Shown: positions 1 to 64,000 of the stretch, piece after piece
Position numbering within the stretch: position 1 is the stretch's first letter
Layout: each line of letters opens with the position of its first letter
Assembly (NCBI GenBank): GCA_039679645.1
Contig: JBDKUO010000033.1
Coordinates: forward strand, 1-64,000
Length of the DNA stretch: 64,000 nt
Source: Armatimonadota bacterium
GTDB taxonomy: Bacteria > Armatimonadota > UBA5829
Direction: 5' to 3'
The notes under the pieces: model-generated
The model's input: the letters and a program-made list of their open reading frames with translations, nothing else
Told to the model about the DNA's origin: nothing
The model's database searches: none
Translations under genes and position numbers: made by a program

Positions 1-125
1 GAGGGCTGGCAAAAACGACGGCAAATGGTGGTTTGAGCCTCTTGGTGATGGTAGGCGGAGCGCTTGCGATGGCCAGAAATAGGAAGTTGGTCAATTTGAG
101 GCGAGTAGTCGCGCTTGCTGCTTAA
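1..125 (+). CDS. C-terminal fragment of an unidentified protein
   Basis: An open frame enters from the left edge, read from base 3, and stops at 123-125. It encodes about 40 residues: a Gly/Leu/Val-rich hydrophobic stretch (GLSLLVMVGGALAMA) followed by a basic tail (RNRK, then LRR). A hydrophobic helix plus positive tail is typical of C-terminal membrane anchors, including sorting signals, but no PEP or other signature motif is visible. Too little remains to name a family. Confidence 0.4.
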   Translation, partial: GLAKTTANGGLSLLVMVGGALAMARNRKLVNLRRVVALAA

Positions 126-578
126 AGTCCTGGTTTATTGAAAAGTGCCTGATTCTCAGGGATTATTGCGTCTGATTGGTAAGCAGAAAGCTGAGAATCG
201 GATTTTTGAGGACTGTTTACAGTAGAGGCATACTGCTACAAGCGAGATATCAGTTATTTGCAGCGATTCTGCGCCTAAAATGAACGCAATATTCGTCTAT
301 CGCAATTGCCTCCCTTGTCGGGTGCGTGTCATATCTACGGAATAAACCCCGTTGTATCGGGACACCCCTGTCCCGATACCTTGCTGCACCAGGGGCGTTT
401 CGGGAGAAGGGTCTCCCGAAACAACTCTTTTCCGCAAATTTGACATACACCCGCTTGCCGATTGCCTATCCGCCTGACAAACTCTTATACGTGAGTGAAC
501 ATCAGCATGATTCCCGAGAAAACAACTTCTTGCATTCTTCTGAACAACATATCGGCCAAATAACGATTTGCCTTAATA
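126..578. other. Gene-free region with two strong hairpins
   Basis: No convincing gene is present. The short open frames here overlap the hairpins and resemble no family I know. The notable content is two adjacent perfect inverted repeats at 354-379 and 397-422, listed separately. The metallophosphoesterase gene on the minus strand ends at 579. Confidence 0.6.
354..422. repeat. Two tandem 11-bp perfect hairpins
   Basis: Hairpin 1 has arms GTATCGGGACA (354-364) and TGTCCCGATAC (369-379) with a CCCC loop. Hairpin 2 has arms GTTTCGGGAGA (397-407) and TCTCCCGAAAC (412-422) with an AGGG loop. The spacer is 17 nt. Both arms share a TCGGGA core and both loops are 4 nt, so the pair looks like a duplicated palindromic unit (REP/BIME-like) rather than one terminator. 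Neither has a U-tract. Confidence 0.7.
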
Positions 579-1427
579 CTATTTTCTACGTAGTGTAACG
601 TACACAATCTCAGGAGAACAGAATAAACGAATGTGCAGGCGACTGGTACCGATCCCTCGATTGACGAAGAGAGCGCTCTCGCCGACATCGTCTTTCAGCA
701 GACGCATGAGCATATCGGGTGTGTAGAGTCCATCGTTGAGCTTGCAGTTGGCGCGCATATGCGTCCAGAACCAACTAATGCCCGGAACGCGCACCTGGCC
801 ACCATGCGTGTGGCCCGATAGAATCATATCTGCGCCCCTGGCAATTCCATCCGGAGCTGCTGACGGGCAGTGCGTGAGAAATATTATAAAATCTTTCGGA
901 TCGACCCCGGAAAAAGCGGCATCTATGTCCGCGCTGCATGAATACGGGTCATCGACACCGACTATCGTGACGCTTTGACCATCCCTGGTGACCCTGCTCG
1001 AAGAGTTGACCAGCATATCGAGGCCGTCAAATGTCAACGCTTCCCTGATGATCTGAGTACTGACCCATGGCTTGTGCTCTGAGTTGCCCAGCACGGCAAA
1101 GAGAGGATCACGATGTTTTATTGTCGAGCACACTCGCCGGAATATATCGGAAGCGCGCGGCTCGGATGTGATGTCGCCGGTAACCATGCACGTATCGACC
1201 TCGGTCTTACCGATGATCTCCATCGTGCGTTTTTCCAGCAGCCCAAGCTTGGTAAGGTGCAGGTCTGAAATGTGCAGTATCCTGTAGCCGTCAAATGCGG
1301 GAGGCAGGTCTGAAAACGCCAACTCCAACTCCCGCACCTGCAGGTTAAACTGCTCAAATGTCATGTATATGCCGAGGCCTGCCGCAGCGGCTCCTCCGGC
1401 TATTGCATATATCGCGCTTGCATCCAT
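579..1427 (-). CDS. Membrane-anchored metallophosphoesterase (YaeI/YkuE-like)
   Basis: Calcineurin-like phosphoesterase of 282 aa. A single N-terminal hydrophobic segment (about residues 5-24) probably anchors it, with the catalytic domain outside the inner membrane. The five metal-binding blocks are visible in order: DLHL (D55, H57), GD (D85), GNSEH (N115, H118), a THC block, and GHTHGGQ near residue 205. The order and spacing match the YaeI/YkuE group, whose members hydrolyse phosphodiester or pyrophosphate bonds, in some cases of lipid A precursors; the substrate here cannot be told. It lies 33 nt downstream of the minus-strand glycoside hydrolase genes and may be read through from them. 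Confidence 0.85.
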   Translation of the reverse strand: MDASAIYAIAGGAAAAGLGIYMTFEQFNLQVRELELAFSDLPPAFDGYRILHISDLHLTKLGLLEKRTMEIIGKTEVDTCMVTGDITSEPRASDIFRRVCSTIKHRDPLFAVLGNSEHKPWVSTQIIREALTFDGLDMLVNSSSRVTRDGQSVTIVGVDDPYSCSADIDAAFSGVDPKDFIIFLTHCPSAAPDGIARGADMILSGHTHGGQVRVPGISWFWTHMRANCKLNDGLYTPDMLMRLLKDDVGESALFVNRGIGTSRLHIRLFCSPEIVYVTLRRK

Positions 1428-1460
1428 AGTCTGGTATATTCTACCATTTTCAAGCGGATA

Positions 1461-3833
1461 TTACGGCTTGTCGAATTTTATCAGTTCAAAGTTTGTGGTA
1501 TCGAATACAAAATATCCCCTGCCTACATCGCAGCCTAGTTTTATTTCGGCTATCGCGCTCGGATCCAAATGCCCTCCGGCGTTCGCGGCGTCTTTGCCGT
1601 ATGGCTGCAGATCTGAGAATCTATAAAGCATATGATGCTTGCCTGGATCGATAGGCACGATCGTAGCTGCATATGCGCTACCATCCGGCTGCACAAAGAC
1701 AATGTTTATCTTAGAGCTGTAGCTTTCTTCCGGGACATCCAGATCGAACGCCACGCCGTCATAGCCGGACATATCTATAGGCTTTTCGAAGCGCAGTACC
1801 GGATACGCCCACTGATCACCCGCGCCCTCGAATTTAGTATCTATACGCAGCACGTTAGGCTCAGGATTATTGACCTTTAGTGTGCAATTGTCCGAAGCAT
1901 CAGAAGCCCACTGATCGGCGCTCTTTGTCCAACCCAGCGCTTTGCGCTCATAGGGTGCTATAACAAGCAGATCGTAGCTGAACAGGCTTACACATTGAGC
2001 AGGCTTCTCATTGTCAAATTTGCTGTGCACTACGACCCTGAACTGGTTATCGCCCACCTTTCCGGCAGGCTGAACTCGAAATGTAAACACCCGGCGGCCC
2101 ATCGGTTCCAGTGTGACATCGCGTTTCGGGTTTTCAACGCTCCAGCCATCCGGCACGCTCACTTCAACAGCGCCTTTGGCTCCGGTCTTCTTGTTGAAGT
2201 TGTATGCTTCCACAGTGTAGTCGAACGCGCTTCGGTCAGCCATCTTATATGCGTTTTCGACCTTTGAGACATTCATATTCGCATGCCCTATGACTACGAT
2301 TCGCGACGGCTTAAGCTTGGACAGTTTGCCGGACTTGCGCGGCGTGCCGGTCAGCTTGCTTTCGATGGGCTTGCCGATATCAAGCAGATATACGGCCTCG
2401 GGACCCGTCTTCAGCCTTACATAGCCGTTTTCGCAAGCGACCGCGCTCTCATTGCCGAAAATATTGGCCAGGCGCAAAGTCTTTTTATCTGTCGGGACAA
2501 TTATCTCAGAGTCTTTCTCGGACCAGGCGACGAGCACGTTGCCCTTGGCGGTAGAAAACATCTGGGCCGTGACGGCATCATTGCCGGACTTGTACTCACC
2601 CTTATAGGCAGACTCACCGATAATATTTGCCGCTGCCGAAAGAGCCAGGAAAGACGGATACGGCGTTAAATCAGGCTGCAGGGCTGCCCACTGGACCGGA
2701 CCCTCCGTATAATTGGGCAAGACAAAGAAGAAGCTCTTGTCCGAACCCGCCGCCATCGACATAGCTTCAAAACGAGGTATGAACCGGCATTGTAGGCGCT
2801 GGTTTTCAAAGCTCAGTATCTTTTTGTCCGGGCCTTCCGAGCCTTTGAGGGCAATACCCGCCTCCGTAAGCCAGATAGGACGATCGGCTGCGCCATACTT
2901 GCTCAACAGCTCTATGTGAGCCGCCAAAGCGTCGGGATATACGGACGGCTTGTTATAAATATGCCAGTTGAACATGTCGAAGTAATCGGTTGTGCCTGAC
3001 TCATACATGCATCTCGCCATCGGGGTGACACCTTTGAGCAGCGCCCCCTGCAGCACTATCGCGTGCGGATTGCCGTCTTTGTAGCCCAAATAGATAGCCT
3101 TGACCATCCCGGAGTAGCGATCAGCCGCATCCAGCAAGAGACCGGTATCAGGCTCATTCCATATTTCCCAGACATTGATTCTATTCGAGAAGTGGCTTGC
3201 CGCCGCGCGGGCGAAGTTATAGATGTCACGAAGATCATCAGGACAGATATTATTATCACTGGCCGGGTGCGACCACTTGGGGCTGTCATGCCACATCTGG
3301 CAGATATTAACTCCCTCTTTGGCGTATATGTCCGCTAATGTTTGGTATTTACCCCAGTCGAAAACTCCGCGCTCTTTCTCGGTCTCATTCCACCCGAGTC
3401 GTTCTCGCACCCAACTGATCCCAGCAAGCCTGATCATACGCGCCATTGCCGCATGATCCTCCTGTTTGACCAGCCACGCTCCCGCCACATCCGTGCAGAC
3501 TCGGCCATCCTTGGGAAGTGGAGCATTGCTGCGGTCAATTACGACACCTATTGAGGTTGATCCTTCCGTCGACGCATCCTTGCACTTGAGAAGATACCAC
3601 CCCGGGTTCAAGCCGGAAAGCTTGATTGTCGACCCCTTACCGCTTGCGACGTTTTTGCCGAAGTAGTCGGTCAGTTCACAACTGACATCACCCTGAGCGT
3701 CCTTTATTTGAAGTGTTATAGCGCTGCCAGCTTTGATTGTATTGCCGGGCGCGTCGGATGTGATAGTGAGAGCAGACGCGTTAGGCATGTTCATAATACA
3801 TAACAACACCGCAAGTGATAAGGTTCTGATCAT
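1461..3833 (-). CDS. Secreted clan GH-A glycoside hydrolase, paralogue 1
   Basis: Protein of 790 aa with a signal peptide (about residues 1-21, ending near NASA). It has an N-terminal beta domain (about 22-105) and a (beta/alpha)8 barrel (about 110-400) with WEIWNEPD at 222-229 (acid/base E227) and WLTEAG at 321-326 (nucleophile E324). A linker carrying a NEW3-like beta domain and a C-terminal jelly-roll-like carbohydrate-binding domain (about 640-790) follow. NEP plus a strand-7 Glu defines clan GH-A; the look is GH39/GH5-like, substrate unknown. It starts 12 nt after paralogue 2, with its AGGAG site lying against the paralogue 2 stop, so the two are cotranscribed and probably translationally coupled. 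Confidence 0.85.
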   Translation of the reverse strand: MIRTLSLAVLLCIMNMPNASALTITSDAPGNTIKAGSAITLQIKDAQGDVSCELTDYFGKNVASGKGSTIKLSGLNPGWYLLKCKDASTEGSTSIGVVIDRSNAPLPKDGRVCTDVAGAWLVKQEDHAAMARMIRLAGISWVRERLGWNETEKERGVFDWGKYQTLADIYAKEGVNICQMWHDSPKWSHPASDNNICPDDLRDIYNFARAAASHFSNRINVWEIWNEPDTGLLLDAADRYSGMVKAIYLGYKDGNPHAIVLQGALLKGVTPMARCMYESGTTDYFDMFNWHIYNKPSVYPDALAAHIELLSKYGAADRPIWLTEAGIALKGSEGPDKKILSFENQRLQCRFIPRFEAMSMAAGSDKSFFFVLPNYTEGPVQWAALQPDLTPYPSFLALSAAANIIGESAYKGEYKSGNDAVTAQMFSTAKGNVLVAWSEKDSEIIVPTDKKTLRLANIFGNESAVACENGYVRLKTGPEAVYLLDIGKPIESKLTGTPRKSGKLSKLKPSRIVVIGHANMNVSKVENAYKMADRSAFDYTVEAYNFNKKTGAKGAVEVSVPDGWSVENPKRDVTLEPMGRRVFTFRVQPAGKVGDNQFRVVVHSKFDNEKPAQCVSLFSYDLLVIAPYERKALGWTKSADQWASDASDNCTLKVNNPEPNVLRIDTKFEGAGDQWAYPVLRFEKPIDMSGYDGVAFDLDVPEESYSSKINIVFVQPDGSAYAATIVPIDPGKHHMLYRFSDLQPYGKDAANAGGHLDPSAIAEIKLGCDVGRGYFVFDTTNFELIKFDKP

Positions 3834-3845
3834 TGAATATTGCTC

Positions 3846-6197
3846 CTAAAGATTGTTGAATTTCACCAGTTTGAAGCCGGACACATCGAATGAGATATGC
3901 TCCAACCCTGCATTGCATCCGAGCTTTATTGATGATATCGAATTCGGATCGAAGTGTCCATTCGGGTCTTTGCCCATGAAATCCAGGCGTTCGATATTCT
4001 GGAAAAGAAAGACTATACGACGCTTGCCGACCGTTGGGGTAGCCGAGAAAATATAATGAGCGCCGCTGCTCTCCACAAACATCATGCGCATTGTCGTCGC
4101 GCCGATATCCTCCGGGACACTCAGGTCAAAAGCTAGGCCGTCATAGCCGGATATATCAATCGGCTTCTGGAAGTGCAATATCGGGTAGGCCCATCTATCG
4201 CCTTTGCCGCTAAAGCTAAGGTCGAAATGCAGAGTATCATCTTTTGGATTACTCAGGACAACGGTCCCGTTGGGTGAAGCCTCAGTCACCCATTGTGTCG
4301 AGTTGGTCCAGTCCAGCGGTTTGCGCTCGGAAGGCTCGACTATAGTTGGATCAAAGAAAAATGAGCTGACGCATGGCGCCGCCTTTTTATTATTGAATAC
4401 GCCGTTCGCTATAAGCCTGAGCGACTCAACTCTGGGCGAGCCGGGCTTCACTTTGAATGTAAGCTGTTGCCGGCCCATAGATTCAAGCTCGACATGGCGC
4501 TGTGCATCTTTGACGATCCATCCACTAGGCGCGGTCAAATTCACTGTGCCACCAGCGGGAGTCTTGTCGCTAAAATTGTAGACGTCGACAGTATAGTCAA
4601 ATTCGCCTTGATCGGCAAGTTTATAAGCCCCTGCCTCTTTCATAAAAGGAAAGTTTGAGCGGCCGACAAGAACGACTCGCGACGGATGTAGCTTTGGCAG
4701 CTTGCCCAATGGGCGCGGCTTGCCCGTCAGTTTACCCTCGATGGACTTGCCGACATCGAGCAGGTATACTGCATCCGGGCCCACTTTAAGCCTGGCATAA
4801 CCGCTTGAGCATGTTAGAGTGCTCTCAGAACCGAATATATTGGCCTGGTGAAGCGTCTGCTTCTCGGTAGGAACGATAATCTCGGATTCTTTATCAGACC
4901 AGGCGACCACTACATTGCCTCTGGAAGTAGAAAACACCTGAGCAGTCACATCGTCATTGCCGGATTTGTATTCACCCTTGTAGGTAGACTCACCTATAAT
5001 ATTGGCCGCAGCCGAAAGAGCCACAAAAGAGGGATAGGGAGTCAGATCAGGATATAGAGCGCCCCACTGAGTATCTTCTTCCATGTAACTAGGAAGAACG
5101 AAGAAGAAGTTCTTATCGTTTCCCGCCGCTAGTGACATGGCGGCGCTGCGTGGCATGAACCGGCATTGTGTGCGCCGGCTTTCGGAGTTCAGTTCTTTTT
5201 TGCTTGGCCCCTCGGTGCCTTTTACTACGACTCCCGACTCCGTGACCCACACCGGACGAGTGGACGCGCCATACTTCTTTAACTGGTCCAGGTGAGAAGC
5301 AAGAGCGCCCGGATATATATCGGGCTTGCTGTAAATATGCCAATTGAACGTGTCGAAGTAGTCGGTGACGCCGGAATCGTATATTCCGCTTGTAAAGTTG
5401 GACATCCCCCTGCAGATAGAGCCCAGCAGGACATTTGCTTTTGGGTTGCCGTCCTTTAGCCCGAGATACGCCACTTTGACCATTGCCGCGTAATAATCAT
5501 AGGGAAAGCCGCCATCAGGTTCATTCCATATCTCCCAGGCCTCTATCTGACCGGAAAAGTTGCTCGCCGCTGCTCGGGCGTAGCGGTAATAATCACGCAG
5601 ATCACCGTGGTATGTATTATCTTTGATACCAAGCTCAGTCCACTCAGGAAATTCGGCCCAATGCTGGCATATATGGACACCCTCGGACTTGTACAAATCG
5701 GCAAGAGTCTGATACCTGTTCCAATCTATCTTGCCGCGCTCAGATTCGGTGCCGCCCCAGCTCAGTCTCTCGCGAACCCAGGGAATGCCCGCCAGGCGGA
5801 TCATCTGAGCCAGCGATTTGAACGATTCGCCCTTCACAAGCCATGCTCCGGCTACATCGGTGCATACTCGGCCGTCTTTGGGAAGCGGAGCATTGCCCCT
5901 GTCAATTACTACACCGATAGACGTGGAAGTCTCCGCAACCAAGTCTTTGCACTTGACTTCGTACCAGCCTGGATTCAGACCGGCTAGATCAATTACATCT
6001 GTTGACCCGGCGGCTATCTTGTTGCCGAAGTAATCGGAAAGCTGATAGCTGACGGCTCCCTGAGAGTCCTTGATTTCAAGCCTTACACTGCTTCCGGCTT
6101 TGAATATATTGCAAGGGGCATTGGATGTTATGCTCAGAGCCGAGACAGGGCCGCAAAGCGCAAACAGCATGGCCAGAGACGATATCGTCTTATGCAT
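3846..6197 (-). CDS. Secreted clan GH-A glycoside hydrolase, paralogue 2
   Basis: Protein of 783 aa, collinear over its whole length with its two neighbours. Signal peptide about 1-20. The barrel carries WEIWNEPD at 221-228 (acid/base E226) and WVTESG at 318-323 (nucleophile E320), so catalysis should be intact. The stretch before the NEP motif differs from the others: the HPASDN-type loop is replaced by ELGIKDN, which suggests a different sugar preference. The C-terminal jelly-roll-like domain is retained. An AGGAG site precedes the ATG. The gene is separated from paralogue 3 by 91 nt containing an 11-bp hairpin. Confidence 0.85.
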   Translation of the reverse strand: MHKTISSLAMLFALCGPVSALSITSNAPCNIFKAGSSVRLEIKDSQGAVSYQLSDYFGNKIAAGSTDVIDLAGLNPGWYEVKCKDLVAETSTSIGVVIDRGNAPLPKDGRVCTDVAGAWLVKGESFKSLAQMIRLAGIPWVRERLSWGGTESERGKIDWNRYQTLADLYKSEGVHICQHWAEFPEWTELGIKDNTYHGDLRDYYRYARAAASNFSGQIEAWEIWNEPDGGFPYDYYAAMVKVAYLGLKDGNPKANVLLGSICRGMSNFTSGIYDSGVTDYFDTFNWHIYSKPDIYPGALASHLDQLKKYGASTRPVWVTESGVVVKGTEGPSKKELNSESRRTQCRFMPRSAAMSLAAGNDKNFFFVLPSYMEEDTQWGALYPDLTPYPSFVALSAAANIIGESTYKGEYKSGNDDVTAQVFSTSRGNVVVAWSDKESEIIVPTEKQTLHQANIFGSESTLTCSSGYARLKVGPDAVYLLDVGKSIEGKLTGKPRPLGKLPKLHPSRVVLVGRSNFPFMKEAGAYKLADQGEFDYTVDVYNFSDKTPAGGTVNLTAPSGWIVKDAQRHVELESMGRQQLTFKVKPGSPRVESLRLIANGVFNNKKAAPCVSSFFFDPTIVEPSERKPLDWTNSTQWVTEASPNGTVVLSNPKDDTLHFDLSFSGKGDRWAYPILHFQKPIDISGYDGLAFDLSVPEDIGATTMRMMFVESSGAHYIFSATPTVGKRRIVFLFQNIERLDFMGKDPNGHFDPNSISSIKLGCNAGLEHISFDVSGFKLVKFNNL

Positions 6198-6247
6198 TTA
6201 ATCTCACTCCTACGTTATTACGGGACAGTGCATTGCGTTCTTCTGTT

Positions 6248-6274
6248 TCGGGCGCGATCGGATATCGCGCCCGA
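6248..6274 (-). terminator. GC-rich hairpin between GH paralogues 3 and 2
   Basis: Perfect 11-bp stem: TCGGGCGCGAT (6248-6258), 5-nt loop, ATCGCGCCCGA (6264-6274). It lies just after the stop of paralogue 3 and before paralogue 2. No U-tract follows on the minus strand, so it may attenuate or stabilise message ends rather than terminate fully. Confidence 0.55.
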
Positions 6275-6288
6275 TCAATGACGGCATA

Positions 6289-8664
6289 CTAATCGAACTT
6301 CACCAGCTCGAAGTCGGATGCTTCAAAGACCAGGCGGTCACGCCCACATGTGCAGCCGAATTTCACTTTAGATATTGTATTCAGATCGAGATGCCCATCC
6401 GGGTCTGGCGATTTGGCGTCAAACGGCTTCATATCGCGAAACAGCAGCACAACACGATGCTTGGTGCCCAGAGACTTTGTAGCGCCCATATAACCCGCGC
6501 CGCCCGGCTCCAGAATGACCAGCCGGATCATTGAAGAATAGCTGTCGTCTGGAATATTGAGGTCGAAGGCTATTCCGTCAAAGCCGGACATATCAAGGGG
6601 CTTTGCAAAATCAAGAGTCGGATAGGCCCACTCATCGGCTCCGTCGTCAACAAACTTCGTGTTTATACGGAGCACGCCCGACTCGGGATTATCGACTACC
6701 AGCGCGCAGTTATTCGACGCCAGAGGGAGCCATTGACTTGCGTTTTTTGCCCAACCCAGAGGTTTACGCTCCACCGGAGTAATAGCCGCCAGATCGAATT
6801 TTAATGAGCTTACACAATCGACTACCTTTTCATCGGCGAATTTCGCCCGGCTGATAAGCTTGAACCTATTTTCAGACAGCACACCAGGCTTCACCTGGAA
6901 TGTAAGTATCTGTCGGCCCATAGGTTCGAGCGTCACTTCGCGTTTGGGATTGTCTATATCCCAACCATCAGGTGCAATCAACTCAACCGCGCCTTTGGCC
7001 TCATTCTTATCGCTAAAGTTGTAGACCTCGACGCTGTAATCGAAAGCATCACGGCTGGTGAGCTTATAGAAATCCTCGTGCTTGACTACAGGCAGGTTGG
7101 CGTGGCCCATAACAATCACGCGCGATGGGCTGAGCTTGGGCATCTTGCCTCGCGGACGTGGAGTGCCGGTCAGATCCTTCTCAATAGGTTTGCCGAGGTC
7201 GATGAGATATATGGCATCCGGGCCGACCTGCACATTCAATTCGCCTTTTTCCGCCGCCATGCTGCTCTCCCGGCCGAAGATATCCGCCAATCGGACTCTC
7301 TTTTTGTCGGTCGGGACCTGCATCCGTGCCTGTTTATCCGACCATGCAACCAGCACATTGCCCCTGGGGGTCGAGAAGAGCTGGGCAACTATTGAATCGT
7401 TGCCCGTCTTATATTCGCCTTTATAGGTCGACCGGCCGATGATATTGGCAGCGGCGGAGAGCGCCACAAATGACGGATAGGGAGTGAGGTCCGGATGCAG
7501 AGAGCCGTACTGCTTTCCTCGCTCAAGATATGAGGGCATTACAAAGAAAAAGTCTTTATCCGTGCCCGCCGCAAATGACATAACTGCGTTGCGAGGAATA
7601 AACCGGCACTGAAGATGCTGGTTCGGGCTGCTCAGCAGCTCCTTTTTAGGACCCTCGGTGCCCTCTAGACGAATGCCTGATTCCGTCAGCCAGATGGGCA
7701 TGTCGGTGGAGCAATACTGACCCAGCAGTTCCAGATGAGACTTCAACGCGCCTATATAAGTAGACGGCTTATCGTAGATGTGCCAATTGAATATATCGAA
7801 GTAGCCGGGTGTGCCGCAGTCATACAGCCCGCAGGCGAAGCTGCTTACGCCCTCCAATAAAGAGCCTTGCAGCACGAAGGCCTTAGGGTTGCCGTCTTTT
7901 AGCCCAAAATAGGTTGCTTTGAGATAGCCCGAGTAGCGATCACTGAGCTGGGGCCAAAACTCGATATCCGGCTCGTTCCATACCTCCCAGGCTTTGACCT
8001 TGCCTGTAAAGTGCTTGGAGGCAGTGCGGGCATAGTTATAGACATCGCGCAGATCATCCGGGCACACGCTGGCATTGGTGGCCGGATGACTCCACTGGGG
8101 TGAATCGTGCCACAACTCATATAGGTGAACACCTTCGGAGGCATAAGCATCGGCAACGGCCTGATACTTGTTCCAGTCGAGCTTGCCTTTCTCCGGCTCG
8201 GTGGCTCCCCAACTAAACCTCTCGCGCGCCCAGGGGATACCCGCAAGGCGCATTATACGCGCCACATCTTTATATTTGTCGGCATCTACCAGCCAGGCGG
8301 CTGCTACATCCGTGCAGATTCGCCCGTCCTCGGGCAGAACCGATTTTTTATGGCTGATCACAATACCTATTGAGGTCGTTACTTCTGATGCCGAATCCTT
8401 GCACTTCAGCTCATACCAGCCCGGCGCCATGCCCGGCAGATCTATATTCGCCGTCGCGGTGCCGCTTGCAACTAGTTTGCCGAAATAGTCGGTGATCGCA
8501 TAGCTGAGTGTGCCTTGAGGATCATGGATAGTAAACTTGACCGGACTTGCCGCCGCAAATATGTTTCCCGGTGAACCCGACGTAATAGTTAGAGCAAATG
8601 CGCTTGGGGATAATAAGCAAAAGAGACACAGCAATACGAGGCAGGTAAAAATCTTGTGCATCAA
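6289..8664 (-). CDS. Secreted clan GH-A glycoside hydrolase, paralogue 3
   Basis: Protein of 791 aa, first of the three tandem paralogues in transcription order. Signal peptide about 1-24 (hydrophobic run then SAFA). Same domain order as the other two: N-terminal beta domain, GH-A barrel with WEVWNEPD at 226-233 (acid/base E231) and WLTESG at 325-330 (nucleophile E328), NEW3-like segment, C-terminal jelly roll. It keeps the HPATNA loop seen in paralogue 1. A conserved block after the barrel (YPSF-ALSAAANIIG) is nearly identical in all three copies. A sigma-70-type promoter lies at 8735-8763, so this gene probably heads the cluster. Family-level call GH39/GH5-like. Confidence 0.85.
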   Translation of the reverse strand: MMHKIFTCLVLLCLFCLLSPSAFALTITSGSPGNIFAAASPVKFTIHDPQGTLSYAITDYFGKLVASGTATANIDLPGMAPGWYELKCKDSASEVTTSIGIVISHKKSVLPEDGRICTDVAAAWLVDADKYKDVARIMRLAGIPWARERFSWGATEPEKGKLDWNKYQAVADAYASEGVHLYELWHDSPQWSHPATNASVCPDDLRDVYNYARTASKHFTGKVKAWEVWNEPDIEFWPQLSDRYSGYLKATYFGLKDGNPKAFVLQGSLLEGVSSFACGLYDCGTPGYFDIFNWHIYDKPSTYIGALKSHLELLGQYCSTDMPIWLTESGIRLEGTEGPKKELLSSPNQHLQCRFIPRNAVMSFAAGTDKDFFFVMPSYLERGKQYGSLHPDLTPYPSFVALSAAANIIGRSTYKGEYKTGNDSIVAQLFSTPRGNVLVAWSDKQARMQVPTDKKRVRLADIFGRESSMAAEKGELNVQVGPDAIYLIDLGKPIEKDLTGTPRPRGKMPKLSPSRVIVMGHANLPVVKHEDFYKLTSRDAFDYSVEVYNFSDKNEAKGAVELIAPDGWDIDNPKREVTLEPMGRQILTFQVKPGVLSENRFKLISRAKFADEKVVDCVSSLKFDLAAITPVERKPLGWAKNASQWLPLASNNCALVVDNPESGVLRINTKFVDDGADEWAYPTLDFAKPLDMSGFDGIAFDLNIPDDSYSSMIRLVILEPGGAGYMGATKSLGTKHRVVLLFRDMKPFDAKSPDPDGHLDLNTISKVKFGCTCGRDRLVFEASDFELVKFD

Positions 8665-8698
8665 AGACCTCCGAATGCCATTTTTCGGGGAATTACAC

Positions 8699-8733
8699 TA
8701 AGTGATGGCCGAAGTACTTACGGCCATCACTTA
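8699..8733. promoter_or_regulatory. 13-bp hairpin over the predicted GH-cluster transcription start
   Basis: Perfect inverted repeat TAAGTGATGGCCG (8699-8711) and CGGCCATCACTTA (8721-8733), with a 9-nt loop. It begins next to the predicted -10 box of the GH cluster promoter and covers the expected start point, and it also lies downstream of the prepilin stop. It could be an operator, the prepilin terminator, or both. No U-tract follows on the minus strand. Confidence 0.55.
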
Positions 8734-8734
8734 T

Positions 8735-8763
8735 ATTATAGCAGTTGAATATTATGCATCCAA
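8735..8763 (-). promoter_or_regulatory. Sigma-70-type promoter for the GH cluster
   Basis: Minus-strand TTGGAT (8763-8758), 17-nt spacer, TATAAT (8740-8735). Correctly placed to drive the three glycoside hydrolase genes. Confidence 0.55.
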
Positions 8764-8765
8764 GG

Positions 8766-9455
8766 CTAGTATTTGTCATCACCTATGCGGGGAAGGTAAC
8801 CCCATAGCCTCTTCGAATCAGCGTTAGCAGTTTTGTAGTTCATACCCTTGACATGACCATCGAAGAAGAGGTAATTGTTTATATCGTTCATGTGCGCGCC
8901 TTTTTGGGATAAAGCGCCGCTTGCCTGAGAACAATATGTCCATGAACCAAAATTATTCTCGAGGCTGCCTTTGATACCATGCACTTCGAGTAGAAGGATA
9001 TAACGAGAGAACATGGGTTTCATCTCGCTAACACTCCAGGGGAGGTAGGCGCCGAATTCAACCGCTTTCTGGTCATTTACAGCATAACTTCTAGCAAGAG
9101 GATTTGAGATGCCGTTCCAGGGAGAGCGAACATAATCTGCGGGGCACTTAAAAACAGCCGGAGTTTTGAGATACTTTAAAATTGCAATATCCCATGTGCA
9201 TGTTCCATTTTGCTGCTGCTGTGGATATATCTTTTTCTCACCTGATTGCAAATTTCGTTCAGCTGCAGGATACCATCCATTATACTCATCCACATACATG
9301 GTATAGGCATTGCCTATCTGCTTGAGATTTGAACTGCAGGCAGTATAGCTCGCCTGCTTCTTGGCGGTTGTAAAAACAGGAAACAGAATAGCAGCCAGAA
9401 TTGCTATAATAGCAATTACAACCAACAACTCTATTAACGTAAACCCTCTTCTCAT
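8766..9455 (-). CDS. Type IV prepilin-like protein with DUF1559-style C-terminus
   Basis: A 229-aa protein starting at the ATG at 9455, which follows a GAGGGGG ribosome binding site; a longer frame upstream lacks such a site. It begins MRRG/FTLIEL, the prepilin peptidase cleavage and methylation motif with the invariant Glu at +5, followed by a 20-residue hydrophobic helix ending LFPVF. The C-terminal part has an H-x10-DGHVKG segment close to the H-x9-DG motif of the DUF1559 pseudopilin-like families common in Planctomycetes and Armatimonadota. It is probably an inner-membrane pseudopilin or a minor surface filament subunit. The pil operon lies 17 kb away. Confidence 0.88.
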   Translation of the reverse strand: MRRGFTLIELLVVIAIIAILAAILFPVFTTAKKQASYTACSSNLKQIGNAYTMYVDEYNGWYPAAERNLQSGEKKIYPQQQQNGTCTWDIAILKYLKTPAVFKCPADYVRSPWNGISNPLARSYAVNDQKAVEFGAYLPWSVSEMKPMFSRYILLLEVHGIKGSLENNFGSWTYCSQASGALSQKGAHMNDINNYLFFDGHVKGMNYKTANADSKRLWGYLPRIGDDKY

Positions 9456-9580
9456 AATTGAAAACCCCCTCAGATCATCGAAATGTGCCCGTCCCTGTTT
9501 AGCCTGCCAGCTACTAGAACCGATTGCAGGAAGCAATAATGTTTGACTATGTTTTTATTGCTGCCCAGAATTACCTATAC

Positions 9581-9613
9581 ACACATTATGTGTTGGTTTC
9601 TACTGTTTGTCAA
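9581..9613 (-). promoter_or_regulatory. Prepilin promoter with palindrome over the -10 box
   Basis: Minus-strand TTGACA (9613-9608), 17-nt spacer, CATAAT (9590-9585). A perfect palindrome, ACACAT-T-ATGTGT (9581-9593), covers the -10 element, which suggests repressor control. The leader to the prepilin ATG is about 120 nt. No convincing gene lies between 9456 and 9914. Confidence 0.55.
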
Positions 9614-9814
9614 GGGCAAGAAGGCCATTTCGCAGTAATTATTTGTATATTAGCTCAGAAACCAAATGCACACTACCTAAAAACAATCATTGTGTATCGA
9701 AAAATGACTTTGCCGGCAAATTTGAACCTTTTGCAACCTGATTTGCCGGGTATGAACCGGTATGGAGAACTTTTACACAGTGTTCTTCGTCATGCTTATG
9801 ACAGGCAAGGAGAA

Positions 9815-9842
9815 TTGACACCTTAACCCGGCGTGGTATAAT
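9815..9842 (+). promoter_or_regulatory. Sigma-70-type promoter for the S41 pair
   Basis: TTGACA (9815-9820), 16-nt spacer, TATAAT (9837-9842), 73 nt before the start codon at 9915. Confidence 0.65.
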
Positions 9843-9914
9843 CAAGGCACGAAATAGTATTAGATTGATTGCGCCGGGGCGTCAATCCCGGTATTTTTTG
9901 TAAATGAGGGAGCT

Positions 9915-11285
9915 ATGCGAACGATTCACAGGATAGGGATAGGCTTGCTCGTAGGGCTGTTTTTCATAGCCGGATACACAGCAAGACTGGGCATCACCGC
10001 TAGAGAAAATGTTGCACTTCTCGAACAAAAGGCGCCTGCGCTGATACCCGGAACGCGTATCGCCGCAGCTAATTTACAAGGCGCAGACATTAACTTCCAG
10101 CCAATACAGACTCTGTATGTAGTGGTGCAAAACCTGCGCGAGCACTATGTCGAGCAGCTTACATCAAAAGAAGAGGGGCTGATGACGTATGATGCAATGC
10201 GTGCTATGCTCTCATCACTTGAAGACCCCAACACAAGGTTTGTGGACCCGACACAGCGAAAGTTGATCTCGGATGCAGAAGAAGGCAAGTTTCATGGAAT
10301 CGGCGCTATGCTTGGCATAAAACGGATCAAGTCCGGCGATCTGACCGAAGAACACCTCATTATAGTTGCTCCGATTGCATCGGGTCCTGCTGCGCAAGCG
10401 GGATTGCAGGCAGGAGACGACATTATTAAGGTAAACGGAAAGATCGTGCTGCCGTTTGACCCATATTTGAGGGCAAACAAATTTATTAAAGATAATAGAA
10501 ACGGCAAAACCGACCGTATTGAACTGCGCAAGCAGCTTGAATCCGAACAGAAACGAATCGATAACGGCATAGCGATAATGGAAGCCCGGGATATGTTGCA
10601 ATCGGAGGACGACAAGCCTGTCGAGCTGGTCGTTATGCGCCAGGGCTCGCCAAAAGAGATGACAATTAAGCTCAAAGAACGCAAATTCACTGTCGCGCCG
10701 GTAGATAGCTCGATAATCGACAACGGTCACCTGGGTTATGTAAAGGTAAATTGCCTTTGTAAGACCACAAGTAATGAGTTTGCCTCCGCAATAACTGATT
10801 TCAAGTCAAAAGAGGTAGGCGGACTGGTGCTGGACCTGCGGGATACAGCAAGCGGTGAGGTTGCCTCGGCTGAAGCGATCGGAAGGCTTCTTGAGCCAGG
10901 AAAAAAACTGGGGGTGCTTGAGAAGTCCAGAGGCAGGAAGTCTGCAATCGATATACCGGAGATGCATAATGCACTGTGGAGCAAGCCTGTTGTGGTATTG
11001 GTAAACGCAGGCACGGCTCGGACTTCGGAGATGTTGGCAGCCTCACTCAAAGAAAATGGTGTGGCGAAACTGGTGGGTGAGAAAACTTACGGCGACAGCG
11101 CATATGTGACGCTTATTGAACAGAAGGATGGCTCCGCCGTCCTTATGACGACGGGTAAGCTACTAACAAGCAAGGGCATAGACTTTACAGGCAAAGGGAT
11201 ATCAGTAGACGTCGCATCCGGCAGTCAAGATGCGCAGTTAAATGAAGCCGTCAAGCTGCTTGCCGGCAGTGGAGACAGGAGTTAG
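9915..11285 (+). CDS. S41 family pseudopeptidase (catalytic Ser and Lys both lost)
   Basis: A 456-aa protein with one N-terminal membrane helix (about 7-22), an S41 N-terminal helical region, a PDZ domain interrupted by an insertion (about 125-260), and a C-terminal S41 core. In active C-terminal processing peptidases the core reads SASASE with the catalytic Ser third, and the Lys of FGKG lies 25 residues later. Here the aligned segments are TARTSE (R369 in place of Ser) and YGDS (D394 in place of Lys), again 25 apart, so the fold is kept but the Ser-Lys dyad is gone. It is followed 4 nt later by an intact paralogue of the same length. A regulatory or adaptor role for that peptidase is inference. 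Confidence 0.85.
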   Translation: MRTIHRIGIGLLVGLFFIAGYTARLGITARENVALLEQKAPALIPGTRIAAANLQGADINFQPIQTLYVVVQNLREHYVEQLTSKEEGLMTYDAMRAMLSSLEDPNTRFVDPTQRKLISDAEEGKFHGIGAMLGIKRIKSGDLTEEHLIIVAPIASGPAAQAGLQAGDDIIKVNGKIVLPFDPYLRANKFIKDNRNGKTDRIELRKQLESEQKRIDNGIAIMEARDMLQSEDDKPVELVVMRQGSPKEMTIKLKERKFTVAPVDSSIIDNGHLGYVKVNCLCKTTSNEFASAITDFKSKEVGGLVLDLRDTASGEVASAEAIGRLLEPGKKLGVLEKSRGRKSAIDIPEMHNALWSKPVVVLVNAGTARTSEMLAASLKENGVAKLVGEKTYGDSAYVTLIEQKDGSAVLMTTGKLLTSKGIDFTGKGISVDVASGSQDAQLNEAVKLLAGSGDRS

Positions 11286-11289
11286 CTTG

Positions 11290-12660
11290 ATGAAAAAAAT
11301 ACAGATCGCGCAGATTGTGCTGATCATATTCCTGCTGTTTATTGCTTTCGGACTGGGTTTTGTGGCGCAGGATGTAAGAGCAAGCGGATTAAACATATCC
11401 AAGCTGGTGGCATCACTCGAACTACTGCCGCAGAGGCTGGAAAATGCAAGAGACGGCGGCAGTACACTTTCCGATTCAAAAGCGCTGCCCCTCATCGACA
11501 CATATTCGTCTGTAATGGACCGGCTCAAAGCCGACTATTACGGCGGAAAGGTCGATGAAAGAGAACTGACATACAGCGCAATCAGGGGAACACTGGTCGC
11601 CCTGGGTGATCCCTTCACGCGGTTTATGGACCCTGACGAATACAAGAGCATGCGCGAAGATAATGAAGGCACATTTACCGGCATAGGCGCGCAGTTGGAC
11701 ACCAATAAAAAGAGCGAAGTCTATATTAAAGAACCCCTTCCAGACACCCCTGCCGAAAGAGCCGGTATCAAAAGCAATGACGTGATCACACATGTTGACG
11801 GCAAATCGATCAAGGGTATGGATATCGAGGATGTTGTTAAGTTGATCCGGGGCAAGGAAGGCACGAAGGTCAAACTTACTATTCGCAGGCCGGGACGCGC
11901 AAAAACGCTTGATTTCGTGATTATGCGGCAAGTGGTCCAATTTCAGAAGGTAAGGTCGAGAATGGTCGATCAGAAGAACGGCATAGGCTATATTCGGCTC
12001 TATCAGTTCAACGAAAAGAGTGACGAGCAGTTCGATAAGGCACTATACGATCTGGAGAAGAAGCATCTCAAGGGGCTGATATTCGATTTGAGAGGAAATC
12101 CTGGCGGCCTGCTGCAGGTCGCAGTAGACATCGGGAGCAGGTTTATCGAGAGTGGGCCGGTAGTAATTATTCAGGAACGCGGCGGGCAGAGAAATCCGCT
12201 GTATGTAGAAGAGGACAAACATAATCATAAGCGCTACCCGCTGGTTGTGCTGGTAGATAAGAGCAGCGCAAGTGCATCCGAGATCGTATCGGGAGCGATA
12301 AAGGACGATAAAGCCGGCACGCTGGTAGGTGTCACTACGTTCGGCAAGGGACGTGTGCAAACTATAATGCCTTTGCAGGATGGCAGCGCAGTTGCGATAA
12401 CTACCGCAAAATATCTTACACCAAATGGGACAGATATCCATAAAAAGGGAATTAAACCGGATATTGTGGTTGAACAACCGGACATTGATGCGGTAATGGA
12501 GAAACTGCCCGAAGCGGAAAGAGAAAACTACGATCCAAGCGATCCAAAATATGATGTGCAGCTTTCCAAAGCCGTCGATGTTCTCAAGGTCAAGCTTGGG
12601 CTTCTGCCGAAAAGCACTCTCGACAAGATGATGAATACAACGGCCAAGTTAAACAAGTAA
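11290..12660 (+). CDS. S41 C-terminal processing peptidase (active)
   Basis: A 456-aa carboxy-terminal processing protease; the start at 11290 is preceded by AGGAG 8 nt upstream. It has one N-terminal membrane anchor, then a PDZ domain (about 125-215, with FTGIGAQL and GIKSNDVITHVDG) and the S41 core with FDLRGNPGG, SSASASE (catalytic Ser about residue 328) and FGKG (general base Lys about 353). Such enzymes cut the C-termini of periplasmic or surface substrates and shape envelope maturation. It overlaps no neighbour but lies 4 nt from its catalytically dead paralogue, so the two are certainly cotranscribed. Confidence 0.92.
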   Translation: MKKIQIAQIVLIIFLLFIAFGLGFVAQDVRASGLNISKLVASLELLPQRLENARDGGSTLSDSKALPLIDTYSSVMDRLKADYYGGKVDERELTYSAIRGTLVALGDPFTRFMDPDEYKSMREDNEGTFTGIGAQLDTNKKSEVYIKEPLPDTPAERAGIKSNDVITHVDGKSIKGMDIEDVVKLIRGKEGTKVKLTIRRPGRAKTLDFVIMRQVVQFQKVRSRMVDQKNGIGYIRLYQFNEKSDEQFDKALYDLEKKHLKGLIFDLRGNPGGLLQVAVDIGSRFIESGPVVIIQERGGQRNPLYVEEDKHNHKRYPLVVLVDKSSASASEIVSGAIKDDKAGTLVGVTTFGKGRVQTIMPLQDGSAVAITTAKYLTPNGTDIHKKGIKPDIVVEQPDIDAVMEKLPEAERENYDPSDPKYDVQLSKAVDVLKVKLGLLPKSTLDKMMNTTAKLNK

Positions 12661-12677
12661 TACACTTTATTCCAGTA

Positions 12678-12713
12678 AATACAGCCCCGGTGAAATATCA
12701 CCGGGGCTGTATT
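12678..12713. terminator. Bidirectional terminator hairpin
   Basis: Perfect 15-bp stem (12678-12692 with 12699-12713), core CAGCCCCGGTG, loop AAATAT. It lies between the convergent S41 and Fn3/OB-fold genes and probably serves both. Confidence 0.8.
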
Positions 12714-12733
12714 GCATTTAGCGGGTAGTGAGC

Positions 12734-15142
12734 CTACTCGACAGCAGGAATATGGGTCCAGTCATCTGTTGAATTGGTAATCAGCTTGTACACATCGTAT
12801 TCACCGGTGGAACTGCCCAGAGGAGCAGATGGATCGATATGCTCAATGGTAAGCACACCCGTAGCCATTATATAGTCGCCGGTAGCAACAGACGCTTCCT
12901 CGTCGCCAACGAGATTGACTCTGACTCCCTTTATAGAATTGCCGGAAGGATCGATGAGTCCTGTCCCGTCGTCTATCTGGCACAACCAGGCGTTCTCGTT
13001 GTAATCATAATAGGAATCCGTGACTTTTCCCCATAATCTCACGCGCGAACCGACATTGCAAGTATACTTTGATGCATAGAGCGGAATTTGATTACAAGTG
13101 CTTCCGCCAATCCACTTCTGAGACATTCCGAGCGGATCAGGCAGCGTAAGCGGTCCTTTTGTTGTAGTCCAATCGTAGGCAAGCAAGGACGCCTCTTTCC
13201 ACACAACCACAAGCGCACCTTTGACCGTTACTCTGTCTCCAACATCAGGCGGCGTGCCTCTGGACGGATCGAATAATACTGCCATACCTGTCGGAGCTAT
13301 ACTTGACAGATGATCATCACACTGTATATATCTTCGCGGATATGAAGTGCTTGTATACGTAACCGATGCTGCTGCGGCAGTAACCAGCGCATTTTGAAAC
13401 TCAGCGCCAGTGCACGCCTCCATCTGCTTTAGATTGCCGATAGTCATGGCAACCGGGGCGCCAAAGGTGACGTCATCAATAGCCACGACATGGTCCTCCG
13501 AATATTTCTGCACAATCTCCAGAAACACAGTCACCATTCCGCCGGAACCTGCAGTAGCCGTGACTCCTCCAGTACACCATTTGTTGTCATTTGTCGGTGA
13601 AAACCCCTTCCACCAGTAAATGCCGTTGTCTGTCGGATCGACGCCGCCGTTGGGGTCTATGCCCAACTTAAACTCAGTGTCGTAGAAGCTTGTGCTGTTG
13701 TTCTGTGTGGCAAAACGAGCGCACAGCGTGCACATCTGGCCGGCGGGCCAATATAGCCTTTGGAAAACACCGCCGTTTTTATACTGCGATGTCGTTTCCG
13801 CACCGATAAAGTATGAGCCATCGTATGCCTTTATATTCGCCGCGGACCACGTCTGTGTACCGGAAACCGGATATGGTCCCACCCGACCGTCGATTGGGGT
13901 ATTGCCGGTAATCGAAGATTGATACAGCACCCATGGAAAAATACCGCTCTCAAAGCTTGCATTTTCAAGAGACGATCTGGGGGCAGGATATGTATGGAAG
14001 GTCTGGTCATCGGAATGAACGGTTGTATATAACAGTTTGCTCGCCCAAACGCGAAAATGATAGTCCGAATCCTCGTCGAGGCCGGTCAGCCGCACTTCAT
14101 GACTAGTGGTGAGTTCGGTATTCAAAACGCTCATACTGCCATAAGCGGGCGTCTTGCCGTATTCGACTTGGGATGTCGTTGCGATGTCGGTATTCCAGGT
14201 TATGATAGTATCAAGCCCTTCAGTAGAGACGGATATGTTGGAAAATCGTATAGGAACATCAAATGTATTGTCACCGGAATCCAGACCGTATGCATTAGGG
14301 GCATCGCTTGTCACCTTGAAATGATAATGACTAGACGGGCTAATATTTTCCAACAAAATGGAATGACTGGTTGTCAGGGCCGCGTCCTGAACATGCTGAC
14401 CATAGTCGGTTGTCAGCCCATAGTCCACACGGGATGTAGATGGAGTGTCTGTCGTCCATTCGATGCGAGCAGTCGTGTCGGGCCGGTTGGGGTCATCACC
14501 CACGTTTGCCGTGGGTCCGCCGGTAATCCCAATGTAGGCCTTTACGCTAACTTTGTCCCATAAAGTCGATATAGTAGCCGCATCCACAAGCTGATTGTTC
14601 TCGATGAACAGCGTATATGTGCCGGGGCCGTTTATAAAAACCGTCGCGGTGCTCCATGGGTCAGGATTACCCCAAGAAATGGACGACCACTGTGAAGCAT
14701 CGTTTCTATCTGATGTGGACAAATCCGCAAGACCTACGCTGACACTGCAGCCGTCGATAAGGGGTCCCCAAGTTGAATAGGCGCCATAGCCTTCCGAATA
14801 TGCTCTGCCGCTTATTGTGACCTCGGCGCCGCCGTAACTCCAAGTGAAAACTTGATACACACCGCCATTTTTTGGAGGACCTGCGGGATATAACGATTGC
14901 AAGCCGCAGACATTACTGCCGTCGGGCGCGCTCGTCGATGAGAAGATATCGAAAACACATGGTGAGCTGCCGATGCATCCCACAACCGGCAACGCGCCGT
15001 TCGTGCTCGCCGCGTATGCCGTCCATCCGGTCAAGCCGGATTCGAAGCTGGGGTTTGTGACAGGATTGTCCACGCAAAAAGCAGGACTCAGGATGACGAA
15101 CGTCAACGCAAGGCTAATAATGAAAACCTTAGTCATTGACAT
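12734..15142 (-). CDS. Secreted multidomain protein (jelly-roll, two Fn3, OB-fold modules)
   Basis: About 802 aa from the ATG at 15142; the alternative ATG at 15136 is equally possible. A signal peptide precedes VDNPVTNPSFESG. Order of modules: a jelly-roll/CBM-like unit opening NPSFESG (about 25-205); two fibronectin-III-like units with RIEWTTD and ITWNTD openings and repeated TTSH blocks (about 205-385); a second jelly-roll opening NASFESG (about 390-570); then two OB-fold-like units, the last with WGKVT, IDDGTG, GVRV and GDYIMATG. The OB-type unit is shared with the next gene. No catalytic motif or C-terminal sorting signal is visible. Probably an extracellular adhesion or carbohydrate-binding protein. 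Confidence 0.8.
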   Translation of the reverse strand: MSMTKVFIISLALTFVILSPAFCVDNPVTNPSFESGLTGWTAYAASTNGALPVVGCIGSSPCVFDIFSSTSAPDGSNVCGLQSLYPAGPPKNGGVYQVFTWSYGGAEVTISGRAYSEGYGAYSTWGPLIDGCSVSVGLADLSTSDRNDASQWSSISWGNPDPWSTATVFINGPGTYTLFIENNQLVDAATISTLWDKVSVKAYIGITGGPTANVGDDPNRPDTTARIEWTTDTPSTSRVDYGLTTDYGQHVQDAALTTSHSILLENISPSSHYHFKVTSDAPNAYGLDSGDNTFDVPIRFSNISVSTEGLDTIITWNTDIATTSQVEYGKTPAYGSMSVLNTELTTSHEVRLTGLDEDSDYHFRVWASKLLYTTVHSDDQTFHTYPAPRSSLENASFESGIFPWVLYQSSITGNTPIDGRVGPYPVSGTQTWSAANIKAYDGSYFIGAETTSQYKNGGVFQRLYWPAGQMCTLCARFATQNNSTSFYDTEFKLGIDPNGGVDPTDNGIYWWKGFSPTNDNKWCTGGVTATAGSGGMVTVFLEIVQKYSEDHVVAIDDVTFGAPVAMTIGNLKQMEACTGAEFQNALVTAAAASVTYTSTSYPRRYIQCDDHLSSIAPTGMAVLFDPSRGTPPDVGDRVTVKGALVVVWKEASLLAYDWTTTKGPLTLPDPLGMSQKWIGGSTCNQIPLYASKYTCNVGSRVRLWGKVTDSYYDYNENAWLCQIDDGTGLIDPSGNSIKGVRVNLVGDEEASVATGDYIMATGVLTIEHIDPSAPLGSSTGEYDVYKLITNSTDDWTHIPAVE

Positions 15143-15211
15143 TGCTCGCCACCGGTCCCCCGTATAAAAGTTTGAGATTAGAAAAACTCCTGCCAAAAAT
15201 ATTGTCTGAAG

Positions 15212-15673
15212 CTATGAGATATCGGACTGCCGCCTTAGTCTGAGATTAGGCTGCACTTTTGTGTCGATCATAACAGTGCTGGAAATACAGATTACCGTCA
15301 CATTGTCTCCAATGCCGGGCAAAACACTAATCGTATTGCCTGTTGCCAGGTTGCTGTAACTGACGCGAACACCCACATTGTCTTTTTCGACGCCGTTGTC
15401 TATGTGTGTTGACCCATCCTTGAGGGCGGAACCGTCATCAATGTAGAAATATTCGTTTGAGGTGTCTACCCAGGTCACTTTGCCCCAGGTCTTGATCAAG
15501 AGGCCGATGTTGTTGGCGCCTGCGCCATTTTGGACGCCGGGAGTGTACGCATTGAGCGCTCCGCCGCCAATGGCCCGATTATTCATTGCAATAGGCTGCA
15601 CTTCATCAGCGCATAGCGCGGCAGAAAGTAGAAAGACCAGGCAAACAGCTACAATCAATGTAAACAGCTTCAT
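15212..15673 (-). CDS. Small secreted OB-fold-like protein
   Basis: A 153-aa protein starting at the ATG at 15673 behind GAGGTGA. Signal peptide about 1-21 (MKLFTLIVAV... to LCAD). The mature part carries WGKVTWVD, FYIDDGS, GVRV and GDNVTVI, the same order as the last module of the protein at 12734-15142, so the two share an OB-fold-like secreted domain of unknown ligand. The genes are collinear and about 70 nt apart, and this one probably leads that pair. A promoter-like TTGTCA-17-TATAAA lies at 15704-15732. Confidence 0.75.
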   Translation of the reverse strand: MKLFTLIVAVCLVFLLSAALCADEVQPIAMNNRAIGGGALNAYTPGVQNGAGANNIGLLIKTWGKVTWVDTSNEYFYIDDGSALKDGSTHIDNGVEKDNVGVRVSYSNLATGNTISVLPGIGDNVTVICISSTVMIDTKVQPNLRLRRQSDIS

Positions 15674-15703
15674 CAGGTCACCTCGATTTTTTACACCTAT
15701 TTG

Positions 15704-15732
15704 TTTATACCTCAAAAACTGCCATTTGACAA
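15704..15732 (-). promoter_or_regulatory. Sigma-70-type promoter for the OB-fold protein
   Basis: Minus-strand TTGTCA (15732-15727), 17-nt spacer, TATAAA (15709-15704), about 30 nt before the ATG at 15673. Confidence 0.5.
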
Positions 15733-15857
15733 GTGCGGCAGGCAAGTTTTAAGACGCTAATTGAACGGTTGTTTTGTTCGTTCAGAATGACTGGCGAAAT
15801 TACAGAGTTTGTTTTCCCATCATGTTTCAGCACTAAACTCATGTAAGCAATAAAAGA

Positions 15858-15892
15858 GGGTGGCTGCCTGGAGAAACTCCATGCAGCCACCC
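15858..15892 (-). terminator. Rho-independent terminator after the 15975 gene
   Basis: Outer stem GGGTGGCTGC (15858-15867) with GCAGCCACCC (15883-15892), inner stem GGAG/CTCC around an AAA loop. On the minus strand it is followed by TCTTTTATTG. A second small hairpin, GGGGG-AAA-CCCCC, lies at 15897-15909. Confidence 0.75.
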
Positions 15893-15974
15893 CTATGGGG
15901 GAAACCCCCTTAAATTCATAGTGGCCGGATTAAATTACTAGTTGAAAACTACTTTACTAATCACCTAAGCTAAA

Positions 15975-16646
15975 TTAGTTCTGAGCCTTGATGACCATTG
16001 CAAGGTTATCGATATTCGTGTAAATGTAATATCCCTTGCCAGGAGTGAGCTGGTCTTCATCAACATACTGGAAGCCAGACAATGTCCAACCAGCACCATT
16101 AAAGCGCTGAATATTGTCACCAAGCCAACCTGCTCCTACAGCAGCATCCCAGCGGAGCATCTGCTTACCGTCTGTGAAATAGATCGGTTCGCCTGTCTCC
16201 TGCTCAATAACAACCGGTGTGTTATACGGCACGCCAATCAGAGACCAACCAGCTTTAGGCAATGATATCCACATATCTGTCTTCAGCCCAGCACTGGGAA
16301 CACCATCAGCGATATAGTCCGAGATAGTGTTTGTACCACTGCCAGCACCGTCATTCCATACCTGATAACCATCACCAAGCAGAATTCCACCGAAAGCGGC
16401 ATCAGGCTGTGACCAGTAATCGTACGTTACCATACCCTTTGTAACAGCATCAAACCTAGACAGAGAAGGACTACCATTCTCGAAGTCAAGGCCATTAAAT
16501 ACGGCACTCGGCTCAGGATTAATAGCAACTACTGGACATGAAACTGTCTCGTATCCGCCGGAATACATATCGAACGTAACGTCTGTGGCGAATGCTGCAC
16601 CTCCGAAGATCAATACACCTGCAAGCACTAAACCTAATGTTCTCAT
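15975..16646 (-). CDS. Secreted protein of unknown function
   Basis: A 223-aa protein from the ATG at 16646, directly behind a strong AAAGGAGG site. Signal peptide MRTLGLVLAG... to AFA/TDV. The mature part has two halves with similar phrases, GWSLIGVPYNTPV then GWTLSGFQYVDE, and ends GKGYYIYTN, the pattern of short GW-LIG-P beta repeats seen in many secreted proteins. It has no catalytic motif and no sorting tail. An in-frame ATG 48 nt upstream (16694) also has a good site, so a longer form is possible. Aromatic and Gly rich; probably a surface or matrix protein. Confidence 0.7.
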   Translation of the reverse strand: MRTLGLVLAGVLIFGGAAFATDVTFDMYSGGYETVSCPVVAINPEPSAVFNGLDFENGSPSLSRFDAVTKGMVTYDYWSQPDAAFGGILLGDGYQVWNDGAGSGTNTISDYIADGVPSAGLKTDMWISLPKAGWSLIGVPYNTPVVIEQETGEPIYFTDGKQMLRWDAAVGAGWLGDNIQRFNGAGWTLSGFQYVDEDQLTPGKGYYIYTNIDNLAMVIKAQN

Positions 16647-16759
16647 CTTTTCACCTCCTTTCAATATGTTGAGTTTTGAATTAAGAGTAAACATAACTAT
16701 CCACCTCCCCCTTTCAGATTGATTAAACTGAGTCAATCTTTCCAGACCTCCCCGCCTGC

Positions 16760-16788
16760 AATATAGCATGCGCTCTAAGGCCTGTCAA
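16760..16788 (-). promoter_or_regulatory. Sigma-70-type promoter for the 15975 gene
   Basis: Minus-strand TTGACA (16788-16783), 17-nt spacer, TATATT (16765-16760). Consensus -35 and near-consensus -10. Confidence 0.65.
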
Positions 16789-16942
16789 CCTGGTAATATT
16801 ACTGGATAAGTGCGAGTCTCAAAACATGTTTTCCCAGATGGGTTTCGATGAAAACCACCGAAGATAATTCTTGATAGTGGCCCTGCTATTTAGTTAGCAG
16901 CGGCTCTTGTTGCTCATTAATATCCCTTTTGAAGGGGAAGAC

Positions 16943-16968
16943 TGCCGCCGGCCGTTTGACCGGCGGCA
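16943..16968 (-). terminator. Hairpin downstream of the PEP-CTERM gene
   Basis: 9-bp stem TGCCGCCGG (16943-16951) with CCGGCGGCA (16960-16968), loop of 8. It lies 35 nt after the PEP-CTERM stop on the minus strand. Confidence 0.6.
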
Positions 16969-17002
16969 TAATTGGTGCACCAAGAATTTACTTGGCTAGT
17001 GT

Positions 17003-17617
17003 TTACTTTCTGCGGCGAATGCCGAAACCAACGAGACCTACAAGTCCACTCATCATAGCGAGCATGCTGCCCGGCTCAGGAACATCAGGTATACCCTGAG
17101 TCAATGTCCAATTGTCGCCACTCTGGAATTTTGAACCAAATGTCGAAGTAGCCCAGCTAGACTCCGTAGTTGCGAACTTGCCTGAATCAAGCGCTTCTGC
17201 CTTGACTTTACCATCAACTACCGTCTGGATACCCTTATAGAGATACCATGTTCCACCAGCAAGCTTGCTTGCTGTAGTGGTCGAGAAGAACCTCAGATAA
17301 ATGTCGCCTGTATAGCCACCACGACCGACAACTGTGCCGTACCAAGCCACCGGTGATGTGGTGAACTTCAGTGTATGACCAAGAGTTCCATTGACTGGAT
17401 CATTGTTCGAGAACACTGCGTAGGTGGCCTCTGCACTGACTGCTGCTCCAAGTGGAGTAAAAGCTGCCGTTGCCTCAGATCCTCCAAGTGAGCCGGCAAC
17501 GCTAGAAGCACCGCCAGTTGCATTTGCGCCCTGCGCCCTAATAAGGTAAGCATTAGCGCTTGCAGCAAACACCATCACCATCATTGCAACGATTGCCAAA
17601 ACCATAATTTTTTTCAT
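17003..17617 (-). CDS. PEP-CTERM sorting domain protein
   Basis: A 204-aa exported protein from the ATG at 17617, behind AGGAGG. An N-terminal signal peptide (MKKIMVLAIV... to SANA/YL) and a C-terminal tripartite tail, VPEPGS then a hydrophobic helix (MLAMMSGLVGLVGFG) then IRRRK, form the classic PEP-CTERM signal recognised by exosortase, which cuts and anchors such proteins to the surface or matrix. The mature part is Ser/Thr/Ala/Gly rich with no enzymatic motif. No exosortase is in this window. It has a perfect sigma-54 promoter at 17751-17768, in line with the known RpoN/PrsR control of PEP-CTERM genes in other bacteria. Confidence 0.93.
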   Translation of the reverse strand: MKKIMVLAIVAMMVMVFAASANAYLIRAQGANATGGASSVAGSLGGSEATAAFTPLGAAVSAEATYAVFSNNDPVNGTLGHTLKFTTSPVAWYGTVVGRGGYTGDIYLRFFSTTTASKLAGGTWYLYKGIQTVVDGKVKAEALDSGKFATTESSWATSTFGSKFQSGDNWTLTQGIPDVPEPGSMLAMMSGLVGLVGFGIRRRK

Positions 17618-17750
17618 TGTTTCACCTCCTCCTCTCCAATTAGAAGATGCGACTGATATTATGCGATTGTCGCGTATCCCTGTGCTCAACAACTGTTTCC
17701 CCCTTTCTAGCTCATCTGAACTCTGCGGAATTCTCACTCACTTGCATATG

Positions 17751-17768
17751 TTGCAAATTTCGTGCCAA
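17751..17768 (-). promoter_or_regulatory. Sigma-54 (RpoN) promoter, full consensus
   Basis: The minus strand reads TTGGCACG, 4 nt, TTGCA, which matches the -24/-12 consensus YTGGCACGrNNNTTGCW at every fixed position. It points at the PEP-CTERM gene, with a leader of about 125 nt. Confidence 0.85.
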
Positions 17769-17801
17769 TTCGGCTAACTCAGCGGTGCACCACAAGGGGA
17801 A

Positions 17802-17918
17802 TTAGAGCACAAGCCTTAAAACCAGTATTTTGACGAGTCGCGATAGGTTAAAATGCCTCCCAGGCGTCTGTCGTAAGGCTTGGGGTCCGCGCCGTGTAGA
17901 TGCGGGCGGGGAATCCAT
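17802..17918 (-). CDS. Possible 38-aa small basic protein
   Basis: A short open frame with an AGGAAGG motif just before its ATG (17918), starting MDSPPASTRRG and ending in a Leu/Val-rich LVKILVLRLVL. It lies inside the structured region upstream of the sigma-54 promoter, so it may be a shadow of an RNA gene instead. I recognise no family. Confidence 0.2.
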   Translation of the reverse strand: MDSPPASTRRGPQALRQTPGRHFNLSRLVKILVLRLVL

Positions 17919-17969
17919 CCTTCCTTTCACATAAGCACTGCTGCGGCCTCTTCTTAACGAGAAGCTCTA
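17803..17969 (+). ncRNA. Candidate structured RNA region
   Basis: Long-range pairing is visible: TAGAGC (17803-17808) with GCTCTA (17964-17969) as a closing stem, enclosing a 9-bp stem CAAGCCTTA (17810-17818) with TAAGGCTTG (17874-17882) and a small CTTCT/AGAAG hairpin near the 3' side. The strand is uncertain: a sigma-70-like promoter on the minus strand (18003-18031) points into the region. It matches no riboswitch or 6S consensus I can reproduce from memory. Confidence 0.3.
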
Positions 17970-18002
17970 TACTAAACAGTGTTAACATAGTGCTGTGTTG
18001 GC

Positions 18003-18034
18003 AGTTTATCATCGGAATGCCGGGTTGTCAACCC
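18003..18034 (-). promoter_or_regulatory. Minus-strand sigma-70-like promoter plus palindrome
   Basis: TTGACA (18031-18026), 17-nt spacer, TAAACT (18008-18003) on the minus strand. A perfect palindrome GGGTTG-T-CAACCC (18022-18034) covers the -35. It would transcribe the structured region and possibly the PEP-CTERM gene. Confidence 0.45.
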
Positions 18035-18311
18035 TTGTTAGATAAATCAGGTAATTATACCTAATTGCACTTGACCCAACCCAAAAGAGGATTGGAAACA
18101 ACCAACACTTACAAATGTAATGTATCACCAGATTGCTGAGCTGTCAACGGGTATTTTGGACTTTTTTGTATTACCTTCATCATGGACACCTTGACGATTA
18201 ATGTCTGCTTGCATTACGCGATTGCGCATGCAAGTATGCGTGGAAACGGAAGGATAATGAGGGGCGTATATATAACTTGTAGGCAAAAGCATTATGATCA
18301 GGATTAGCTGA

Positions 18312-19601
18312 ATGAACTCTAAACTACTTGCTCGTCTTGTGGCGGCGCTTGTTTTAATTGCGCTTATGAGCGCCGTCATCACCGGATGCGAAAAAAAGCA
18401 GCCCGCTAATGTCACGACTATTCGTTTTAGCTGCTGGGGGAACGATGTAGAGGAAGTAAACATCAGGACCCTGGTCGCCGAATTCGAAAAAAGACACCCC
18501 AACATCAAGGTCGATCTGGAGGTTATGCCCTGGGCGCGCGTGTTCGATAAGCTTATGATATCCAGCGCCGGGGGAAGGCCGCCGGACGTGACACGCGTCA
18601 GCTCCGAGTGGTCCGCGCCGCTGCAAGCAAAGGGGCTCCTGGAGCCGCTTGAGCCATACGTGAAGCGCGACCACTACGATTTGAACGACTTTTACCCGAA
18701 GACGATCGAAGGCTGGGGAAGATACAAGGGAATCTTATACGAAATCCCCACGGATATAGAAGTATTCTGCCTTTATTATAATAAGGATATGTTTGACAAG
18801 TATCATGTCCCTTATCCCGACGCGTCATGGGACTGGAAAAAATATGTTGAGGTCTCAAAGAAATTCTGCAAGGACTTCAACGGAGACGGCCAATTGGACC
18901 AGTGGGGCACCACGACCGATTATCGCTGGCAGAACTACGTATATGCCAACGGAGGAAGAATACTCAGCCCCGACCGCAAGACGTGTATTCTGGATCAGAA
19001 GGCGGCATACGAAGGTCTTCAGTTTATGGCCGACCTTATACATAAGTATCATGTAGCGCCCAATGCCGAGGAAGCCGCTAATCTCGGGACAAGCAAGCTT
19101 TTCACCACCGGGAAAATTGCTACGTATATTGCCGGGCCATGCACGCCTGCGCTCGTATTCAAGAAAGAGATCAAAACATTCAAATACGATGTTGCTGTGC
19201 TGCCGAAGGGTCCGCAGGTGAGAGTGGCATCCGTCTGCGGCGCGGCCTATGGAATGCTCGCCCGATCCAAGCACAAAAATGAAGCCTGGGAACTGGTTAA
19301 GTGGATGACCGGCAAAGAATATCAGAAAGCTCAAGCTCTGCAGTCGCAGATCATCCCGAGCAGGCAATCGGTAGCGGAATCGGGCGCATATTTGTATCAG
19401 AAGAGCGAACCCAAGAACAAAAGAGCATTTATCGAGATGATCAGTTATGGTCAAACCATACCAAGGGTGTCTTGCGGGCCGGAAATGGATCAAATTATCC
19501 AAAACGAGCTGGACCTTGTTCGACTCGGCAGAAAGTCGGCTAGAGATGCCTGCGCTAAGATAAAGCCAACAATAGACCAGTTGCTCAGGCACAGTGATTG
19601 A
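18312..19601 (+). CDS. Sugar ABC transporter substrate-binding lipoprotein
   Basis: A 429-aa extracellular solute-binding protein, family 1. It has a lipoprotein signal with lipobox ending VITGC (C26), so it is lipid-anchored outside the inner membrane. IRFSCWGNDVEE opens the mature domain; KRHPNIKVDLEVMPW and the YEIPTDIEVFCLYYNKDMF segment are typical of oligosaccharide-binding proteins of the MalE/UgpB type. The two permease genes follow within 20 nt or with overlap. There is no ATPase gene nearby, so a shared MsmK/MalK-type ATPase elsewhere is expected. Substrate unknown; the neighbouring glycosidases suggest an oligosaccharide. Confidence 0.92.
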   Translation: MNSKLLARLVAALVLIALMSAVITGCEKKQPANVTTIRFSCWGNDVEEVNIRTLVAEFEKRHPNIKVDLEVMPWARVFDKLMISSAGGRPPDVTRVSSEWSAPLQAKGLLEPLEPYVKRDHYDLNDFYPKTIEGWGRYKGILYEIPTDIEVFCLYYNKDMFDKYHVPYPDASWDWKKYVEVSKKFCKDFNGDGQLDQWGTTTDYRWQNYVYANGGRILSPDRKTCILDQKAAYEGLQFMADLIHKYHVAPNAEEAANLGTSKLFTTGKIATYIAGPCTPALVFKKEIKTFKYDVAVLPKGPQVRVASVCGAAYGMLARSKHKNEAWELVKWMTGKEYQKAQALQSQIIPSRQSVAESGAYLYQKSEPKNKRAFIEMISYGQTIPRVSCGPEMDQIIQNELDLVRLGRKSARDACAKIKPTIDQLLRHSD

Positions 19602-19614
19602 TAAGCGAGTGAAT

Positions 19615-20544
19615 ATGCAAAAAAGAAAAAAAACAAGGCTCCAGCGAAGAGAGGCACTAGAAGGATATCTCTGTATTTCCCCGTGGATCATTGGCTTTAT
19701 CTGCCTCACCCTCGGGCCGGTGATCTTTTCACTTATAATGAGTCTATGCAGGTGGGACATGATCAATCCGCCAAAGATGATCGGCCTGGCAAACTATGCC
19801 ACCATATTTGCAGACGATGACCGGTTCCGGCAATCACTAAAGGTGACCATAATCTACGCGATCTGCGCTGTGCCCCTTGGCGTGGCATGTTCGCTGGCTT
19901 TGGCAATGCTGCTCAATCTCAAGGTCAAGGGGATGCAGTTTTTCAGATCGATATTCTACATTCCTGCTATTCTGCCTGGAGCGGCGGTCGCTATGGTCTG
20001 GCAGATGGTTCTGAGGCCGCAGTCCGACGGCATCTTTAACGCAATCATCGGCAGCGTCGCTCACCTGCTGCATATGTCTTTTGTCCCGATCCCATGGCTC
20101 ACCAGCCCGGACTGGGTTCTCAGATCATTTGTAATAATGAGCCTTTGGAGCGTGGGTGGAGGTATGATCATCTACCTCGCCGGGCTGCAGAGTGTGCCTA
20201 CTCAGCTTTATGAGGCTGCCGAGATCGACGGAGCAGGTAGTTGGCAAAAGTTTCGCAATGTGACACTGCCTATGATCTCACCCACTTTATTTTTTAACCT
20301 GATCATGGGAATAATCGGCAGTTTTCAGGTATTCACCAGTTCATTTATTATGACCGGAGGCGGCCCGGCTAACGCGTCGCTGTTTTATGTTTTATATCTC
20401 TACCTAAAGGCGTTCAAATATTTGCAAATGGGCTACGCTTGCGCGCTGGCATGGATATTATTTGCGGTAATATTGGCGCTGACTCTGTTTGTTATGAGCA
20501 CCTCACGCAGGTGGGTTTATTATGAGGCGGAATTGAAAAGATGA
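19615..20544 (+). CDS. Sugar ABC transporter permease, MalF/UgpA type
   Basis: A 309-aa inner-membrane permease with six hydrophobic segments. The start is probably the ATG at 19615, 13 nt after the previous stop; a GTG at 19594 would overlap that stop. The EAA loop that contacts the ATPase is present as LYEAAEIDGAGSWQKF, followed by the LPMISPTLFF helix. It overlaps the next permease by 4 nt (ATGA), which indicates translational coupling. Confidence 0.92.
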   Translation: MQKRKKTRLQRREALEGYLCISPWIIGFICLTLGPVIFSLIMSLCRWDMINPPKMIGLANYATIFADDDRFRQSLKVTIIYAICAVPLGVACSLALAMLLNLKVKGMQFFRSIFYIPAILPGAAVAMVWQMVLRPQSDGIFNAIIGSVAHLLHMSFVPIPWLTSPDWVLRSFVIMSLWSVGGGMIIYLAGLQSVPTQLYEAAEIDGAGSWQKFRNVTLPMISPTLFFNLIMGIIGSFQVFTSSFIMTGGGPANASLFYVLYLYLKAFKYLQMGYACALAWILFAVILALTLFVMSTSRRWVYYEAELKR

Positions 20545-21392
20545 GCAAGACTGCTAGGCCGGGCACGGCTAATAAAAAAATGTGGATGTCCATAGCTTAC
20601 GCGGCCCTTATATTAGGCTCGATTGTCTCTCTCGTGCCATTCCTTTGGATGCTGGGAACATCGTTTAAGGACCCGGCCAACGTATTTTTGGACCCGCCGC
20701 AGATATGGCCGAAACCATGGCTTTGGAGCAATTACAGCAAAGCATTCTCAAAGATGCCGTTTGCTCTATATACATTTAATACAGTCAGGATAACGGCAAT
20801 ATGTATGATCGGCCAGATGCTCTCATGCTCACTGGTAGCGTTTGGTTTTGCGAGAATGCGATTTCCTGGGCGAAACGTGCTGTTTGTGGTGCTGCTGGCG
20901 ACAATGATGCTGCCTGCGCAGGTCACTATGATACCTGTCTTTAAGATATTCGCCACACTCGGCTGGTATGACACGATCTTGCCGCTTACGGTGCCGTCCT
21001 TTTTCGGCTCGGCGTTCTTTATATTTCTGCTTAGGCAGTATTATATGACCGTGCCGCATGAGATGGACGAGGCTGCTCGTATGGACGGCGCAAACACATG
21101 GCAGGTATACTTCAAAGTGCTTCTGCCACAAGTGAAGCCGGCGCTTGCCACAGTGGCGATTTTCTCATTTATGAGTCACTGGAATGATTTTCTCGGGCCG
21201 CTTATTTATCTCTCCAGCCCCGCCAAGCGAACCCTTGCACTTGGTCTTTACGCTTTCCAGGGACAATATTCGACTGACTGGAACTATCTGATGGCTGCCT
21301 CGGCTGTAGTTATGCTGCCTCTATTGATACTCTTCTTTGTGGGGCAGAAATACTTTATTCAGGGTGTTGTTATATCAGGGGTAAAGGGCTAA
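20541..21392 (+). CDS. Sugar ABC transporter permease, MalG/UgpE type
   Basis: A 283-aa inner-membrane permease. The start ATG overlaps the previous stop as ATGA. The EAA loop reads EMDEAARMDGANTWQVYF then LLPQVKPAL. The GVVISGVKG tail is characteristic of MalG-type subunits. It forms the importer channel with the preceding MalF-type subunit. Confidence 0.93.
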   Translation: MSKTARPGTANKKMWMSIAYAALILGSIVSLVPFLWMLGTSFKDPANVFLDPPQIWPKPWLWSNYSKAFSKMPFALYTFNTVRITAICMIGQMLSCSLVAFGFARMRFPGRNVLFVVLLATMMLPAQVTMIPVFKIFATLGWYDTILPLTVPSFFGSAFFIFLLRQYYMTVPHEMDEAARMDGANTWQVYFKVLLPQVKPALATVAIFSFMSHWNDFLGPLIYLSSPAKRTLALGLYAFQGQYSTDWNYLMAASAVVMLPLLILFFVGQKYFIQGVVISGVKG

Positions 21393-21393
21393 A

Positions 21394-21419
21394 GGGTCAG
21401 GATTCGGAAATCCTGACCC
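21394..21419. terminator. Bidirectional terminator between convergent genes
   Basis: Perfect 11-bp stem GGGTCAGGATT (21394-21404) with AATCCTGACCC (21409-21419), loop of 4. It separates the importer operon from the convergent cytidylate-kinase-like gene. Confidence 0.75.
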
Positions 21420-21426
21420 AGGATAG

Positions 21427-22104
21427 TTAAGGCTTTGGGCATCTGGCTTTGATTGCGGCCTTGATAATTTCCACTGCATCATCGTTTGTGAACTCGTCCA
21501 TAAATATCGTTAGATCGTAGTGCACAGATTCGACTTTCTCTCTACCGAACGCTTTTATCAGAAAATGCTCGCGGTCCTTGTCGGACTGCCTTATCTTAGC
21601 TTCGGCCTGCTCGCGGGTAAGGTCCTCATAGGTCATCATGTTCGCGATCCGGCGGTCATATGAGGCGTCGATTCGAATATTGAGCGCTTTCGGCAGCAAA
21701 AAATTCGCGCCCCGGCCAAGGATAACGGCATTTCCAAGTTTGGCGATTGCCAGCACTGCATGAGCGAGGTGCTTGACGTATATAAATCCGCCCGCCTCAC
21801 CATCGCCCAGAGCTGCGCGGGTCAGAAGCTCGATCTCAGACATGGTGTGCTCATCAAACTCTTCGACCACCCTACGCGAAACTGAGGCGTCTTGAGCCAT
21901 TGCATCAAGCAGTTCTTTGTCCCAAAGGCTCCAGCCGAGATCATGCGCAAGTTTGCCCGCTATTATTCTGGCTCCGCTGCCCATGCCCCGAGAGATTGTG
22001 ATTACCGGATGATGGCATTGCGCGCCAGACTCCTGCATTCTGCGGCGAGCAAGCTCTGATCTGCTGACTTGCTGACTTACCAGTTCTTCGATGTATTTCG
22101 GCAT
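21427..22104 (-). CDS. Cytidylate kinase-like P-loop protein
   Basis: A 225-aa protein of the cytidylate-kinase-like family (PF13189). A P-loop variant, SRGMGSGARIIA, sits near residue 40, followed by LGWSLWDKELL and a C-terminal lid-like RxxDKDRE segment (about 175-185). Known members are predicted cytosolic nucleotide kinases of unknown exact substrate. It lacks the classical CMP-binding insert of Cmk, so it is probably not the housekeeping enzyme. It lies 106 nt downstream of the GH2 gene on the same strand. Confidence 0.8.
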   Translation of the reverse strand: MPKYIEELVSQQVSRSELARRRMQESGAQCHHPVITISRGMGSGARIIAGKLAHDLGWSLWDKELLDAMAQDASVSRRVVEEFDEHTMSEIELLTRAALGDGEAGGFIYVKHLAHAVLAIAKLGNAVILGRGANFLLPKALNIRIDASYDRRIANMMTYEDLTREQAEAKIRQSDKDREHFLIKAFGREKVESVHYDLTIFMDEFTNDDAVEIIKAAIKARCPKP

Positions 22105-22210
22105 CTTACTCCCCTGCCTTTCGATACAAGCGGCGATTAACCTCTATGTACTACTTCCATATATTCTCGTTTGACCCTCTGTTATGAACATCGGATTTTG
22201 CGCAATTCTT

Positions 22211-24277
22211 CTATCTGCCCCAGACATTGAGCTTAATATCATTTGCCTGCTCGACTGCTATATTTCTGATTATGACAGTCTTTTGCTCACCCGGAAGAAC
22301 GTCGAAGTAATTGTCCGAGGGACGAGCCTGAGGCGGCAGATTAGAGACGGCAATATTGCGCGCAAAGGAATCAACGGATATAACCAGCTCATGAGTTGTC
22401 TCTGAGAGCTGCTCCCTGTGGACCAGGAGCTTCGGCAGCGGAAAGTTAATTTGAGACCATGGACGCGCAAAATACACGTCGCGCGCAATTATGTCTTCGC
22501 TGACTTCGAGCATGGCAACTAGGCATTGCTTAGCGGCATCAGTGAAAATCTTATCAAGCAGGTCACTCTGCCAGACTACAGCCGACGAGTTGGCCTCAAT
22601 CTTCACCGGCACTTCCCATGTATCCAGCCCGCATGCATCAAATGTCATTACGCCAAGTTTCAAGTTGCCGTCTATCCCGTGCAATCTGTCATCAGTGGTC
22701 ACGTATATTTGGACTCGATCATCTACTTGCCTAAACGATATGATCACACTCTCAAATGCCCGCTTGACGTAATAATACGCCGGTTTGGGGCGCAGATAGC
22801 TATCGACAAGGCTATTACTGATCTCCGGACGAGAATCATTAAAAACACCCAGGAGAGCGGAAGTGCTTTCCGATTTCTCGCGCCTGCGGCACTCAATATC
22901 TGCCTTTAACATTTCGCCCTGAAGAATGCCCGCGTACGCAGTAAACTGCTCGGGACTCTTGAACTCACCCATCTTTTGCCTTGTAAGCTCGATCATGTCT
23001 GTCGAGGAGCCGTGATATATCATAGTCTCGCTGTCCGGCGGGAAAAGCTGGTCTTCCGGGATGAACTTGCGCAGGGAATCCATTTCCGGCGGGCCGGAAA
23101 CCTGGATATTATCGACAAAGGTTAAGTTTGATATGACTGGCCGGGCATGGTCGAATTTGCTGAGAACTTTTTGATTGGCGGCATTTTCATCGCAAACCCA
23201 TGCCACAACTGACGGATGGTTGCGCAGAGATTTCAGAACGACTTTTATATCTTCGCCTTTATCAGCCGAAGGCAGGCTCTGGCAGATCATAATGCCCGTC
23301 TCATCGCATGCCTGATAAAACGCCGAACCCTCCATTTCATTATCGCCAATCATAAGCAGGTTGATATTCGCGTCTTTTGCAAGCAAGGCAAGCTCACGAT
23401 AGCACTCGCCCGATGAATGCGTCACGTTTGTCCAATCCGCCCCCTTGGCAAACACCTTTTCGCCGTTTGCCAGCAGGGTCGGGAACTGCCCACCGCCAGG
23501 CCCGACAAAGCTAATATCGCGCACACCAAATGTGGTCTGGGTAACATCCTGCACCTCACCATCACAGGCAATGCCAACCATACAATTATAAAGGGATGCC
23601 TCACCCATTCCGTTAGGCCACCAAGGCTCCGGCTCTTCTATACGAATCACAGCCTCGATAACCCCGCCAAAGGGCGATATGTAGTCATCGACCTCTATAT
23701 TCTCGCGGTTTTCCCCTTTGGAGACTACAACTGAGGCCGCAACATGAACATCCTCCTGAGTGTGGTTTGCTACTTCAATATAAATCCAGGCATTTGCCCG
23801 GCAGCCTTCGATCTCTGTCTCGATGTGGATGTTATCAATAGAGACAAGATCGCAGGAGACAAGCCTTATATCACGGCATATTCCCGTGCCGGGCTCAAAG
23901 AGGATTTCTATAGTGTTATTACCGACTTTTATGGCGTCTGTGACATCCAGTTTGCGCGGGATTAACCCGCCCTGGGCCTGCCCGACTTCATGGCCGTTGA
24001 GGGTGACTGCGGCGGGCGCGCTCAGGCCGTCAAACTCCAGATATGTTTGCCTTTGAAGAAAATCTTCATCCGCAATGAATTTGCGCCTGTATAACCAAAG
24101 CTTCTCGCCGACCCATCGGGTCTGCTCGGCGTTCATCCCGAAATGCGGTTCGGGAATCTTCCCTGCTTGCACTAAGTCTTCCTCTACCTCACCGGGAAGC
24201 TGAGCGATTATAGTATCTGAGCTCTTGTCACTTTGGCAAAGCTGCCAGGAGCCGTTTAGGGACAGAGTGTTTTTCAT
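22211..24277 (-). CDS. Divergent GH2 (beta-mannosidase-like) protein, nucleophile apparently missing
   Basis: A 688-aa cytosolic protein with no signal peptide. It has a sugar-binding jelly roll (about 1-145, LNGSWQL, VTLNGHEVG), an Ig-like domain (about 145-255) and a TIM barrel with AKGADW, a CDETGIM block and LRNHPSVVAW (351-360). In GH2 mannosidases the acid/base Glu follows as W-GNNE; here W360 is followed by VCDEN. The nucleophile normally lies in VSEFG; the aligned segment is VSGPPE (393-398), with no Glu at that position, while the following SLRKFIP block aligns well. The enzyme may be inactive or use altered residues. It is shorter than typical family members (about 820 aa or more). 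Confidence 0.75.
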   Translation of the reverse strand: MKNTLSLNGSWQLCQSDKSSDTIIAQLPGEVEEDLVQAGKIPEPHFGMNAEQTRWVGEKLWLYRRKFIADEDFLQRQTYLEFDGLSAPAAVTLNGHEVGQAQGGLIPRKLDVTDAIKVGNNTIEILFEPGTGICRDIRLVSCDLVSIDNIHIETEIEGCRANAWIYIEVANHTQEDVHVAASVVVSKGENRENIEVDDYISPFGGVIEAVIRIEEPEPWWPNGMGEASLYNCMVGIACDGEVQDVTQTTFGVRDISFVGPGGGQFPTLLANGEKVFAKGADWTNVTHSSGECYRELALLAKDANINLLMIGDNEMEGSAFYQACDETGIMICQSLPSADKGEDIKVVLKSLRNHPSVVAWVCDENAANQKVLSKFDHARPVISNLTFVDNIQVSGPPEMDSLRKFIPEDQLFPPDSETMIYHGSSTDMIELTRQKMGEFKSPEQFTAYAGILQGEMLKADIECRRREKSESTSALLGVFNDSRPEISNSLVDSYLRPKPAYYYVKRAFESVIISFRQVDDRVQIYVTTDDRLHGIDGNLKLGVMTFDACGLDTWEVPVKIEANSSAVVWQSDLLDKIFTDAAKQCLVAMLEVSEDIIARDVYFARPWSQINFPLPKLLVHREQLSETTHELVISVDSFARNIAVSNLPPQARPSDNYFDVLPGEQKTVIIRNIAVEQANDIKLNVWGR

Positions 24278-24297
24278 AGATTAGAAGATTTCCTTTG

Positions 24298-24322
24298 CCC
24301 TCCAGGTAGGATACCTGGAGGG
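24298..24322 (-). terminator. 11-bp hairpin between malic enzyme and GH2 gene
   Basis: CCCTCCAGGTA (24298-24308), 3-nt loop, TACCTGGAGGG (24312-24322). It sits 20 nt upstream of the GH2 start and after the malic enzyme stop; it could terminate the latter or act in the GH2 leader. No U-tract. Confidence 0.5.
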
Positions 24323-24416
24323 ATATGGTAATAAGAGATCACTATCTGTCAGGATATGGTGTTATACCCATTCAGATGAGCATTATAGGATATGGCTGGC
24401 ATATACGTAACATACG

Positions 24417-25838
<1,422 letters not shown>

Positions 25839-26373
25839 TTCCTGCTCCTTCAAAATAGCTGAGGGCTGAGAGTGGAGAGCGAAGAGCCCGAAACCACTGC
25901 TGCCAATCCATACTCCGACAGCAGGACCTTAGAATCCTTCCGAACGCAGATTTGAGAGTTCTTCTGATCGAACGAAGTGAAGGAAGAATTCTTATAAATT
26001 CTTTCATGTATTTTGAGAAAGAATTCTTTAAATTCCTTATTACATGATCCGGGTCAAATATGACCCCCATGGAGACCATTTTTGACCCTCATGGCAGCTT
26101 TTACTGCAACTTTATAAAAGTGATAGGCTTACGTCCTCACCCAACCATTCTCACCCCGGAAGAAGCTACGATCCCTGACACCCATCACCTGTCAAGATTC
26201 CCTGTTCTTTGATACACATCTACAGTTGAGCCAAAAAATGACGATAATCCAACATGTAGGGAGCGTACCCGTAGCACTCCCTATAGTCACGTCGGCGGCA
26301 GTGCGCTGCCTATGTGAGTCTGTCTTGTCCGATAAGGACAGGCGTGCAAGGAAATTGGAGGTCGCGGCAAATA
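25839..26373. other. Intergenic region with several dyads and a direct repeat
   Basis: It separates divergent malic enzyme and pilM. It contains the heptamer array (25852-25886), a hairpin AATTCTTTC (25997-26005) with GAAAGAATT (26017-26025), a palindrome GGGTCA-AATA-TGACCC (26051-26066), a 12-bp direct repeat TGACCCYCATGG at 26061-26072 and 26083-26094, and a stem TAGGGAG/CTCCCTA near 26257-26283. No gene was found. Confidence 0.6.
25852..25886 (-). repeat. Heptamer array upstream of malic enzyme
   Basis: Five contiguous units on the minus strand: CTCTTCG, CTCTCCA, CTCTCAG, CCCTCAG, CTATTTT, then the GAAGGAG ribosome binding site. It belongs to the same family as the arrays at 43844, 52440, 56184 and 59190. 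Confidence 0.75.
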
Positions 26374-27495
26374 GTGCTAAACTCACTCTTTTCTAAAGAG
26401 ACTACCGTTGGAATCGACATTGGCTCGAGCTGCATTAAAGCAGTGGAAATCGAGCCGACCGCACGCGGATGGGAACTGGCTAACGCAGCGGTCACGCCTA
26501 CACCGGCTGATGCAGTCAAGGAAGGTGTTGTCGTCAACATTTTGGATGTTGCTCAGGAAGTGCGCAGCCTGCTCAAAGAAGCCGGCATACACGCCACTGG
26601 AGCCATCTGCGCTATCTCCGGTTCCCAAGTAATAGTGCGCCAGGTGCAATTTCCGAAGATGCCCGAAGCAATTCTTCGGAAGTCGATCAAATATGAGGCC
26701 AGCAAGCATATATCGTCATCAATGGAAGACAGTGTAGTCGAGTTCGAAATACTCTCGGACGTGCCCGATTCTAATGAGATGAATGTAATGCTGGTGGCTG
26801 CGCCGAGCGAGATGGTTGATTCTCGCGTCAAGGTTATGGAGTCCGCGGGACTCGAACCGCGGATGGTTGATATTGAAGCGTTTGCTCTCATCAGATCGCT
26901 CGTCGAGTTCAGCGCATCGGACGAATACCTCCACAAATCGGTTGCACTAATCGATATGGGCGCAAGCCACACAGATGTCAACATAGTCAGCAAAGGCGAT
27001 TTCGCCCTTACCCGCAATATTCCGATAGCCGGCAACAGCTTCACCAATGCCATCAAGTCACTTACCGGCGCATCTTTTGATGACGCGGAGTGCATGAAGA
27101 TAGAGATGGCAAAGGGATATCCGCTGGACCAGATAAGCGCAATGGATGATGAAAATCGGAACTGGAAGGTAGTACAGCCGCTGCTTGATGAGCTGATTCG
27201 AGAGATTCGGCGATCAATCCACTTTTATCAGTCACAGTTCCCGGAAGGCAGCGCCGACACGATGGTCGGCAAGATCGTCCTCACCGGCGGAACTGCCCGT
27301 ATGCCGGGCATGGACGCTTATATGTCCGCAAAACTGAGCATACCCACGGTTATCTCAGAGGTGTTTAAGCAGACAGCCATAAGCACCAATCGAGTTCCTG
27401 AGAGTTTCATAAGCGAGCATGGCCCGATTCTTGCGGTAGGCACAGGACTCGCTTTGAAGGACCTGATTCCCGACGCCAAAAAGGCCGCAGCCTAA
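26374..27495 (+). CDS. pilM: Type IV pilus assembly protein PilM
   Basis: About 373 aa from a GTG at 26374 with GGAGG 12 nt upstream. Actin-like ATPase of the inner-membrane pilus subcomplex. Visible motifs: the phosphate-1 loop VGIDIGSSCIKAVEIEP at the N-terminus, IDMGASHTDVNIV (phosphate 2) and IVLTGGTARMPGM (adenosine loop). PilM binds the cytoplasmic N-terminus of PilN, whose gene follows after a five-unit heptamer array. First gene of a pilMNOPQ operon. Confidence 0.95.
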   Translation: MLNSLFSKETTVGIDIGSSCIKAVEIEPTARGWELANAAVTPTPADAVKEGVVVNILDVAQEVRSLLKEAGIHATGAICAISGSQVIVRQVQFPKMPEAILRKSIKYEASKHISSSMEDSVVEFEILSDVPDSNEMNVMLVAAPSEMVDSRVKVMESAGLEPRMVDIEAFALIRSLVEFSASDEYLHKSVALIDMGASHTDVNIVSKGDFALTRNIPIAGNSFTNAIKSLTGASFDDAECMKIEMAKGYPLDQISAMDDENRNWKVVQPLLDELIREIRRSIHFYQSQFPEGSADTMVGKIVLTGGTARMPGMDAYMSAKLSIPTVISEVFKQTAISTNRVPESFISEHGPILAVGTGLALKDLIPDAKKAAA

Positions 27496-27513
27496 AGCCG
27501 GCAGCCAAATAAT

Positions 27514-27548
27514 AAATATCAAATCTCAAATACTAAATACTAAATTGG
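27514..27548 (+). repeat. AT-rich heptamer array upstream of pilN
   Basis: Five contiguous units: AAATATC, AAATCTC, AAATACT, AAATACT, AAATTGG, followed at once by AAAGGAG. It is related to the arrays at 36244 and 40917. Confidence 0.8.
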
Positions 27549-27561
27549 AAAGGAGTACCTG

Positions 27562-28167
27562 ATGCCTTCCATAAATATGATTGCTCCCAGACGCGCGGAA
27601 AAGCAGCGTTTGGAAAGAGACATGCGCAGACTGGTTCTTGTGATTTTGGCGGAGCTGATCATTGCCGTGGGTCTGGGCGGATGGGCCTGCACAAAGGCAT
27701 ATACCATGCGCATGAGCATCAACCGCCTGGACGCGCAAATTGCCAAGCTTCAACCGGTGGTCAAGGAGATCGAGCAATACGAAAGTGCAACCAAAGAATT
27801 GACCCCCAGGATGGACCTGCTCGCAAACGCGAAAGAGGGCACCATGCGCTGGTATAACTCGCTCGATAAACTAACTCAGAGTCTCGCGTCGTCGACCTAT
27901 CTGACACGCATATCGACTGCGACAGATTCTTCGAGCAAGGACACTCAGTCAACTGTCAGCCTGGCTGGAATTTCCGGCAGCCAAGAACGTGTCGGCGAAA
28001 CGATACTCCGACTGCAAACCATACCCGACTTTGAGAAAGTTGACCTCCACTTCACAAGAAAGATGACAAGCAACTCTCAGAACGGATTTGAGTTTGAGAT
28101 CGGGGCGATTATGAAAGACGGTAAGTCGTCGAAAGGAGTGAGCAGCGATGGCGCAAGTAAGTCTTAG
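27562..28167 (+). CDS. pilN: Type IV pilus assembly protein PilN
   Basis: A 201-aa bitopic inner-membrane protein. The short cytoplasmic N-terminus MPSINMIAPRR carries the conserved IN motif that binds PilM, then a membrane helix (about 24-46), a coiled coil (about 50-85) and a periplasmic ferredoxin-like domain. A good AAAGGAG site precedes the ATG. It overlaps pilO by 20 nt. Confidence 0.92.
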   Translation: MPSINMIAPRRAEKQRLERDMRRLVLVILAELIIAVGLGGWACTKAYTMRMSINRLDAQIAKLQPVVKEIEQYESATKELTPRMDLLANAKEGTMRWYNSLDKLTQSLASSTYLTRISTATDSSSKDTQSTVSLAGISGSQERVGETILRLQTIPDFEKVDLHFTRKMTSNSQNGFEFEIGAIMKDGKSSKGVSSDGASKS

Positions 28168-28903
28168 ACCCAGTTCAAAAGGGGTTACGGCGCTCATAAT
28201 CATCGCGGTTGTAATCTTCTTCGGCTGCGCCCTGGCATATCTTGCAGTTGCGGGAAAGCTTAGAAGCACGGCGGCAGAGATGCAGGCAAAGGGAAAGAAA
28301 GTGGCTCAGAGCAAGGAGATTGCACAGAAGCTTGAGGAATCGAAACTCGACTACCTGGACGCCAGAAGCCAAATTCGCTTTTTGGAGTCGTCGGTTACGA
28401 CTTCCGCCTATGTCCCTACACTTCTCAAGCAGCTTGAATATCTCGGCAAGTCGGTCAATCTCAATGTGATCGGGGTCCGCCCTCAGATGCCCAAGGAACA
28501 ACCGGGAGCAAGAAAGCTCTCGAGCGGCGCTCAAGCTGCTAACGGAAATGTTGAAGCTGCATCCGAACAAAAGACGCAGCCCGGCAGCCCGGTAGCGGCA
28601 AAACAGTCTGCTCCTTATGATGAACTCAATGTCGACATTGAGGTCGAGGGCAAATATATGAACGCGCTCGACTTCTTGTATAAACTCACCAGCTTCCCGA
28701 AGATCATCGCTGTCAAGAGCGTGCAGATGGATCCGGCCGGCAATGAGCAAGATATCAGTTCACCGATATTGAACATAAAAATGAGCATTACGGCGTATGT
28801 CCTAAAAGATGACGCTCCGGTTGTGGCGCCAAATATTCCGGCAGGCGCAGTCACCGGTAAAAATCCGAGCAGTGAAGGGAGGGGCGGCAATGAAGCTGGA
28901 TAA
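28148..28903 (+). CDS. pilO: Type IV pilus assembly protein PilO
   Basis: A 251-aa bitopic membrane protein: one helix (about 13-35), a coiled coil with many Lys/Glu (about 38-75), then a periplasmic domain interrupted by a Ser/Ala/Gln-rich insert (about 120-155). It pairs with PilN in the alignment complex. Overlapping frames with pilN and the next gene show tight translational coupling. Confidence 0.9.
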   Translation: MAQVSLRPSSKGVTALIIIAVVIFFGCALAYLAVAGKLRSTAAEMQAKGKKVAQSKEIAQKLEESKLDYLDARSQIRFLESSVTTSAYVPTLLKQLEYLGKSVNLNVIGVRPQMPKEQPGARKLSSGAQAANGNVEAASEQKTQPGSPVAAKQSAPYDELNVDIEVEGKYMNALDFLYKLTSFPKIIAVKSVQMDPAGNEQDISSPILNIKMSITAYVLKDDAPVVAPNIPAGAVTGKNPSSEGRGGNEAG

Positions 28904-29546
28904 GCAGCAAGTTCCTCAACTTATTGTGCTGGGAGTCCTTGTTTTGATTTGCATAGGCTATGTGTCATTTAAGGTGATGTCGCCGGGCACGAAGCCGCCG
29001 CCCGCACCGGTAAGCAAAGTCAATCATGACGCCGATAAAAATTCTGCGACGGGTGAAAGCGCTGATGCCCAGGTATCGGCTCTCCCGGAAGGGACATTTC
29101 CGAACCTGATGGTCACTCCACCAAGAAGAGACCCGTTTGCTCCGATTGCATCGCTGAACATTGAAAAAGTCACAGCAGCTAAACCTGTCGAAACAACCAG
29201 GCCTTCGACACCCAGGGTTCGCACAGTGTCTTACCCGGCAGTAAGAGTGCCGAAGATCGAAGCAAATCCGTTTAATCCGTTCAGGCAATCAAACACAAAA
29301 CCGATTCATTCCGAACAGATCCAAGTTCAGGAACAAGAGCCGGAATTTGCGCTTACCGGCGTTATCCGCGGTGATCGCAACGTAGCCATAATCCGATCGG
29401 GAGAAAGCGGGCGTTATATCGTTAAGCAAGGCCAGCTCATCGATGGGCGCTACAAAGTTGAATCCGTCTCCGACGACTGCGCAACGCTGGTCTACAAAGG
29501 TCGTCGTATTCACGTGAAATTAGGAGGAGTCAAGAATGCGAGCTAA
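28890..29546 (+). CDS. pilP: PilP-like pilus assembly protein
   Basis: A 218-aa protein from the ATG at 28890, which is preceded by GGGAGGGG; it overlaps pilO by 14 nt. One N-terminal hydrophobic helix (about 9-29) without a lipobox, a proline-rich linker (about 35-140) with the DPFAP motif, and a C-terminal beta domain (about 155-215: FALTGVIRGDRNVAII, YIVKQGQLIDG) like the homology-region domain of PilP and GspC. It links PilNO to the secretin PilQ. Membrane anchoring by a helix instead of a lipid is a deviation from Proteobacterial PilP. Confidence 0.8.
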   Translation: MKLDKQQVPQLIVLGVLVLICIGYVSFKVMSPGTKPPPAPVSKVNHDADKNSATGESADAQVSALPEGTFPNLMVTPPRRDPFAPIASLNIEKVTAAKPVETTRPSTPRVRTVSYPAVRVPKIEANPFNPFRQSNTKPIHSEQIQVQEQEPEFALTGVIRGDRNVAIIRSGESGRYIVKQGQLIDGRYKVESVSDDCATLVYKGRRIHVKLGGVKNAS

Positions 29547-31896
29547 ACTCATCGCCTTCGTGCTGGTCCTTGTCTGTCTGATCTCCAGCGCAGCCTTCGC
29601 AGACAAGGCGATAACCGGAATAAACGTAACAAACAAGCCGGACCGCGTAATCATCAGTGTCCAGGGCAACAGAGCCCTGAAAATGACACCCCTGGTATCG
29701 CCCAGCGGCAGATACGTCGGGTTCCAGTTCCCGTGCAAGCTTATTGCAAAGGGAGGACTCGTCGGAATCCGCTCGGGCAGAATCTATAACATCAGATATT
29801 CGAATTTCACCCCGAACCCGCCGGTGACACGCGTGGTTGCAAATACACGCAGTCATGTGCAGTATTCGACCTCTTGGTCTGATGACAAGAGCCGGGTTGA
29901 GATTACAATATGGAAGAACGGCGTGCCTAAAGCGGCAAGTGCCGCAATTACTAAAGGCACAACATGTTGTTCAGCTATTTCATCCTGCGTGAGCGTCTCC
30001 AGTGTAAAGTCCACGGCTGGAATCCGTGCCGACATGCCCATGCTATACGCCAGCGCAAGCACCAAGGCAATGCCCATTCCATCGGCCAGACCCGCCTTGC
30101 CCATTGCAAAAGTCCTGGGACTGACCGAAGTTGCAGCGACGCCCAGCGTATCGGTGTCGATACCCGTATCGGAAATACCGGAAGACTTTCGCCCGAGGTT
30201 TAGCGACGAGCCGAAGAAAGTAGCCCGCGCCGATACCGGCATGGGTCGGTCCGCTTCGGCTTCCGAAAGAAAGGTCTCGCTCAATTTCCTGGGAGCCGAT
30301 ATTAACGACGTGCTCAAGGCGCTTTCAGTGCAGAGCGGCCACAATATCGTAGCCAGCAAGGACGTAACCGGAAATGTCACCGTGAGCCTGTCGGACGTCA
30401 GCGTGGATTCCGCTCTCGATTATATTGCAAAGCTCAGTGGCTATTCTTACACGAGAGAGGGCGACACTTATCTTGTCGCTTCAAAGGATTCACTCAAGAC
30501 TCTGACGCGCGGAGAGATCGGCGACCCGAAGACCGAAGTCATCAAACTCAGCTATGCAATGGCAGATGATGTAATTGACCTGGTGAAAAACAGATATCCC
30601 AATCTGCAGATCAGCAAGATCGGTGTCGAGCGGACAGCCAGAGTCGGATTATCGAACAATGCGGGCGACTCTTCCATAGCTTTGCGCAACAATCTGCTTG
30701 TTTTGACTGGAACGGAGAGTGAAGTTGAAGCAGCAAAGGACCTCATCGGGCGGTTCGAAGATACTCTGAAGATACAAGTGGTTGAGAGCAAGAGAGCTAT
30801 CTATAGAGTCAAGCATGTCAGCGCCAAGGAACTGGCCAATACCATTGCCACTCTGATCCCCGGCATCGGGATTACGTTCGCTCCTACCGAGGGTTTCGAC
30901 TTGGCCGGTCCCAAGAGCATAAAAGTAGACGAATCCGGCTCGGCAGTATCTCAAGATGATTCTAATAAGGTTCAAAAAGAACAGAATGCGTCCCAGTCGG
31001 CAAGCGACCAGATCGGCCTAATGGGCACTATCGGCAGCCAGGCGGGCACAAGCTCCAAAGTGGTCAGCATTGAAACACGCACCAGACCACTTGCAATTGT
31101 TATAACCGGACGAGAATCGGATGTGGAGAAGGCGTTGAGCCTGGCTAATGAGCTGGACGTAAAATCTCCTCAGATAAACATTGAGGCAAAGATCACCAGC
31201 ATCAATAAAAACGGCGAAGAACAGCTCGGCTTAAAATGGGACTGGAGCGACATATCTTTCGTTGAAGACTTCAGCGCGCCTTTGGTAGTAAATGACCCGG
31301 TACTGGACACCGACGTCGCGATATCCGAGAACGTCAGTGTAAACAGGCCTCTAAAGCGCTGGTTCAGAAAGCCTTTTGATTTTACCGCGACACTTGATGC
31401 TCTGATTCAAAAAGGCAATGCCAAGGTTTTGGCTTCACCGAACCTTGTATGTATGGATGGAAAACCCGGCGTATTCTTTGTCGGCGACGAAGTGACATAT
31501 GTCAGTTCCGTCAGCGCTTCCTCAAGCGGTGAAAAAACCTACCAGACGGATACAAAGCAGGCCGGTGTTCAGCTTCGCGTTGTGGGAAGTGTAAGCCCGG
31601 ATGGATATATTACGCTTAACCTGCATCCCGAGGTCAGCACAATAACGCTTTCAACCGAAGGTGACGTGACTCTGCCGTTGGTTAACAGGCGTTTTACGGA
31701 CCATGTTGTTCGCGTCAAGGACGGAGCGACCATAGTAATCGGCGGACTGATCAGGGACGATGACGTATACTCCATGAGCAAGGTGCCGCTGCTGGGTGAT
31801 CTGCCGTTCTTTGGCAAGCTCTTCAGGCATAAAGAGACATCCAACGATCACACCGAAGTGGTAATGTTTATTACTGCTTCCACGATCAAGGATTAG
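29536..31896 (+). CDS. pilQ: Type IV pilus secretin PilQ
   Basis: A 786-aa outer-membrane secretin. Signal peptide to AAFA/DK; an AMIN peptidoglycan-binding domain (about 25-115); a Ser/Ala/Pro-rich linker with four Cys (about 130-215); N-domains (VSLNFLGADINDVLKALS, ITGRESDVEKAL); and the secretin core with IEAKITSINKNGEEQLGLKWDW and the terminal VPLLGDLPFFGKLF. It forms the pore for the pilus. It overlaps pilP by 11 nt and ends the pilMNOPQ operon at a strong hairpin. Confidence 0.95.
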   Translation: MRAKLIAFVLVLVCLISSAAFADKAITGINVTNKPDRVIISVQGNRALKMTPLVSPSGRYVGFQFPCKLIAKGGLVGIRSGRIYNIRYSNFTPNPPVTRVVANTRSHVQYSTSWSDDKSRVEITIWKNGVPKAASAAITKGTTCCSAISSCVSVSSVKSTAGIRADMPMLYASASTKAMPIPSARPALPIAKVLGLTEVAATPSVSVSIPVSEIPEDFRPRFSDEPKKVARADTGMGRSASASERKVSLNFLGADINDVLKALSVQSGHNIVASKDVTGNVTVSLSDVSVDSALDYIAKLSGYSYTREGDTYLVASKDSLKTLTRGEIGDPKTEVIKLSYAMADDVIDLVKNRYPNLQISKIGVERTARVGLSNNAGDSSIALRNNLLVLTGTESEVEAAKDLIGRFEDTLKIQVVESKRAIYRVKHVSAKELANTIATLIPGIGITFAPTEGFDLAGPKSIKVDESGSAVSQDDSNKVQKEQNASQSASDQIGLMGTIGSQAGTSSKVVSIETRTRPLAIVITGRESDVEKALSLANELDVKSPQINIEAKITSINKNGEEQLGLKWDWSDISFVEDFSAPLVVNDPVLDTDVAISENVSVNRPLKRWFRKPFDFTATLDALIQKGNAKVLASPNLVCMDGKPGVFFVGDEVTYVSSVSASSSGEKTYQTDTKQAGVQLRVVGSVSPDGYITLNLHPEVSTITLSTEGDVTLPLVNRRFTDHVVRVKDGATIVIGGLIRDDDVYSMSKVPLLGDLPFFGKLFRHKETSNDHTEVVMFITASTIKD

Positions 31897-31932
31897 CTAT
31901 CCAGGGCGAGCGCTTATAGCTTCCGCCTGGTG

Positions 31933-31962
31933 CTGCCCCACCGGAAATATCCGGTGGGGCGG
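31933..31962 (+). terminator. Terminator hairpin after pilQ
   Basis: Stem GCCCCACCGG (31935-31944) with CCGGTGGGGC (31951-31960), extended by two more pairs; loop AAATAT, the same loop as at 12693-12698. Confidence 0.75.
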
Positions 31963-32068
31963 CGATGATAACACTTAACATAACGGCACTTTGACCGATA
32001 ATTTAATTGAGACGCTGGCTCTTTTGCAGCTCTCATTTTTTTGACTATGAATTGATGGCATGCATCCT

Positions 32069-32091
32069 CGAAGCGTGCAAGAGACGCTTCG
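32069..32091 (+). promoter_or_regulatory. Hairpin in the pilB leader
   Basis: CGAAGCGT (32069-32076), 7-nt loop, ACGCTTCG (32084-32091), ending 18 nt before the pilB ATG and 7 nt before its site. It could modulate pilB translation. Confidence 0.4.
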
Positions 32092-32109
32092 TGGAGTGTA
32101 GAGGATTGT

Positions 32110-33840
32110 ATGCAGAAGACTGAAGCAATTGGCGAGATATTCTTGAAGCTGGGGATCGTCTCGAGGCAGCAGCTTGACCAGGCGCTGGAAAAGCAAAAGC
32201 TGCTCAAACGACAGGACTCCCTGGGCGATGTTCTTGTGAGTATGGGCCTGATCTCGGAAAAAGACCGGGTCAGGGCGCTTGGCGAACAATGGGGCGTGCC
32301 TTTCGTAGATGTTTCCGAGCTTGAGGTTGAGCCGACTATCGTAAAACTGGTGGCTCAGAACGTGGCGCGAAAGCTCAAAGTTCTGCCTATTGCCAAGAAA
32401 AACGGCAAGCTCACCCTGGCAATGAAGAACCCGCTGGATATCTTCGCCATTGATGAAATACGAATGATGACGGGCGCGGACGTGGAACCCGCGATTGCTC
32501 CTGAAGAGGATATCATAAACGCCATCGGACGGCTATATCGGTCCGGCGCAACCGCTTCAGAGCAGGTGAGCGATGTTATCAAGGAGTTTGACTCCGCCGA
32601 TATAGATTTCACAGGCGGCGAGCACGCAGATGACGAAGAGGATATCTCCATCGAGCAACTCCGGGAGCTTTCGGAAGAGGCTCCGGTCATTAAGCTGGCC
32701 AATCTGATTATAAGTCGCGGCGTCAGCGAGGGAGCAAGCGACATTCATATCGAACCGGGCAAAGAAGCGGTTCGAGTGCGGCTTAGAGTCGACGGCATAT
32801 TACACGAGGCAATGCAGGTGCCGAAGAAAGTTCAGGCATCGCTTACTTCAAGAGTAAAGATAATGGCCGAGATGGACATCGCGACCAAGCGCACCCCGCA
32901 GGACGGCAGAATATCGGCGGTTATCGACGGAAAGCAGTTCGATTTTCGTGTTTCAACATTGCCTTCGGTTTTCGGAGAAAAGATAGTTCTGAGAATCCTG
33001 GACAAGAGCTCGATCTCTATCGGGCTTCATAAGCTGGGACTCTTGCCGGAGACACTTGAAAGGTTCGAGAGCCTTATCTCAAGGACTTACGGAATCATAC
33101 TGGTGACGGGACCAACCGGAAGCGGAAAGTCCACGACTTTATATTCAGTTCTATCAAAATTGAACTCGGGCGAGAAGAATATTCTGACAATCGAGGACCC
33201 TGTCGAATATGAAGTGGCGGGTATTACGCAGGTGCAGATAAATACGCGCGCCGGGCTGACATTTGCATCGGGTCTGAGAACAATGCTCAGGCAGGACCCA
33301 GATATAGCGATGATCGGTGAAATTCGAGACGCGGAAACGGCGACAATCGCGACAGAGGCGGCATTGACAGGCCACCTGGTACTCTCGACTCTGCACACAA
33401 ACGATGCGCCGGGCGCGCTTACTCGAATGGTCGATATGGGAATTGAGCCTTTTCTTATCGCTTCGAGCGTGATCGGCGTGCTGGCTCAAAGGCTCGTGCG
33501 AGTGGTCTGCCCTAAATGCAAGGAACAATATCAGCCGCCGCGCGATGCTATTAAGAGGCTCGGGATAGATGTAGACGGCGACACGCGAGTGAGTTTTTAC
33601 CGGGGCAAGGGATGCGATCACTGCCACGGCAATGGATACAAAGGCAGACTCGGAGTTTATGAGCTTATGCACGTCAACGACCGCATTCGAGACCTTGTGC
33701 TGCAGAAATCATCGGCGCACTTGATTCGTGAGGCAGCGGTCGAAACGGGAATGAAGAGCCTGCGAGATGACGCAATAGCGAAAATTTTACTGGGACAAAC
33801 TACACTTGAGGAATGCCTGCGGGTTATCTATGCGGGATAG
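32110..33840 (+). CDS. pilB: Type IV pilus extension ATPase PilB
   Basis: A 576-aa cytoplasmic hexameric ATPase that powers pilus assembly. The N-terminus has two MshEN-like 24-residue repeats (AIGEIFLKLGIVSRQQLDQAL and SLGDVLVSMGLISEKDRVRAL); in c-di-GMP-binding MshE proteins each starts RLG, but here the Arg is Ala or Ser. ATPase motifs: ASDIHIEPG, Walker A GPTGSGKSTT, Asp box, Walker B IAMIGEIRDAETA, His box GHLVLSTLHTND, and a Zn site with two CxxC pairs (CPKC, CDHC) near the C-terminus. It is followed by pilT and pilC. Confidence 0.95.
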   Translation: MQKTEAIGEIFLKLGIVSRQQLDQALEKQKLLKRQDSLGDVLVSMGLISEKDRVRALGEQWGVPFVDVSELEVEPTIVKLVAQNVARKLKVLPIAKKNGKLTLAMKNPLDIFAIDEIRMMTGADVEPAIAPEEDIINAIGRLYRSGATASEQVSDVIKEFDSADIDFTGGEHADDEEDISIEQLRELSEEAPVIKLANLIISRGVSEGASDIHIEPGKEAVRVRLRVDGILHEAMQVPKKVQASLTSRVKIMAEMDIATKRTPQDGRISAVIDGKQFDFRVSTLPSVFGEKIVLRILDKSSISIGLHKLGLLPETLERFESLISRTYGIILVTGPTGSGKSTTLYSVLSKLNSGEKNILTIEDPVEYEVAGITQVQINTRAGLTFASGLRTMLRQDPDIAMIGEIRDAETATIATEAALTGHLVLSTLHTNDAPGALTRMVDMGIEPFLIASSVIGVLAQRLVRVVCPKCKEQYQPPRDAIKRLGIDVDGDTRVSFYRGKGCDHCHGNGYKGRLGVYELMHVNDRIRDLVLQKSSAHLIREAAVETGMKSLRDDAIAKILLGQTTLEECLRVIYAG

Positions 33841-33870
33841 AAGCGAGACGTGGGAAATGGGAGATTGAAC

Positions 33871-34998
33871 ATGCAGCCGGACACAACATTTGATGATGTT
33901 ATTGGGCAGCCGAACGAATCGACACTTATTCCTATAGAGGAAATGCACATCGACGATCTGCTGCGCAATGTAACTGAAAGGGGAGCATCGGACCTTCACT
34001 TGACAGTCGGCCTGCCGCCGATACTCCGCGTGGACGGTTCGCTTGTACGCACCAACTATCAGCCATTGGGGCCTAGCGACACACAGCGAATCGTATATGA
34101 CATCCTTACAAATGAGCAGGTAGAGAAGTTTGAGCGCACAAAGGAACTCGACTTTTCCTATGGTGTGAAGGGCATAGGCAGGTTTCGTGTGAATGTCTAC
34201 AGGCAGCGAGGAAGTGTTGGGGCAGCGTTGAGATCGATCCCGGATCAGATTCCCACATTCGAGCAGCTCGGACTTCCGCCGATCTTGAGGGAACTGACCA
34301 AGAAGCACAGCGGGTTGATTCTGGTTACAGGCCCGACCGGAAGCGGCAAATCGACCACCATCGCATGCATGATCGACACCATCAACAGTGAGAACCCGGT
34401 GCATATTATGACCATGGAGGACCCGATAGAGTATCTCCACCGGCACAAGAGAGGGATGGTCAACCAGCGCGAACTCGGTCAGGATACTGACGCATTCGGT
34501 AACGCACTGCGTGCCGTGCTGCGCGAAGACCCAGACGTGATCCTCATAGGAGAAATGCGCGACCTTGAGACCATTTCCGCCGCGCTGACACTTGCGGAGA
34601 CAGGCCACCTTGTTTTCGGCACACTGCACACAAGGTGCGCGCCACAGACCATAGACCGTGTTGTCGACGTCTTTCCGCCGCACCAGCAGGACCAGATAAG
34701 GGTGCAGCTCTCCAACACTATCGAATCTGTCGTGGCGCAGCAGCTTTTGCCGCGGACCGGCGGAGGCAGATGTGCGGCCATCGAGATTATGGTTGCCACC
34801 AGCGCTATCAGAAACCTGATACGTGAAGGCAAGACCTATCAGATTTACAGCGCCCTGGAAACAGGCGCGCAGTTCGGTATGCAGACTATGGATAGACAGC
34901 TCTCCGATATGCATCGGATGGGCTATATATCCCAGGAAGAAGCGCTTTCACGCGCTATCGACAGAGAAAACCTGAAAAGATTGATCCAGGGAGGTTAA
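33871..34998 (+). CDS. pilT: Type IV pilus retraction ATPase PilT
   Basis: A 375-aa cytoplasmic hexameric ATPase that depolymerises the pilus. The start at 33871 follows GGGAG; a GTG at 33850 lies within a heptamer-like run. Motifs: ASDLHLTVGLPP, Walker A GPTGSGKSTT, Walker B DVILIGEMRDLET, His box GHLVFGTLHT, and the PilT hallmark AIRNLIREGK near residue 310. A canonical paralogue of pilB, 30 nt downstream of it. Confidence 0.95.
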   Translation: MQPDTTFDDVIGQPNESTLIPIEEMHIDDLLRNVTERGASDLHLTVGLPPILRVDGSLVRTNYQPLGPSDTQRIVYDILTNEQVEKFERTKELDFSYGVKGIGRFRVNVYRQRGSVGAALRSIPDQIPTFEQLGLPPILRELTKKHSGLILVTGPTGSGKSTTIACMIDTINSENPVHIMTMEDPIEYLHRHKRGMVNQRELGQDTDAFGNALRAVLREDPDVILIGEMRDLETISAALTLAETGHLVFGTLHTRCAPQTIDRVVDVFPPHQQDQIRVQLSNTIESVVAQQLLPRTGGGRCAAIEIMVATSAIRNLIREGKTYQIYSALETGAQFGMQTMDRQLSDMHRMGYISQEEALSRAIDRENLKRLIQGG

Positions 34999-35004
34999 GC
35001 AAAT

Positions 35005-36219
35005 ATGTCAACCTTTGTCTATTCTGCTCTGGACCCGAGCGGTAAAACCGTCAAGGGAAAAGTGGATGCAGAGAGCGAACAGTTAGTGCTCTCCAAACTT
35101 CATGAACAGAGATATCATATACTTTCGATCAATGAAGAGAAGTCGCGCACAAAGACTGTGTCGAGCTCTACGATTCCGAAAGGAAAAGTCAAGCTCAATG
35201 ACATGGTGATATTCAGCCGCCAGTTCGCGACTATGATCGACGCAGGTATAGCCATCGTCAGGTGTCTGGATATCCTGGAGGGTCAGACCAAGGACCCGGT
35301 CCTGAAACCCGTAATCGCACAGTGCAAAAAAGACGTCAAGGGCGGCTTGAGCCTTACAGACGCCTTCGGCAAGCACCCGAACGTGTTCTCGCGATTGTAT
35401 GTGAACATGGTCAAGGCAGCGGAGACCGGCGGTATTCTTGACAAGATTCTCGAAAGGCTCTCGGGATTTCTTGAAAGCGAACAGGAGATACGCGGCAAGA
35501 TCAAATCGGCTATGGTCTACCCGATATTGGTCTTGAGTTTCGCCGTGATCATGGTTATTGCGCTCTTTTTGTTCGTCCTGCCGAAGTTTAAGGAAATCTT
35601 CGACTCGATGGGTGTAGAGATGCCTGCTGCAACCAAGATGCTCTTTGCCCTGAGTGATATCGCGGTGAAGTTCTGGTATTTGGCGCCGATCCTGATTGTG
35701 GGCGGAGGATTTGCCTATAAGTGGTATAAGGGCACAGAAAGCGGCGCATGGCAGATCGACATGCTGAAGCTAAAGTTTCCGGTTATAGGCGAACTCGTGC
35801 AGAAAATGGCAATCTCGCGCTTCTCACGCACGTTCGCTACACTGATTGCCAGTGGTGTTCCGATGATGCGTTCACTGGAGATAGTGGGAGAGACATCGGG
35901 CAATCGTGTAATTGCACACACGATAGAAAGCGCCAGAAACGCGATCAGGGAAGGACAGAAGATCAGCACTCCGTTGGCGGTAAGCGGACTTTTCCCGGCA
36001 ATGGTCACGCATATGATCGACATCGGAGAAGAGACCGGCAGACTCTCAGAGATGCTTGCCAAAGTTTCCGACTTTTACGATCAGGAGGTCGATAATGCCG
36101 TCAAGGGCCTGACCTCTATGATCGAGCCTTGTCTGATCGTTATGATGGGCGGCCTGGTCGGTTTTATCGCTATCTCTATCATGGCGCCTATATTCAAGCT
36201 GATCAGCTCGGTAAGTTAA
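35005..36219 (+). CDS. pilC: Type IV pilus inner-membrane platform protein PilC
   Basis: A 404-aa GspF/PilC family protein, 6 nt after pilT. Two repeated cytoplasmic helical domains (FSRQFATMIDAGI and FSRTFATLIASGVPM) with membrane helices around 170-195, 225-245 and 375-400. It connects the motor ATPases to the growing pilus. FVYSALDPSGKTVKG is the normal N-terminus of the family. Confidence 0.95.
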   Translation: MSTFVYSALDPSGKTVKGKVDAESEQLVLSKLHEQRYHILSINEEKSRTKTVSSSTIPKGKVKLNDMVIFSRQFATMIDAGIAIVRCLDILEGQTKDPVLKPVIAQCKKDVKGGLSLTDAFGKHPNVFSRLYVNMVKAAETGGILDKILERLSGFLESEQEIRGKIKSAMVYPILVLSFAVIMVIALFLFVLPKFKEIFDSMGVEMPAATKMLFALSDIAVKFWYLAPILIVGGGFAYKWYKGTESGAWQIDMLKLKFPVIGELVQKMAISRFSRTFATLIASGVPMMRSLEIVGETSGNRVIAHTIESARNAIREGQKISTPLAVSGLFPAMVTHMIDIGEETGRLSEMLAKVSDFYDQEVDNAVKGLTSMIEPCLIVMMGGLVGFIAISIMAPIFKLISSVS

Positions 36220-36243
36220 GAAACGTGATGTGAGAATTGTAAT

Positions 36244-36285
36244 AAATACTAAATATCAAATACTAAATCCTAAATCTAAAAAATC
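36244..36285 (+). repeat. AT-rich heptamer array upstream of the sigma-GGDEF gene
   Basis: Six contiguous units: AAATACT, AAATATC, AAATACT, AAATCCT, AAATCTA, AAAAATC. It ends 9 nt before the GAGG site of the next gene and fills most of the 83-nt gap after pilC. Confidence 0.8.
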
Positions 36286-36302
36286 ATCTTGTGAGGAAAA
36301 AC

Positions 36303-37646
36303 ATGCGGATGGGAAGCAGCCGAAAATTAAGCGAAGATGAAATCCAGGATCGCCTGACCCAATATGCGCAGAATCCGGATTCTAAAATAAGGGACGAGAT
36401 AGTCCTTCAATATGCCAACCTGGTCGAAAGCATTGGCCGGAGGTTCATGGGCGCTTGCGAGCCTCTGGAAGACTTGGTCCAGGAAGGATATGTTGGGCTG
36501 ATCACATCCGTTGATAAATATGACGGCGATAAGGGCGTCAAATTCTCTACATATGCGACTCACTTCATCGTCGGTCAGATCAAACACTACCTGCGCGATA
36601 AGGGTAAAATAATCAAAGAACCCGCATGGCTGCAGGAACTCAATCAGAAGATGACTCGCGTGATCGAATCGTTGAACCAGCAGCACAATCGGCAGCCCAA
36701 TGAAAAAGAGATTGCCGAGATGATGCAGATGCCGGAAAGCACGGTGCGCGAGATGCTGACCACGCGTGAGGTGTTTAAGGTGACCTCGCTCGACGGTGAA
36801 AAAGACGAAGGCTCAGGCCCTAAAGAGGAAGAGAAGGTCTCGGACCAGAAGCTGGTCACGTTCCAACTTCCGCTGGAAGATAAGATCGTTTTGGAGTCCG
36901 CACTCGATCGGCTCAAGGATATCGAGCAGCAAGTGATTGCTGATCATTTCTATAAGGGACTTAATCAGACCGAAATAGCGAAAAAGCTGGACATAAGCTG
37001 CAACTACGTCTCGCACATTCTGCGCAACGGCACAAAGAAGCTTCGCAAGATCCTTGCGACCGACGAGATCCGAGACGCGCAAATGCAGCGCACGCATATA
37101 TCCAAGCGTAAACCAGGTGAAAATACAGCCGATTCGATGAGCGTGATCGACTCCACCACAGGACTCTACAATCGCCAATATTTCCTGGAGAGACTCAACG
37201 AGGAGATCAGCCGGGCTTATCGCGACAACCATAAGCTCTCCATCCTGCTGCTGGATGTTCAGTTGCCTGATGATCTGGACCGGTGTGTGCGCATGGTCCG
37301 GATGGATGACTACCTGTACAACTTGGGGCAGGCTATGCGTGAACAAGTGCGCAAGATGGATCTTGTAGCCCGCTTTGGTGAGACCTCGTTCGCATTCCTG
37401 CTTCCGCACACGGCTACCCACGCGCAGCATGTGGCGGACAGAATCTCCGGGATCGTCGGATCTACCGGAATGGAATCCGGTCGAAAAGGCTCCAAAGTGA
37501 TCGGCTCTGCTAACGTGGGAATAGCAAAATATCCGGCGGACGCATTCACTGCCGAGGACATGCTCGAAAAAGCATTGAAAAACATGGGCCTTACCCTGGG
37601 ACAACTGACTGGCGAAAATAGACCTCAGCTAAAGAAAGCTGCATGA
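36303..37646 (+). CDS. Sigma-70 family factor fused to a degenerate GGDEF domain
   Basis: About 447 aa from the ATG at 36303 behind GAGG. The N-terminal part is a SigB/SigF/WhiG-type sigma factor: region 2 (about 30-105: EPLEDLVQEGYVGLITSVDKYD, FSTYATHFIVGQIKHYLRDKG), region 3 (about 105-155) and region 4 HTH (about 200-250: LNQTEIAKKLDISCNYVSHIL). The C-terminal part (about 280-430) has the GGDEF-domain opening STTGLYNRQYFLERL and LSILLLDVQL, then RFGETSFAFLLP where active cyclases have RYGGDEFA. The signature is therefore GETSF (about 359-363) and synthesis of c-di-GMP is unlikely; ligand binding or dimerisation remains possible. It lies just after pilC, so pilus genes are plausible targets. 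Confidence 0.9.
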   Translation: MRMGSSRKLSEDEIQDRLTQYAQNPDSKIRDEIVLQYANLVESIGRRFMGACEPLEDLVQEGYVGLITSVDKYDGDKGVKFSTYATHFIVGQIKHYLRDKGKIIKEPAWLQELNQKMTRVIESLNQQHNRQPNEKEIAEMMQMPESTVREMLTTREVFKVTSLDGEKDEGSGPKEEEKVSDQKLVTFQLPLEDKIVLESALDRLKDIEQQVIADHFYKGLNQTEIAKKLDISCNYVSHILRNGTKKLRKILATDEIRDAQMQRTHISKRKPGENTADSMSVIDSTTGLYNRQYFLERLNEEISRAYRDNHKLSILLLDVQLPDDLDRCVRMVRMDDYLYNLGQAMREQVRKMDLVARFGETSFAFLLPHTATHAQHVADRISGIVGSTGMESGRKGSKVIGSANVGIAKYPADAFTAEDMLEKALKNMGLTLGQLTGENRPQLKKAA

Positions 37647-37648
37647 GT

Positions 37649-37677
37649 TTGACCCGAATGTAGCGCTGTGTTATAAT
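37649..37677 (+). promoter_or_regulatory. Sigma-70-type promoter for the histidine kinase
   Basis: TTGACC (37649-37654), 17-nt spacer, TATAAT (37672-37677), right after the preceding stop. Confidence 0.65.
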
Positions 37678-37768
37678 CGCGTTAAGTTCGATGGGCTTGT
37701 TTTCAGCGCAGCGGAGCGGCGCATGTCGCGCCATTTTCTTTGAAGGCCCCTAAAGCGAGGTAATAGAT

Positions 37769-39574
37769 TTGAACGCCGATGCAAAATCCCACCAAGCGCA
37801 AATAGAAGAGCTTGAAAGGCAGCTAAAGGAAAAAGATGTAGCCATTGGCGCACTTGAACAGGCCAACAAGCGTCTTGAAGAACGCCTTAAGGAAAATGAA
37901 GCGGGCGCATCCGGCCCGACACCCCTTACAGAACTTGAAGAGACACTTAAACGCCTGGTGACCAGGATCAGCATGATCCTTCAGGCCGAAAAGTGCGTCT
38001 TCATGCTTTTTGACAAGGATTCAGGTGAGCTTCAGGCAGCAAAGCCCGGTGTCGGCATCTCCGACGAACAGATCAAACTCTTCAAAGTCTCCGCAACGGA
38101 TGGAGTCTCAGGCGAGGTGTTCAGAGGGCAGAAACCGATAATCCTCTATGATGCTATCAACGATCCGCGCACGGTTAAAGAGAGCGTAGCTCTGCTTGGA
38201 ATAACTAACGGCGTTTGTGTGCCCCTGGTAATCGAAAAGCGCGACGAAGACACCAACAAGATCCTGGAACGCAAGATTATCGGCACCATGTGGGTCTTCA
38301 ACAAGCGCTACGGCAACGTTTTCATCCAGGAAGACGTAAACCTCCTCGACAGGCTCTCGCGCAACGCGGCTTCGGTCATCGCGAGCGCGCAGATGTATCG
38401 CGAGGTCGTCAAAGAGAAAGAAGAGCTCGAACACGTAATCGAGAGCGTATATGCCGGTATCATAATGGTCCACAACAGCGGCAGGCTGATGCAGGTGAAT
38501 CCATCGGCGCGAGAAATGCTGGGGCTTGACGATGATACAAAACTCGCAGGCGATTACAAGACCGCAATTGAAAACGAAATCATTCGAGACGTAATAACCA
38601 AAGCCTTTGAAGAAACCAGCGAGGTACAGGAGGAAATATCACTTCCTGATTTCAACTCCGAAGAAGAGGGAGCTGAACGCTTTTATCAAGTCCAGACAGC
38701 CATCGTAAAAAGTGAGGACCAGTCTAACATCGGGATAGTCGCCATCTTTAACGATATAACCGACATTCGCGCTATCGAGAGGATGAAGACGGCATTTGTC
38801 TCAACAGTCTCTCACGAGCTGCGCACACCGCTCACCTCCATCAAAGGTTTCATATCCACTCTGCTTCAGGACACTGAAGGATTCTATGATAAGGATACGG
38901 TCCACGAATTCTACACAATTATCGACCAGGAATGCGACCGTCTGACAAGACTTATCAGCGACCTGCTCAACGTCTCCAGGATTGAAGCAGGACGCGCTCT
39001 GGACCTCAACCCCGAGCCGGTCAACGTTACGGATGCGGTCGAAAGAGTAGTCGCGGTCCAAAGGTCATACACCACTAAGCATCAGATCGAGATGGATCTC
39101 GACGACGATATGCCGACCATTGTGGCTGACCAGGACAAGTTCGTCCAGATCCTTACAAACCTCACCAATAACGCTATCAAATACTCGCCCAACGGCGGCA
39201 CGGTCACCGTTAAAGGCAGGAAACTCGACGGCAAGATCCGTATGTCCATTGAGGACCAGGGTATGGGCATTCCCAAGGAACACCTGCCCAAGGTATTTGA
39301 CCGGTTCCACCGAGTCGATAACCGCGACACACGCAAAGTCGGCGGCACTGGAATCGGCCTCTATCTGGTCAAGCACTTCGTCGAGGCGCACGGCGGCAAG
39401 ATATGGGTCGAAAGCGAAGTCGGAGTAGGCTCGCAGTTCATCTTTGAGATGCCGCTTTGCCCGCCGCAGTTTGTCGAAGAGATGATGGAAAACGACGGCA
39501 ATAGCGGGACCAAAAGTGACCAGCCCGGAATGCGACCGAAGAACATCGGAGAAGAAGCGCCCGCGGCAAATTAG
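37769..39574 (+). CDS. GAF-PAS sensor histidine kinase
   Basis: A 601-aa protein with a TTG start at 37769 (GAGG 9 nt upstream; no nearby ATG). An N-terminal coiled coil (about 8-45) leads to a GAF domain (about 55-210), a PAS domain (about 215-335), HisKA with FVSTVSHELRTPLTS (phosphoacceptor H349) and HATPase_c with N box (NLTNNAIKYSPNGG), G1 (DQGMGIP) and G2 (GGTGIGLYLV). No transmembrane helices, so it is a cytosolic sensor. The partner regulator is not adjacent; an OmpR-type regulator is 11 kb away. Confidence 0.92.
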   Translation: MNADAKSHQAQIEELERQLKEKDVAIGALEQANKRLEERLKENEAGASGPTPLTELEETLKRLVTRISMILQAEKCVFMLFDKDSGELQAAKPGVGISDEQIKLFKVSATDGVSGEVFRGQKPIILYDAINDPRTVKESVALLGITNGVCVPLVIEKRDEDTNKILERKIIGTMWVFNKRYGNVFIQEDVNLLDRLSRNAASVIASAQMYREVVKEKEELEHVIESVYAGIIMVHNSGRLMQVNPSAREMLGLDDDTKLAGDYKTAIENEIIRDVITKAFEETSEVQEEISLPDFNSEEEGAERFYQVQTAIVKSEDQSNIGIVAIFNDITDIRAIERMKTAFVSTVSHELRTPLTSIKGFISTLLQDTEGFYDKDTVHEFYTIIDQECDRLTRLISDLLNVSRIEAGRALDLNPEPVNVTDAVERVVAVQRSYTTKHQIEMDLDDDMPTIVADQDKFVQILTNLTNNAIKYSPNGGTVTVKGRKLDGKIRMSIEDQGMGIPKEHLPKVFDRFHRVDNRDTRKVGGTGIGLYLVKHFVEAHGGKIWVESEVGVGSQFIFEMPLCPPQFVEEMMENDGNSGTKSDQPGMRPKNIGEEAPAAN

Positions 39575-39583
39575 TAATGGTTG

Positions 39584-39667
39584 AAAGTCAAAAAGTTAGA
39601 AAGTCAAAAAGTTGAGGCAGGCTGTCCGTTACTTTTTGACTTTTTGACATTATGACTTTTTGACTCA
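39584..39667 (+). repeat. Inverted octamer repeats (hairpin) after the kinase gene
   Basis: Left half: AAAGTCAA, AAAGTTAG, AAAGTCAA, AAAGTTGA. Right half: ACTTTTTG, ACTTTTTG, ACATTATG, ACTTTTTG. The halves are complementary over AGTCAAAAAGT, forming a long AT-rich stem with T-runs. It may terminate the kinase gene and lies close upstream of the next gene. Confidence 0.7.
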
Positions 39668-39685
39668 ATACTTCGAGGTGATTGG

Positions 39686-40912
39686 ATGGATAATGACGCT
39701 GACCTGAAAAAAAGCCTGTCAATGGGTCTGGAAGATGCGCTAAACGCGCAGTTGGTCCCTGGTGAGAATATCATCATATCATTGCCGGGAAGTTTTGGAG
39801 AGGCGCTTGCAGCATCCGATAAGCGCGTATTCGTTATAAGGGACTGCGACACGGGTCTTAATGCCCAATGCAAGGTCTTCAGCTATCTGATACCCGATAT
39901 CGCCAGTGTGGATGTCGCATCATCGGGAACAGGCGGATATATTGAACTGGCGCTGCGCAAACCGGTCGCCGACCCCGAAGAAGCGCGAGTCTATTTTCCG
40001 TCTTACGACCTCGCCATCTTTCAGACTGCAGCCGATTATATCAACAAGACTGCATCCTCCGCGCAAACACCGTCATCCACTGCGGCAGCGACTCTCACCG
40101 GCGCAGCAGGCAACAAATGCCCCAAGTGTGGAGCGGCAGTTGAGGAATATTCCATCTTTTGTGGCTCATGTGGGGAGCAGTTGAGGCAGATATGCGCCGA
40201 GTGCTCGGCCTCATCCCCTGCAGGCGCACAGTATTGCTCCCACTGCGGACGCAAGCTTATCGCGTTCAACCCGACCTGCCCAAAATGCGGCGCGCGAATA
40301 CTTGGATGGATGAGGTATTGCGCCGACTGTGGCTCGATGCTGGAGCAAGTGTGCGTGGCATGCGGAGTTGCAATACGACCGGGATGGACACACTGCGCAA
40401 ACTGCGGCAGGCTTCTCGGTTCGGACAGGCTCGACCCCCGATCAGCAATGAATGCTCAGCGCAGGCTTCAGGAGCTTCGCGATTCGGAATCACAAACGGC
40501 AAAACCCACACCACCACCTGCGCCGGAACCCGAACCGGCAGCCTCACAAATGGTTGCAGAAGATTACAACAAACGCGGTCTCAAGTTCTTTGAAGACGGC
40601 GAGTTGGAGCAGGCAGTGCGTGAGTTCAAAACGGCAGTCGAACTGGAGCCGGGCAACGCCTCATATCACTGCAACCTGGCAGTAGCTTACGATGAAAAGG
40701 ACGAAGACGATACTGCTTTTGCCGAATACTCAAAGACTCTGGAACTGGCCCCAAACGATCTGACTGCACTGCTTTCGCTTGGGTATATGTATAACGAACA
40801 CGAAGAACATTCCAAAGCCGAAGAAGTCTGGAACAAAATCCTTGCAATAGCGCCCGACAGCGCCGAAGCGCAGGAAGTCAGAGACAACCTCCGGCACCAA
40901 GAACAACTGTGA
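39686..40912 (+). CDS. Zinc-ribbon and TPR protein with PH-like N-terminus
   Basis: A 408-aa cytosolic protein. An N-terminal beta domain (about 20-125) resembles bacterial PH-like domains (GENIIISLPGSF, KRVFVIRD). Next come five or six CxxC knuckles arranged as double zinc ribbons (about 148-255: CPKCGAA, FCGSCGE, CAECSA, YCSHCGR, CPKCGA, YCADCGS, CVACG, HCANCGR). A basic/Pro linker and at least three TPR units (about 290-400: NKRGLKFFEDGELEQAVREFKTAV...) follow. The combination suggests a scaffold. I do not recognise a named family. Likely cotranscribed with the kinase. Confidence 0.75.
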   Translation: MDNDADLKKSLSMGLEDALNAQLVPGENIIISLPGSFGEALAASDKRVFVIRDCDTGLNAQCKVFSYLIPDIASVDVASSGTGGYIELALRKPVADPEEARVYFPSYDLAIFQTAADYINKTASSAQTPSSTAAATLTGAAGNKCPKCGAAVEEYSIFCGSCGEQLRQICAECSASSPAGAQYCSHCGRKLIAFNPTCPKCGARILGWMRYCADCGSMLEQVCVACGVAIRPGWTHCANCGRLLGSDRLDPRSAMNAQRRLQELRDSESQTAKPTPPPAPEPEPAASQMVAEDYNKRGLKFFEDGELEQAVREFKTAVELEPGNASYHCNLAVAYDEKDEDDTAFAEYSKTLELAPNDLTALLSLGYMYNEHEEHSKAEEVWNKILAIAPDSAEAQEVRDNLRHQEQL

Positions 40913-40916
40913 AATT

Positions 40917-40958
40917 CAGTATTTAGTATTTGAGATTTAGTATTTGATGTGTATTTGG
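40917..40958 (+). repeat. AT-rich heptamer array upstream of the nitroreductase
   Basis: Six contiguous units: CAGTATT, TAGTATT, TGAGATT, TAGTATT, TGATGTG, TATTTGG, then CGGGAGG. The units are the reverse complement of the AAATACT type at 27514 and 36244. Confidence 0.8.
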
Positions 40959-40971
40959 CGGGAGGCGGATT

Positions 40972-41478
40972 ATGGAGTTTAGCGAGCTTATTGTAAAGCG
41001 ATACAGCGTGCGCATGTATAGGCCTGAGCCTGTCGAAGACGATAAGCTGCAAAAGGTGCTTGATGCGGCGCGGCTGGCTCCATCGGCATGCAATATCCAG
41101 CCGTTCAAGCTGATTGTGGTCAAAACGCGTGGCAGAGAAAACGAGCTTCGAAGAATATATAAAGCCGACTGGTTCGTTCATGCGCCGTTAATTATCTGCG
41201 GATGCACAGTTCCATCGCAAGCATGGGTCCGCAAATATGACAACAAGAACCATGCCGATATCGATCTTGCAATCGCCATGGACCATCTGATACTCGCCGC
41301 CACAGACCTTGGTCTGGGCACATGCCCGATAGCAGCATTCGACCCTGACGCCGCTCGCGAGGTCTTGAATATACCCGATAATCTGGTTCCGGTCATATTC
41401 ACCCCGCTGGGATATCCGGCAGATGCGCCCAGAGAAAAGCAGCGTAAAACACTAGAAGAACTGGTGATTATGGGTTAG
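40972..41478 (+). CDS. Nitroreductase family flavoprotein
   Basis: A 168-aa FMN-dependent oxidoreductase of the nitroreductase fold. RYSVRMYRPEPVEDDKL with the Arg-Ser FMN contacts, LAPSACNIQPF, and the GLGTCPIAAFDPDAAREVL plus VIFTPLGYP blocks are typical. Cytosolic; the physiological substrate cannot be told. Its stop overlaps the convergent topA stop by 4 nt. Confidence 0.9.
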   Translation: MEFSELIVKRYSVRMYRPEPVEDDKLQKVLDAARLAPSACNIQPFKLIVVKTRGRENELRRIYKADWFVHAPLIICGCTVPSQAWVRKYDNKNHADIDLAIAMDHLILAATDLGLGTCPIAAFDPDAAREVLNIPDNLVPVIFTPLGYPADAPREKQRKTLEELVIMG

Positions 41479-43616
41479 TCCGTCGTTTGGCCTTCGCCGT
41501 CCTTGGTCTCTTCTTCTGAAGCGCCTTCTTTGCCGCGCGCCTTTTGATAGTCGCACTCCTGGTTTGTGCAGCGATAGCCTGTCAATCGGCCTCTATACCG
41601 CCGCTCGCCCAAAAGACTGCCGCACTGGGGACATTTCTTGTTGGTAGGTTTGTCCCAGGAGACCCATGAGCACTCCGGATAACGATTGCAGCCGTAGAAA
41701 ATCTTGCCCTTTTTAGACTTCTTCTCTAAAATTTCGCCCTCGCCGCAGGCCGGGCACTTAACGTCCACAGGCTTTGTAAGCGGCGCGGTGGTCTTGCATT
41801 CGGGATAGCCCGCGCATCCCAGGAACTCGCCAAACCGGCCCTCGCGGATCAGCATCTTCTTACCGCAGTTGGGGCAGACCTGATCGCTTTCTTTAGGCTG
41901 AATCTTAACCCGCTCCATATTTTCTTGAGCCTCTTCCAGGTCCTTCTCAAACGGACCGTAGAACTCACTCAAGAGCTGCACCCAGTCAAGCCGGCCTTCC
42001 TCGACATTATCGAGTTTGGTCTCGACACCGGCGGTGAACTCCACGTCCATGATCGCGGGAAAATGCTTCACGAGCTGATCGGTTACGATGAAGCCCAGCT
42101 CTGTCGGGAAAAACTTCTTCTCCTTCAGCTCGACATATTTGCGGTCTTGAATTGTAGATATGATGCTTGCGTAGGTGCTCGGCCTGCCGATGCCCTTCTC
42201 TTCGAGAGTTTTCACTAGGGTGGCTTCGGTATAGCGAGGCGGCGGCTCGGTAAAATGCTGCTCCGGCAGCAGTTCGCGCAGGTCGAGTATCTGACCCTCC
42301 ACCATAGGCGGCAGAGGTGGCTGCTCCTCGTCGGCGACGACCTTGTCATCGTCCTTGCCCTCGGTATATACCTTCATGAACCCCTGGAACTTGATTGTAG
42401 AGCCTGTCGCGCGGAAAGTCATTCCAGCAGCCTCTATATCCACGGATACCACATCGAACACAGCCGGAGACATCTGGCTGGCCATGAAGCGCTGCCAGAT
42501 CAGCCGGTAGAGCTTGTATTGGTCGTTATTTAAGAAGTGTCTGATCTCGTCAGGGTGGCGCATTACTGAAGTAGGGCGGATCGCTTCGTGCGCATCCTGC
42601 GCGCCTTTTCGAGAGACCTGCCTGGGTTTTTCGGGCATATACGTCTGGCCGTATGTCTTGGCTATATAATCGCGCGCCTCTTCCTGCGCTTCTTTGGCTA
42701 CTCGTGTGGAGTCCGTTCTCATGTAGGTGATAAGCCCTACGGCTCCATGCTCGCCCAGCTCGATACCCTCATAGAGCTGCTGAGCGATCATCATTGTGCG
42801 CCGGGCGCCATAGCCGAGTTTACGAGAAGCCTCCTGCTGCAGTGTGCTGGTGATAAAGGGAGGCGCGGGGTTGCGCTTGCGCTCGCTCTTTTTAATGCCT
42901 TTTACTACATAATCAGCGCCTTCAAGAGCCTTGAGCAGATCGTCGGCTTCCCGCTGGTTGTGAATTTCCAGCTTCTCGCCGTCTTTGAGCGCCAGTTTCG
43001 CGTTGAAAAGATGCTCTTTTTCTTTGGGAGTAAGCGAGGCTGTAATGGACCAGTACTCCACCGGCACGAAAGCAAGTATTTCTCGCTCGCGATCACATAT
43101 AAGCCGCACGGCTACCGACTGCACCCTACCCGCGCTCAGGTTTCGCTTAATTTTGCGCCAGAGTAGAGGGCTGAGCTTGTAGCCAACCAGACGGTCCAGC
43201 ACGCGGCGAGCCTGCTGCGCATTTACCAGGTCGATATTTATCTCATGCGCACTTTGCAGAGCTTCCGTAACGGCGGTCTTGGTGATCTCATTGAACTGGA
43301 TTCTCTTGGCGTCTTTGAGCTTCAAGGACTCCTGCAGATGCCAGGCAATCGCTTCCCCTTCGCGATCAGGGTCCGAAGCGAGATATACGATGTCGGCTTT
43401 GCTGGCGGCTGCTTTAATTTTTTTGAGCACGTCTCGCCTCTCGGGAATCGAAACGTATTGAGGCTCGAATTTGTTCTCTACATCCACGCCGAGCTTACTT
43501 TTGGGCAGATCGCGAACGTGGCCCATACTCGCTTCGATTGTATAGTCCGGACCAAGAAAATTTTTAAGAGTCTTGGTCTTGGCCGGAGACTCGACTATGA
43601 TCAATGATTTGGACAT
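41475..43616 (-). CDS. topA: DNA topoisomerase I
   Basis: A 713-aa type IA topoisomerase that relaxes negative supercoils. N-terminal TOPRIM with IVESPAKTKTL and DPDREGEAIAWHL, catalytic Tyr in LITYMRTDSTRV, IGRPSTYASII, and three C-terminal zinc fingers: CPNCGKKM...CKTT, CPACGEGE...CSW and CPQCGSLL...CDYQ. Length and order match the standard bacterial enzyme. Confidence 0.97.
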   Translation of the reverse strand: MSKSLIIVESPAKTKTLKNFLGPDYTIEASMGHVRDLPKSKLGVDVENKFEPQYVSIPERRDVLKKIKAAASKADIVYLASDPDREGEAIAWHLQESLKLKDAKRIQFNEITKTAVTEALQSAHEINIDLVNAQQARRVLDRLVGYKLSPLLWRKIKRNLSAGRVQSVAVRLICDREREILAFVPVEYWSITASLTPKEKEHLFNAKLALKDGEKLEIHNQREADDLLKALEGADYVVKGIKKSERKRNPAPPFITSTLQQEASRKLGYGARRTMMIAQQLYEGIELGEHGAVGLITYMRTDSTRVAKEAQEEARDYIAKTYGQTYMPEKPRQVSRKGAQDAHEAIRPTSVMRHPDEIRHFLNNDQYKLYRLIWQRFMASQMSPAVFDVVSVDIEAAGMTFRATGSTIKFQGFMKVYTEGKDDDKVVADEEQPPLPPMVEGQILDLRELLPEQHFTEPPPRYTEATLVKTLEEKGIGRPSTYASIISTIQDRKYVELKEKKFFPTELGFIVTDQLVKHFPAIMDVEFTAGVETKLDNVEEGRLDWVQLLSEFYGPFEKDLEEAQENMERVKIQPKESDQVCPNCGKKMLIREGRFGEFLGCAGYPECKTTAPLTKPVDVKCPACGEGEILEKKSKKGKIFYGCNRYPECSWVSWDKPTNKKCPQCGSLLGERRYRGRLTGYRCTNQECDYQKARGKEGASEEETKDGEGQTTD

Positions 43617-43733
43617 CTATTGTCTTACCTTTTGTCTTTCTTGCAATATGATTCCCTGCAGGGTTTGTTGCCAAACGGCCGGGGATTTACACTCAAAATA
43701 TGTCCTGTGAGGCTTTATAGGGCACGGAGAGTG

Positions 43734-43762
43734 ATAATAGCACAACTAAGAAGACCTGTCAA
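43734..43762 (-). promoter_or_regulatory. Sigma-70-type promoter for topA
   Basis: Minus-strand TTGACA (43762-43757), 17-nt spacer, TATTAT (43739-43734), about 115 nt before the topA start. It is divergent from the cdsA promoter. Confidence 0.65.
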
Positions 43763-43768
43763 ACGTTG

Positions 43769-43797
43769 TTGCGATAGAATCGTCCGAATGCTATAAT
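43769..43797 (+). promoter_or_regulatory. Sigma-70-type promoter for cdsA
   Basis: TTGCGA (43769-43774), 17-nt spacer, TATAAT (43792-43797), about 85 nt before the cdsA start. Confidence 0.55.
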
Positions 43798-43843
43798 GCC
43801 CTAGAAAACCGTGCGACAATAGTTCCGGGCTCTTAGCCCCCTA

Positions 43844-43864
43844 TTCTCCGCTCTCGGCTATTAA
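43844..43864 (+). repeat. Heptamer array upstream of cdsA
   Basis: Units TTCTCCG, CTCTCGG, CTATTAA, then AAGGAG. Same family as at 25852. Confidence 0.65.
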
Positions 43865-43883
43865 AAGGAGTGCAAGACAAGTC

Positions 43884-44726
43884 GTGCTGAAAAGAATTAT
43901 TTCGGCGTTAGTTTGTATTCCATTCGCCGTTATCTTAATATTCTACCCGAAGGGCCTGCCGTTTGCAGTCGCGATTGGCCTGGTCTCAATCCTCGGTGCG
44001 CATGAGTTCTACAGCGGCGTTCGCAAACTTGGGACGCAGCCAGTGGAATGGGCGGGGCTTGCGGCTGTGGCGCTTTTTGTCGTCTCGGCGCGCACCTATG
44101 GCCCAAGCACAATCGGCTCAATCTTCCCCGCAGTCCTCACTCTTTTACTGATCCTTTCATTCTGTGTGGAGATAATCCGTCACAAGCACGCGCCTCTTGC
44201 CAATGTGGGCGCAACCGTTTTCGGCGCTATATATGTAGGCTGGCTGATAATGCACCTGGTCGTGCTCAGGGGGATCGAGGGGACGATCACGGTCGGAGGG
44301 TATACCAAGGAAGCAGGGGCATGGCTGGTTATGTTCACATTCCTGGCAACCTGGGCGTCCGACACAAGTGCATACTTTGTAGGTAAATTTCTCGGCAAGA
44401 CAAAAATCGCGCCGACCTTAAGCCCCAACAAGACTGTCGAAGGCTCAATAGGCGGATTTGTGGGAGCGGTGGTTTTGTCGGTAGGCGTTGGAATGATCAT
44501 TCATTTGCCATGGTATCACGGGCTGGCGCTTGGCATGATCTTTGGTGTGCTCAGCCAACTCGGCGACCTATCGGAATCGGGCATCAAACGTGAGATAGGA
44601 ATTAAAGACTTCGGCAATGTAATGCCCGGACACGGCGGCATTCTCGACCGTTTCGACAGCATGCTCTTTGCCGGACCGGCAATGTACTATTATGTGGTGC
44701 TGTTTCTGAGGCAGTGGCTTGGATAG
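43884..44726 (+). CDS. cdsA: Phosphatidate cytidylyltransferase
   Basis: A 280-aa integral membrane enzyme making CDP-diacylglycerol from phosphatidate and CTP, with about eight hydrophobic segments. The GTG start at 43884 has AAGGAG 13 nt upstream. The CDP-diacylglycerol synthase signature is clear: SDTSAYFVGKFLGKTKIAP, LSPNKTVEGSIGG, LSQLGDLSESGIKRE, KDFGNVMPGHGGILDRFDS. Confidence 0.95.
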   Translation: MLKRIISALVCIPFAVILIFYPKGLPFAVAIGLVSILGAHEFYSGVRKLGTQPVEWAGLAAVALFVVSARTYGPSTIGSIFPAVLTLLLILSFCVEIIRHKHAPLANVGATVFGAIYVGWLIMHLVVLRGIEGTITVGGYTKEAGAWLVMFTFLATWASDTSAYFVGKFLGKTKIAPTLSPNKTVEGSIGGFVGAVVLSVGVGMIIHLPWYHGLALGMIFGVLSQLGDLSESGIKREIGIKDFGNVMPGHGGILDRFDSMLFAGPAMYYYVVLFLRQWLG

Positions 44727-44832
44727 CATTTGCCGCCTCCGGCAGCGTTATGTTAGAATTGACTTATAATCGAAAAGATGAATGCAATATTTTGCACCTC
44801 ATCTTCCCTTCTTAAAGTAAGAGGATTTATAT

Positions 44833-46029
44833 ATGCCACTTGTTGTGGGTGTCTCTTTTAGAAGGGTGGGCAAAGTCTACTATTTCGACCCGGGTGAGCT
44901 TGCGCTCAACGAGGGTGATTTTGTTATAGCCGAGACCGCACGCGGAGTAGAGTTCGGCGAAGTCGTTCTTGAACCGCGCGAGGTATCCGAAGAGGAACTA
45001 GTAGCCCCACTCAAAGCTGTCGTGCGCGTCGCCACTGGCGATGACTTGCAGCGCGAAGCATCAAACCGAGAAAAAGAAAAGCACGCTTTTGAAGTCTGTG
45101 AGCGCAAGATCGCTGAGCATGGTCTTCCGATGAAGCTCCTTGAAGCCGAGTGCGCTTTTGACGGCTCACAGGTTACGTTCTCCTTCTCTGCAGACGGCAG
45201 GATCGACTTTCGCGAACTGGTCAAGGATGTGGCGGGCGCGCTTAAGACCAAAGTCCAACTCCATCAGATCGGCGTTCGTGATGAGGCCAAACTGATCGGA
45301 GGCTACGGAGGCTGCGGGCGGTCACTGTGCTGTGCTACTTTTCTGAGCAACTTTGAACCTATCTCCATGAAAATGGCTAAGGACCAGAGCCTGTTTCTCA
45401 ACCCCACCAAGTTCTCGGGCGTCTGCGGAAAGCTGATGTGCTGTCTGCGATATGAGCACGAGCATTATAAATACGCTCAGAAACGGCTGCCCGCCGTGGG
45501 CGCAATCCTGCAACTGGACGACGGCAGGGCGAAGGTGATCGATGTAAACGTGATAAACAACATGATCACAGTCGAGACCGAGCAGGAAGTCCAACTCCAC
45601 ATCCACGCCAGCCAGCTTAAACTCGAAGGATTGTGCAGACGTCATGGCGTGGCATGCAACATGACCGAAAAAAACTGCCAGTGCCTGCTCGCTGACGACT
45701 CGGTCGAATCCGCTGCCGATATAGAAGACGACCTGGACGAGGAGATCGAGGATGAGACCGAGCAGAACACTGAGGCAGCCGATCTTTTGGATGATGCGAC
45801 TTCATCTGCGCCAAAATCCGGCGGAGTGACGTTCCGCGTGCCGCATCGAGATGCGGGCCATAATGAGAATAAGCACGCGCCCGATGAACACAACGGCAAC
45901 AACAATGGCGGCAACGGCCATGATAACTCGCGACGCAAGAATAAGAATCACAGGAATCACCCTTCAAGAGGCAATAATGGCGAGGCTTCCAATCACAACC
46001 GTCCCGAAACGCCGGAGGAGAGTTCCTAA
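44833..46029 (+). CDS. ricT: PSP1 domain protein, RicT/YaaT-like
   Basis: A 398-aa cytosolic protein. The PSP1 domain with VGVSFRRVGKVYYFDPGEL and VEFGEVV, then the conserved Cys-rich GGCGRSLCCATFL and CGKLMCCLRYEH blocks, match RicT (YaaT), which in Bacillus is part of an iron-sulfur Ric complex acting with RNase Y in RNA processing and development. The last 110 residues are acidic, then Asn/Gly/His-rich low complexity, absent from Bacillus RicT. It directly abuts the next gene. Confidence 0.88.
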   Translation: MPLVVGVSFRRVGKVYYFDPGELALNEGDFVIAETARGVEFGEVVLEPREVSEEELVAPLKAVVRVATGDDLQREASNREKEKHAFEVCERKIAEHGLPMKLLEAECAFDGSQVTFSFSADGRIDFRELVKDVAGALKTKVQLHQIGVRDEAKLIGGYGGCGRSLCCATFLSNFEPISMKMAKDQSLFLNPTKFSGVCGKLMCCLRYEHEHYKYAQKRLPAVGAILQLDDGRAKVIDVNVINNMITVETEQEVQLHIHASQLKLEGLCRRHGVACNMTEKNCQCLLADDSVESAADIEDDLDEEIEDETEQNTEAADLLDDATSSAPKSGGVTFRVPHRDAGHNENKHAPDEHNGNNNGGNGHDNSRRKNKNHRNHPSRGNNGEASNHNRPETPEESS

Positions 46030-46251
46030 GTGCCGATATACGAGTTTAGATGCAAACACTGCGGCGAAAGCTTTGAAATATTGACCAGCCTGAGCCGTGT
46101 AAATGAGGTCAGGTGCCCGGCCTGCGGCTCCGCCGACATTAAGCGGCTCATGTCTATGTTTGCGTCACATGTCGGCGGTTCTTCTGCGCATTCCGACAGT
46201 TGCGCGGGATGCGCCTCGGGTCATTGCGGCTCTTGCGGATGCCATCACTAA
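46030..46251 (+). CDS. FmdB-family zinc ribbon protein
   Basis: A 73-aa protein with a GTG start immediately after the ricT stop. FmdB-type zinc ribbon: PIYEFRCKHCGESFE with paired CxxC (CKHC, CPAC). A Ser/His/Cys-rich tail (CAGCASGHCGSCGCHH) may bind more metal. Function in the family is poorly known; the position suggests a regulatory role. Confidence 0.85.
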   Translation: MPIYEFRCKHCGESFEILTSLSRVNEVRCPACGSADIKRLMSMFASHVGGSSAHSDSCAGCASGHCGSCGCHH

Positions 46252-46311
46252 ACTGCCTGCGCGCCTTCAAGATCAACCTCTTATATGACATAGTTCAGCT
46301 ATGAATTCTCG

Positions 46312-46340
46312 TTGACAGCAACCCGGCTTCGATTTATAAT
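46312..46340 (+). promoter_or_regulatory. Consensus sigma-70 promoter for the MBL gene
   Basis: TTGACA (46312-46317), 17-nt spacer, TATAAT (46335-46340), both hexamers exact, 30 nt before the start codon. Confidence 0.75.
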
Positions 46341-46370
46341 GCTGCCGGCAGAGAGGATGACGCCAAAAAT

Positions 46371-47027
46371 ATGAAAATCCGATTTCTGGGACATTCATCA
46401 TTTCTGATAACGACTGCTGCCGGCACGCGGGTTCTCACCGATCCTTATGATCCAGGCGCATATCCGGGGACATTGGCTTATGATATCTTTAACGAGCCGG
46501 TGGATATAGTTACAATCAGTCATGACCATAAAGACCACAACGCCGCGCATCTGGTAAAAGGCAGCCCTGTGATAATCCGCGGCAGCGGCAAATTTGGCGC
46601 CGAGGAGGTGGATTTCTTTGGAGTCGGAACATATCACGATGACGTCAAAGGCACCAGGCGCGGCAAAAATACAGTGTTTGTTATGAGCGCGGACGGACTC
46701 AGGCTCGCGCATATGGGGGACTTGGGACACATTCTGACGTCGGATCAGGCGGCTGAGATCGGAGCTGTAGACGTAGCGCTGATCCCGGCCGGCGGGTTCT
46801 TCACTATCGATGCTTCGCAGGCCGCGAAGGTTGCGAATCAGGTCGAGGCAAAGATTATAATACCGATGCACTATCGCACGGCGAAGTGCTCGTTCAACAT
46901 AACAGGAGTAGATGAGTTTATAGACGGCAAGCCGAACGTGCTTAAGCCTGCAGGCTCCGTCCTGGAAGTGACGGCAGGCAGCCTGCCCAGTTCGCAACAG
47001 ATAGTTGTGCTCGAACCGGCGCTATAA
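46371..47027 (+). CDS. Metal-dependent hydrolase, UPF0173/MBL fold
   Basis: A 218-aa protein of the metallo-beta-lactamase fold. MKIRFLGHSSFLI opening, LTDPYDPG, then SHDHKDH (the HxHxDH metal site), HMGDLGH and PMHYRT. This pattern fits UPF0173 proteins (predicted Zn hydrolases of unknown substrate). It ends 3 nt before the convergent hypothetical gene. Confidence 0.88.
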   Translation: MKIRFLGHSSFLITTAAGTRVLTDPYDPGAYPGTLAYDIFNEPVDIVTISHDHKDHNAAHLVKGSPVIIRGSGKFGAEEVDFFGVGTYHDDVKGTRRGKNTVFVMSADGLRLAHMGDLGHILTSDQAAEIGAVDVALIPAGGFFTIDASQAAKVANQVEAKIIIPMHYRTAKCSFNITGVDEFIDGKPNVLKPAGSVLEVTAGSLPSSQQIVVLEPAL

Positions 47028-47030
47028 GGC

Positions 47031-47540
47031 TCAGTTGGCGGTTTTCATTGCTGCCATATCGATATCGGCCTGCTCTTTGAGCTTGGCCACACAGCCGGTA
47101 AGCACGTCTAGCATCGTCCGGCGGACGGCATCGGCCAAGCTGGGCACGTCGGCAAGGTCTTTTTCCTTGTTTACAATGTCGACAGAGGCAAGATATGTGC
47201 CGATTAGTTCGTGCGAAGGTATGCTCATCTCGCAGATTTTTGAGCAAAAGACGCCAAACGCGGCATCGTAATAGCCCTTAGTGTTGCCCATATTGCCGGC
47301 GCTGAGCCTGATGTAATCGGCAATAAGTTCGGCTCTGTAGAACTGGCGCTCCGAGGCAGTAAGCATTTCAAATCTGCCATGCGCGGAATTGACACCCCGC
47401 TGGGTAGCGGCGGCTTCATATTCCATCATCTTGTTGATGAGGTCACGAGCCTGCGCAGCGCTCGGTTTTTTATACGACGAACCGGAAGCTGCGGATTTGA
47501 CTTGTCGAGTGGTCGGGACTTTTGTCTTTAGTTGTGGCAC
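47031..47540 (-). CDS. Conserved hypothetical protein
   Basis: A 169-aa soluble protein, Ala and Met rich, predicted mostly helical after a basic N-terminal tail (about 1-30). No catalytic or metal motif; I do not recognise the family. It is convergent with the MBL gene and divergent from nadE, with about 100 nt before nadE. Confidence 0.6.
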   Translation of the reverse strand: MPQLKTKVPTTRQVKSAASGSSYKKPSAAQARDLINKMMEYEAAATQRGVNSAHGRFEMLTASERQFYRAELIADYIRLSAGNMGNTKGYYDAAFGVFCSKICEMSIPSHELIGTYLASVDIVNKEKDLADVPSLADAVRRTMLDVLTGCVAKLKEQADIDMAAMKTAN

Positions 47541-47646
47541 TTTGCTACACCATCCTTGTCAGGACTTGGGCTGTCAGCCCTATGAGATATATCGGCGTAA
47601 TTGCGCCCTGACTTGAGAACTTGCGCTGAATTATAGGAGAAATGAA

Positions 47647-49386
47647 GTGAAAGATGGCCTTTCGCACAGCCTGCGTATTGCTCTTGCTCAGATAAACCAG
47701 ACAGTGGGAGATATTGAAGGCAATACGCGCAAAATCATAGACAATATCGCTCAGGCAAGGGAGCGCGGCGCTGATCTGGTTGTCTTTCCGGAACTGGCTG
47801 TGACAGGTTATCCGCCCGAGGATTTGCTCTTGAAGCAGGGCTTCGTGGAAGACAACGCCGCTGCCGTCAAAGAGATTGCCGCTGCTGCAAAGGATATAAC
47901 CGCGATTGTCGGGTTTGTGGATGTGGCTAAAGATATCTACAACGCCGCCGCAGTTATCCATAACGCCGAGATAGTCGGCATCCAGCACAAATTCTTTTTG
48001 CCCAACTATGGCGTCTTTGACGAGGACCGTTATTTTCAGTCGGGCACAAAGGCACAGGTCTATACTCTGAACCAGGTGACCTTCGGTGTGGAAATCTGCG
48101 AGGACGCATGGTATGCCGGAGGTCCTCACACCATAGAGGCTCTGGTCGGCGGAGCGCAGCTCATTATCGACATCAACTCCTCGCCGTTCCATCACGGCAA
48201 GTGGCGTTCCCGCGAGAGGATGTTGTGCACCCGCGCCAGCGACAACACCTGCGCATTTGTATATCTGAATGCGGTCGGCGGACAGGACGAACTGGTCTTT
48301 GACGGCCACTCGCTGGTAGTCGGGCCGACCGGCGACGTGGTGTTCAGGTGTAAGGCCTTTGAGGAGCAGCTCGCTATAGTCGATCTGGACCTCTCACTGG
48401 TAGAGCATCAGAGGCTGGTCGACCCGCGCAGGCGCAAGGCAAAGCTCAAAGGATCATCAGAGGTATGCGTGCCGGAGGTCGTGCTGGAAAGCGCGCAAAA
48501 GGTCGAGCGCAACGGCGGTGTGTCCGAGTCTGCATGCCCCCCCGGTAAAGTCGAAGAAGTTTATAAGGCGCTGGTTGTCGGCACTCGAGACTATGTAAAC
48601 AAGAACGGCTTTGAAAATGTGGTGCTGGGCATGAGCGGAGGTATAGACTCGGCCCTGACGGCCTGTATCGCCGTGGATGCTCTCGGCAAAGACAGGGTCA
48701 GGACACTGATAATGCCCTCCATGTATTCATCGAACGAGACACAGTCCGACGCCGAGATTATCTCAAAGAACCTGGAGATCAAATACGACTGGATCGCTAT
48801 CTCCGAGATTATGGGCTCATACAAAGATGCGCTCGCGAATGTGTTTGAGGGCACCGAGCCGGGAACAGCCGAAGAGAACCTCCAGGCGCGTATTCGAGGC
48901 AATTTGCTGATGGCACTGTCCAACAAGTTCGGCCTGCTGGTGCTCACGACCGGAAATAAGAGCGAGATGGCTTGCGGTTACTCCACTCTCTACGGCGATA
49001 TGGCCGGCGGGTTCGCAGTTATCAAAGACGTGCCGAAGACACTCGTTTATAAGCTCGCCGAATATAGAAACTCAGTCTCGCCGGTGATCCCCGAGACGAT
49101 TATTACCCGCCCGCCGTCAGCCGAGCTCAAACCCGATCAGAAAGACCAGGATACACTGCCGCCGTACGAAATCCTGGACCCGATAATTTCAGCATATGTG
49201 CAGGAAGACCGCAGCATCAAAGAGATAGTAGCCCTCGGCTTTGACGAAGACACCGTTCGGCGTGTGGTAAAGATGATCGACAGAAACGAATACAAACGCC
49301 GCCAGGCCGCGCCGGGAATCAAGATCACACCCAAGGCATTCGGGAGGGACAGAAGACTGCCTATTACGAACAGATACAGAGAATAG
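47647..49386 (+). CDS. nadE: Glutamine-dependent NAD+ synthetase
   Basis: A 579-aa two-domain enzyme; GTG start. The nitrilase-type glutaminase domain (about 1-270) has the triad Glu in FPELAVTGYPPEDL, Lys in KFFLPNYGVFDE and Cys in VEICEDAW. The synthetase domain (about 290-575) has the ATP-PP loop LGMSGGIDSALT and the TTGNKSEM block. It converts deamido-NAD to NAD with glutamine nitrogen, the last step of NAD synthesis. Confidence 0.97.
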   Translation: MKDGLSHSLRIALAQINQTVGDIEGNTRKIIDNIAQARERGADLVVFPELAVTGYPPEDLLLKQGFVEDNAAAVKEIAAAAKDITAIVGFVDVAKDIYNAAAVIHNAEIVGIQHKFFLPNYGVFDEDRYFQSGTKAQVYTLNQVTFGVEICEDAWYAGGPHTIEALVGGAQLIIDINSSPFHHGKWRSRERMLCTRASDNTCAFVYLNAVGGQDELVFDGHSLVVGPTGDVVFRCKAFEEQLAIVDLDLSLVEHQRLVDPRRRKAKLKGSSEVCVPEVVLESAQKVERNGGVSESACPPGKVEEVYKALVVGTRDYVNKNGFENVVLGMSGGIDSALTACIAVDALGKDRVRTLIMPSMYSSNETQSDAEIISKNLEIKYDWIAISEIMGSYKDALANVFEGTEPGTAEENLQARIRGNLLMALSNKFGLLVLTTGNKSEMACGYSTLYGDMAGGFAVIKDVPKTLVYKLAEYRNSVSPVIPETIITRPPSAELKPDQKDQDTLPPYEILDPIISAYVQEDRSIKEIVALGFDEDTVRRVVKMIDRNEYKRRQAAPGIKITPKAFGRDRRLPITNRYRE

Positions 49387-49459
49387 AGCACGAAGCCCCC
49401 ACCCGGCAAAACGTGCTTTGCTCAGCAGAGACTTCGTACTGCCGATTCAAATATTGCGA

Positions 49460-49585
49460 CTATTGGGTTTTGTTCTTTTTCTTTTTTGCAGGCTGGGGCG
49501 ATCCGAATTCCTCGAATGATCCGCCCTTTTGTCCGGACACTTTGTTTTGTTTGGGTTTCTTCTGCTTGGCCTTTTTGTTTGCCAT
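49460..49585 (-). CDS. Lys-rich 41-aa small protein
   Basis: A 41-aa protein starting MANKKAKQKKPKQNK and ending KKKKNKTQ, with AAGGAG 8 nt before the ATG. The central GGSFEEFGSP is the only non-basic part. It is too short and too basic for a globular domain; it could bind nucleic acid or the ribosome. Function unknown. Convergent with nadE and 159 nt from the divergent serine hydrolase. Confidence 0.6.
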   Translation of the reverse strand: MANKKAKQKKPKQNKVSGQKGGSFEEFGSPQPAKKKKNKTQ

Positions 49586-49744
49586 GGCAATCCGCTCCTT
49601 AAAGTATCTTAATACGCTTGTACCCTCCATTTGAAAACACAAAACGATACTGTCGATTTCATACGCGACCATGATGCATTTGCGAGCGCAGCGTTGTATT
49701 CTATAACTGATGGAGAAAAGAAAACATAGCTGGGGTTTGGCATT

Positions 49745-50833
49745 ATGACAGAGATGGCGTTCGACCGTGAGAAACTGGCAGCGGCACAACAGCTTTTTGA
49801 AGAAGGGATCAATAGGCAGTTATATCCCGGCGGAGCTATGCTGGTGTCGCAAAAAAATGTTGTGGTTATGCAGGTATGCGAAGGCCACACGAGCTTTATG
49901 CGAGAGAAGAGAGTTGACGAGAATACACTTTTCGACCTGGCATCTCTTACAAAGCCAATAGCAACTGCTCCGGCTGTGCTGCTGCTGTCTCAGAAAGGCT
50001 CGATCAGCCTCGACCAAAGCGTCACAGAGTTCTTCCCCGAAAGAAACTTGCCCCATCTTGAAAACGTAACACTGCGCCATCTGCTCACTCATTCGTCGGG
50101 TCTGCCGCCGTGGCGCGCTCTATATTCGGACGGCCATACACGTGAGCAGGCTATCGATGAACTGTTTACAATCGAACCCGAGTATGAGCCGGGGACGGTC
50201 TATGCATATAGCTGCCTGGGATACATCCTGCTCGGCCTTGTTATAGAAAAGGCGAGTGGTGAGAGTCTTGACCGGTTTGCGCGCAGGCATCTCTTCGAGC
50301 CTATGGACATGCCCAATACATTGTTCAGCCCAGCCATGATCAGAGGTCCGCATAAATATGCATTTGCCGCAACAGACCATTCGCAGACAAGAGATCGAAT
50401 GCTCAACGGTGAGGTCCACGACGATAACGCCTTCGCACTGGGCGGCGCTGCCGGAAACGCAGGGCTTTTTTCGAATATCCAAGACCTGGCAGCATTTTGC
50501 AGGCGCATCACAATTCAGGAGCAATCGTGCGAAAATATACCACTAAATAATGCTGTTCTTAAGCTTATGTTCCAAAATGCTTTGCCCGACAGCATCGGCA
50601 GTCAGAGCATAGGCTGGTTCATGAAAGGCAATAACATGCTCCCTGCCGGGGACTTTGTGTCTAATTTTGCCATTGGTCACTCCGGGTTCACGGGTACGGG
50701 AATAGTAATCGACCCTGCTTATGAGCTGTTTGTGATCTTGCTGACCAATAGAGTCTGCCTTGGTGACGATGGATTGGAGTTCAGAAAACTGCGCCGCCGT
50801 GTTTTTGATGCCATAGTCGGCGCTATTGTGTGA
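49745..50833 (+). CDS. Serine hydrolase of the beta-lactamase/DD-peptidase fold
   Basis: A 362-aa PF00144 family protein without a signal peptide, so probably cytosolic. Catalytic S67-LT-K70 in FDLASLTKPIA, tyrosine motif in VYAYSCLGY (Y-S-C in place of Y-S-N), and HSGFTGT in the KTG position. Family members hydrolyse esters, D-amino-acid peptides or beta-lactams; the substrate cannot be told from sequence. It stands alone between opposed genes. Confidence 0.85.
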   Translation: MTEMAFDREKLAAAQQLFEEGINRQLYPGGAMLVSQKNVVVMQVCEGHTSFMREKRVDENTLFDLASLTKPIATAPAVLLLSQKGSISLDQSVTEFFPERNLPHLENVTLRHLLTHSSGLPPWRALYSDGHTREQAIDELFTIEPEYEPGTVYAYSCLGYILLGLVIEKASGESLDRFARRHLFEPMDMPNTLFSPAMIRGPHKYAFAATDHSQTRDRMLNGEVHDDNAFALGGAAGNAGLFSNIQDLAAFCRRITIQEQSCENIPLNNAVLKLMFQNALPDSIGSQSIGWFMKGNNMLPAGDFVSNFAIGHSGFTGTGIVIDPAYELFVILLTNRVCLGDDGLEFRKLRRRVFDAIVGAIV

Positions 50834-50870
50834 TGAGAATAACTTTTTTTGCTTGTTTTTTGTTTTACTA

Positions 50871-50899
50871 TTGACATGACGGGTAGAAGCGATTATACT
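50871..50899 (+). promoter_or_regulatory. Sigma-70-type promoter for the response regulator
   Basis: TTGACA (50871-50876), 17-nt spacer, TATACT (50894-50899), 57 nt before the start codon. Confidence 0.65.
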
Positions 50900-50955
50900 A
50901 AGCCCAGATGAGTTACTGCCGGAAGGCAAATACATAAACGAGGTAAGTATAGGAT

Positions 50956-51699
50956 ATGGAAAACGTGCTCAAGAAGGATGAGACCGGAGCAGGTAAGCCC
51001 CGGGTGCTGGTGATAGACGACGAGGAGAACGTTTGTGAGCTTATCACCCTTTATTTCGAAAAAGCGGGTTATGAGGTCATTTGCACCGGCGAGGGCAACG
51101 AGGGTGTGGACATGGTCCGAACCCAAAAACCGGATCTCGTGATTCTTGACCTTATGCTTCCTGGAATCGATGGGCTTGACGTCTGCAAGGAAATCCGAAA
51201 GACAAGCAATGTTCCTCTCATTATGCTCAGCGCAAGAGTGGACGAGGTCGACCGGGTCCTTGGACTGGAAATAGGCGCGGATGATTATGTAACCAAGCCG
51301 TTCTCACCGAGAGAACTGCTGGCTCGCGTAAAAGCAGTTCTGCGAAGAGCCGCCTATGTGCCCAGCCCGGATGAGCAGCAAGTTCTTAATATGCCAGGCC
51401 TCTCCGTAAGCAGGATTTCAAGAGAAGTCATAGTAGGTGAACAGCGCATTGATCTGACCCCGAAAGAGTTCGACCTTCTATGGTACCTTGCCTCGAATCG
51501 AAACCGCGTGTTTACCCGCGAGCAGCTCCTGGAGCAGGTGTGGGCATACCAGGAGTTCTATGGAGACGAGAGAACAGTAGATCAGCACATCAAGAGGCTC
51601 CGCAGAAAAATCGAGATCAACGGCAGCCCGTGCAGGATTACAACTATCTGGGGCGTTGGCTACAAGTTTGAGATAAGAGAGCCTGCGGCAGCCCTTTAA
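50956..51699 (+). CDS. OmpR/PhoB-family response regulator
   Basis: A 247-aa protein. Receiver domain (about 18-135) with acidic pocket DDEE, phosphoacceptor in VILDLMLPG, and TKPF Lys. The C-terminal winged helix (about 150-240) has TPKEFDLLWYLASN and VDQHIKRLRRKI. No kinase gene is adjacent; the PhoR-like kinase at 37769-39574 is the only histidine kinase in the window and could be a partner. A strong terminator follows. Confidence 0.95.
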   Translation: MENVLKKDETGAGKPRVLVIDDEENVCELITLYFEKAGYEVICTGEGNEGVDMVRTQKPDLVILDLMLPGIDGLDVCKEIRKTSNVPLIMLSARVDEVDRVLGLEIGADDYVTKPFSPRELLARVKAVLRRAAYVPSPDEQQVLNMPGLSVSRISREVIVGEQRIDLTPKEFDLLWYLASNRNRVFTREQLLEQVWAYQEFYGDERTVDQHIKRLRRKIEINGSPCRITTIWGVGYKFEIREPAAAL

Positions 51700-51720
51700 G
51701 GGGCATAACAATATAACAAA

Positions 51721-51755
51721 AACAGGGAGAGCGTCTCGGCTCTCCCTGTTTTTTT
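51721..51755. terminator. Rho-independent terminator
   Basis: Stem AACAGGGAGAGC (51721-51732), 6-nt loop, GCTCTCCCTGTT (51739-51750), then a T-run to 51755; an A-run precedes the other side, so it works in both directions. Confidence 0.9.
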
Positions 51756-52428
51756 ATTGATTAGTAACATCCTCTACACCGTATCGGTAAAGCAGCCTGT
51801 TGCGCTCTTCGCTTATACACTCGTCAGGTATCGTGTGCGCTCCTCCAATCGCGGCAGCGTTGATATAGATAAAGGCCGCTTTCTCCAGCACACGGCAGGC
51901 TGCAACAGCCTCACTAAGTGTGCGCCCGCCTGCAACCGCTCCATGATTGGCCAGCAGAACCGCCGCTGAGTCATCTCCAATCGCTGCACAAGCCTCTTCC
52001 GAGAGGTCTTTGCTCCTGCCGCCTGAGGCGTATCCTGTACATCGCACCTCACCGCCTATTATCTGAGCCATATCTTCAACAATCACCGGAAGCGATTTAT
52101 GCGCACACGCCATACACGTCGCATAAGGGGCATGTGTATGCACAAATGCATCCAGATCCGGTCTCATGGCCAGCAGCCGCCTGTGAAGCTCTGTCTCAGA
52201 CGAAGGGACTCTTTGGCCGCTGACTTTCTTGCCCTCCATAGAGACGACAACGAAGTCTTCAGGGCTCATCGCAGCATAGTCCACAGCCGAGGGAGTAATA
52301 AGAAAGCCTTCATCCACTCTCACTGAGATATTGCCCCATGTGCCTATGAAATGTCCAATATCGGATAGATACAGGCAGGCTTTTATGATCTCCTGCCGGA
52401 GCTGCAATGTGTCTTTCACCATAACCAC
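51754..52428 (-). CDS. Class II aldolase/epimerase family protein
   Basis: A 224-aa protein of the AraD/FucA family. TWGNISVR, the SSETELHRRL loop, Zn-binding HTHAPYAT and the third His in LLANHGAVA are all present. Members cleave sugar phosphates such as fuculose-1-phosphate or epimerise ribulose-5-phosphate; the exact sugar is not determinable. A heptamer array lies upstream. Confidence 0.9.
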   Translation of the reverse strand: MVMVKDTLQLRQEIIKACLYLSDIGHFIGTWGNISVRVDEGFLITPSAVDYAAMSPEDFVVVSMEGKKVSGQRVPSSETELHRRLLAMRPDLDAFVHTHAPYATCMACAHKSLPVIVEDMAQIIGGEVRCTGYASGGRSKDLSEEACAAIGDDSAAVLLANHGAVAGGRTLSEAVAACRVLEKAAFIYINAAAIGGAHTIPDECISEERNRLLYRYGVEDVTNQ

Positions 52429-52439
52429 ACGTCCTTTTT

Positions 52440-52460
52440 TATATAGCTGAGAGTGGAGAG
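52440..52460 (-). repeat. Heptamer array upstream of the aldolase gene
   Basis: Minus-strand units CTCTCCA, CTCTCAG, CTATATA followed by AAAAAGGA and the ATG. Same family as at 25852. Confidence 0.7.
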
Positions 52461-52490
52461 CCCATGCTTCCGTGATCGGTGCGCACTTCC

Positions 52491-53804
52491 CTAAATCTTC
52501 ACTTCGCCTATTGTGTAAAATGACCCCGTCACCAATATCAGATCATTCTTGTCTGCAATCTCAAGCGCCCGGCTCACAGCATCCGGCACATTTCCGGCAA
52601 TCTCGACGTTATCACAGTGCTTTCTGGCTTCGACCGCAAGTTTCTCAGCGGGCAGAGCCTTTTTCCACTTGGACTGCGTAGCGATTACATCCGACGCCAT
52701 GGGCGCAAGCCTCGCAAGCACGCCTTCGCATGGGTGAGTGCTCAGCATCCCAATAACGAGTATAAGTTTTTCGTATTTGAAGTTTTCGCGTACGGCTCTG
52801 GCCAGACTCCTGGCTGCAGCGGGGTTATGCGCGCCATCCACTATCAGCTTGGGGTTGTCTCGCATCACTTCCAGCCGCCCGGGGATATAAGCATAAGATA
52901 TTCCCGCGCGAATAGCCTGCTGCGGTATTCGGACTTCGTACTTTTCCAGGGCAAGCACGGTAGCAATCGCCGTAGCCGCATTGATATGCTGAAACTGGCC
53001 TATCAGTCCGGGTTTCAGACCGATCATCTGCATCTGCGGGCCGCGAATCGAAAAATTGTCATCTTTGCTCGTATATTTGAACTGGACATCAGCGGATGGA
53101 GAACCCGATTTTCTGGCATGCGAACTTATTACTCTCCAGACCTCAGCGCCTTCCTGCCTTGCACGGTCCAGTATCACCCGCCAAGCCTCTTCGTCATCAA
53201 CCGCAGTCACAAGCAGGCTGCCGGTCTTGATAATCCCAGCTTTCTCAAACGCAATTTTGCCTACCGTATTGCCCAGGCGTTCCATATGATCCAGACTGAC
53301 GTTCGTGATAACCGCCACGTAAGGCTCTACTATGTTGGTGGCGTCGAACCTGCCGCCCATACCCACTTCCAGCACGGCAAAATCGACTCGCTGCCGTGCG
53401 AAATAGAGATATGCGGCCATTGTTTTGACCTCAAACTCTGTCACGGGTCCCAGATCAGTTTCACTGAACTTATCGGCGACCGGCTTGATCTCGCTGATGA
53501 TCTCGGCAAACTCTTCTCTGCCGATCATTCGCCCGTCAATCTGTATTCTTTCGCGCATATCCCGGACATAAGGGGACATATAGAGCGCCGTCCGATATCC
53601 CGCCTCGCTGAGGATCGCCTGAATGAACGCGGCGGTAGAGCCTTTGCCGTTTGTCCCGGCGACATGTATAACCCTGAGCTGTTTGTGAGGACTGCCTAAG
53701 GCTTCCGAAAGGGTTCTGATTCTGTCCAGGCCGAACTTTATTCCAAATTTCAGGAGCCCGTTCATGTAGTCGAGCGCCTGGTCGTATGTAAGGTTTTCGC
53801 TCAT
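52491..53804 (-). CDS. folC: Folylpolyglutamate/dihydrofolate synthase
   Basis: A 437-aa Mur-ligase-fold enzyme that adds glutamate to dihydropteroate or folate. P-loop HVAGTNGKGSTAAF, YMSPYVRDMRERI omega loop, EVGMGGRFDATN, VSLDHMERLG, and the C-terminal VDGAHNPAA. The upstream region holds a cluster of dyads (53849-53966). Confidence 0.95.
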   Translation of the reverse strand: MSENLTYDQALDYMNGLLKFGIKFGLDRIRTLSEALGSPHKQLRVIHVAGTNGKGSTAAFIQAILSEAGYRTALYMSPYVRDMRERIQIDGRMIGREEFAEIISEIKPVADKFSETDLGPVTEFEVKTMAAYLYFARQRVDFAVLEVGMGGRFDATNIVEPYVAVITNVSLDHMERLGNTVGKIAFEKAGIIKTGSLLVTAVDDEEAWRVILDRARQEGAEVWRVISSHARKSGSPSADVQFKYTSKDDNFSIRGPQMQMIGLKPGLIGQFQHINAATAIATVLALEKYEVRIPQQAIRAGISYAYIPGRLEVMRDNPKLIVDGAHNPAAARSLARAVRENFKYEKLILVIGMLSTHPCEGVLARLAPMASDVIATQSKWKKALPAEKLAVEARKHCDNVEIAGNVPDAVSRALEIADKNDLILVTGSFYTIGEVKI

Positions 53805-53848
53805 TAAACCATCCGATATTTTTGCCTAGTGTTGCATGAAACTGGGTT

Positions 53849-53966
53849 TTGTGAAACAAAAGAAAAATTGCGTCTCACAAATGAGACACTAGAACATTTG
53901 TGTCTCATTACGCAGTCTTTTGTGGGTCACAAAATAGTTTGTGTCTCAATAGTGAGGCACAAACTA
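53849..53966. promoter_or_regulatory. Cluster of related dyads between fic and folC
   Basis: Four inverted repeats with related arms: TTTTGT/ACAAAA near 53849-53862; AATGAGACAC (53880-53889) with GTGTCTCATT (53900-53909); TTTTGTG (53918-53924) with CACAAAA (53928-53934); and TAGTTTGTGTCTCA (53935-53948) with TGAGGCACAAACTA (53953-53966, one mismatch). The last overlaps the fic stop and could be its terminator. The repeated TTTGTGTCTCA core suggests a binding-site array or a repeat element. Confidence 0.6.
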
Positions 53967-55073
53967 AATATCCTCTGCTATTTTTAGTAGTTGCCTAAAA
54001 CATAACCACGCAGGAGAACGCCCCGACTGCCTGCGTATTGTAAGAAGTACGCCGTTGTCTATTAGCGACTTTAGAGCACGCTGTGCAGTGCTTCGCCGTA
54101 AACAGGAACGTGATATGAAATAGTTGCTGTTGAAAATAGGTCTGTCGAATATGGTATCCAAAATTTGCAGCGAGTACTGCGAATGCGTCACCTCAGGGAT
54201 TTCCTGCTTCATCTGGTTATAGAGGTCTATAATCGCTCTGGCCTTGCGGTTGTTTTCCTCCGCCTGTTCCAAAATAGCTTGCAAGAAGAAAGATATCCAG
54301 CCATTCCAATCACCCTTCCTAGATATGGCGTTGAGTCGATTGTAGTATATTTCATGGTTCCGATCAAGATATCCACTTATATAAAACATTGGGCTTGAGA
54401 GCAATTCTTTGCCATACAAGATGAGCGGAACAAGTATACGCCCAATCCTGCCATTGCCGTCACGGAATGGGTGAATCAATTCGAACTGCGCTTTCAACAC
54501 CGCCAGTTGCACCAGAGGGTCTTTCTCCTCGGCATGGACATATGCTTCCCAGTTCTGAAAAGCGGGCATAACATTTTGCGGCATGGGTGGAACAAATGTG
54601 GCTCGTTCTATCGGTGTGCCATAAGCAGCGATATAGTTTTGAGTGGTTCGCACGCTGCCAGGTATTTTATCTTCACTGCGAATGACACCAGAGAGTAATA
54701 TGCGATGCAAATCTAGTATAAGGTTGATGCAAATCGGCCTCTTTCCCATATCATTGACTGCGGTTCCCATAGCGCGCCTGTAATTGAGAACTTCCTGAAG
54801 GTCGTCACGTTTTTCCTGGCTGACCTTGATGTTAGGGCTGGCCTCAAACTCAAGAACCTCTTCCATGGATGTGATTGTTCCCTCGATCTTCGATGAAACC
54901 ACCGCTTCCTGGGTCATAAGAGGCGATAGCAGAACTTGTGGGTTAACAATGCCTTGCAGTATTCCGTCATAACGCGCCAATGCCGCGTTGGCTTTTCCAA
55001 TCAGCGTGACGTGAGCAGCCCAGTCAATCAGCCCCTCTTTCAACGGAAGTCTTTCAGGGATGTAAGGTTCCAA
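53964..55073 (-). CDS. Fic family protein (predicted AMPylator)
   Basis: A 369-aa protein. Fic core motif HPFRDGNGRIGR (H201). The N-terminal region has S60-SKI-E64-G65, matching the inhibitory (S/T)xxxE(G/N) helix of class II Fic proteins, so the activity is probably autoinhibited. A winged-helix-like C-terminus (about 300-365, YFISRSCLRRSTAQRALKSL) follows. Fic proteins transfer AMP or other nucleotides to target hydroxyls. It is 15 nt downstream of the next minus-strand gene, so cotranscribed with it. Confidence 0.92.
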   Translation of the reverse strand: MEPYIPERLPLKEGLIDWAAHVTLIGKANAALARYDGILQGIVNPQVLLSPLMTQEAVVSSKIEGTITSMEEVLEFEASPNIKVSQEKRDDLQEVLNYRRAMGTAVNDMGKRPICINLILDLHRILLSGVIRSEDKIPGSVRTTQNYIAAYGTPIERATFVPPMPQNVMPAFQNWEAYVHAEEKDPLVQLAVLKAQFELIHPFRDGNGRIGRILVPLILYGKELLSSPMFYISGYLDRNHEIYYNRLNAISRKGDWNGWISFFLQAILEQAEENNRKARAIIDLYNQMKQEIPEVTHSQYSLQILDTIFDRPIFNSNYFISRSCLRRSTAQRALKSLIDNGVLLTIRRQSGRSPAWLCFRQLLKIAEDI

Positions 55074-55088
55074 AGTATCTACACCTCT

Positions 55089-56171
55089 CTATCGCAGCTT
55101 CTCGATAATACGGTCCACATCCACGAACTCATCCACCAGTGCCTCCGCTGCCGATATCTTCTCCAAATCACCCGGCCTGATCTTCACTATCAGCTTGGCT
55201 ATCTTTGAAGCGACGGAGTATGTATCGTCCCGGACAAGGATCACCGGGATATTTGTCTTAGCTACAAGGTCCATTATAGACGGCTGAGGTGTGTTTCCTC
55301 CGGTAAGAATCATACCCGCCACGCCGGGCGAGTCTCCGAGCATGCACGAACTCATAGCCGCGAGGATTATATCATCGCGCGTGCCGGGAGTGATCAGAAG
55401 GGCGTCATCACACATATATTCAATGGCCTGATGCGGAGGCATTGCCCCGATCACCATCTTCCCGACTATATTGTGAAGCCCCTGCTCGCCGCTTACCAGT
55501 TCGCCGTCAATATCTTCAAGGAGCTGCTCAACAGTGGGGTTGGAGAGCATAGGCCGATAAGGCATCACACCCAACACGTCGAGCCCTTTTCTCTCGAGCC
55601 CCCGCGTGACGTAGGATTTTACCTTTTCGTATTTCTCTTCCTCGACTTTATTGACTATCGCACCAAGTATCTCAACACCAGACGCGTCAAACATAGCCTT
55701 ATTGAGCATGATCTCATCTATAGGACGCCCGATCCCACCTGAGGAGACAATCACGGCCTTGCAGCCCAACATAGACGCCACATCGCCGTTGGACATATCA
55801 AAGACCGACCCTACTCCTGCATGGCCCGTACCCTCCACGACTACGATATCCTTGCTCATGGAAACACGTGCAAAGGCGGTTTTAGCTCTATCTACCAAAT
55901 CGGTGCGATTGGGATTGTCAATGTAGTCTTCAGTAAAATGGCGCGGAACGGCAATCGGAGACATATCCTCAATGTCGCCTTCAAGCCCAAATACCTGCTT
56001 TACAAGCAGGGCATCCTCGTCTACTTTATGACCATTTATTTCGACATATCTCTGGCCGACGGGTTTGATATACCCCACCTTCGCAAAACGCTTTTTAAGC
56101 GCGGAGATAAGCCCTAGACAGGTGATGGTCTTGCCGTCATTTTGCCGTGTTGCGCCGATGTATAAGTTCAT
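55089..56171 (-). CDS. Phosphotransacetylase-like P-loop/DRTGG protein
   Basis: A 360-aa protein. An N-terminal dethiobiotin-synthetase-like P-loop NTPase (GATRQNDGKTITCLGL, VVEGTGHAGVGSVFD) joined to a C-terminal DRTGG domain (about 215-330, GMILTGGNTPQPSIM). The same pair forms the N-terminal part of some Pta enzymes, but the catalytic transacetylase domain is absent. Probably a cytosolic regulatory or cofactor-related protein. A heptamer array lies upstream. Confidence 0.85.
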   Translation of the reverse strand: MNLYIGATRQNDGKTITCLGLISALKKRFAKVGYIKPVGQRYVEINGHKVDEDALLVKQVFGLEGDIEDMSPIAVPRHFTEDYIDNPNRTDLVDRAKTAFARVSMSKDIVVVEGTGHAGVGSVFDMSNGDVASMLGCKAVIVSSGGIGRPIDEIMLNKAMFDASGVEILGAIVNKVEEEKYEKVKSYVTRGLERKGLDVLGVMPYRPMLSNPTVEQLLEDIDGELVSGEQGLHNIVGKMVIGAMPPHQAIEYMCDDALLITPGTRDDIILAAMSSCMLGDSPGVAGMILTGGNTPQPSIMDLVAKTNIPVILVRDDTYSVASKIAKLIVKIRPGDLEKISAAEALVDEFVDVDRIIEKLR

Positions 56172-56183
56172 TGTTTTTCCTAG

Positions 56184-56204
56184 GAAATAGCTGAGAGCGG
56201 AGAC
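56184..56204 (-). repeat. Heptamer array upstream of the DRTGG gene
   Basis: Minus-strand units GTCTCCG, CTCTCAG, CTATTTC, then CTAGGAA. Same family as at 25852. Confidence 0.65.
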
Positions 56205-56297
56205 AGAACTGTTGCTGCTCAGTCAACTGCCTGTTGTTTTGCCGATGAAGACTTCATCGGAGGGCGCGGTGAATCCTTCCATTCGAGCATATGAGGA

Positions 56298-57236
56298 CTA
56301 ATGTATTGCCAAGATGCCGGCTCTTATCGGCTTTCCGATTCCTTCATTTTTGCCTATCACCACGATCCGGCTCCCTGCCGCAATTCCTAAGGGGAGTTTT
56401 TTGTAGAGGACTGCCTTGGACCTTTGCGGATCCAGCTTTATCGGTTTCGAGCCGGGCATAGTTATCTGACTGACCTGCATAACCAGACTCTTGCTATCCA
56501 TACTGAGGGATTCCACCGTTCCAGCCAGTTCAATCTCGCCTTTTTTGAGCTTTCGAGGCTTCTGGACGGTGGGTGCAACAGGTTTGGATTTAGAAGAATA
56601 TCCGGGTCTGGAGGTTGCGCTACGAAGATTAGGCGCCGGGCGCAGTATGTGCTTTCCAGGGGACGCTGATAATGCAGGCTTATCGGGTATTATGCTGACA
56701 GTGAATGCAAGATACTTAGCCAGGCTCTCGATATCATCCGATTGATCGGCTCGACCAATCACACCTACTGAGACTATTGGCGAAAACTCATCTCCCAGCG
56801 CAGCCATGGCGACACATTCAACGCATCTGCTCCCGCCAAAGAGACTATTGAGAAAAGCCTCATTTACATCGACAGACCGTGTGCAGCCTTTGAAGAGGAC
56901 TTTGTCGCGAGAGTCCATCTCCCATCTGTTTATGGAACCGAGCTTTGAGCTTGACTTAATCTGCTCCTGAATAATCTTCTCGATTGCAGTCGAAGCGGGA
57001 AGGTCATCAGACACTTTGATGACTCTGATCACATAAGCGCAGCCGTCCGCAATATAGACATCGTGTACTTCCTCATCAACAGTGGGTATCAGCGCATGCT
57101 TTTCGGATGAACTCGGGACCTCCACGCTGAAGTGAGGCCGGTTATACAAGACAACGCTTGTCTCACCGACTTGAGCGGCAAATGCCTGATTCGACAATAA
57201 CAAAAAAAGAGAAATTATCAGCAGATGTAATCGCAT
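56298..57236 (-). CDS. Secreted/periplasmic protein of unknown function
   Basis: About 312 aa from the ATG at 57236 (GGGGAA upstream); a longer frame starts 24 nt earlier inside a heptamer array. Signal peptide to AFA/AQ. A mixed alpha/beta region (about 25-190) with four Cys is followed by a Pro/Ser/Lys linker (about 195-235) and a small beta domain (about 240-312) whose phrases VGTVESLSMDSKSLVM-like and GSRIVVIGKNEG recall OB-fold or DUF5666-like modules. I do not recognise the family. Confidence 0.65.
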   Translation of the reverse strand: MRLHLLIISLFLLLSNQAFAAQVGETSVVLYNRPHFSVEVPSSSEKHALIPTVDEEVHDVYIADGCAYVIRVIKVSDDLPASTAIEKIIQEQIKSSSKLGSINRWEMDSRDKVLFKGCTRSVDVNEAFLNSLFGGSRCVECVAMAALGDEFSPIVSVGVIGRADQSDDIESLAKYLAFTVSIIPDKPALSASPGKHILRPAPNLRSATSRPGYSSKSKPVAPTVQKPRKLKKGEIELAGTVESLSMDSKSLVMQVSQITMPGSKPIKLDPQRSKAVLYKKLPLGIAAGSRIVVIGKNEGIGKPIRAGILAIH

Positions 57237-57245
57237 AGAGTTCCC

Positions 57246-57280
57246 CAACCCATAACCCACAACTCATAACTCGCAACTAC
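57246..57280 (-). repeat. Heptamer array upstream of the 56298 gene
   Basis: Minus-strand units GTAGTTG, CGAGTTA, TGAGTTG, TGGGTTA, TGGGTTG, five in exact register, then GGGAA and the ATG. It fills the gap between the HD gene stop (57281) and the next ribosome binding site exactly. Confidence 0.8.
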
Positions 57281-57949
57281 TTACATATCCACTCCGTTGA
57301 TTATGAGCTTAAATTTATATCCAAAGAAATCGGCTGCACGGCGACACATGAGCATGCGGCTCAGGAATATCTCAAAATACTCCATCACCGAAGCTGACTG
57401 GTCATCGGTCGTCAGTTCAAGATTGATGCTCTTGTTCTCCTGATCGACGCGCATATTCGACTTTTGCACCGAGAAGTTGACGCGGTCATGGATATCGAAT
57501 GTGAGCGGGTTCTGGTTTTGCACGCGGGAATTGTGCACATCCGACTTATCAGCCAGTATCAGCGCGGCGCTTATTGCGCTCACCGGAGCGCCAAGTTCTT
57601 CCTCATGGTTGCCGATGGCTGCGATGACTTCAGCCACTTCAGTGGCGGGCATGCCCATCTCATTTAGCAGTGTAAATGCCATCAGCGCAGCGGTATCCGG
57701 GTGACCCAGGCGGTTGATCGCATTGCCTATATCATGCAGGTAACCGGCAATGGCGGCCAGTTCGGCTGTCCTGCCGTTGTGGCTGAGGTTGTGTATTATG
57801 TCGCGAGCCGTCTCCGCCACTATCCCGGCGTGTCGAAAGCCGTGCTCGGTGTAGCCGAGAGCATTCATCTGAGAGTTTGCGGCTTCGATGAAAGTCCGAA
57901 CCTTAGGGTCGTGCCGAACACTCTCCAGCGTTACTATGTTTTGATCCAT
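57281..57949 (-). CDS. HD-domain phosphohydrolase-like protein
   Basis: About 222 aa from the ATG at 57949 behind GGAG; a longer frame would overlap tgt. HD signature residues: HGFRHAGIV, YLHDIGN, IGNHEEE and ADKSD, as in metal-dependent phosphohydrolases of nucleotides or cyclic nucleotides. A C-terminal beta segment (about 150-220) is of unknown role. Cytosolic; substrate unknown. Confidence 0.85.
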   Translation of the reverse strand: MDQNIVTLESVRHDPKVRTFIEAANSQMNALGYTEHGFRHAGIVAETARDIIHNLSHNGRTAELAAIAGYLHDIGNAINRLGHPDTAALMAFTLLNEMGMPATEVAEVIAAIGNHEEELGAPVSAISAALILADKSDVHNSRVQNQNPLTFDIHDRVNFSVQKSNMRVDQENKSINLELTTDDQSASVMEYFEIFLSRMLMCRRAADFFGYKFKLIINGVDM

Positions 57950-57995
57950 CTCTATATCTCCAATGCAGCCTGGCCTCGAATTGGCGCAGGCTTGG

Positions 57996-59174
57996 CTAGT
58001 ATTCCAATCGAACCGAGTGATCAACCTTCGCCGTAGGCTCCTGACGGCTGACCTCATCGTGAACGGACGCGCGATGCATGCGATATTTCGCCAGAAACTC
58101 TTTCCTATATTCGGTCAGGCAGCCCTGTTCTATAGCTTGCCTGATATTTATCATCAAAGTCCGGTAGAAGTAGAGGTTGTGATACGTCGCAAGGCGCGAT
58201 GCGAGGATCTCATCGCACTTATATAAATGACGCAGGTAGGCAGCCGAATAGTTCCTGCAGCACCAGCAGTCACAATCCGGGTCGACCGGCGTGAAGTCGT
58301 CTATAAATTTATTATTCTTAATGTTGATCCTGCCATAAGATGTATACAGCGAGCCGTTGCGCCCGAGACGGGTAGGCAGCACGCAGTCGAACATATCGAC
58401 CCCGCGCACCACCGCATCAAGGATATCTTCAGGCGTTCCAACCCCCATCAGGTAACGCGGCTTGCTCTCCGGTAGGTGGGGCACGCACCAGTCGACGGCG
58501 TTCATCATCAGTTCCTTGCCTTCGCCGACTGAAACTCCGCCTATGGCGATCCCGTCAGTATCCAGCGATGCAATAAACTCTGCGCTCTGGCGCCGGAGTT
58601 CGGGATAAACGCTTCCCTGCACTATCCCAAAAAACGCCTGACTGGAATCATGGCTATCGAGTGAGCGCTTTGCCCATTCATGCGTGCGGACCATGGCCTC
58701 ACGGGCGTAATCTTCGGTGCAGGGATACGGAGCGCACTCGTCAAAAGCCATCACGATATCCGAGCCCAGAGCGCTTTGAATCTCCATCACGCGCTCAGGC
58801 GTGAACTCGTGGTACGAGCCGTCCACATAGCTCCTGAAAACGACTCCATCTTCGCCGATCTTGCGGATGTGCTCCAGACTGAACACTTGAAACCCGCCGC
58901 TGTCGGTAAGAATATTGCCATTCCAGTTGATGAACTTATGCAGGTTGCCGAGGCTCTTGATAAGCTCGTGGCCGGGGCGCAGATACAGGTGATAAGTATT
59001 GCCCAGGATGATCTCAAAGCCCATATCGGTGAGTTCTTCCTGGCTGATGGCCTTCACCGTCCCCTGCGTGCCTACGGGCATAAAGACCGGAGTCTCGACA
59101 GCGCCGTGATTTAGAGTGAGCCGACCGCGCCGCGCGCGCGTTTTATGGTCGGTGGTCAATATATCAAATTTGAT
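57996..59174 (-). CDS. tgt: Queuine tRNA-ribosyltransferase, possible ATC start
   Basis: About 392 aa. Tgt exchanges guanine-34 for the preQ1 or queuine base in tRNA. DSGGFQVFSL, FDECAPYP, IGGVSVGEGKE, MGVGTPEDIL, FDCVLPTRLGRNG (nucleophile Asp) and the zinc site CDCWCC...H are all present. Family proteins begin at or near MKFxLLxTD; the matching KFDILTTD is preceded in frame by ATC, not ATG, and a perfect AAGGAG lies 9 nt upstream of that ATC (59174). The alternative is ATG at 59234, which adds 20 atypical residues encoded by a heptamer array. Confidence 0.93.
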   Translation of the reverse strand: MKFDILTTDHKTRARRGRLTLNHGAVETPVFMPVGTQGTVKAISQEELTDMGFEIILGNTYHLYLRPGHELIKSLGNLHKFINWNGNILTDSGGFQVFSLEHIRKIGEDGVVFRSYVDGSYHEFTPERVMEIQSALGSDIVMAFDECAPYPCTEDYAREAMVRTHEWAKRSLDSHDSSQAFFGIVQGSVYPELRRQSAEFIASLDTDGIAIGGVSVGEGKELMMNAVDWCVPHLPESKPRYLMGVGTPEDILDAVVRGVDMFDCVLPTRLGRNGSLYTSYGRINIKNNKFIDDFTPVDPDCDCWCCRNYSAAYLRHLYKCDEILASRLATYHNLYFYRTLMINIRQAIEQGCLTEYRKEFLAKYRMHRASVHDEVSRQEPTAKVDHSVRLEY

Positions 59175-59189
59175 CTTGATGATCTCCTT

Positions 59190-59224
59190 AAAATAGTTAA
59201 GAGCGAAGAGTGGAAAGCTGAGAG
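59190..59224 (-). repeat. Heptamer array upstream of tgt
   Basis: Five contiguous minus-strand units: CTCTCAG, CTTTCCA, CTCTTCG, CTCTTAA, CTATTTT, then AAGGAG (sharing one A). Same family as at 25852. Confidence 0.8.
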
Positions 59225-59323
59225 CACGGACCATTCCACTCTATATGGTCATGATACAGGAATGCGCGCTGGTGGGCAAGAATTACTCTGAAGACGAGTC
59301 CTTTATATTCGGGGGTACTTAAG

Positions 59324-59767
59324 ATGAATGCACATATGGCTTTTACCATTCGTTTGCTTATGCTGTTCGCGAGTCTGACGCTTGCTGTGACTGCGGCGGC
59401 TGGAGATGACAAACAGCCGCAGCCAAGAGATACGATCTCCATCACCACGACTGTGCCTGCCTCTTCCACGCAAGCAATACCGATTGCGGCAAATGCCGGC
59501 AGCGAGTTTGCGATCACTCTGCAATCCAATGCTACCACGGGCTACCAGTGGCGGCTGGGCAATCAACCGGATGACAGGGTATTAAAGCTCATAGGCAGTG
59601 TCTATAACGAGCCTCACAGCAGACTGATGGGTGCAGGCGGCACTGAGACATGGACATTTCAAGCCATAAGCAAGGGAACGACTCAGATAATCCTGGAATA
59701 CGCGCGCCCATGGGAGAAAGACGTTGCGCCGGTAAAGACGCAGACATTCGCCGTAACTGTGCCATGA
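59324..59767 (+). CDS. Chagasin-type (I42) cysteine peptidase inhibitor
   Basis: A 147-aa secreted or periplasmic protein with a signal peptide (about 1-26). The three inhibitory loops of the chagasin fold are visible: NATTGYQW (69-76), LMGAGGTETW (101-110, the GxGG loop) and ARPWE (127-131). Such proteins block papain-like cysteine proteases. No such protease is encoded in the window. It ends 2 nt before the convergent GH78-like gene. Confidence 0.9.
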   Translation: MNAHMAFTIRLLMLFASLTLAVTAAAGDDKQPQPRDTISITTTVPASSTQAIPIAANAGSEFAITLQSNATTGYQWRLGNQPDDRVLKLIGSVYNEPHSRLMGAGGTETWTFQAISKGTTQIILEYARPWEKDVAPVKTQTFAVTVP

Positions 59768-59769
59768 TT

Positions 59770-62001
59770 CTAAATCATTATCGGTCCATGTGGAGTAGGC
59801 ACTGTTCCAGAAATGCTCTTGAATACCTGTGAGGCGGGGGCCCGATCATATTTTGCAAACCCCGGTGCAGTCGGTTTGATGCCGAGACCATACGCCTGGT
59901 AGAAATAGGCCGGTATACCGGACCAGCCGTGGCACATGCTGCCCGCGCCGCCAAAATCGGAGGCGCCTTTTATGGTCTCCCAAAAGCTCGTCGCGCCACT
60001 TAGGAGCATGTAACCCCAGTCACGCTTTATCTGGTCGAAGACATATGCGCCATATGAGTCCGGGTCGGTAAGCAGCGCCTTGAACTTGTAGAGACTGTAG
60101 CTGAGGGTAGTTTTCACCAGGCCGTTATCTTCATCGGCCAGTCTTTTACGCAGCGCAGCAGCGGATTCTTCAGAACACACTCCGGCCAGGATTGCAAGTG
60201 ACTGTACTAATTCACAATGGTGGTCTCTAGCGCTGTCATTATCCGCACCCTCGCCTGTATATGTCTGATAGACGCCGTTTTGAGAGTCCCAAAATACTTC
60301 GTGGATGCAACTCCTCAATCTATTTGCGAGTGATTGGTAGGCAGCCTTTGCCTCGTCGTCTCCCATAGCTTCAGCCAGTGATGAAGCAGCATCGAGGGCA
60401 AGTATATAGAATAGGTTGAGTGGGGCATCATAGCGTTTTTTGTCCAATATCCTCTCGCCGCCGTCAAGCCAGTAAGCCCAGTCATAGAACTGCCAGTACT
60501 GCTCGCCGCATGGCACTGGCAGTAGCCCATCAACTATAGACTCAGCCCGTTTATCAAGTATAGACTTTGCTACGGGATATGAAGTGCGCAGCGCATCTAT
60601 ATCTCCGCTGTATTGATAATGATCTGCAGCAGCCAGGACCCATGCAAGACTGAAAACGGGAATGGTAATAGATAGTTGTGCAGGCGCGCACATCTCCAGA
60701 AAACCGTCTTCCCTCAGACTCTTTCCGAGAAGAGCAATGGAAGCGGCAGGAAAGTCATATTCACCGAAACAATAGTAACCTGCCAGAGCCTGGTTACGCA
60801 TGTCCATGGCATATAGAGCCTGCTCACGCCAGGGTGTGTCCTCATAATGCTCATGCATACACAGGTGCAGCGTGCGCGCGCAGGTCTGGTATATCCTGTT
60901 GTGTAGACTATCGGAGCAGGTGAAGCTGCCTCTATGCTCTATCGGATATTCTGTCGGGATAATTCCGGCATAATAGATTGTGACATTGTCAGACATATTG
61001 CTTAGGTGAAGCTGAATATATCTACCGCCCAAACGCTTGAAGTAATGCGTGAACCTCTGGCGGTCTTCTTTGCAGATATACCTGGAGGCAAAGTTCCTGC
61101 CGCCGACATACGAGCGCACTCTCAGGTCGTCGAGGTGCTCCCCCCAGGAGATATCTACGATTGTCCCGGCTGCAGCATCGATATCCAGATCAAAAATGCC
61201 TGACTCTTCCCTGCCGAGGTCCAAGACCAGATACTGGCCGTCCGCGTCACCAAGGCTGTCATACATGAAATTGAGCGGGCCGTTGCCCTGCTTGTCCATT
61301 ACCCACCTTGGTGACAGGTAGTCTGTCTGCATTCGCTCTGCCAGCGAAGTGTCATCACTGGTCTTTCTGATAAAGGCTCCCTGGGCAGCGATGCGAGGGT
61401 CTATTCTATCTTTGAAGACAAGCTTTTTGATGGGACGGATGGCTTCAAGCGGACGGTTTTGAGCGCTGAGCATGTCTTTATCGGATAAGCGGCTCCAGTC
61501 AGTTCCGGGCGTATAATTAGGCTCTCGCCAATTGTCTGCCTCTCTGGCGTCATACTCGAAGGTATAGCCGAGCTGACCTGTGATTTTATCTATCTCCCCG
61601 CTTTTGTAGTTCGGGTCGATCCTGCAGATTGTGTCTTTGCCGCTCGTGACGGTAGTATCACCGGCTTCGAGCTGATATATGAGACCAGGCTGGCCTTTGA
61701 GATACTGAAAACTGCCCTCGCCCTGATAATAGACAAGGCATGCGAGCACATTTTTGCCCTGTTTTAGATTGCCAATTTCGAGGACATCGTAAATCTTATG
61801 ATTGGGAAAGTCATGATACTGACCGCAGTCTATGAAGACTCCGTTTATCCACAATGCATAGTTGGTATCGCAGCTGATGATGAGCTTAGCCGTATCTATT
61901 AATTCGACCAGATCGAACTCATGCCGAAACTGCACATATTGATTAGGGCCGCACTCATGATCCGACGGCCATACCCAGCTTGCTTCCATATCCGATAACA
62001 C
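59770..62001 (-). CDS. GH78-like (alpha-L-rhamnosidase family) protein
   Basis: A 743-aa protein, GTG start with GAGGAT upstream. No signal peptide, so probably cytosolic. N-terminal jelly-roll domains (about 1-330: ISCDTNYALWINGVFIDCG, DIDAAAGTIVDISWGEHLD), a helical barrel (about 350-660) with the DTPWREQALYAMDMRNQALAGYY segment equivalent to the rhamnosidase catalytic region, and a C-terminal beta domain. The fold is GH78; the exact sugar cannot be proven. It begins 12 nt after the carB stop, so it may be cotranscribed with it, an odd pairing of sugar and pyrimidine genes. Confidence 0.8.
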   Translation of the reverse strand: MLSDMEASWVWPSDHECGPNQYVQFRHEFDLVELIDTAKLIISCDTNYALWINGVFIDCGQYHDFPNHKIYDVLEIGNLKQGKNVLACLVYYQGEGSFQYLKGQPGLIYQLEAGDTTVTSGKDTICRIDPNYKSGEIDKITGQLGYTFEYDAREADNWREPNYTPGTDWSRLSDKDMLSAQNRPLEAIRPIKKLVFKDRIDPRIAAQGAFIRKTSDDTSLAERMQTDYLSPRWVMDKQGNGPLNFMYDSLGDADGQYLVLDLGREESGIFDLDIDAAAGTIVDISWGEHLDDLRVRSYVGGRNFASRYICKEDRQRFTHYFKRLGGRYIQLHLSNMSDNVTIYYAGIIPTEYPIEHRGSFTCSDSLHNRIYQTCARTLHLCMHEHYEDTPWREQALYAMDMRNQALAGYYCFGEYDFPAASIALLGKSLREDGFLEMCAPAQLSITIPVFSLAWVLAAADHYQYSGDIDALRTSYPVAKSILDKRAESIVDGLLPVPCGEQYWQFYDWAYWLDGGERILDKKRYDAPLNLFYILALDAASSLAEAMGDDEAKAAYQSLANRLRSCIHEVFWDSQNGVYQTYTGEGADNDSARDHHCELVQSLAILAGVCSEESAAALRKRLADEDNGLVKTTLSYSLYKFKALLTDPDSYGAYVFDQIKRDWGYMLLSGATSFWETIKGASDFGGAGSMCHGWSGIPAYFYQAYGLGIKPTAPGFAKYDRAPASQVFKSISGTVPTPHGPIMI

Positions 62002-62013
62002 TGATCTATCCTC

Positions 62014-64000
62014 TTACTTATATTCCTGCATGCTTCGCACACTGGAGTGATGTTTACGGACGGTCTCCATGCCGAAGATAGTCGCCTTTGCTCCGGCGAT
62101 TGTAGTGATGATCGGGATTCCCCGTGCAACAACCACGCTCCTGATCGTGACCTCATGCTGTCTGGGCTTTTTGCCGCTGGGAGTGTTGATAATCAGGTCT
62201 ATCTCTTCGTTTTTGATGAGGTCTGTGGCGTCCGGGCGTCCCTCGCCAATCTTATAGACCGTACGGACAGACAGCCCGGCAGATTTGAACGCTTTAGCAG
62301 TGCCGCGGGTTGCCACAATCTCAAACCCGAGTTCATTGAGTTTGCGCGCTATTTCAATAGCTTCACTCTTGTCCGCGTCGGCAACACTCATAAATACAGT
62401 GCCTTTATCGGGTAAGAGCTGTCCTGCGGCTATTTCGGCTTTGATGTATGCCGCCCCGAAGCTTTCGTTGATGCCCATCACTTCACCCGTGGACTTCATC
62501 TCCGGGCCGAGCACTACATCGACTCCCGGGAACCTAGTGAACGGGAACACTGCTTCCTTTACGCAGACCCGTCTCGGTTCGACTTCGGATACGCCCTGCT
62601 CCTTCAACGATTTGCCCAACGCAATCATTGTGGCAACGCCTGCCCAGTCTGCACCTGTGGCCTTGCATACAAAAGGCACCATCCGGCAAGCCTGAGGATT
62701 GATGCCAAGGACATAGATTTCACCGTCTTTGATTGCGAACTGGGCGCTCATAAGTCCGCGAATGCCCAACTCCACCGCGATGAGCCGTGTCTGGCGTTTT
62801 ATTTCTTCAATTGTCTCTTGCGTAAGGCTGTAAGGAGGTAAAGAAGAAGCGCTGTCGCCTGAATGGACGCCGGCCTGCTCTATGTGCTCCATTATGCCAC
62901 ATACTACCGCATCTTCAGCATCTGAGACTGCAATCGCGTCGACTTTGATCGCACTCTCGGCAAACTTTGTAATTACAAGCGGCTTCTCGGGCGCTATATC
63001 TCCGATTTCCTGGGAAAACGCAGCCATATCGATGTCATCGTAGACAATCCGCACAGCGTCATTGCCCCTTGCGAGAGCGGGGTAGCCGATTTCGTGAGCA
63101 CACTTCAAAGCCTCCGCCTGGGAAGTTACAATGCAGGATTGGGTCTGCTTGAGACCCAATTTGCCGATGACCTCACCTTTTGAGGCGCGCTGCATGCTTT
63201 GGAGAGATGTCCCGAGTATGTTCACTCCCGCTTTTGAAAGATCGGCGCTAAGTTTAGACGCTGCCCTGCCTCCGAACGCAATAACTACACCTAGAGGCTT
63301 CTCACGCTCAACTATACTAAGCACGTTCTCGCTTGTGAGAGGCTCAAAATATATCTTGCCGGATATGTCGGGATCGGTGGAGAGAGCCTCAGGGTTTGAG
63401 TTTATTATAATGCTCTCGTATCCCGCCGCGGTCAGAGCCAGAGAAGCATGCGCCCGGCAGTAGTCGAAATCTATCCCTTGCCCTATCCTGTTTGGCCCGC
63501 CGCCGATGATGATGACTTTCTTGCCAGACGAAGTTGGAGTGCAATTGTCTTTCGGGTCGTATGTGGAAAAACACATGCTGCCAATAACATCGTAACCGCT
63601 GCGAATGCCCAGGACTTTTCTGCGCGTGCGGACCTGCTCCTCGTCGGTTTCAAGAAGCACGGCAAGCTGCGCGTCGGAGTAACCAAGCTGCTTTGACTCA
63701 AGCAGCGTTTCAGACGGCACTCCTACCAGCGACTTGCCTGCCAGCTTCTTCTCAAACTCTACTAACTCCCGTATCTGGCTGATGAAGTACGAGTCTACTT
63801 TGGCAATCTCGCGAATTTCATCATCCGTCATACCGGCTGCAACGGCACATCTTATGAAGGAGAGCCTTTCGGGGTTAGGACGAGCAAGCGCTTCATTTAT
63901 CTGATCTGCGCTGGGACATACGCCTTTTTCATCCGCACCCATGCCTTGATGGCCGGTTTCCAGAGACCTGACTGCCTTTTGCAGGGCCTCTTTGAAGTTT
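62014..64000 (-). CDS. carB: Carbamoyl-phosphate synthase large chain, C-terminal part (5' end outside)
   Basis: The frame continues off the right edge (NFKEALQKAVRSLETG just before the first Met at 63942), so this is roughly the C-terminal 60% of CarB. It has the oligomerisation helices, the second ATP-grasp domain and the MGS-like allosteric domain (FMSVADADKSEA to VRSMQEYK). In the second ATP-grasp domain the usual RPSYVLGGRAM loop is reduced to ARGNDAVR (about 63061-63090) and the Mg-binding Glu of EVNPR is Gly (LGINPQ, codon at 62704-62706). The carbamate-phosphorylating site therefore looks impaired. Confidence 0.9.
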   Translation of the reverse strand, partial: NFKEALQKAVRSLETGHQGMGADEKGVCPSADQINEALARPNPERLSFIRCAVAAGMTDDEIREIAKVDSYFISQIRELVEFEKKLAGKSLVGVPSETLLESKQLGYSDAQLAVLLETDEEQVRTRRKVLGIRSGYDVIGSMCFSTYDPKDNCTPTSSGKKVIIIGGGPNRIGQGIDFDYCRAHASLALTAAGYESIIINSNPEALSTDPDISGKIYFEPLTSENVLSIVEREKPLGVVIAFGGRAASKLSADLSKAGVNILGTSLQSMQRASKGEVIGKLGLKQTQSCIVTSQAEALKCAHEIGYPALARGNDAVRIVYDDIDMAAFSQEIGDIAPEKPLVITKFAESAIKVDAIAVSDAEDAVVCGIMEHIEQAGVHSGDSASSLPPYSLTQETIEEIKRQTRLIAVELGIRGLMSAQFAIKDGEIYVLGINPQACRMVPFVCKATGADWAGVATMIALGKSLKEQGVSEVEPRRVCVKEAVFPFTRFPGVDVVLGPEMKSTGEVMGINESFGAAYIKAEIAAGQLLPDKGTVFMSVADADKSEAIEIARKLNELGFEIVATRGTAKAFKSAGLSVRTVYKIGEGRPDATDLIKNEEIDLIINTPSGKKPRQHEVTIRSVVVARGIPIITTIAGAKATIFGMETVRKHHSSVRSMQEYK

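Follow-up and report, generated by a model that had tools for sequence, protein, structure and literature searches.

We assign a probability of about two in three to the reading that the Armatimonadota gene described here encodes a group 3 sigma factor with its own c-di-GMP receptor, a C-terminal GGDEF domain that would neither catalyse nor bind substrate and that has kept the whole I-site. With odds a little better than even, the sigma factor itself would be the c-di-GMP receptor of a one-protein switch from second messenger to promoter; the switch would be ancient in the phylum, linked to type IV pili and would need no anti-sigma factor. The features are listed in Table 1; the window is the whole stretch of 64,000 nucleotides that was analysed.

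Table 1. Features of the fusion gene and of the pilus operon, with positions in the window
Feature	Positions	Strand	Basis or remark
pilM-pilN-pilO-pilP-pilQ-pilB-pilT-pilC, type IV pilus genes directly upstream	26314-36219	+	Order and sequence; PilM by Pfam
RBS-like GAGG, a few bases 5' of the ATG start at 36303	36292-36296	+	Read in the sequence
Sigma-GGDEF fusion gene	36303-37646	+	447 aa, single uninterrupted gene
Sigma-70 region 2, residues 34-102	36402-36608	+	Pfam Sigma70_r2, 61.6 bits
Sigma-70 region 3, residues 112-162	36636-36788	+	Pfam r3, 42.5 bits
Sigma-70 region 4, residues 200-249	36900-37049	+	Pfam r4, 58.0 bits
Linker, residues 250-280	37050-37142	+	Structure model
Degenerate GGDEF domain, residues 281-428	37143-37586	+	Pfam GGDEF, 76.1 bits; fold models
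I-site R304 (PleD R313)	37212-37214	+	61/61 fusions
I-site RxxD motif R350-K-M-D353 (PleD R359, D362)	37350-37361	+	60/61 fusions each
Degenerate signature GETSF, residues 359-363	37377-37391	+	Replaces GG[DE]EF of active cyclases
I-site R380 (PleD R390)	37440-37442	+	60/61 fusions

One frame joins a sigma factor to a degenerate GGDEF domain

The original prediction had read one frame with sigma regions 2, 3 and 4 followed by a GGDEF-like domain with the signature GETSF. Translation gave this stop-free frame, and Pfam confirmed the order, the matches to r2, r3, r4 and GGDEF each lying over the curated cut-off (23.8 bits for GGDEF). Across 61 fusions, sigma region 2 had a mean column identity of 73%.

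The fold of the C-terminal part was analysed by structure prediction. Residues 258-447 modelled alone with AlphaFold gave a pLDDT of 86.5 and a pTM of 0.80. Foldseek matched this model to the GGDEF structure 4urs (E 2e-14), and VIA-align superimposed it on 4urg_A with a Z of 18.9 and 2.6 Å over 148 residues; among the solved GGDEF domains that matched is PleD with bound c-di-GMP. The original prediction would have fallen if the C-terminal part were not a GGDEF fold, but the Pfam profile, the model and the structure matches all agree on one. When the full-length protein was modelled with 35 orthologues, the pLDDT was about 90 across most of residues 281-430. The last helix of region 4 was predicted to continue to about residue 267 and was followed by a low-confidence stretch (267-275).

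The sigma part contains regions 2, 3 and 4 and lacks region 1.1, as is the case for group 3 sigma-70 factors, and the sigma chain 8x6g_H aligns to residues 5-249. The best NCBIfam match was SigB/SigF/SigG TIGR02980 with 174.9 bits (E 2e-51). Because this score lies under the curated cut-off of 234.35, the sequence points to a lineage related to the SigB/SigF/SigG group 3 family, not to a member of it. With FliA/WhiG TIGR02479 the fusion scored 115.9 to 117.7 bits and did not reach the cut-off of 189.6. Two other genes of the host genome pass TIGR02479, and one of them sits among flagellar genes.

The fusion is an old gene of the phylum

Sixty genomes related to the host were searched with the fusion protein. 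Full-length orthologues with an open frame were found, their identity falling from 93% within the genus to about 35% across other families. A profile built from 35 members matched in 206 of 291 Armatimonadota genomes at E 1e-60, and about 185 of the 291, counted from the match list, carry the fusion at E <1e-100, the range of full-length matches. Sixty-one members from many families were read and aligned, and the frame was open across the sigma-GGDEF junction in every orthologue read.

Since about 185 genomes share the open fusion, down to about 35% identity, we regard it as an old gene, ancient in the phylum, and not as an artefact. A sequencing frameshift or a mis-assembly that joined two separate genes had been named beforehand as what could undo the prediction. 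The many independent orthologues led us to reject it: the identical open fusion stood in all orthologous loci read, and the chance of an artefact is negligible.

A scan of GTDB contigs with peptides of close relatives as queries returned four loci, all from close relatives. Spread by plasmids was also rejected, since no plasmid record covered at least 80% of the fusion protein.

The active site is lost and the I-site is kept

The 61 fusions were aligned with 30 active GGDEF domains of the same phylum and with PleD, whose reference sequence agrees letter for letter with the PDB chains. In PleD, c-di-GMP at the I-site is contacted by R359, D362 and R390 and by R313 of the neighbouring chain, whereas the active site includes, among others, D327, F331, K332, N335, D344, E370, K442 and R446 (PMC7288161, PMC12943098).

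None of the 61 fusions has GG[DE]EF. The metal ligand D327 was kept in 11 of them, K332 in five, N335 in two and K442 in one; the same residues were present in 29 to 30 of the 30 active domains, which were chosen by their intact signature and therefore score high at the active site, though not at the I-site, by construction. Each fusion has at most four of nine key active-site residues, usually none to two. The set that marks an active diguanylate cyclase, the signature together with the metal, guanine and phosphate ligands, was not found in the fusions.

A degenerate GGDEF domain that binds GTP is known in CC3396 (PMC7288161), and the fused domain could likewise sense GTP or another nucleotide in its active site, or could be an unusual active cyclase. 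D335, the equivalent of PleD D344, is kept in 31 of the 61 fusions. However, nearly all members lack the metal, guanine, phosphate and signature residues. The loss of most guanine and phosphate ligands makes GTP sensing unlikely. With the active site lost, we rejected the GTP sensor and the active cyclase, which together appear very improbable.

The I-site gave the opposite picture. R304, R350, D353 and R380 were the top four in conservation among 172 C-terminal positions of the 61 fusions, a coincidence with a chance of about 1 in 35 million under random ranking of positions. In a separate alignment of 35 rows, the only invariant C-terminal columns were R304, R350 and R380. The complete four-residue I-site was present in 58 of the 61 fusions and in 14 of the 30 active domains. 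Since the I-site is near-invariant and the active-site residues are mostly lost, selection appears to have kept the ligand-binding side and to have discarded catalysis. This conservation pattern resembles that of the c-di-GMP receptor pseudo-cyclases PopA, PelD and BcsE, and sequence and models together point to a pseudo-GGDEF receptor with a GGDEF fold, a dead active site and a complete I-site. The proposal that the sigma factor itself senses a ligand is strengthened by the conserved I-site and the lost active site, but GTP is unlikely to be that ligand.

Some points weigh on the receptor reading. The RxxD motif also occurs in active cyclases, where the equivalents of R359 and D362 were each found in 28 of 30, and its conservation may be partly inherited or structural. 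The equivalents of R313 and R390 were less common there (19 and 22 of 30). The invariance of R304 in the fusions, compared with about two thirds of the active domains, hints at a c-di-GMP that joins two chains; its counterpart R313 in PleD reaches over to the other GGDEF domain (PMC7288161, PMC12943098). Against a receptor, the C-terminal domain is strongly diverged and apparently decaying in two members of family f9 (L071 and L072), which retain the sigma part. In L072 the arginine that corresponds to R350 of the I-site is gone.

We also considered that the GGDEF remnant is a structural or protein-protein module for dimerisation or docking, in which the I-site arginines serve folding or contact a protein partner and not c-di-GMP. 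Degenerate GGDEF domains are able to act as interaction modules, and the conserved residues E300, E301, Y289 and LPHTG outside the I-site suggest a second conserved surface. However, the four top positions coincide exactly with the four residues by which PleD contacts its ligand, against a mean column identity of 41% in the GGDEF domain outside the I-site, and none of the three genomes devoid of GGDEF has the fusion. This explanation is therefore unlikely, and we favour the c-di-GMP receptor.

The family-specific residues Y289, Y293, E300 and E301 (residues 289-301; window 37167-37205) and LPHTG (residues 367-371; window 37401-37415) are rare in active GGDEF domains. They possibly form a contact surface to the sigma part or to a partner.

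The fusion lies in a pilus context

The fusion starts 84 bases past pilC, the last gene of the pil operon. In about 30 of 40 readable loci from many families, a pil gene is located directly upstream on the same strand; at these loci the preceding gene is pilC or, in two of them, a secretin gene. At one further locus the fusion is divergent and adjoins pilT-pilC. The linkage is absent at L035-L038 and a few other loci, a point against the favoured reading.

Within the class, the fusion and a strong full-length PilM occur together in 21 genomes and are both missing from six; a further genome, 69% complete, has PilM only. The hypergeometric probability of this co-occurrence is about 2e-5, calculated by hand and ignoring phylogeny; both genes could be lost in a single deletion. 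Genomes with the fusion have a median of 8 other GGDEF genes versus 3 in those without it (p about 1e-6, ignoring phylogeny). The host genome encodes c-di-GMP machinery with nine GGDEF matches including the fusion, two EAL and one PilZ, and the presence of this machinery, like the higher number of other GGDEF genes, is in favour of a c-di-GMP receptor. Two of the GGDEF matches, L007 and L005 (G000:C3:6088-8061), are neighbours on the same strand, and one of them is weak.

Directly 3' of the fusion, a GAF-PAS-HisKA-HATPase histidine kinase is encoded (window 37769-39574). It was rejected as an obligatory partner, as it is kept only in the nearest relative (L053). A riboswitch was rejected because Rfam gave no match in the whole window.

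Promoter elements were then compared. The block TACAGTTG-N11-GACGATAA upstream of pilM (window 26222-26248) recurs before pilM in about ten relatives and is the sole conserved promoter-like block there. It fits, with exact spacing, the FliA-type consensus TAAAGTTT-N11-GCCGATAA. For promoters of the FliA/WhiG type, a -10 element GCCGATAA and a -35 element TAAA have been described (PMC8325347). Genome-wide, the FliA-type pattern was not enriched, with 7 matches versus 10 in the reversed control. The SigB-type pattern had 8 matches in the window versus 4.0 expected, a number reached in 2 of 100 shuffles; none of the matches in the window was near the pil genes.

Since the pilM block is FliA/WhiG-like and the host genome has two FliA/WhiG-type genes, the case that the fusion initiates at the pilM promoter is weakened. 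The conserved element could be used by the other sigma factors of the host, and by analogy with Rubrobacter the pil genes of the family may depend on a sigma factor of the flagellar type. The pil genes had originally been proposed as candidate targets. A link to type IV pili is strengthened: the fusion lies behind pilC in distant families and, in the class, is absent together with the operon-type PilM. The only conserved promoter-like block before pilM, however, resembles the FliA/WhiG type. Because the fusion is conserved in the pil operon, surface structures are likely targets, and the regulon probably consists of pili or other surface-programme genes.

How c-di-GMP might control the sigma factor

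In the most likely reading, bound c-di-GMP would switch the sigma factor without a separate anti-sigma factor. c-di-GMP made elsewhere in the cell would reach the C-terminal I-site, probably as the intercalated dimer, the form that I-sites bind. It would dock on R350, D353 and R380 of one chain and R304 of another. Docking would either tie two C-terminal domains together or fix the domain on the sigma part via the helix continuing from region 4, and this pairing or locking would alter the entry of the sigma factor into RNA polymerase. A single chain would thus be both sigma factor and c-di-GMP-dependent regulator. The full-length AlphaFold model speaks against this in that it shows no fixed packing of the C-terminal domain on the sigma part (pTM 0.41).

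No RsbW/SpoIIAB-type anti-sigma kinase was found beside the fusion. This favours an on-board receptor and differs from the plain SigB-like paralogue L124 (G000:C52:5000-8500), which lies behind RsbV- and RsbW-like genes. A loose pattern scan for the RsiG motif gave no match in the open frames at three loci other than that of the fusion. The L124 sigma gene directly precedes a second PilT-like gene and is thus a second sigma gene adjoining a pilus motor gene.

Bound c-di-GMP may hold the sigma factor inactive, like an on-board anti-sigma factor. By analogy, and with low confidence, we consider this slightly more likely than activation, because ligand binding is inhibitory both in RsiG-WhiG, the closest analogue, and in OrbS with its on-board sensor (PMC8325347, PMC9023288). 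Alternatively, c-di-GMP binds and activates, and pairing or opening would aid the joining of the polymerase or cooperative promoter binding, so that pilus and adhesion genes go up at high c-di-GMP. c-di-GMP often favours surface attachment, which is a point for activation. The fused C-terminal domains of ECF41 factors, which are thought to be opened by their ligand, are another (PMC9023288). Given the two inhibitory precedents, activation is slightly less likely.

Comparison with known systems

The degenerate GGDEF domains of PopA and PelD (PMC10333796) and of BcsE (PMC7439463) contain RxxD and are proven c-di-GMP receptors. Like the fusion, they combine the GGDEF fold and a dead active site with a retained RxxD I-site. 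PopA acts in proteolysis, PelD in Pel polysaccharide synthesis and BcsE in cellulose secretion, and unlike the fusion none of the three has a sigma factor on its chain.

As a rule, a sigma factor is regulated by partner proteins on other chains. In ECF41, ECF42, ECF56 and OrbS, as in the fusion, a C-terminal domain of the same chain replaces or supplements the anti-sigma factor (PMC9023288, PMC7730460). All four belong to group 4 (ECF), their extensions are of the SnoaL, TPR or iron-binding kind, and none of them has a second-messenger receptor. From SigB/SigF/SigG (TIGR02980), its best family match, the fusion differs by its score under the cut-off, its GGDEF domain and the lack of an adjoining RsbW/SpoIIAB-type gene.

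By analogy, we regard RsiG-WhiG as the nearest known relative in function. In the RsiG-(c-di-GMP)2-WhiG complex of Streptomyces and Rubrobacter, a group 3 sigma factor is under c-di-GMP, as we propose for the fusion. The Rubrobacter output is type IV pili, and among sigma-anti-sigma complexes RsiG-WhiG has been described as the only one known to be a c-di-GMP target (PMC8325347). RsiG is a separate coiled-coil anti-sigma factor that binds c-di-GMP with E(X)3S(X)2R(X)3Q(X)3D motifs, whereas the fusion carries a GGDEF I-site on the sigma factor. Its partner is WhiG, whereas the sigma part of the fusion is SigB/F/G-like, and the phyla differ.

In agreement with the original prediction, which knew of no well-described example, full-text searches across 5.4 million open-access papers turned up no description of a single chain that combines a sigma factor with a GGDEF domain. 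Each part has a precedent: pseudo-GGDEF receptors, C-terminally extended sigma factors and a c-di-GMP-controlled group 3 sigma factor acting on type IV pili. If the binding is true, the fusion would be a compact and testable part and, next to RsiG-WhiG, a second, independently evolved route by which c-di-GMP acts directly on promoter choice.
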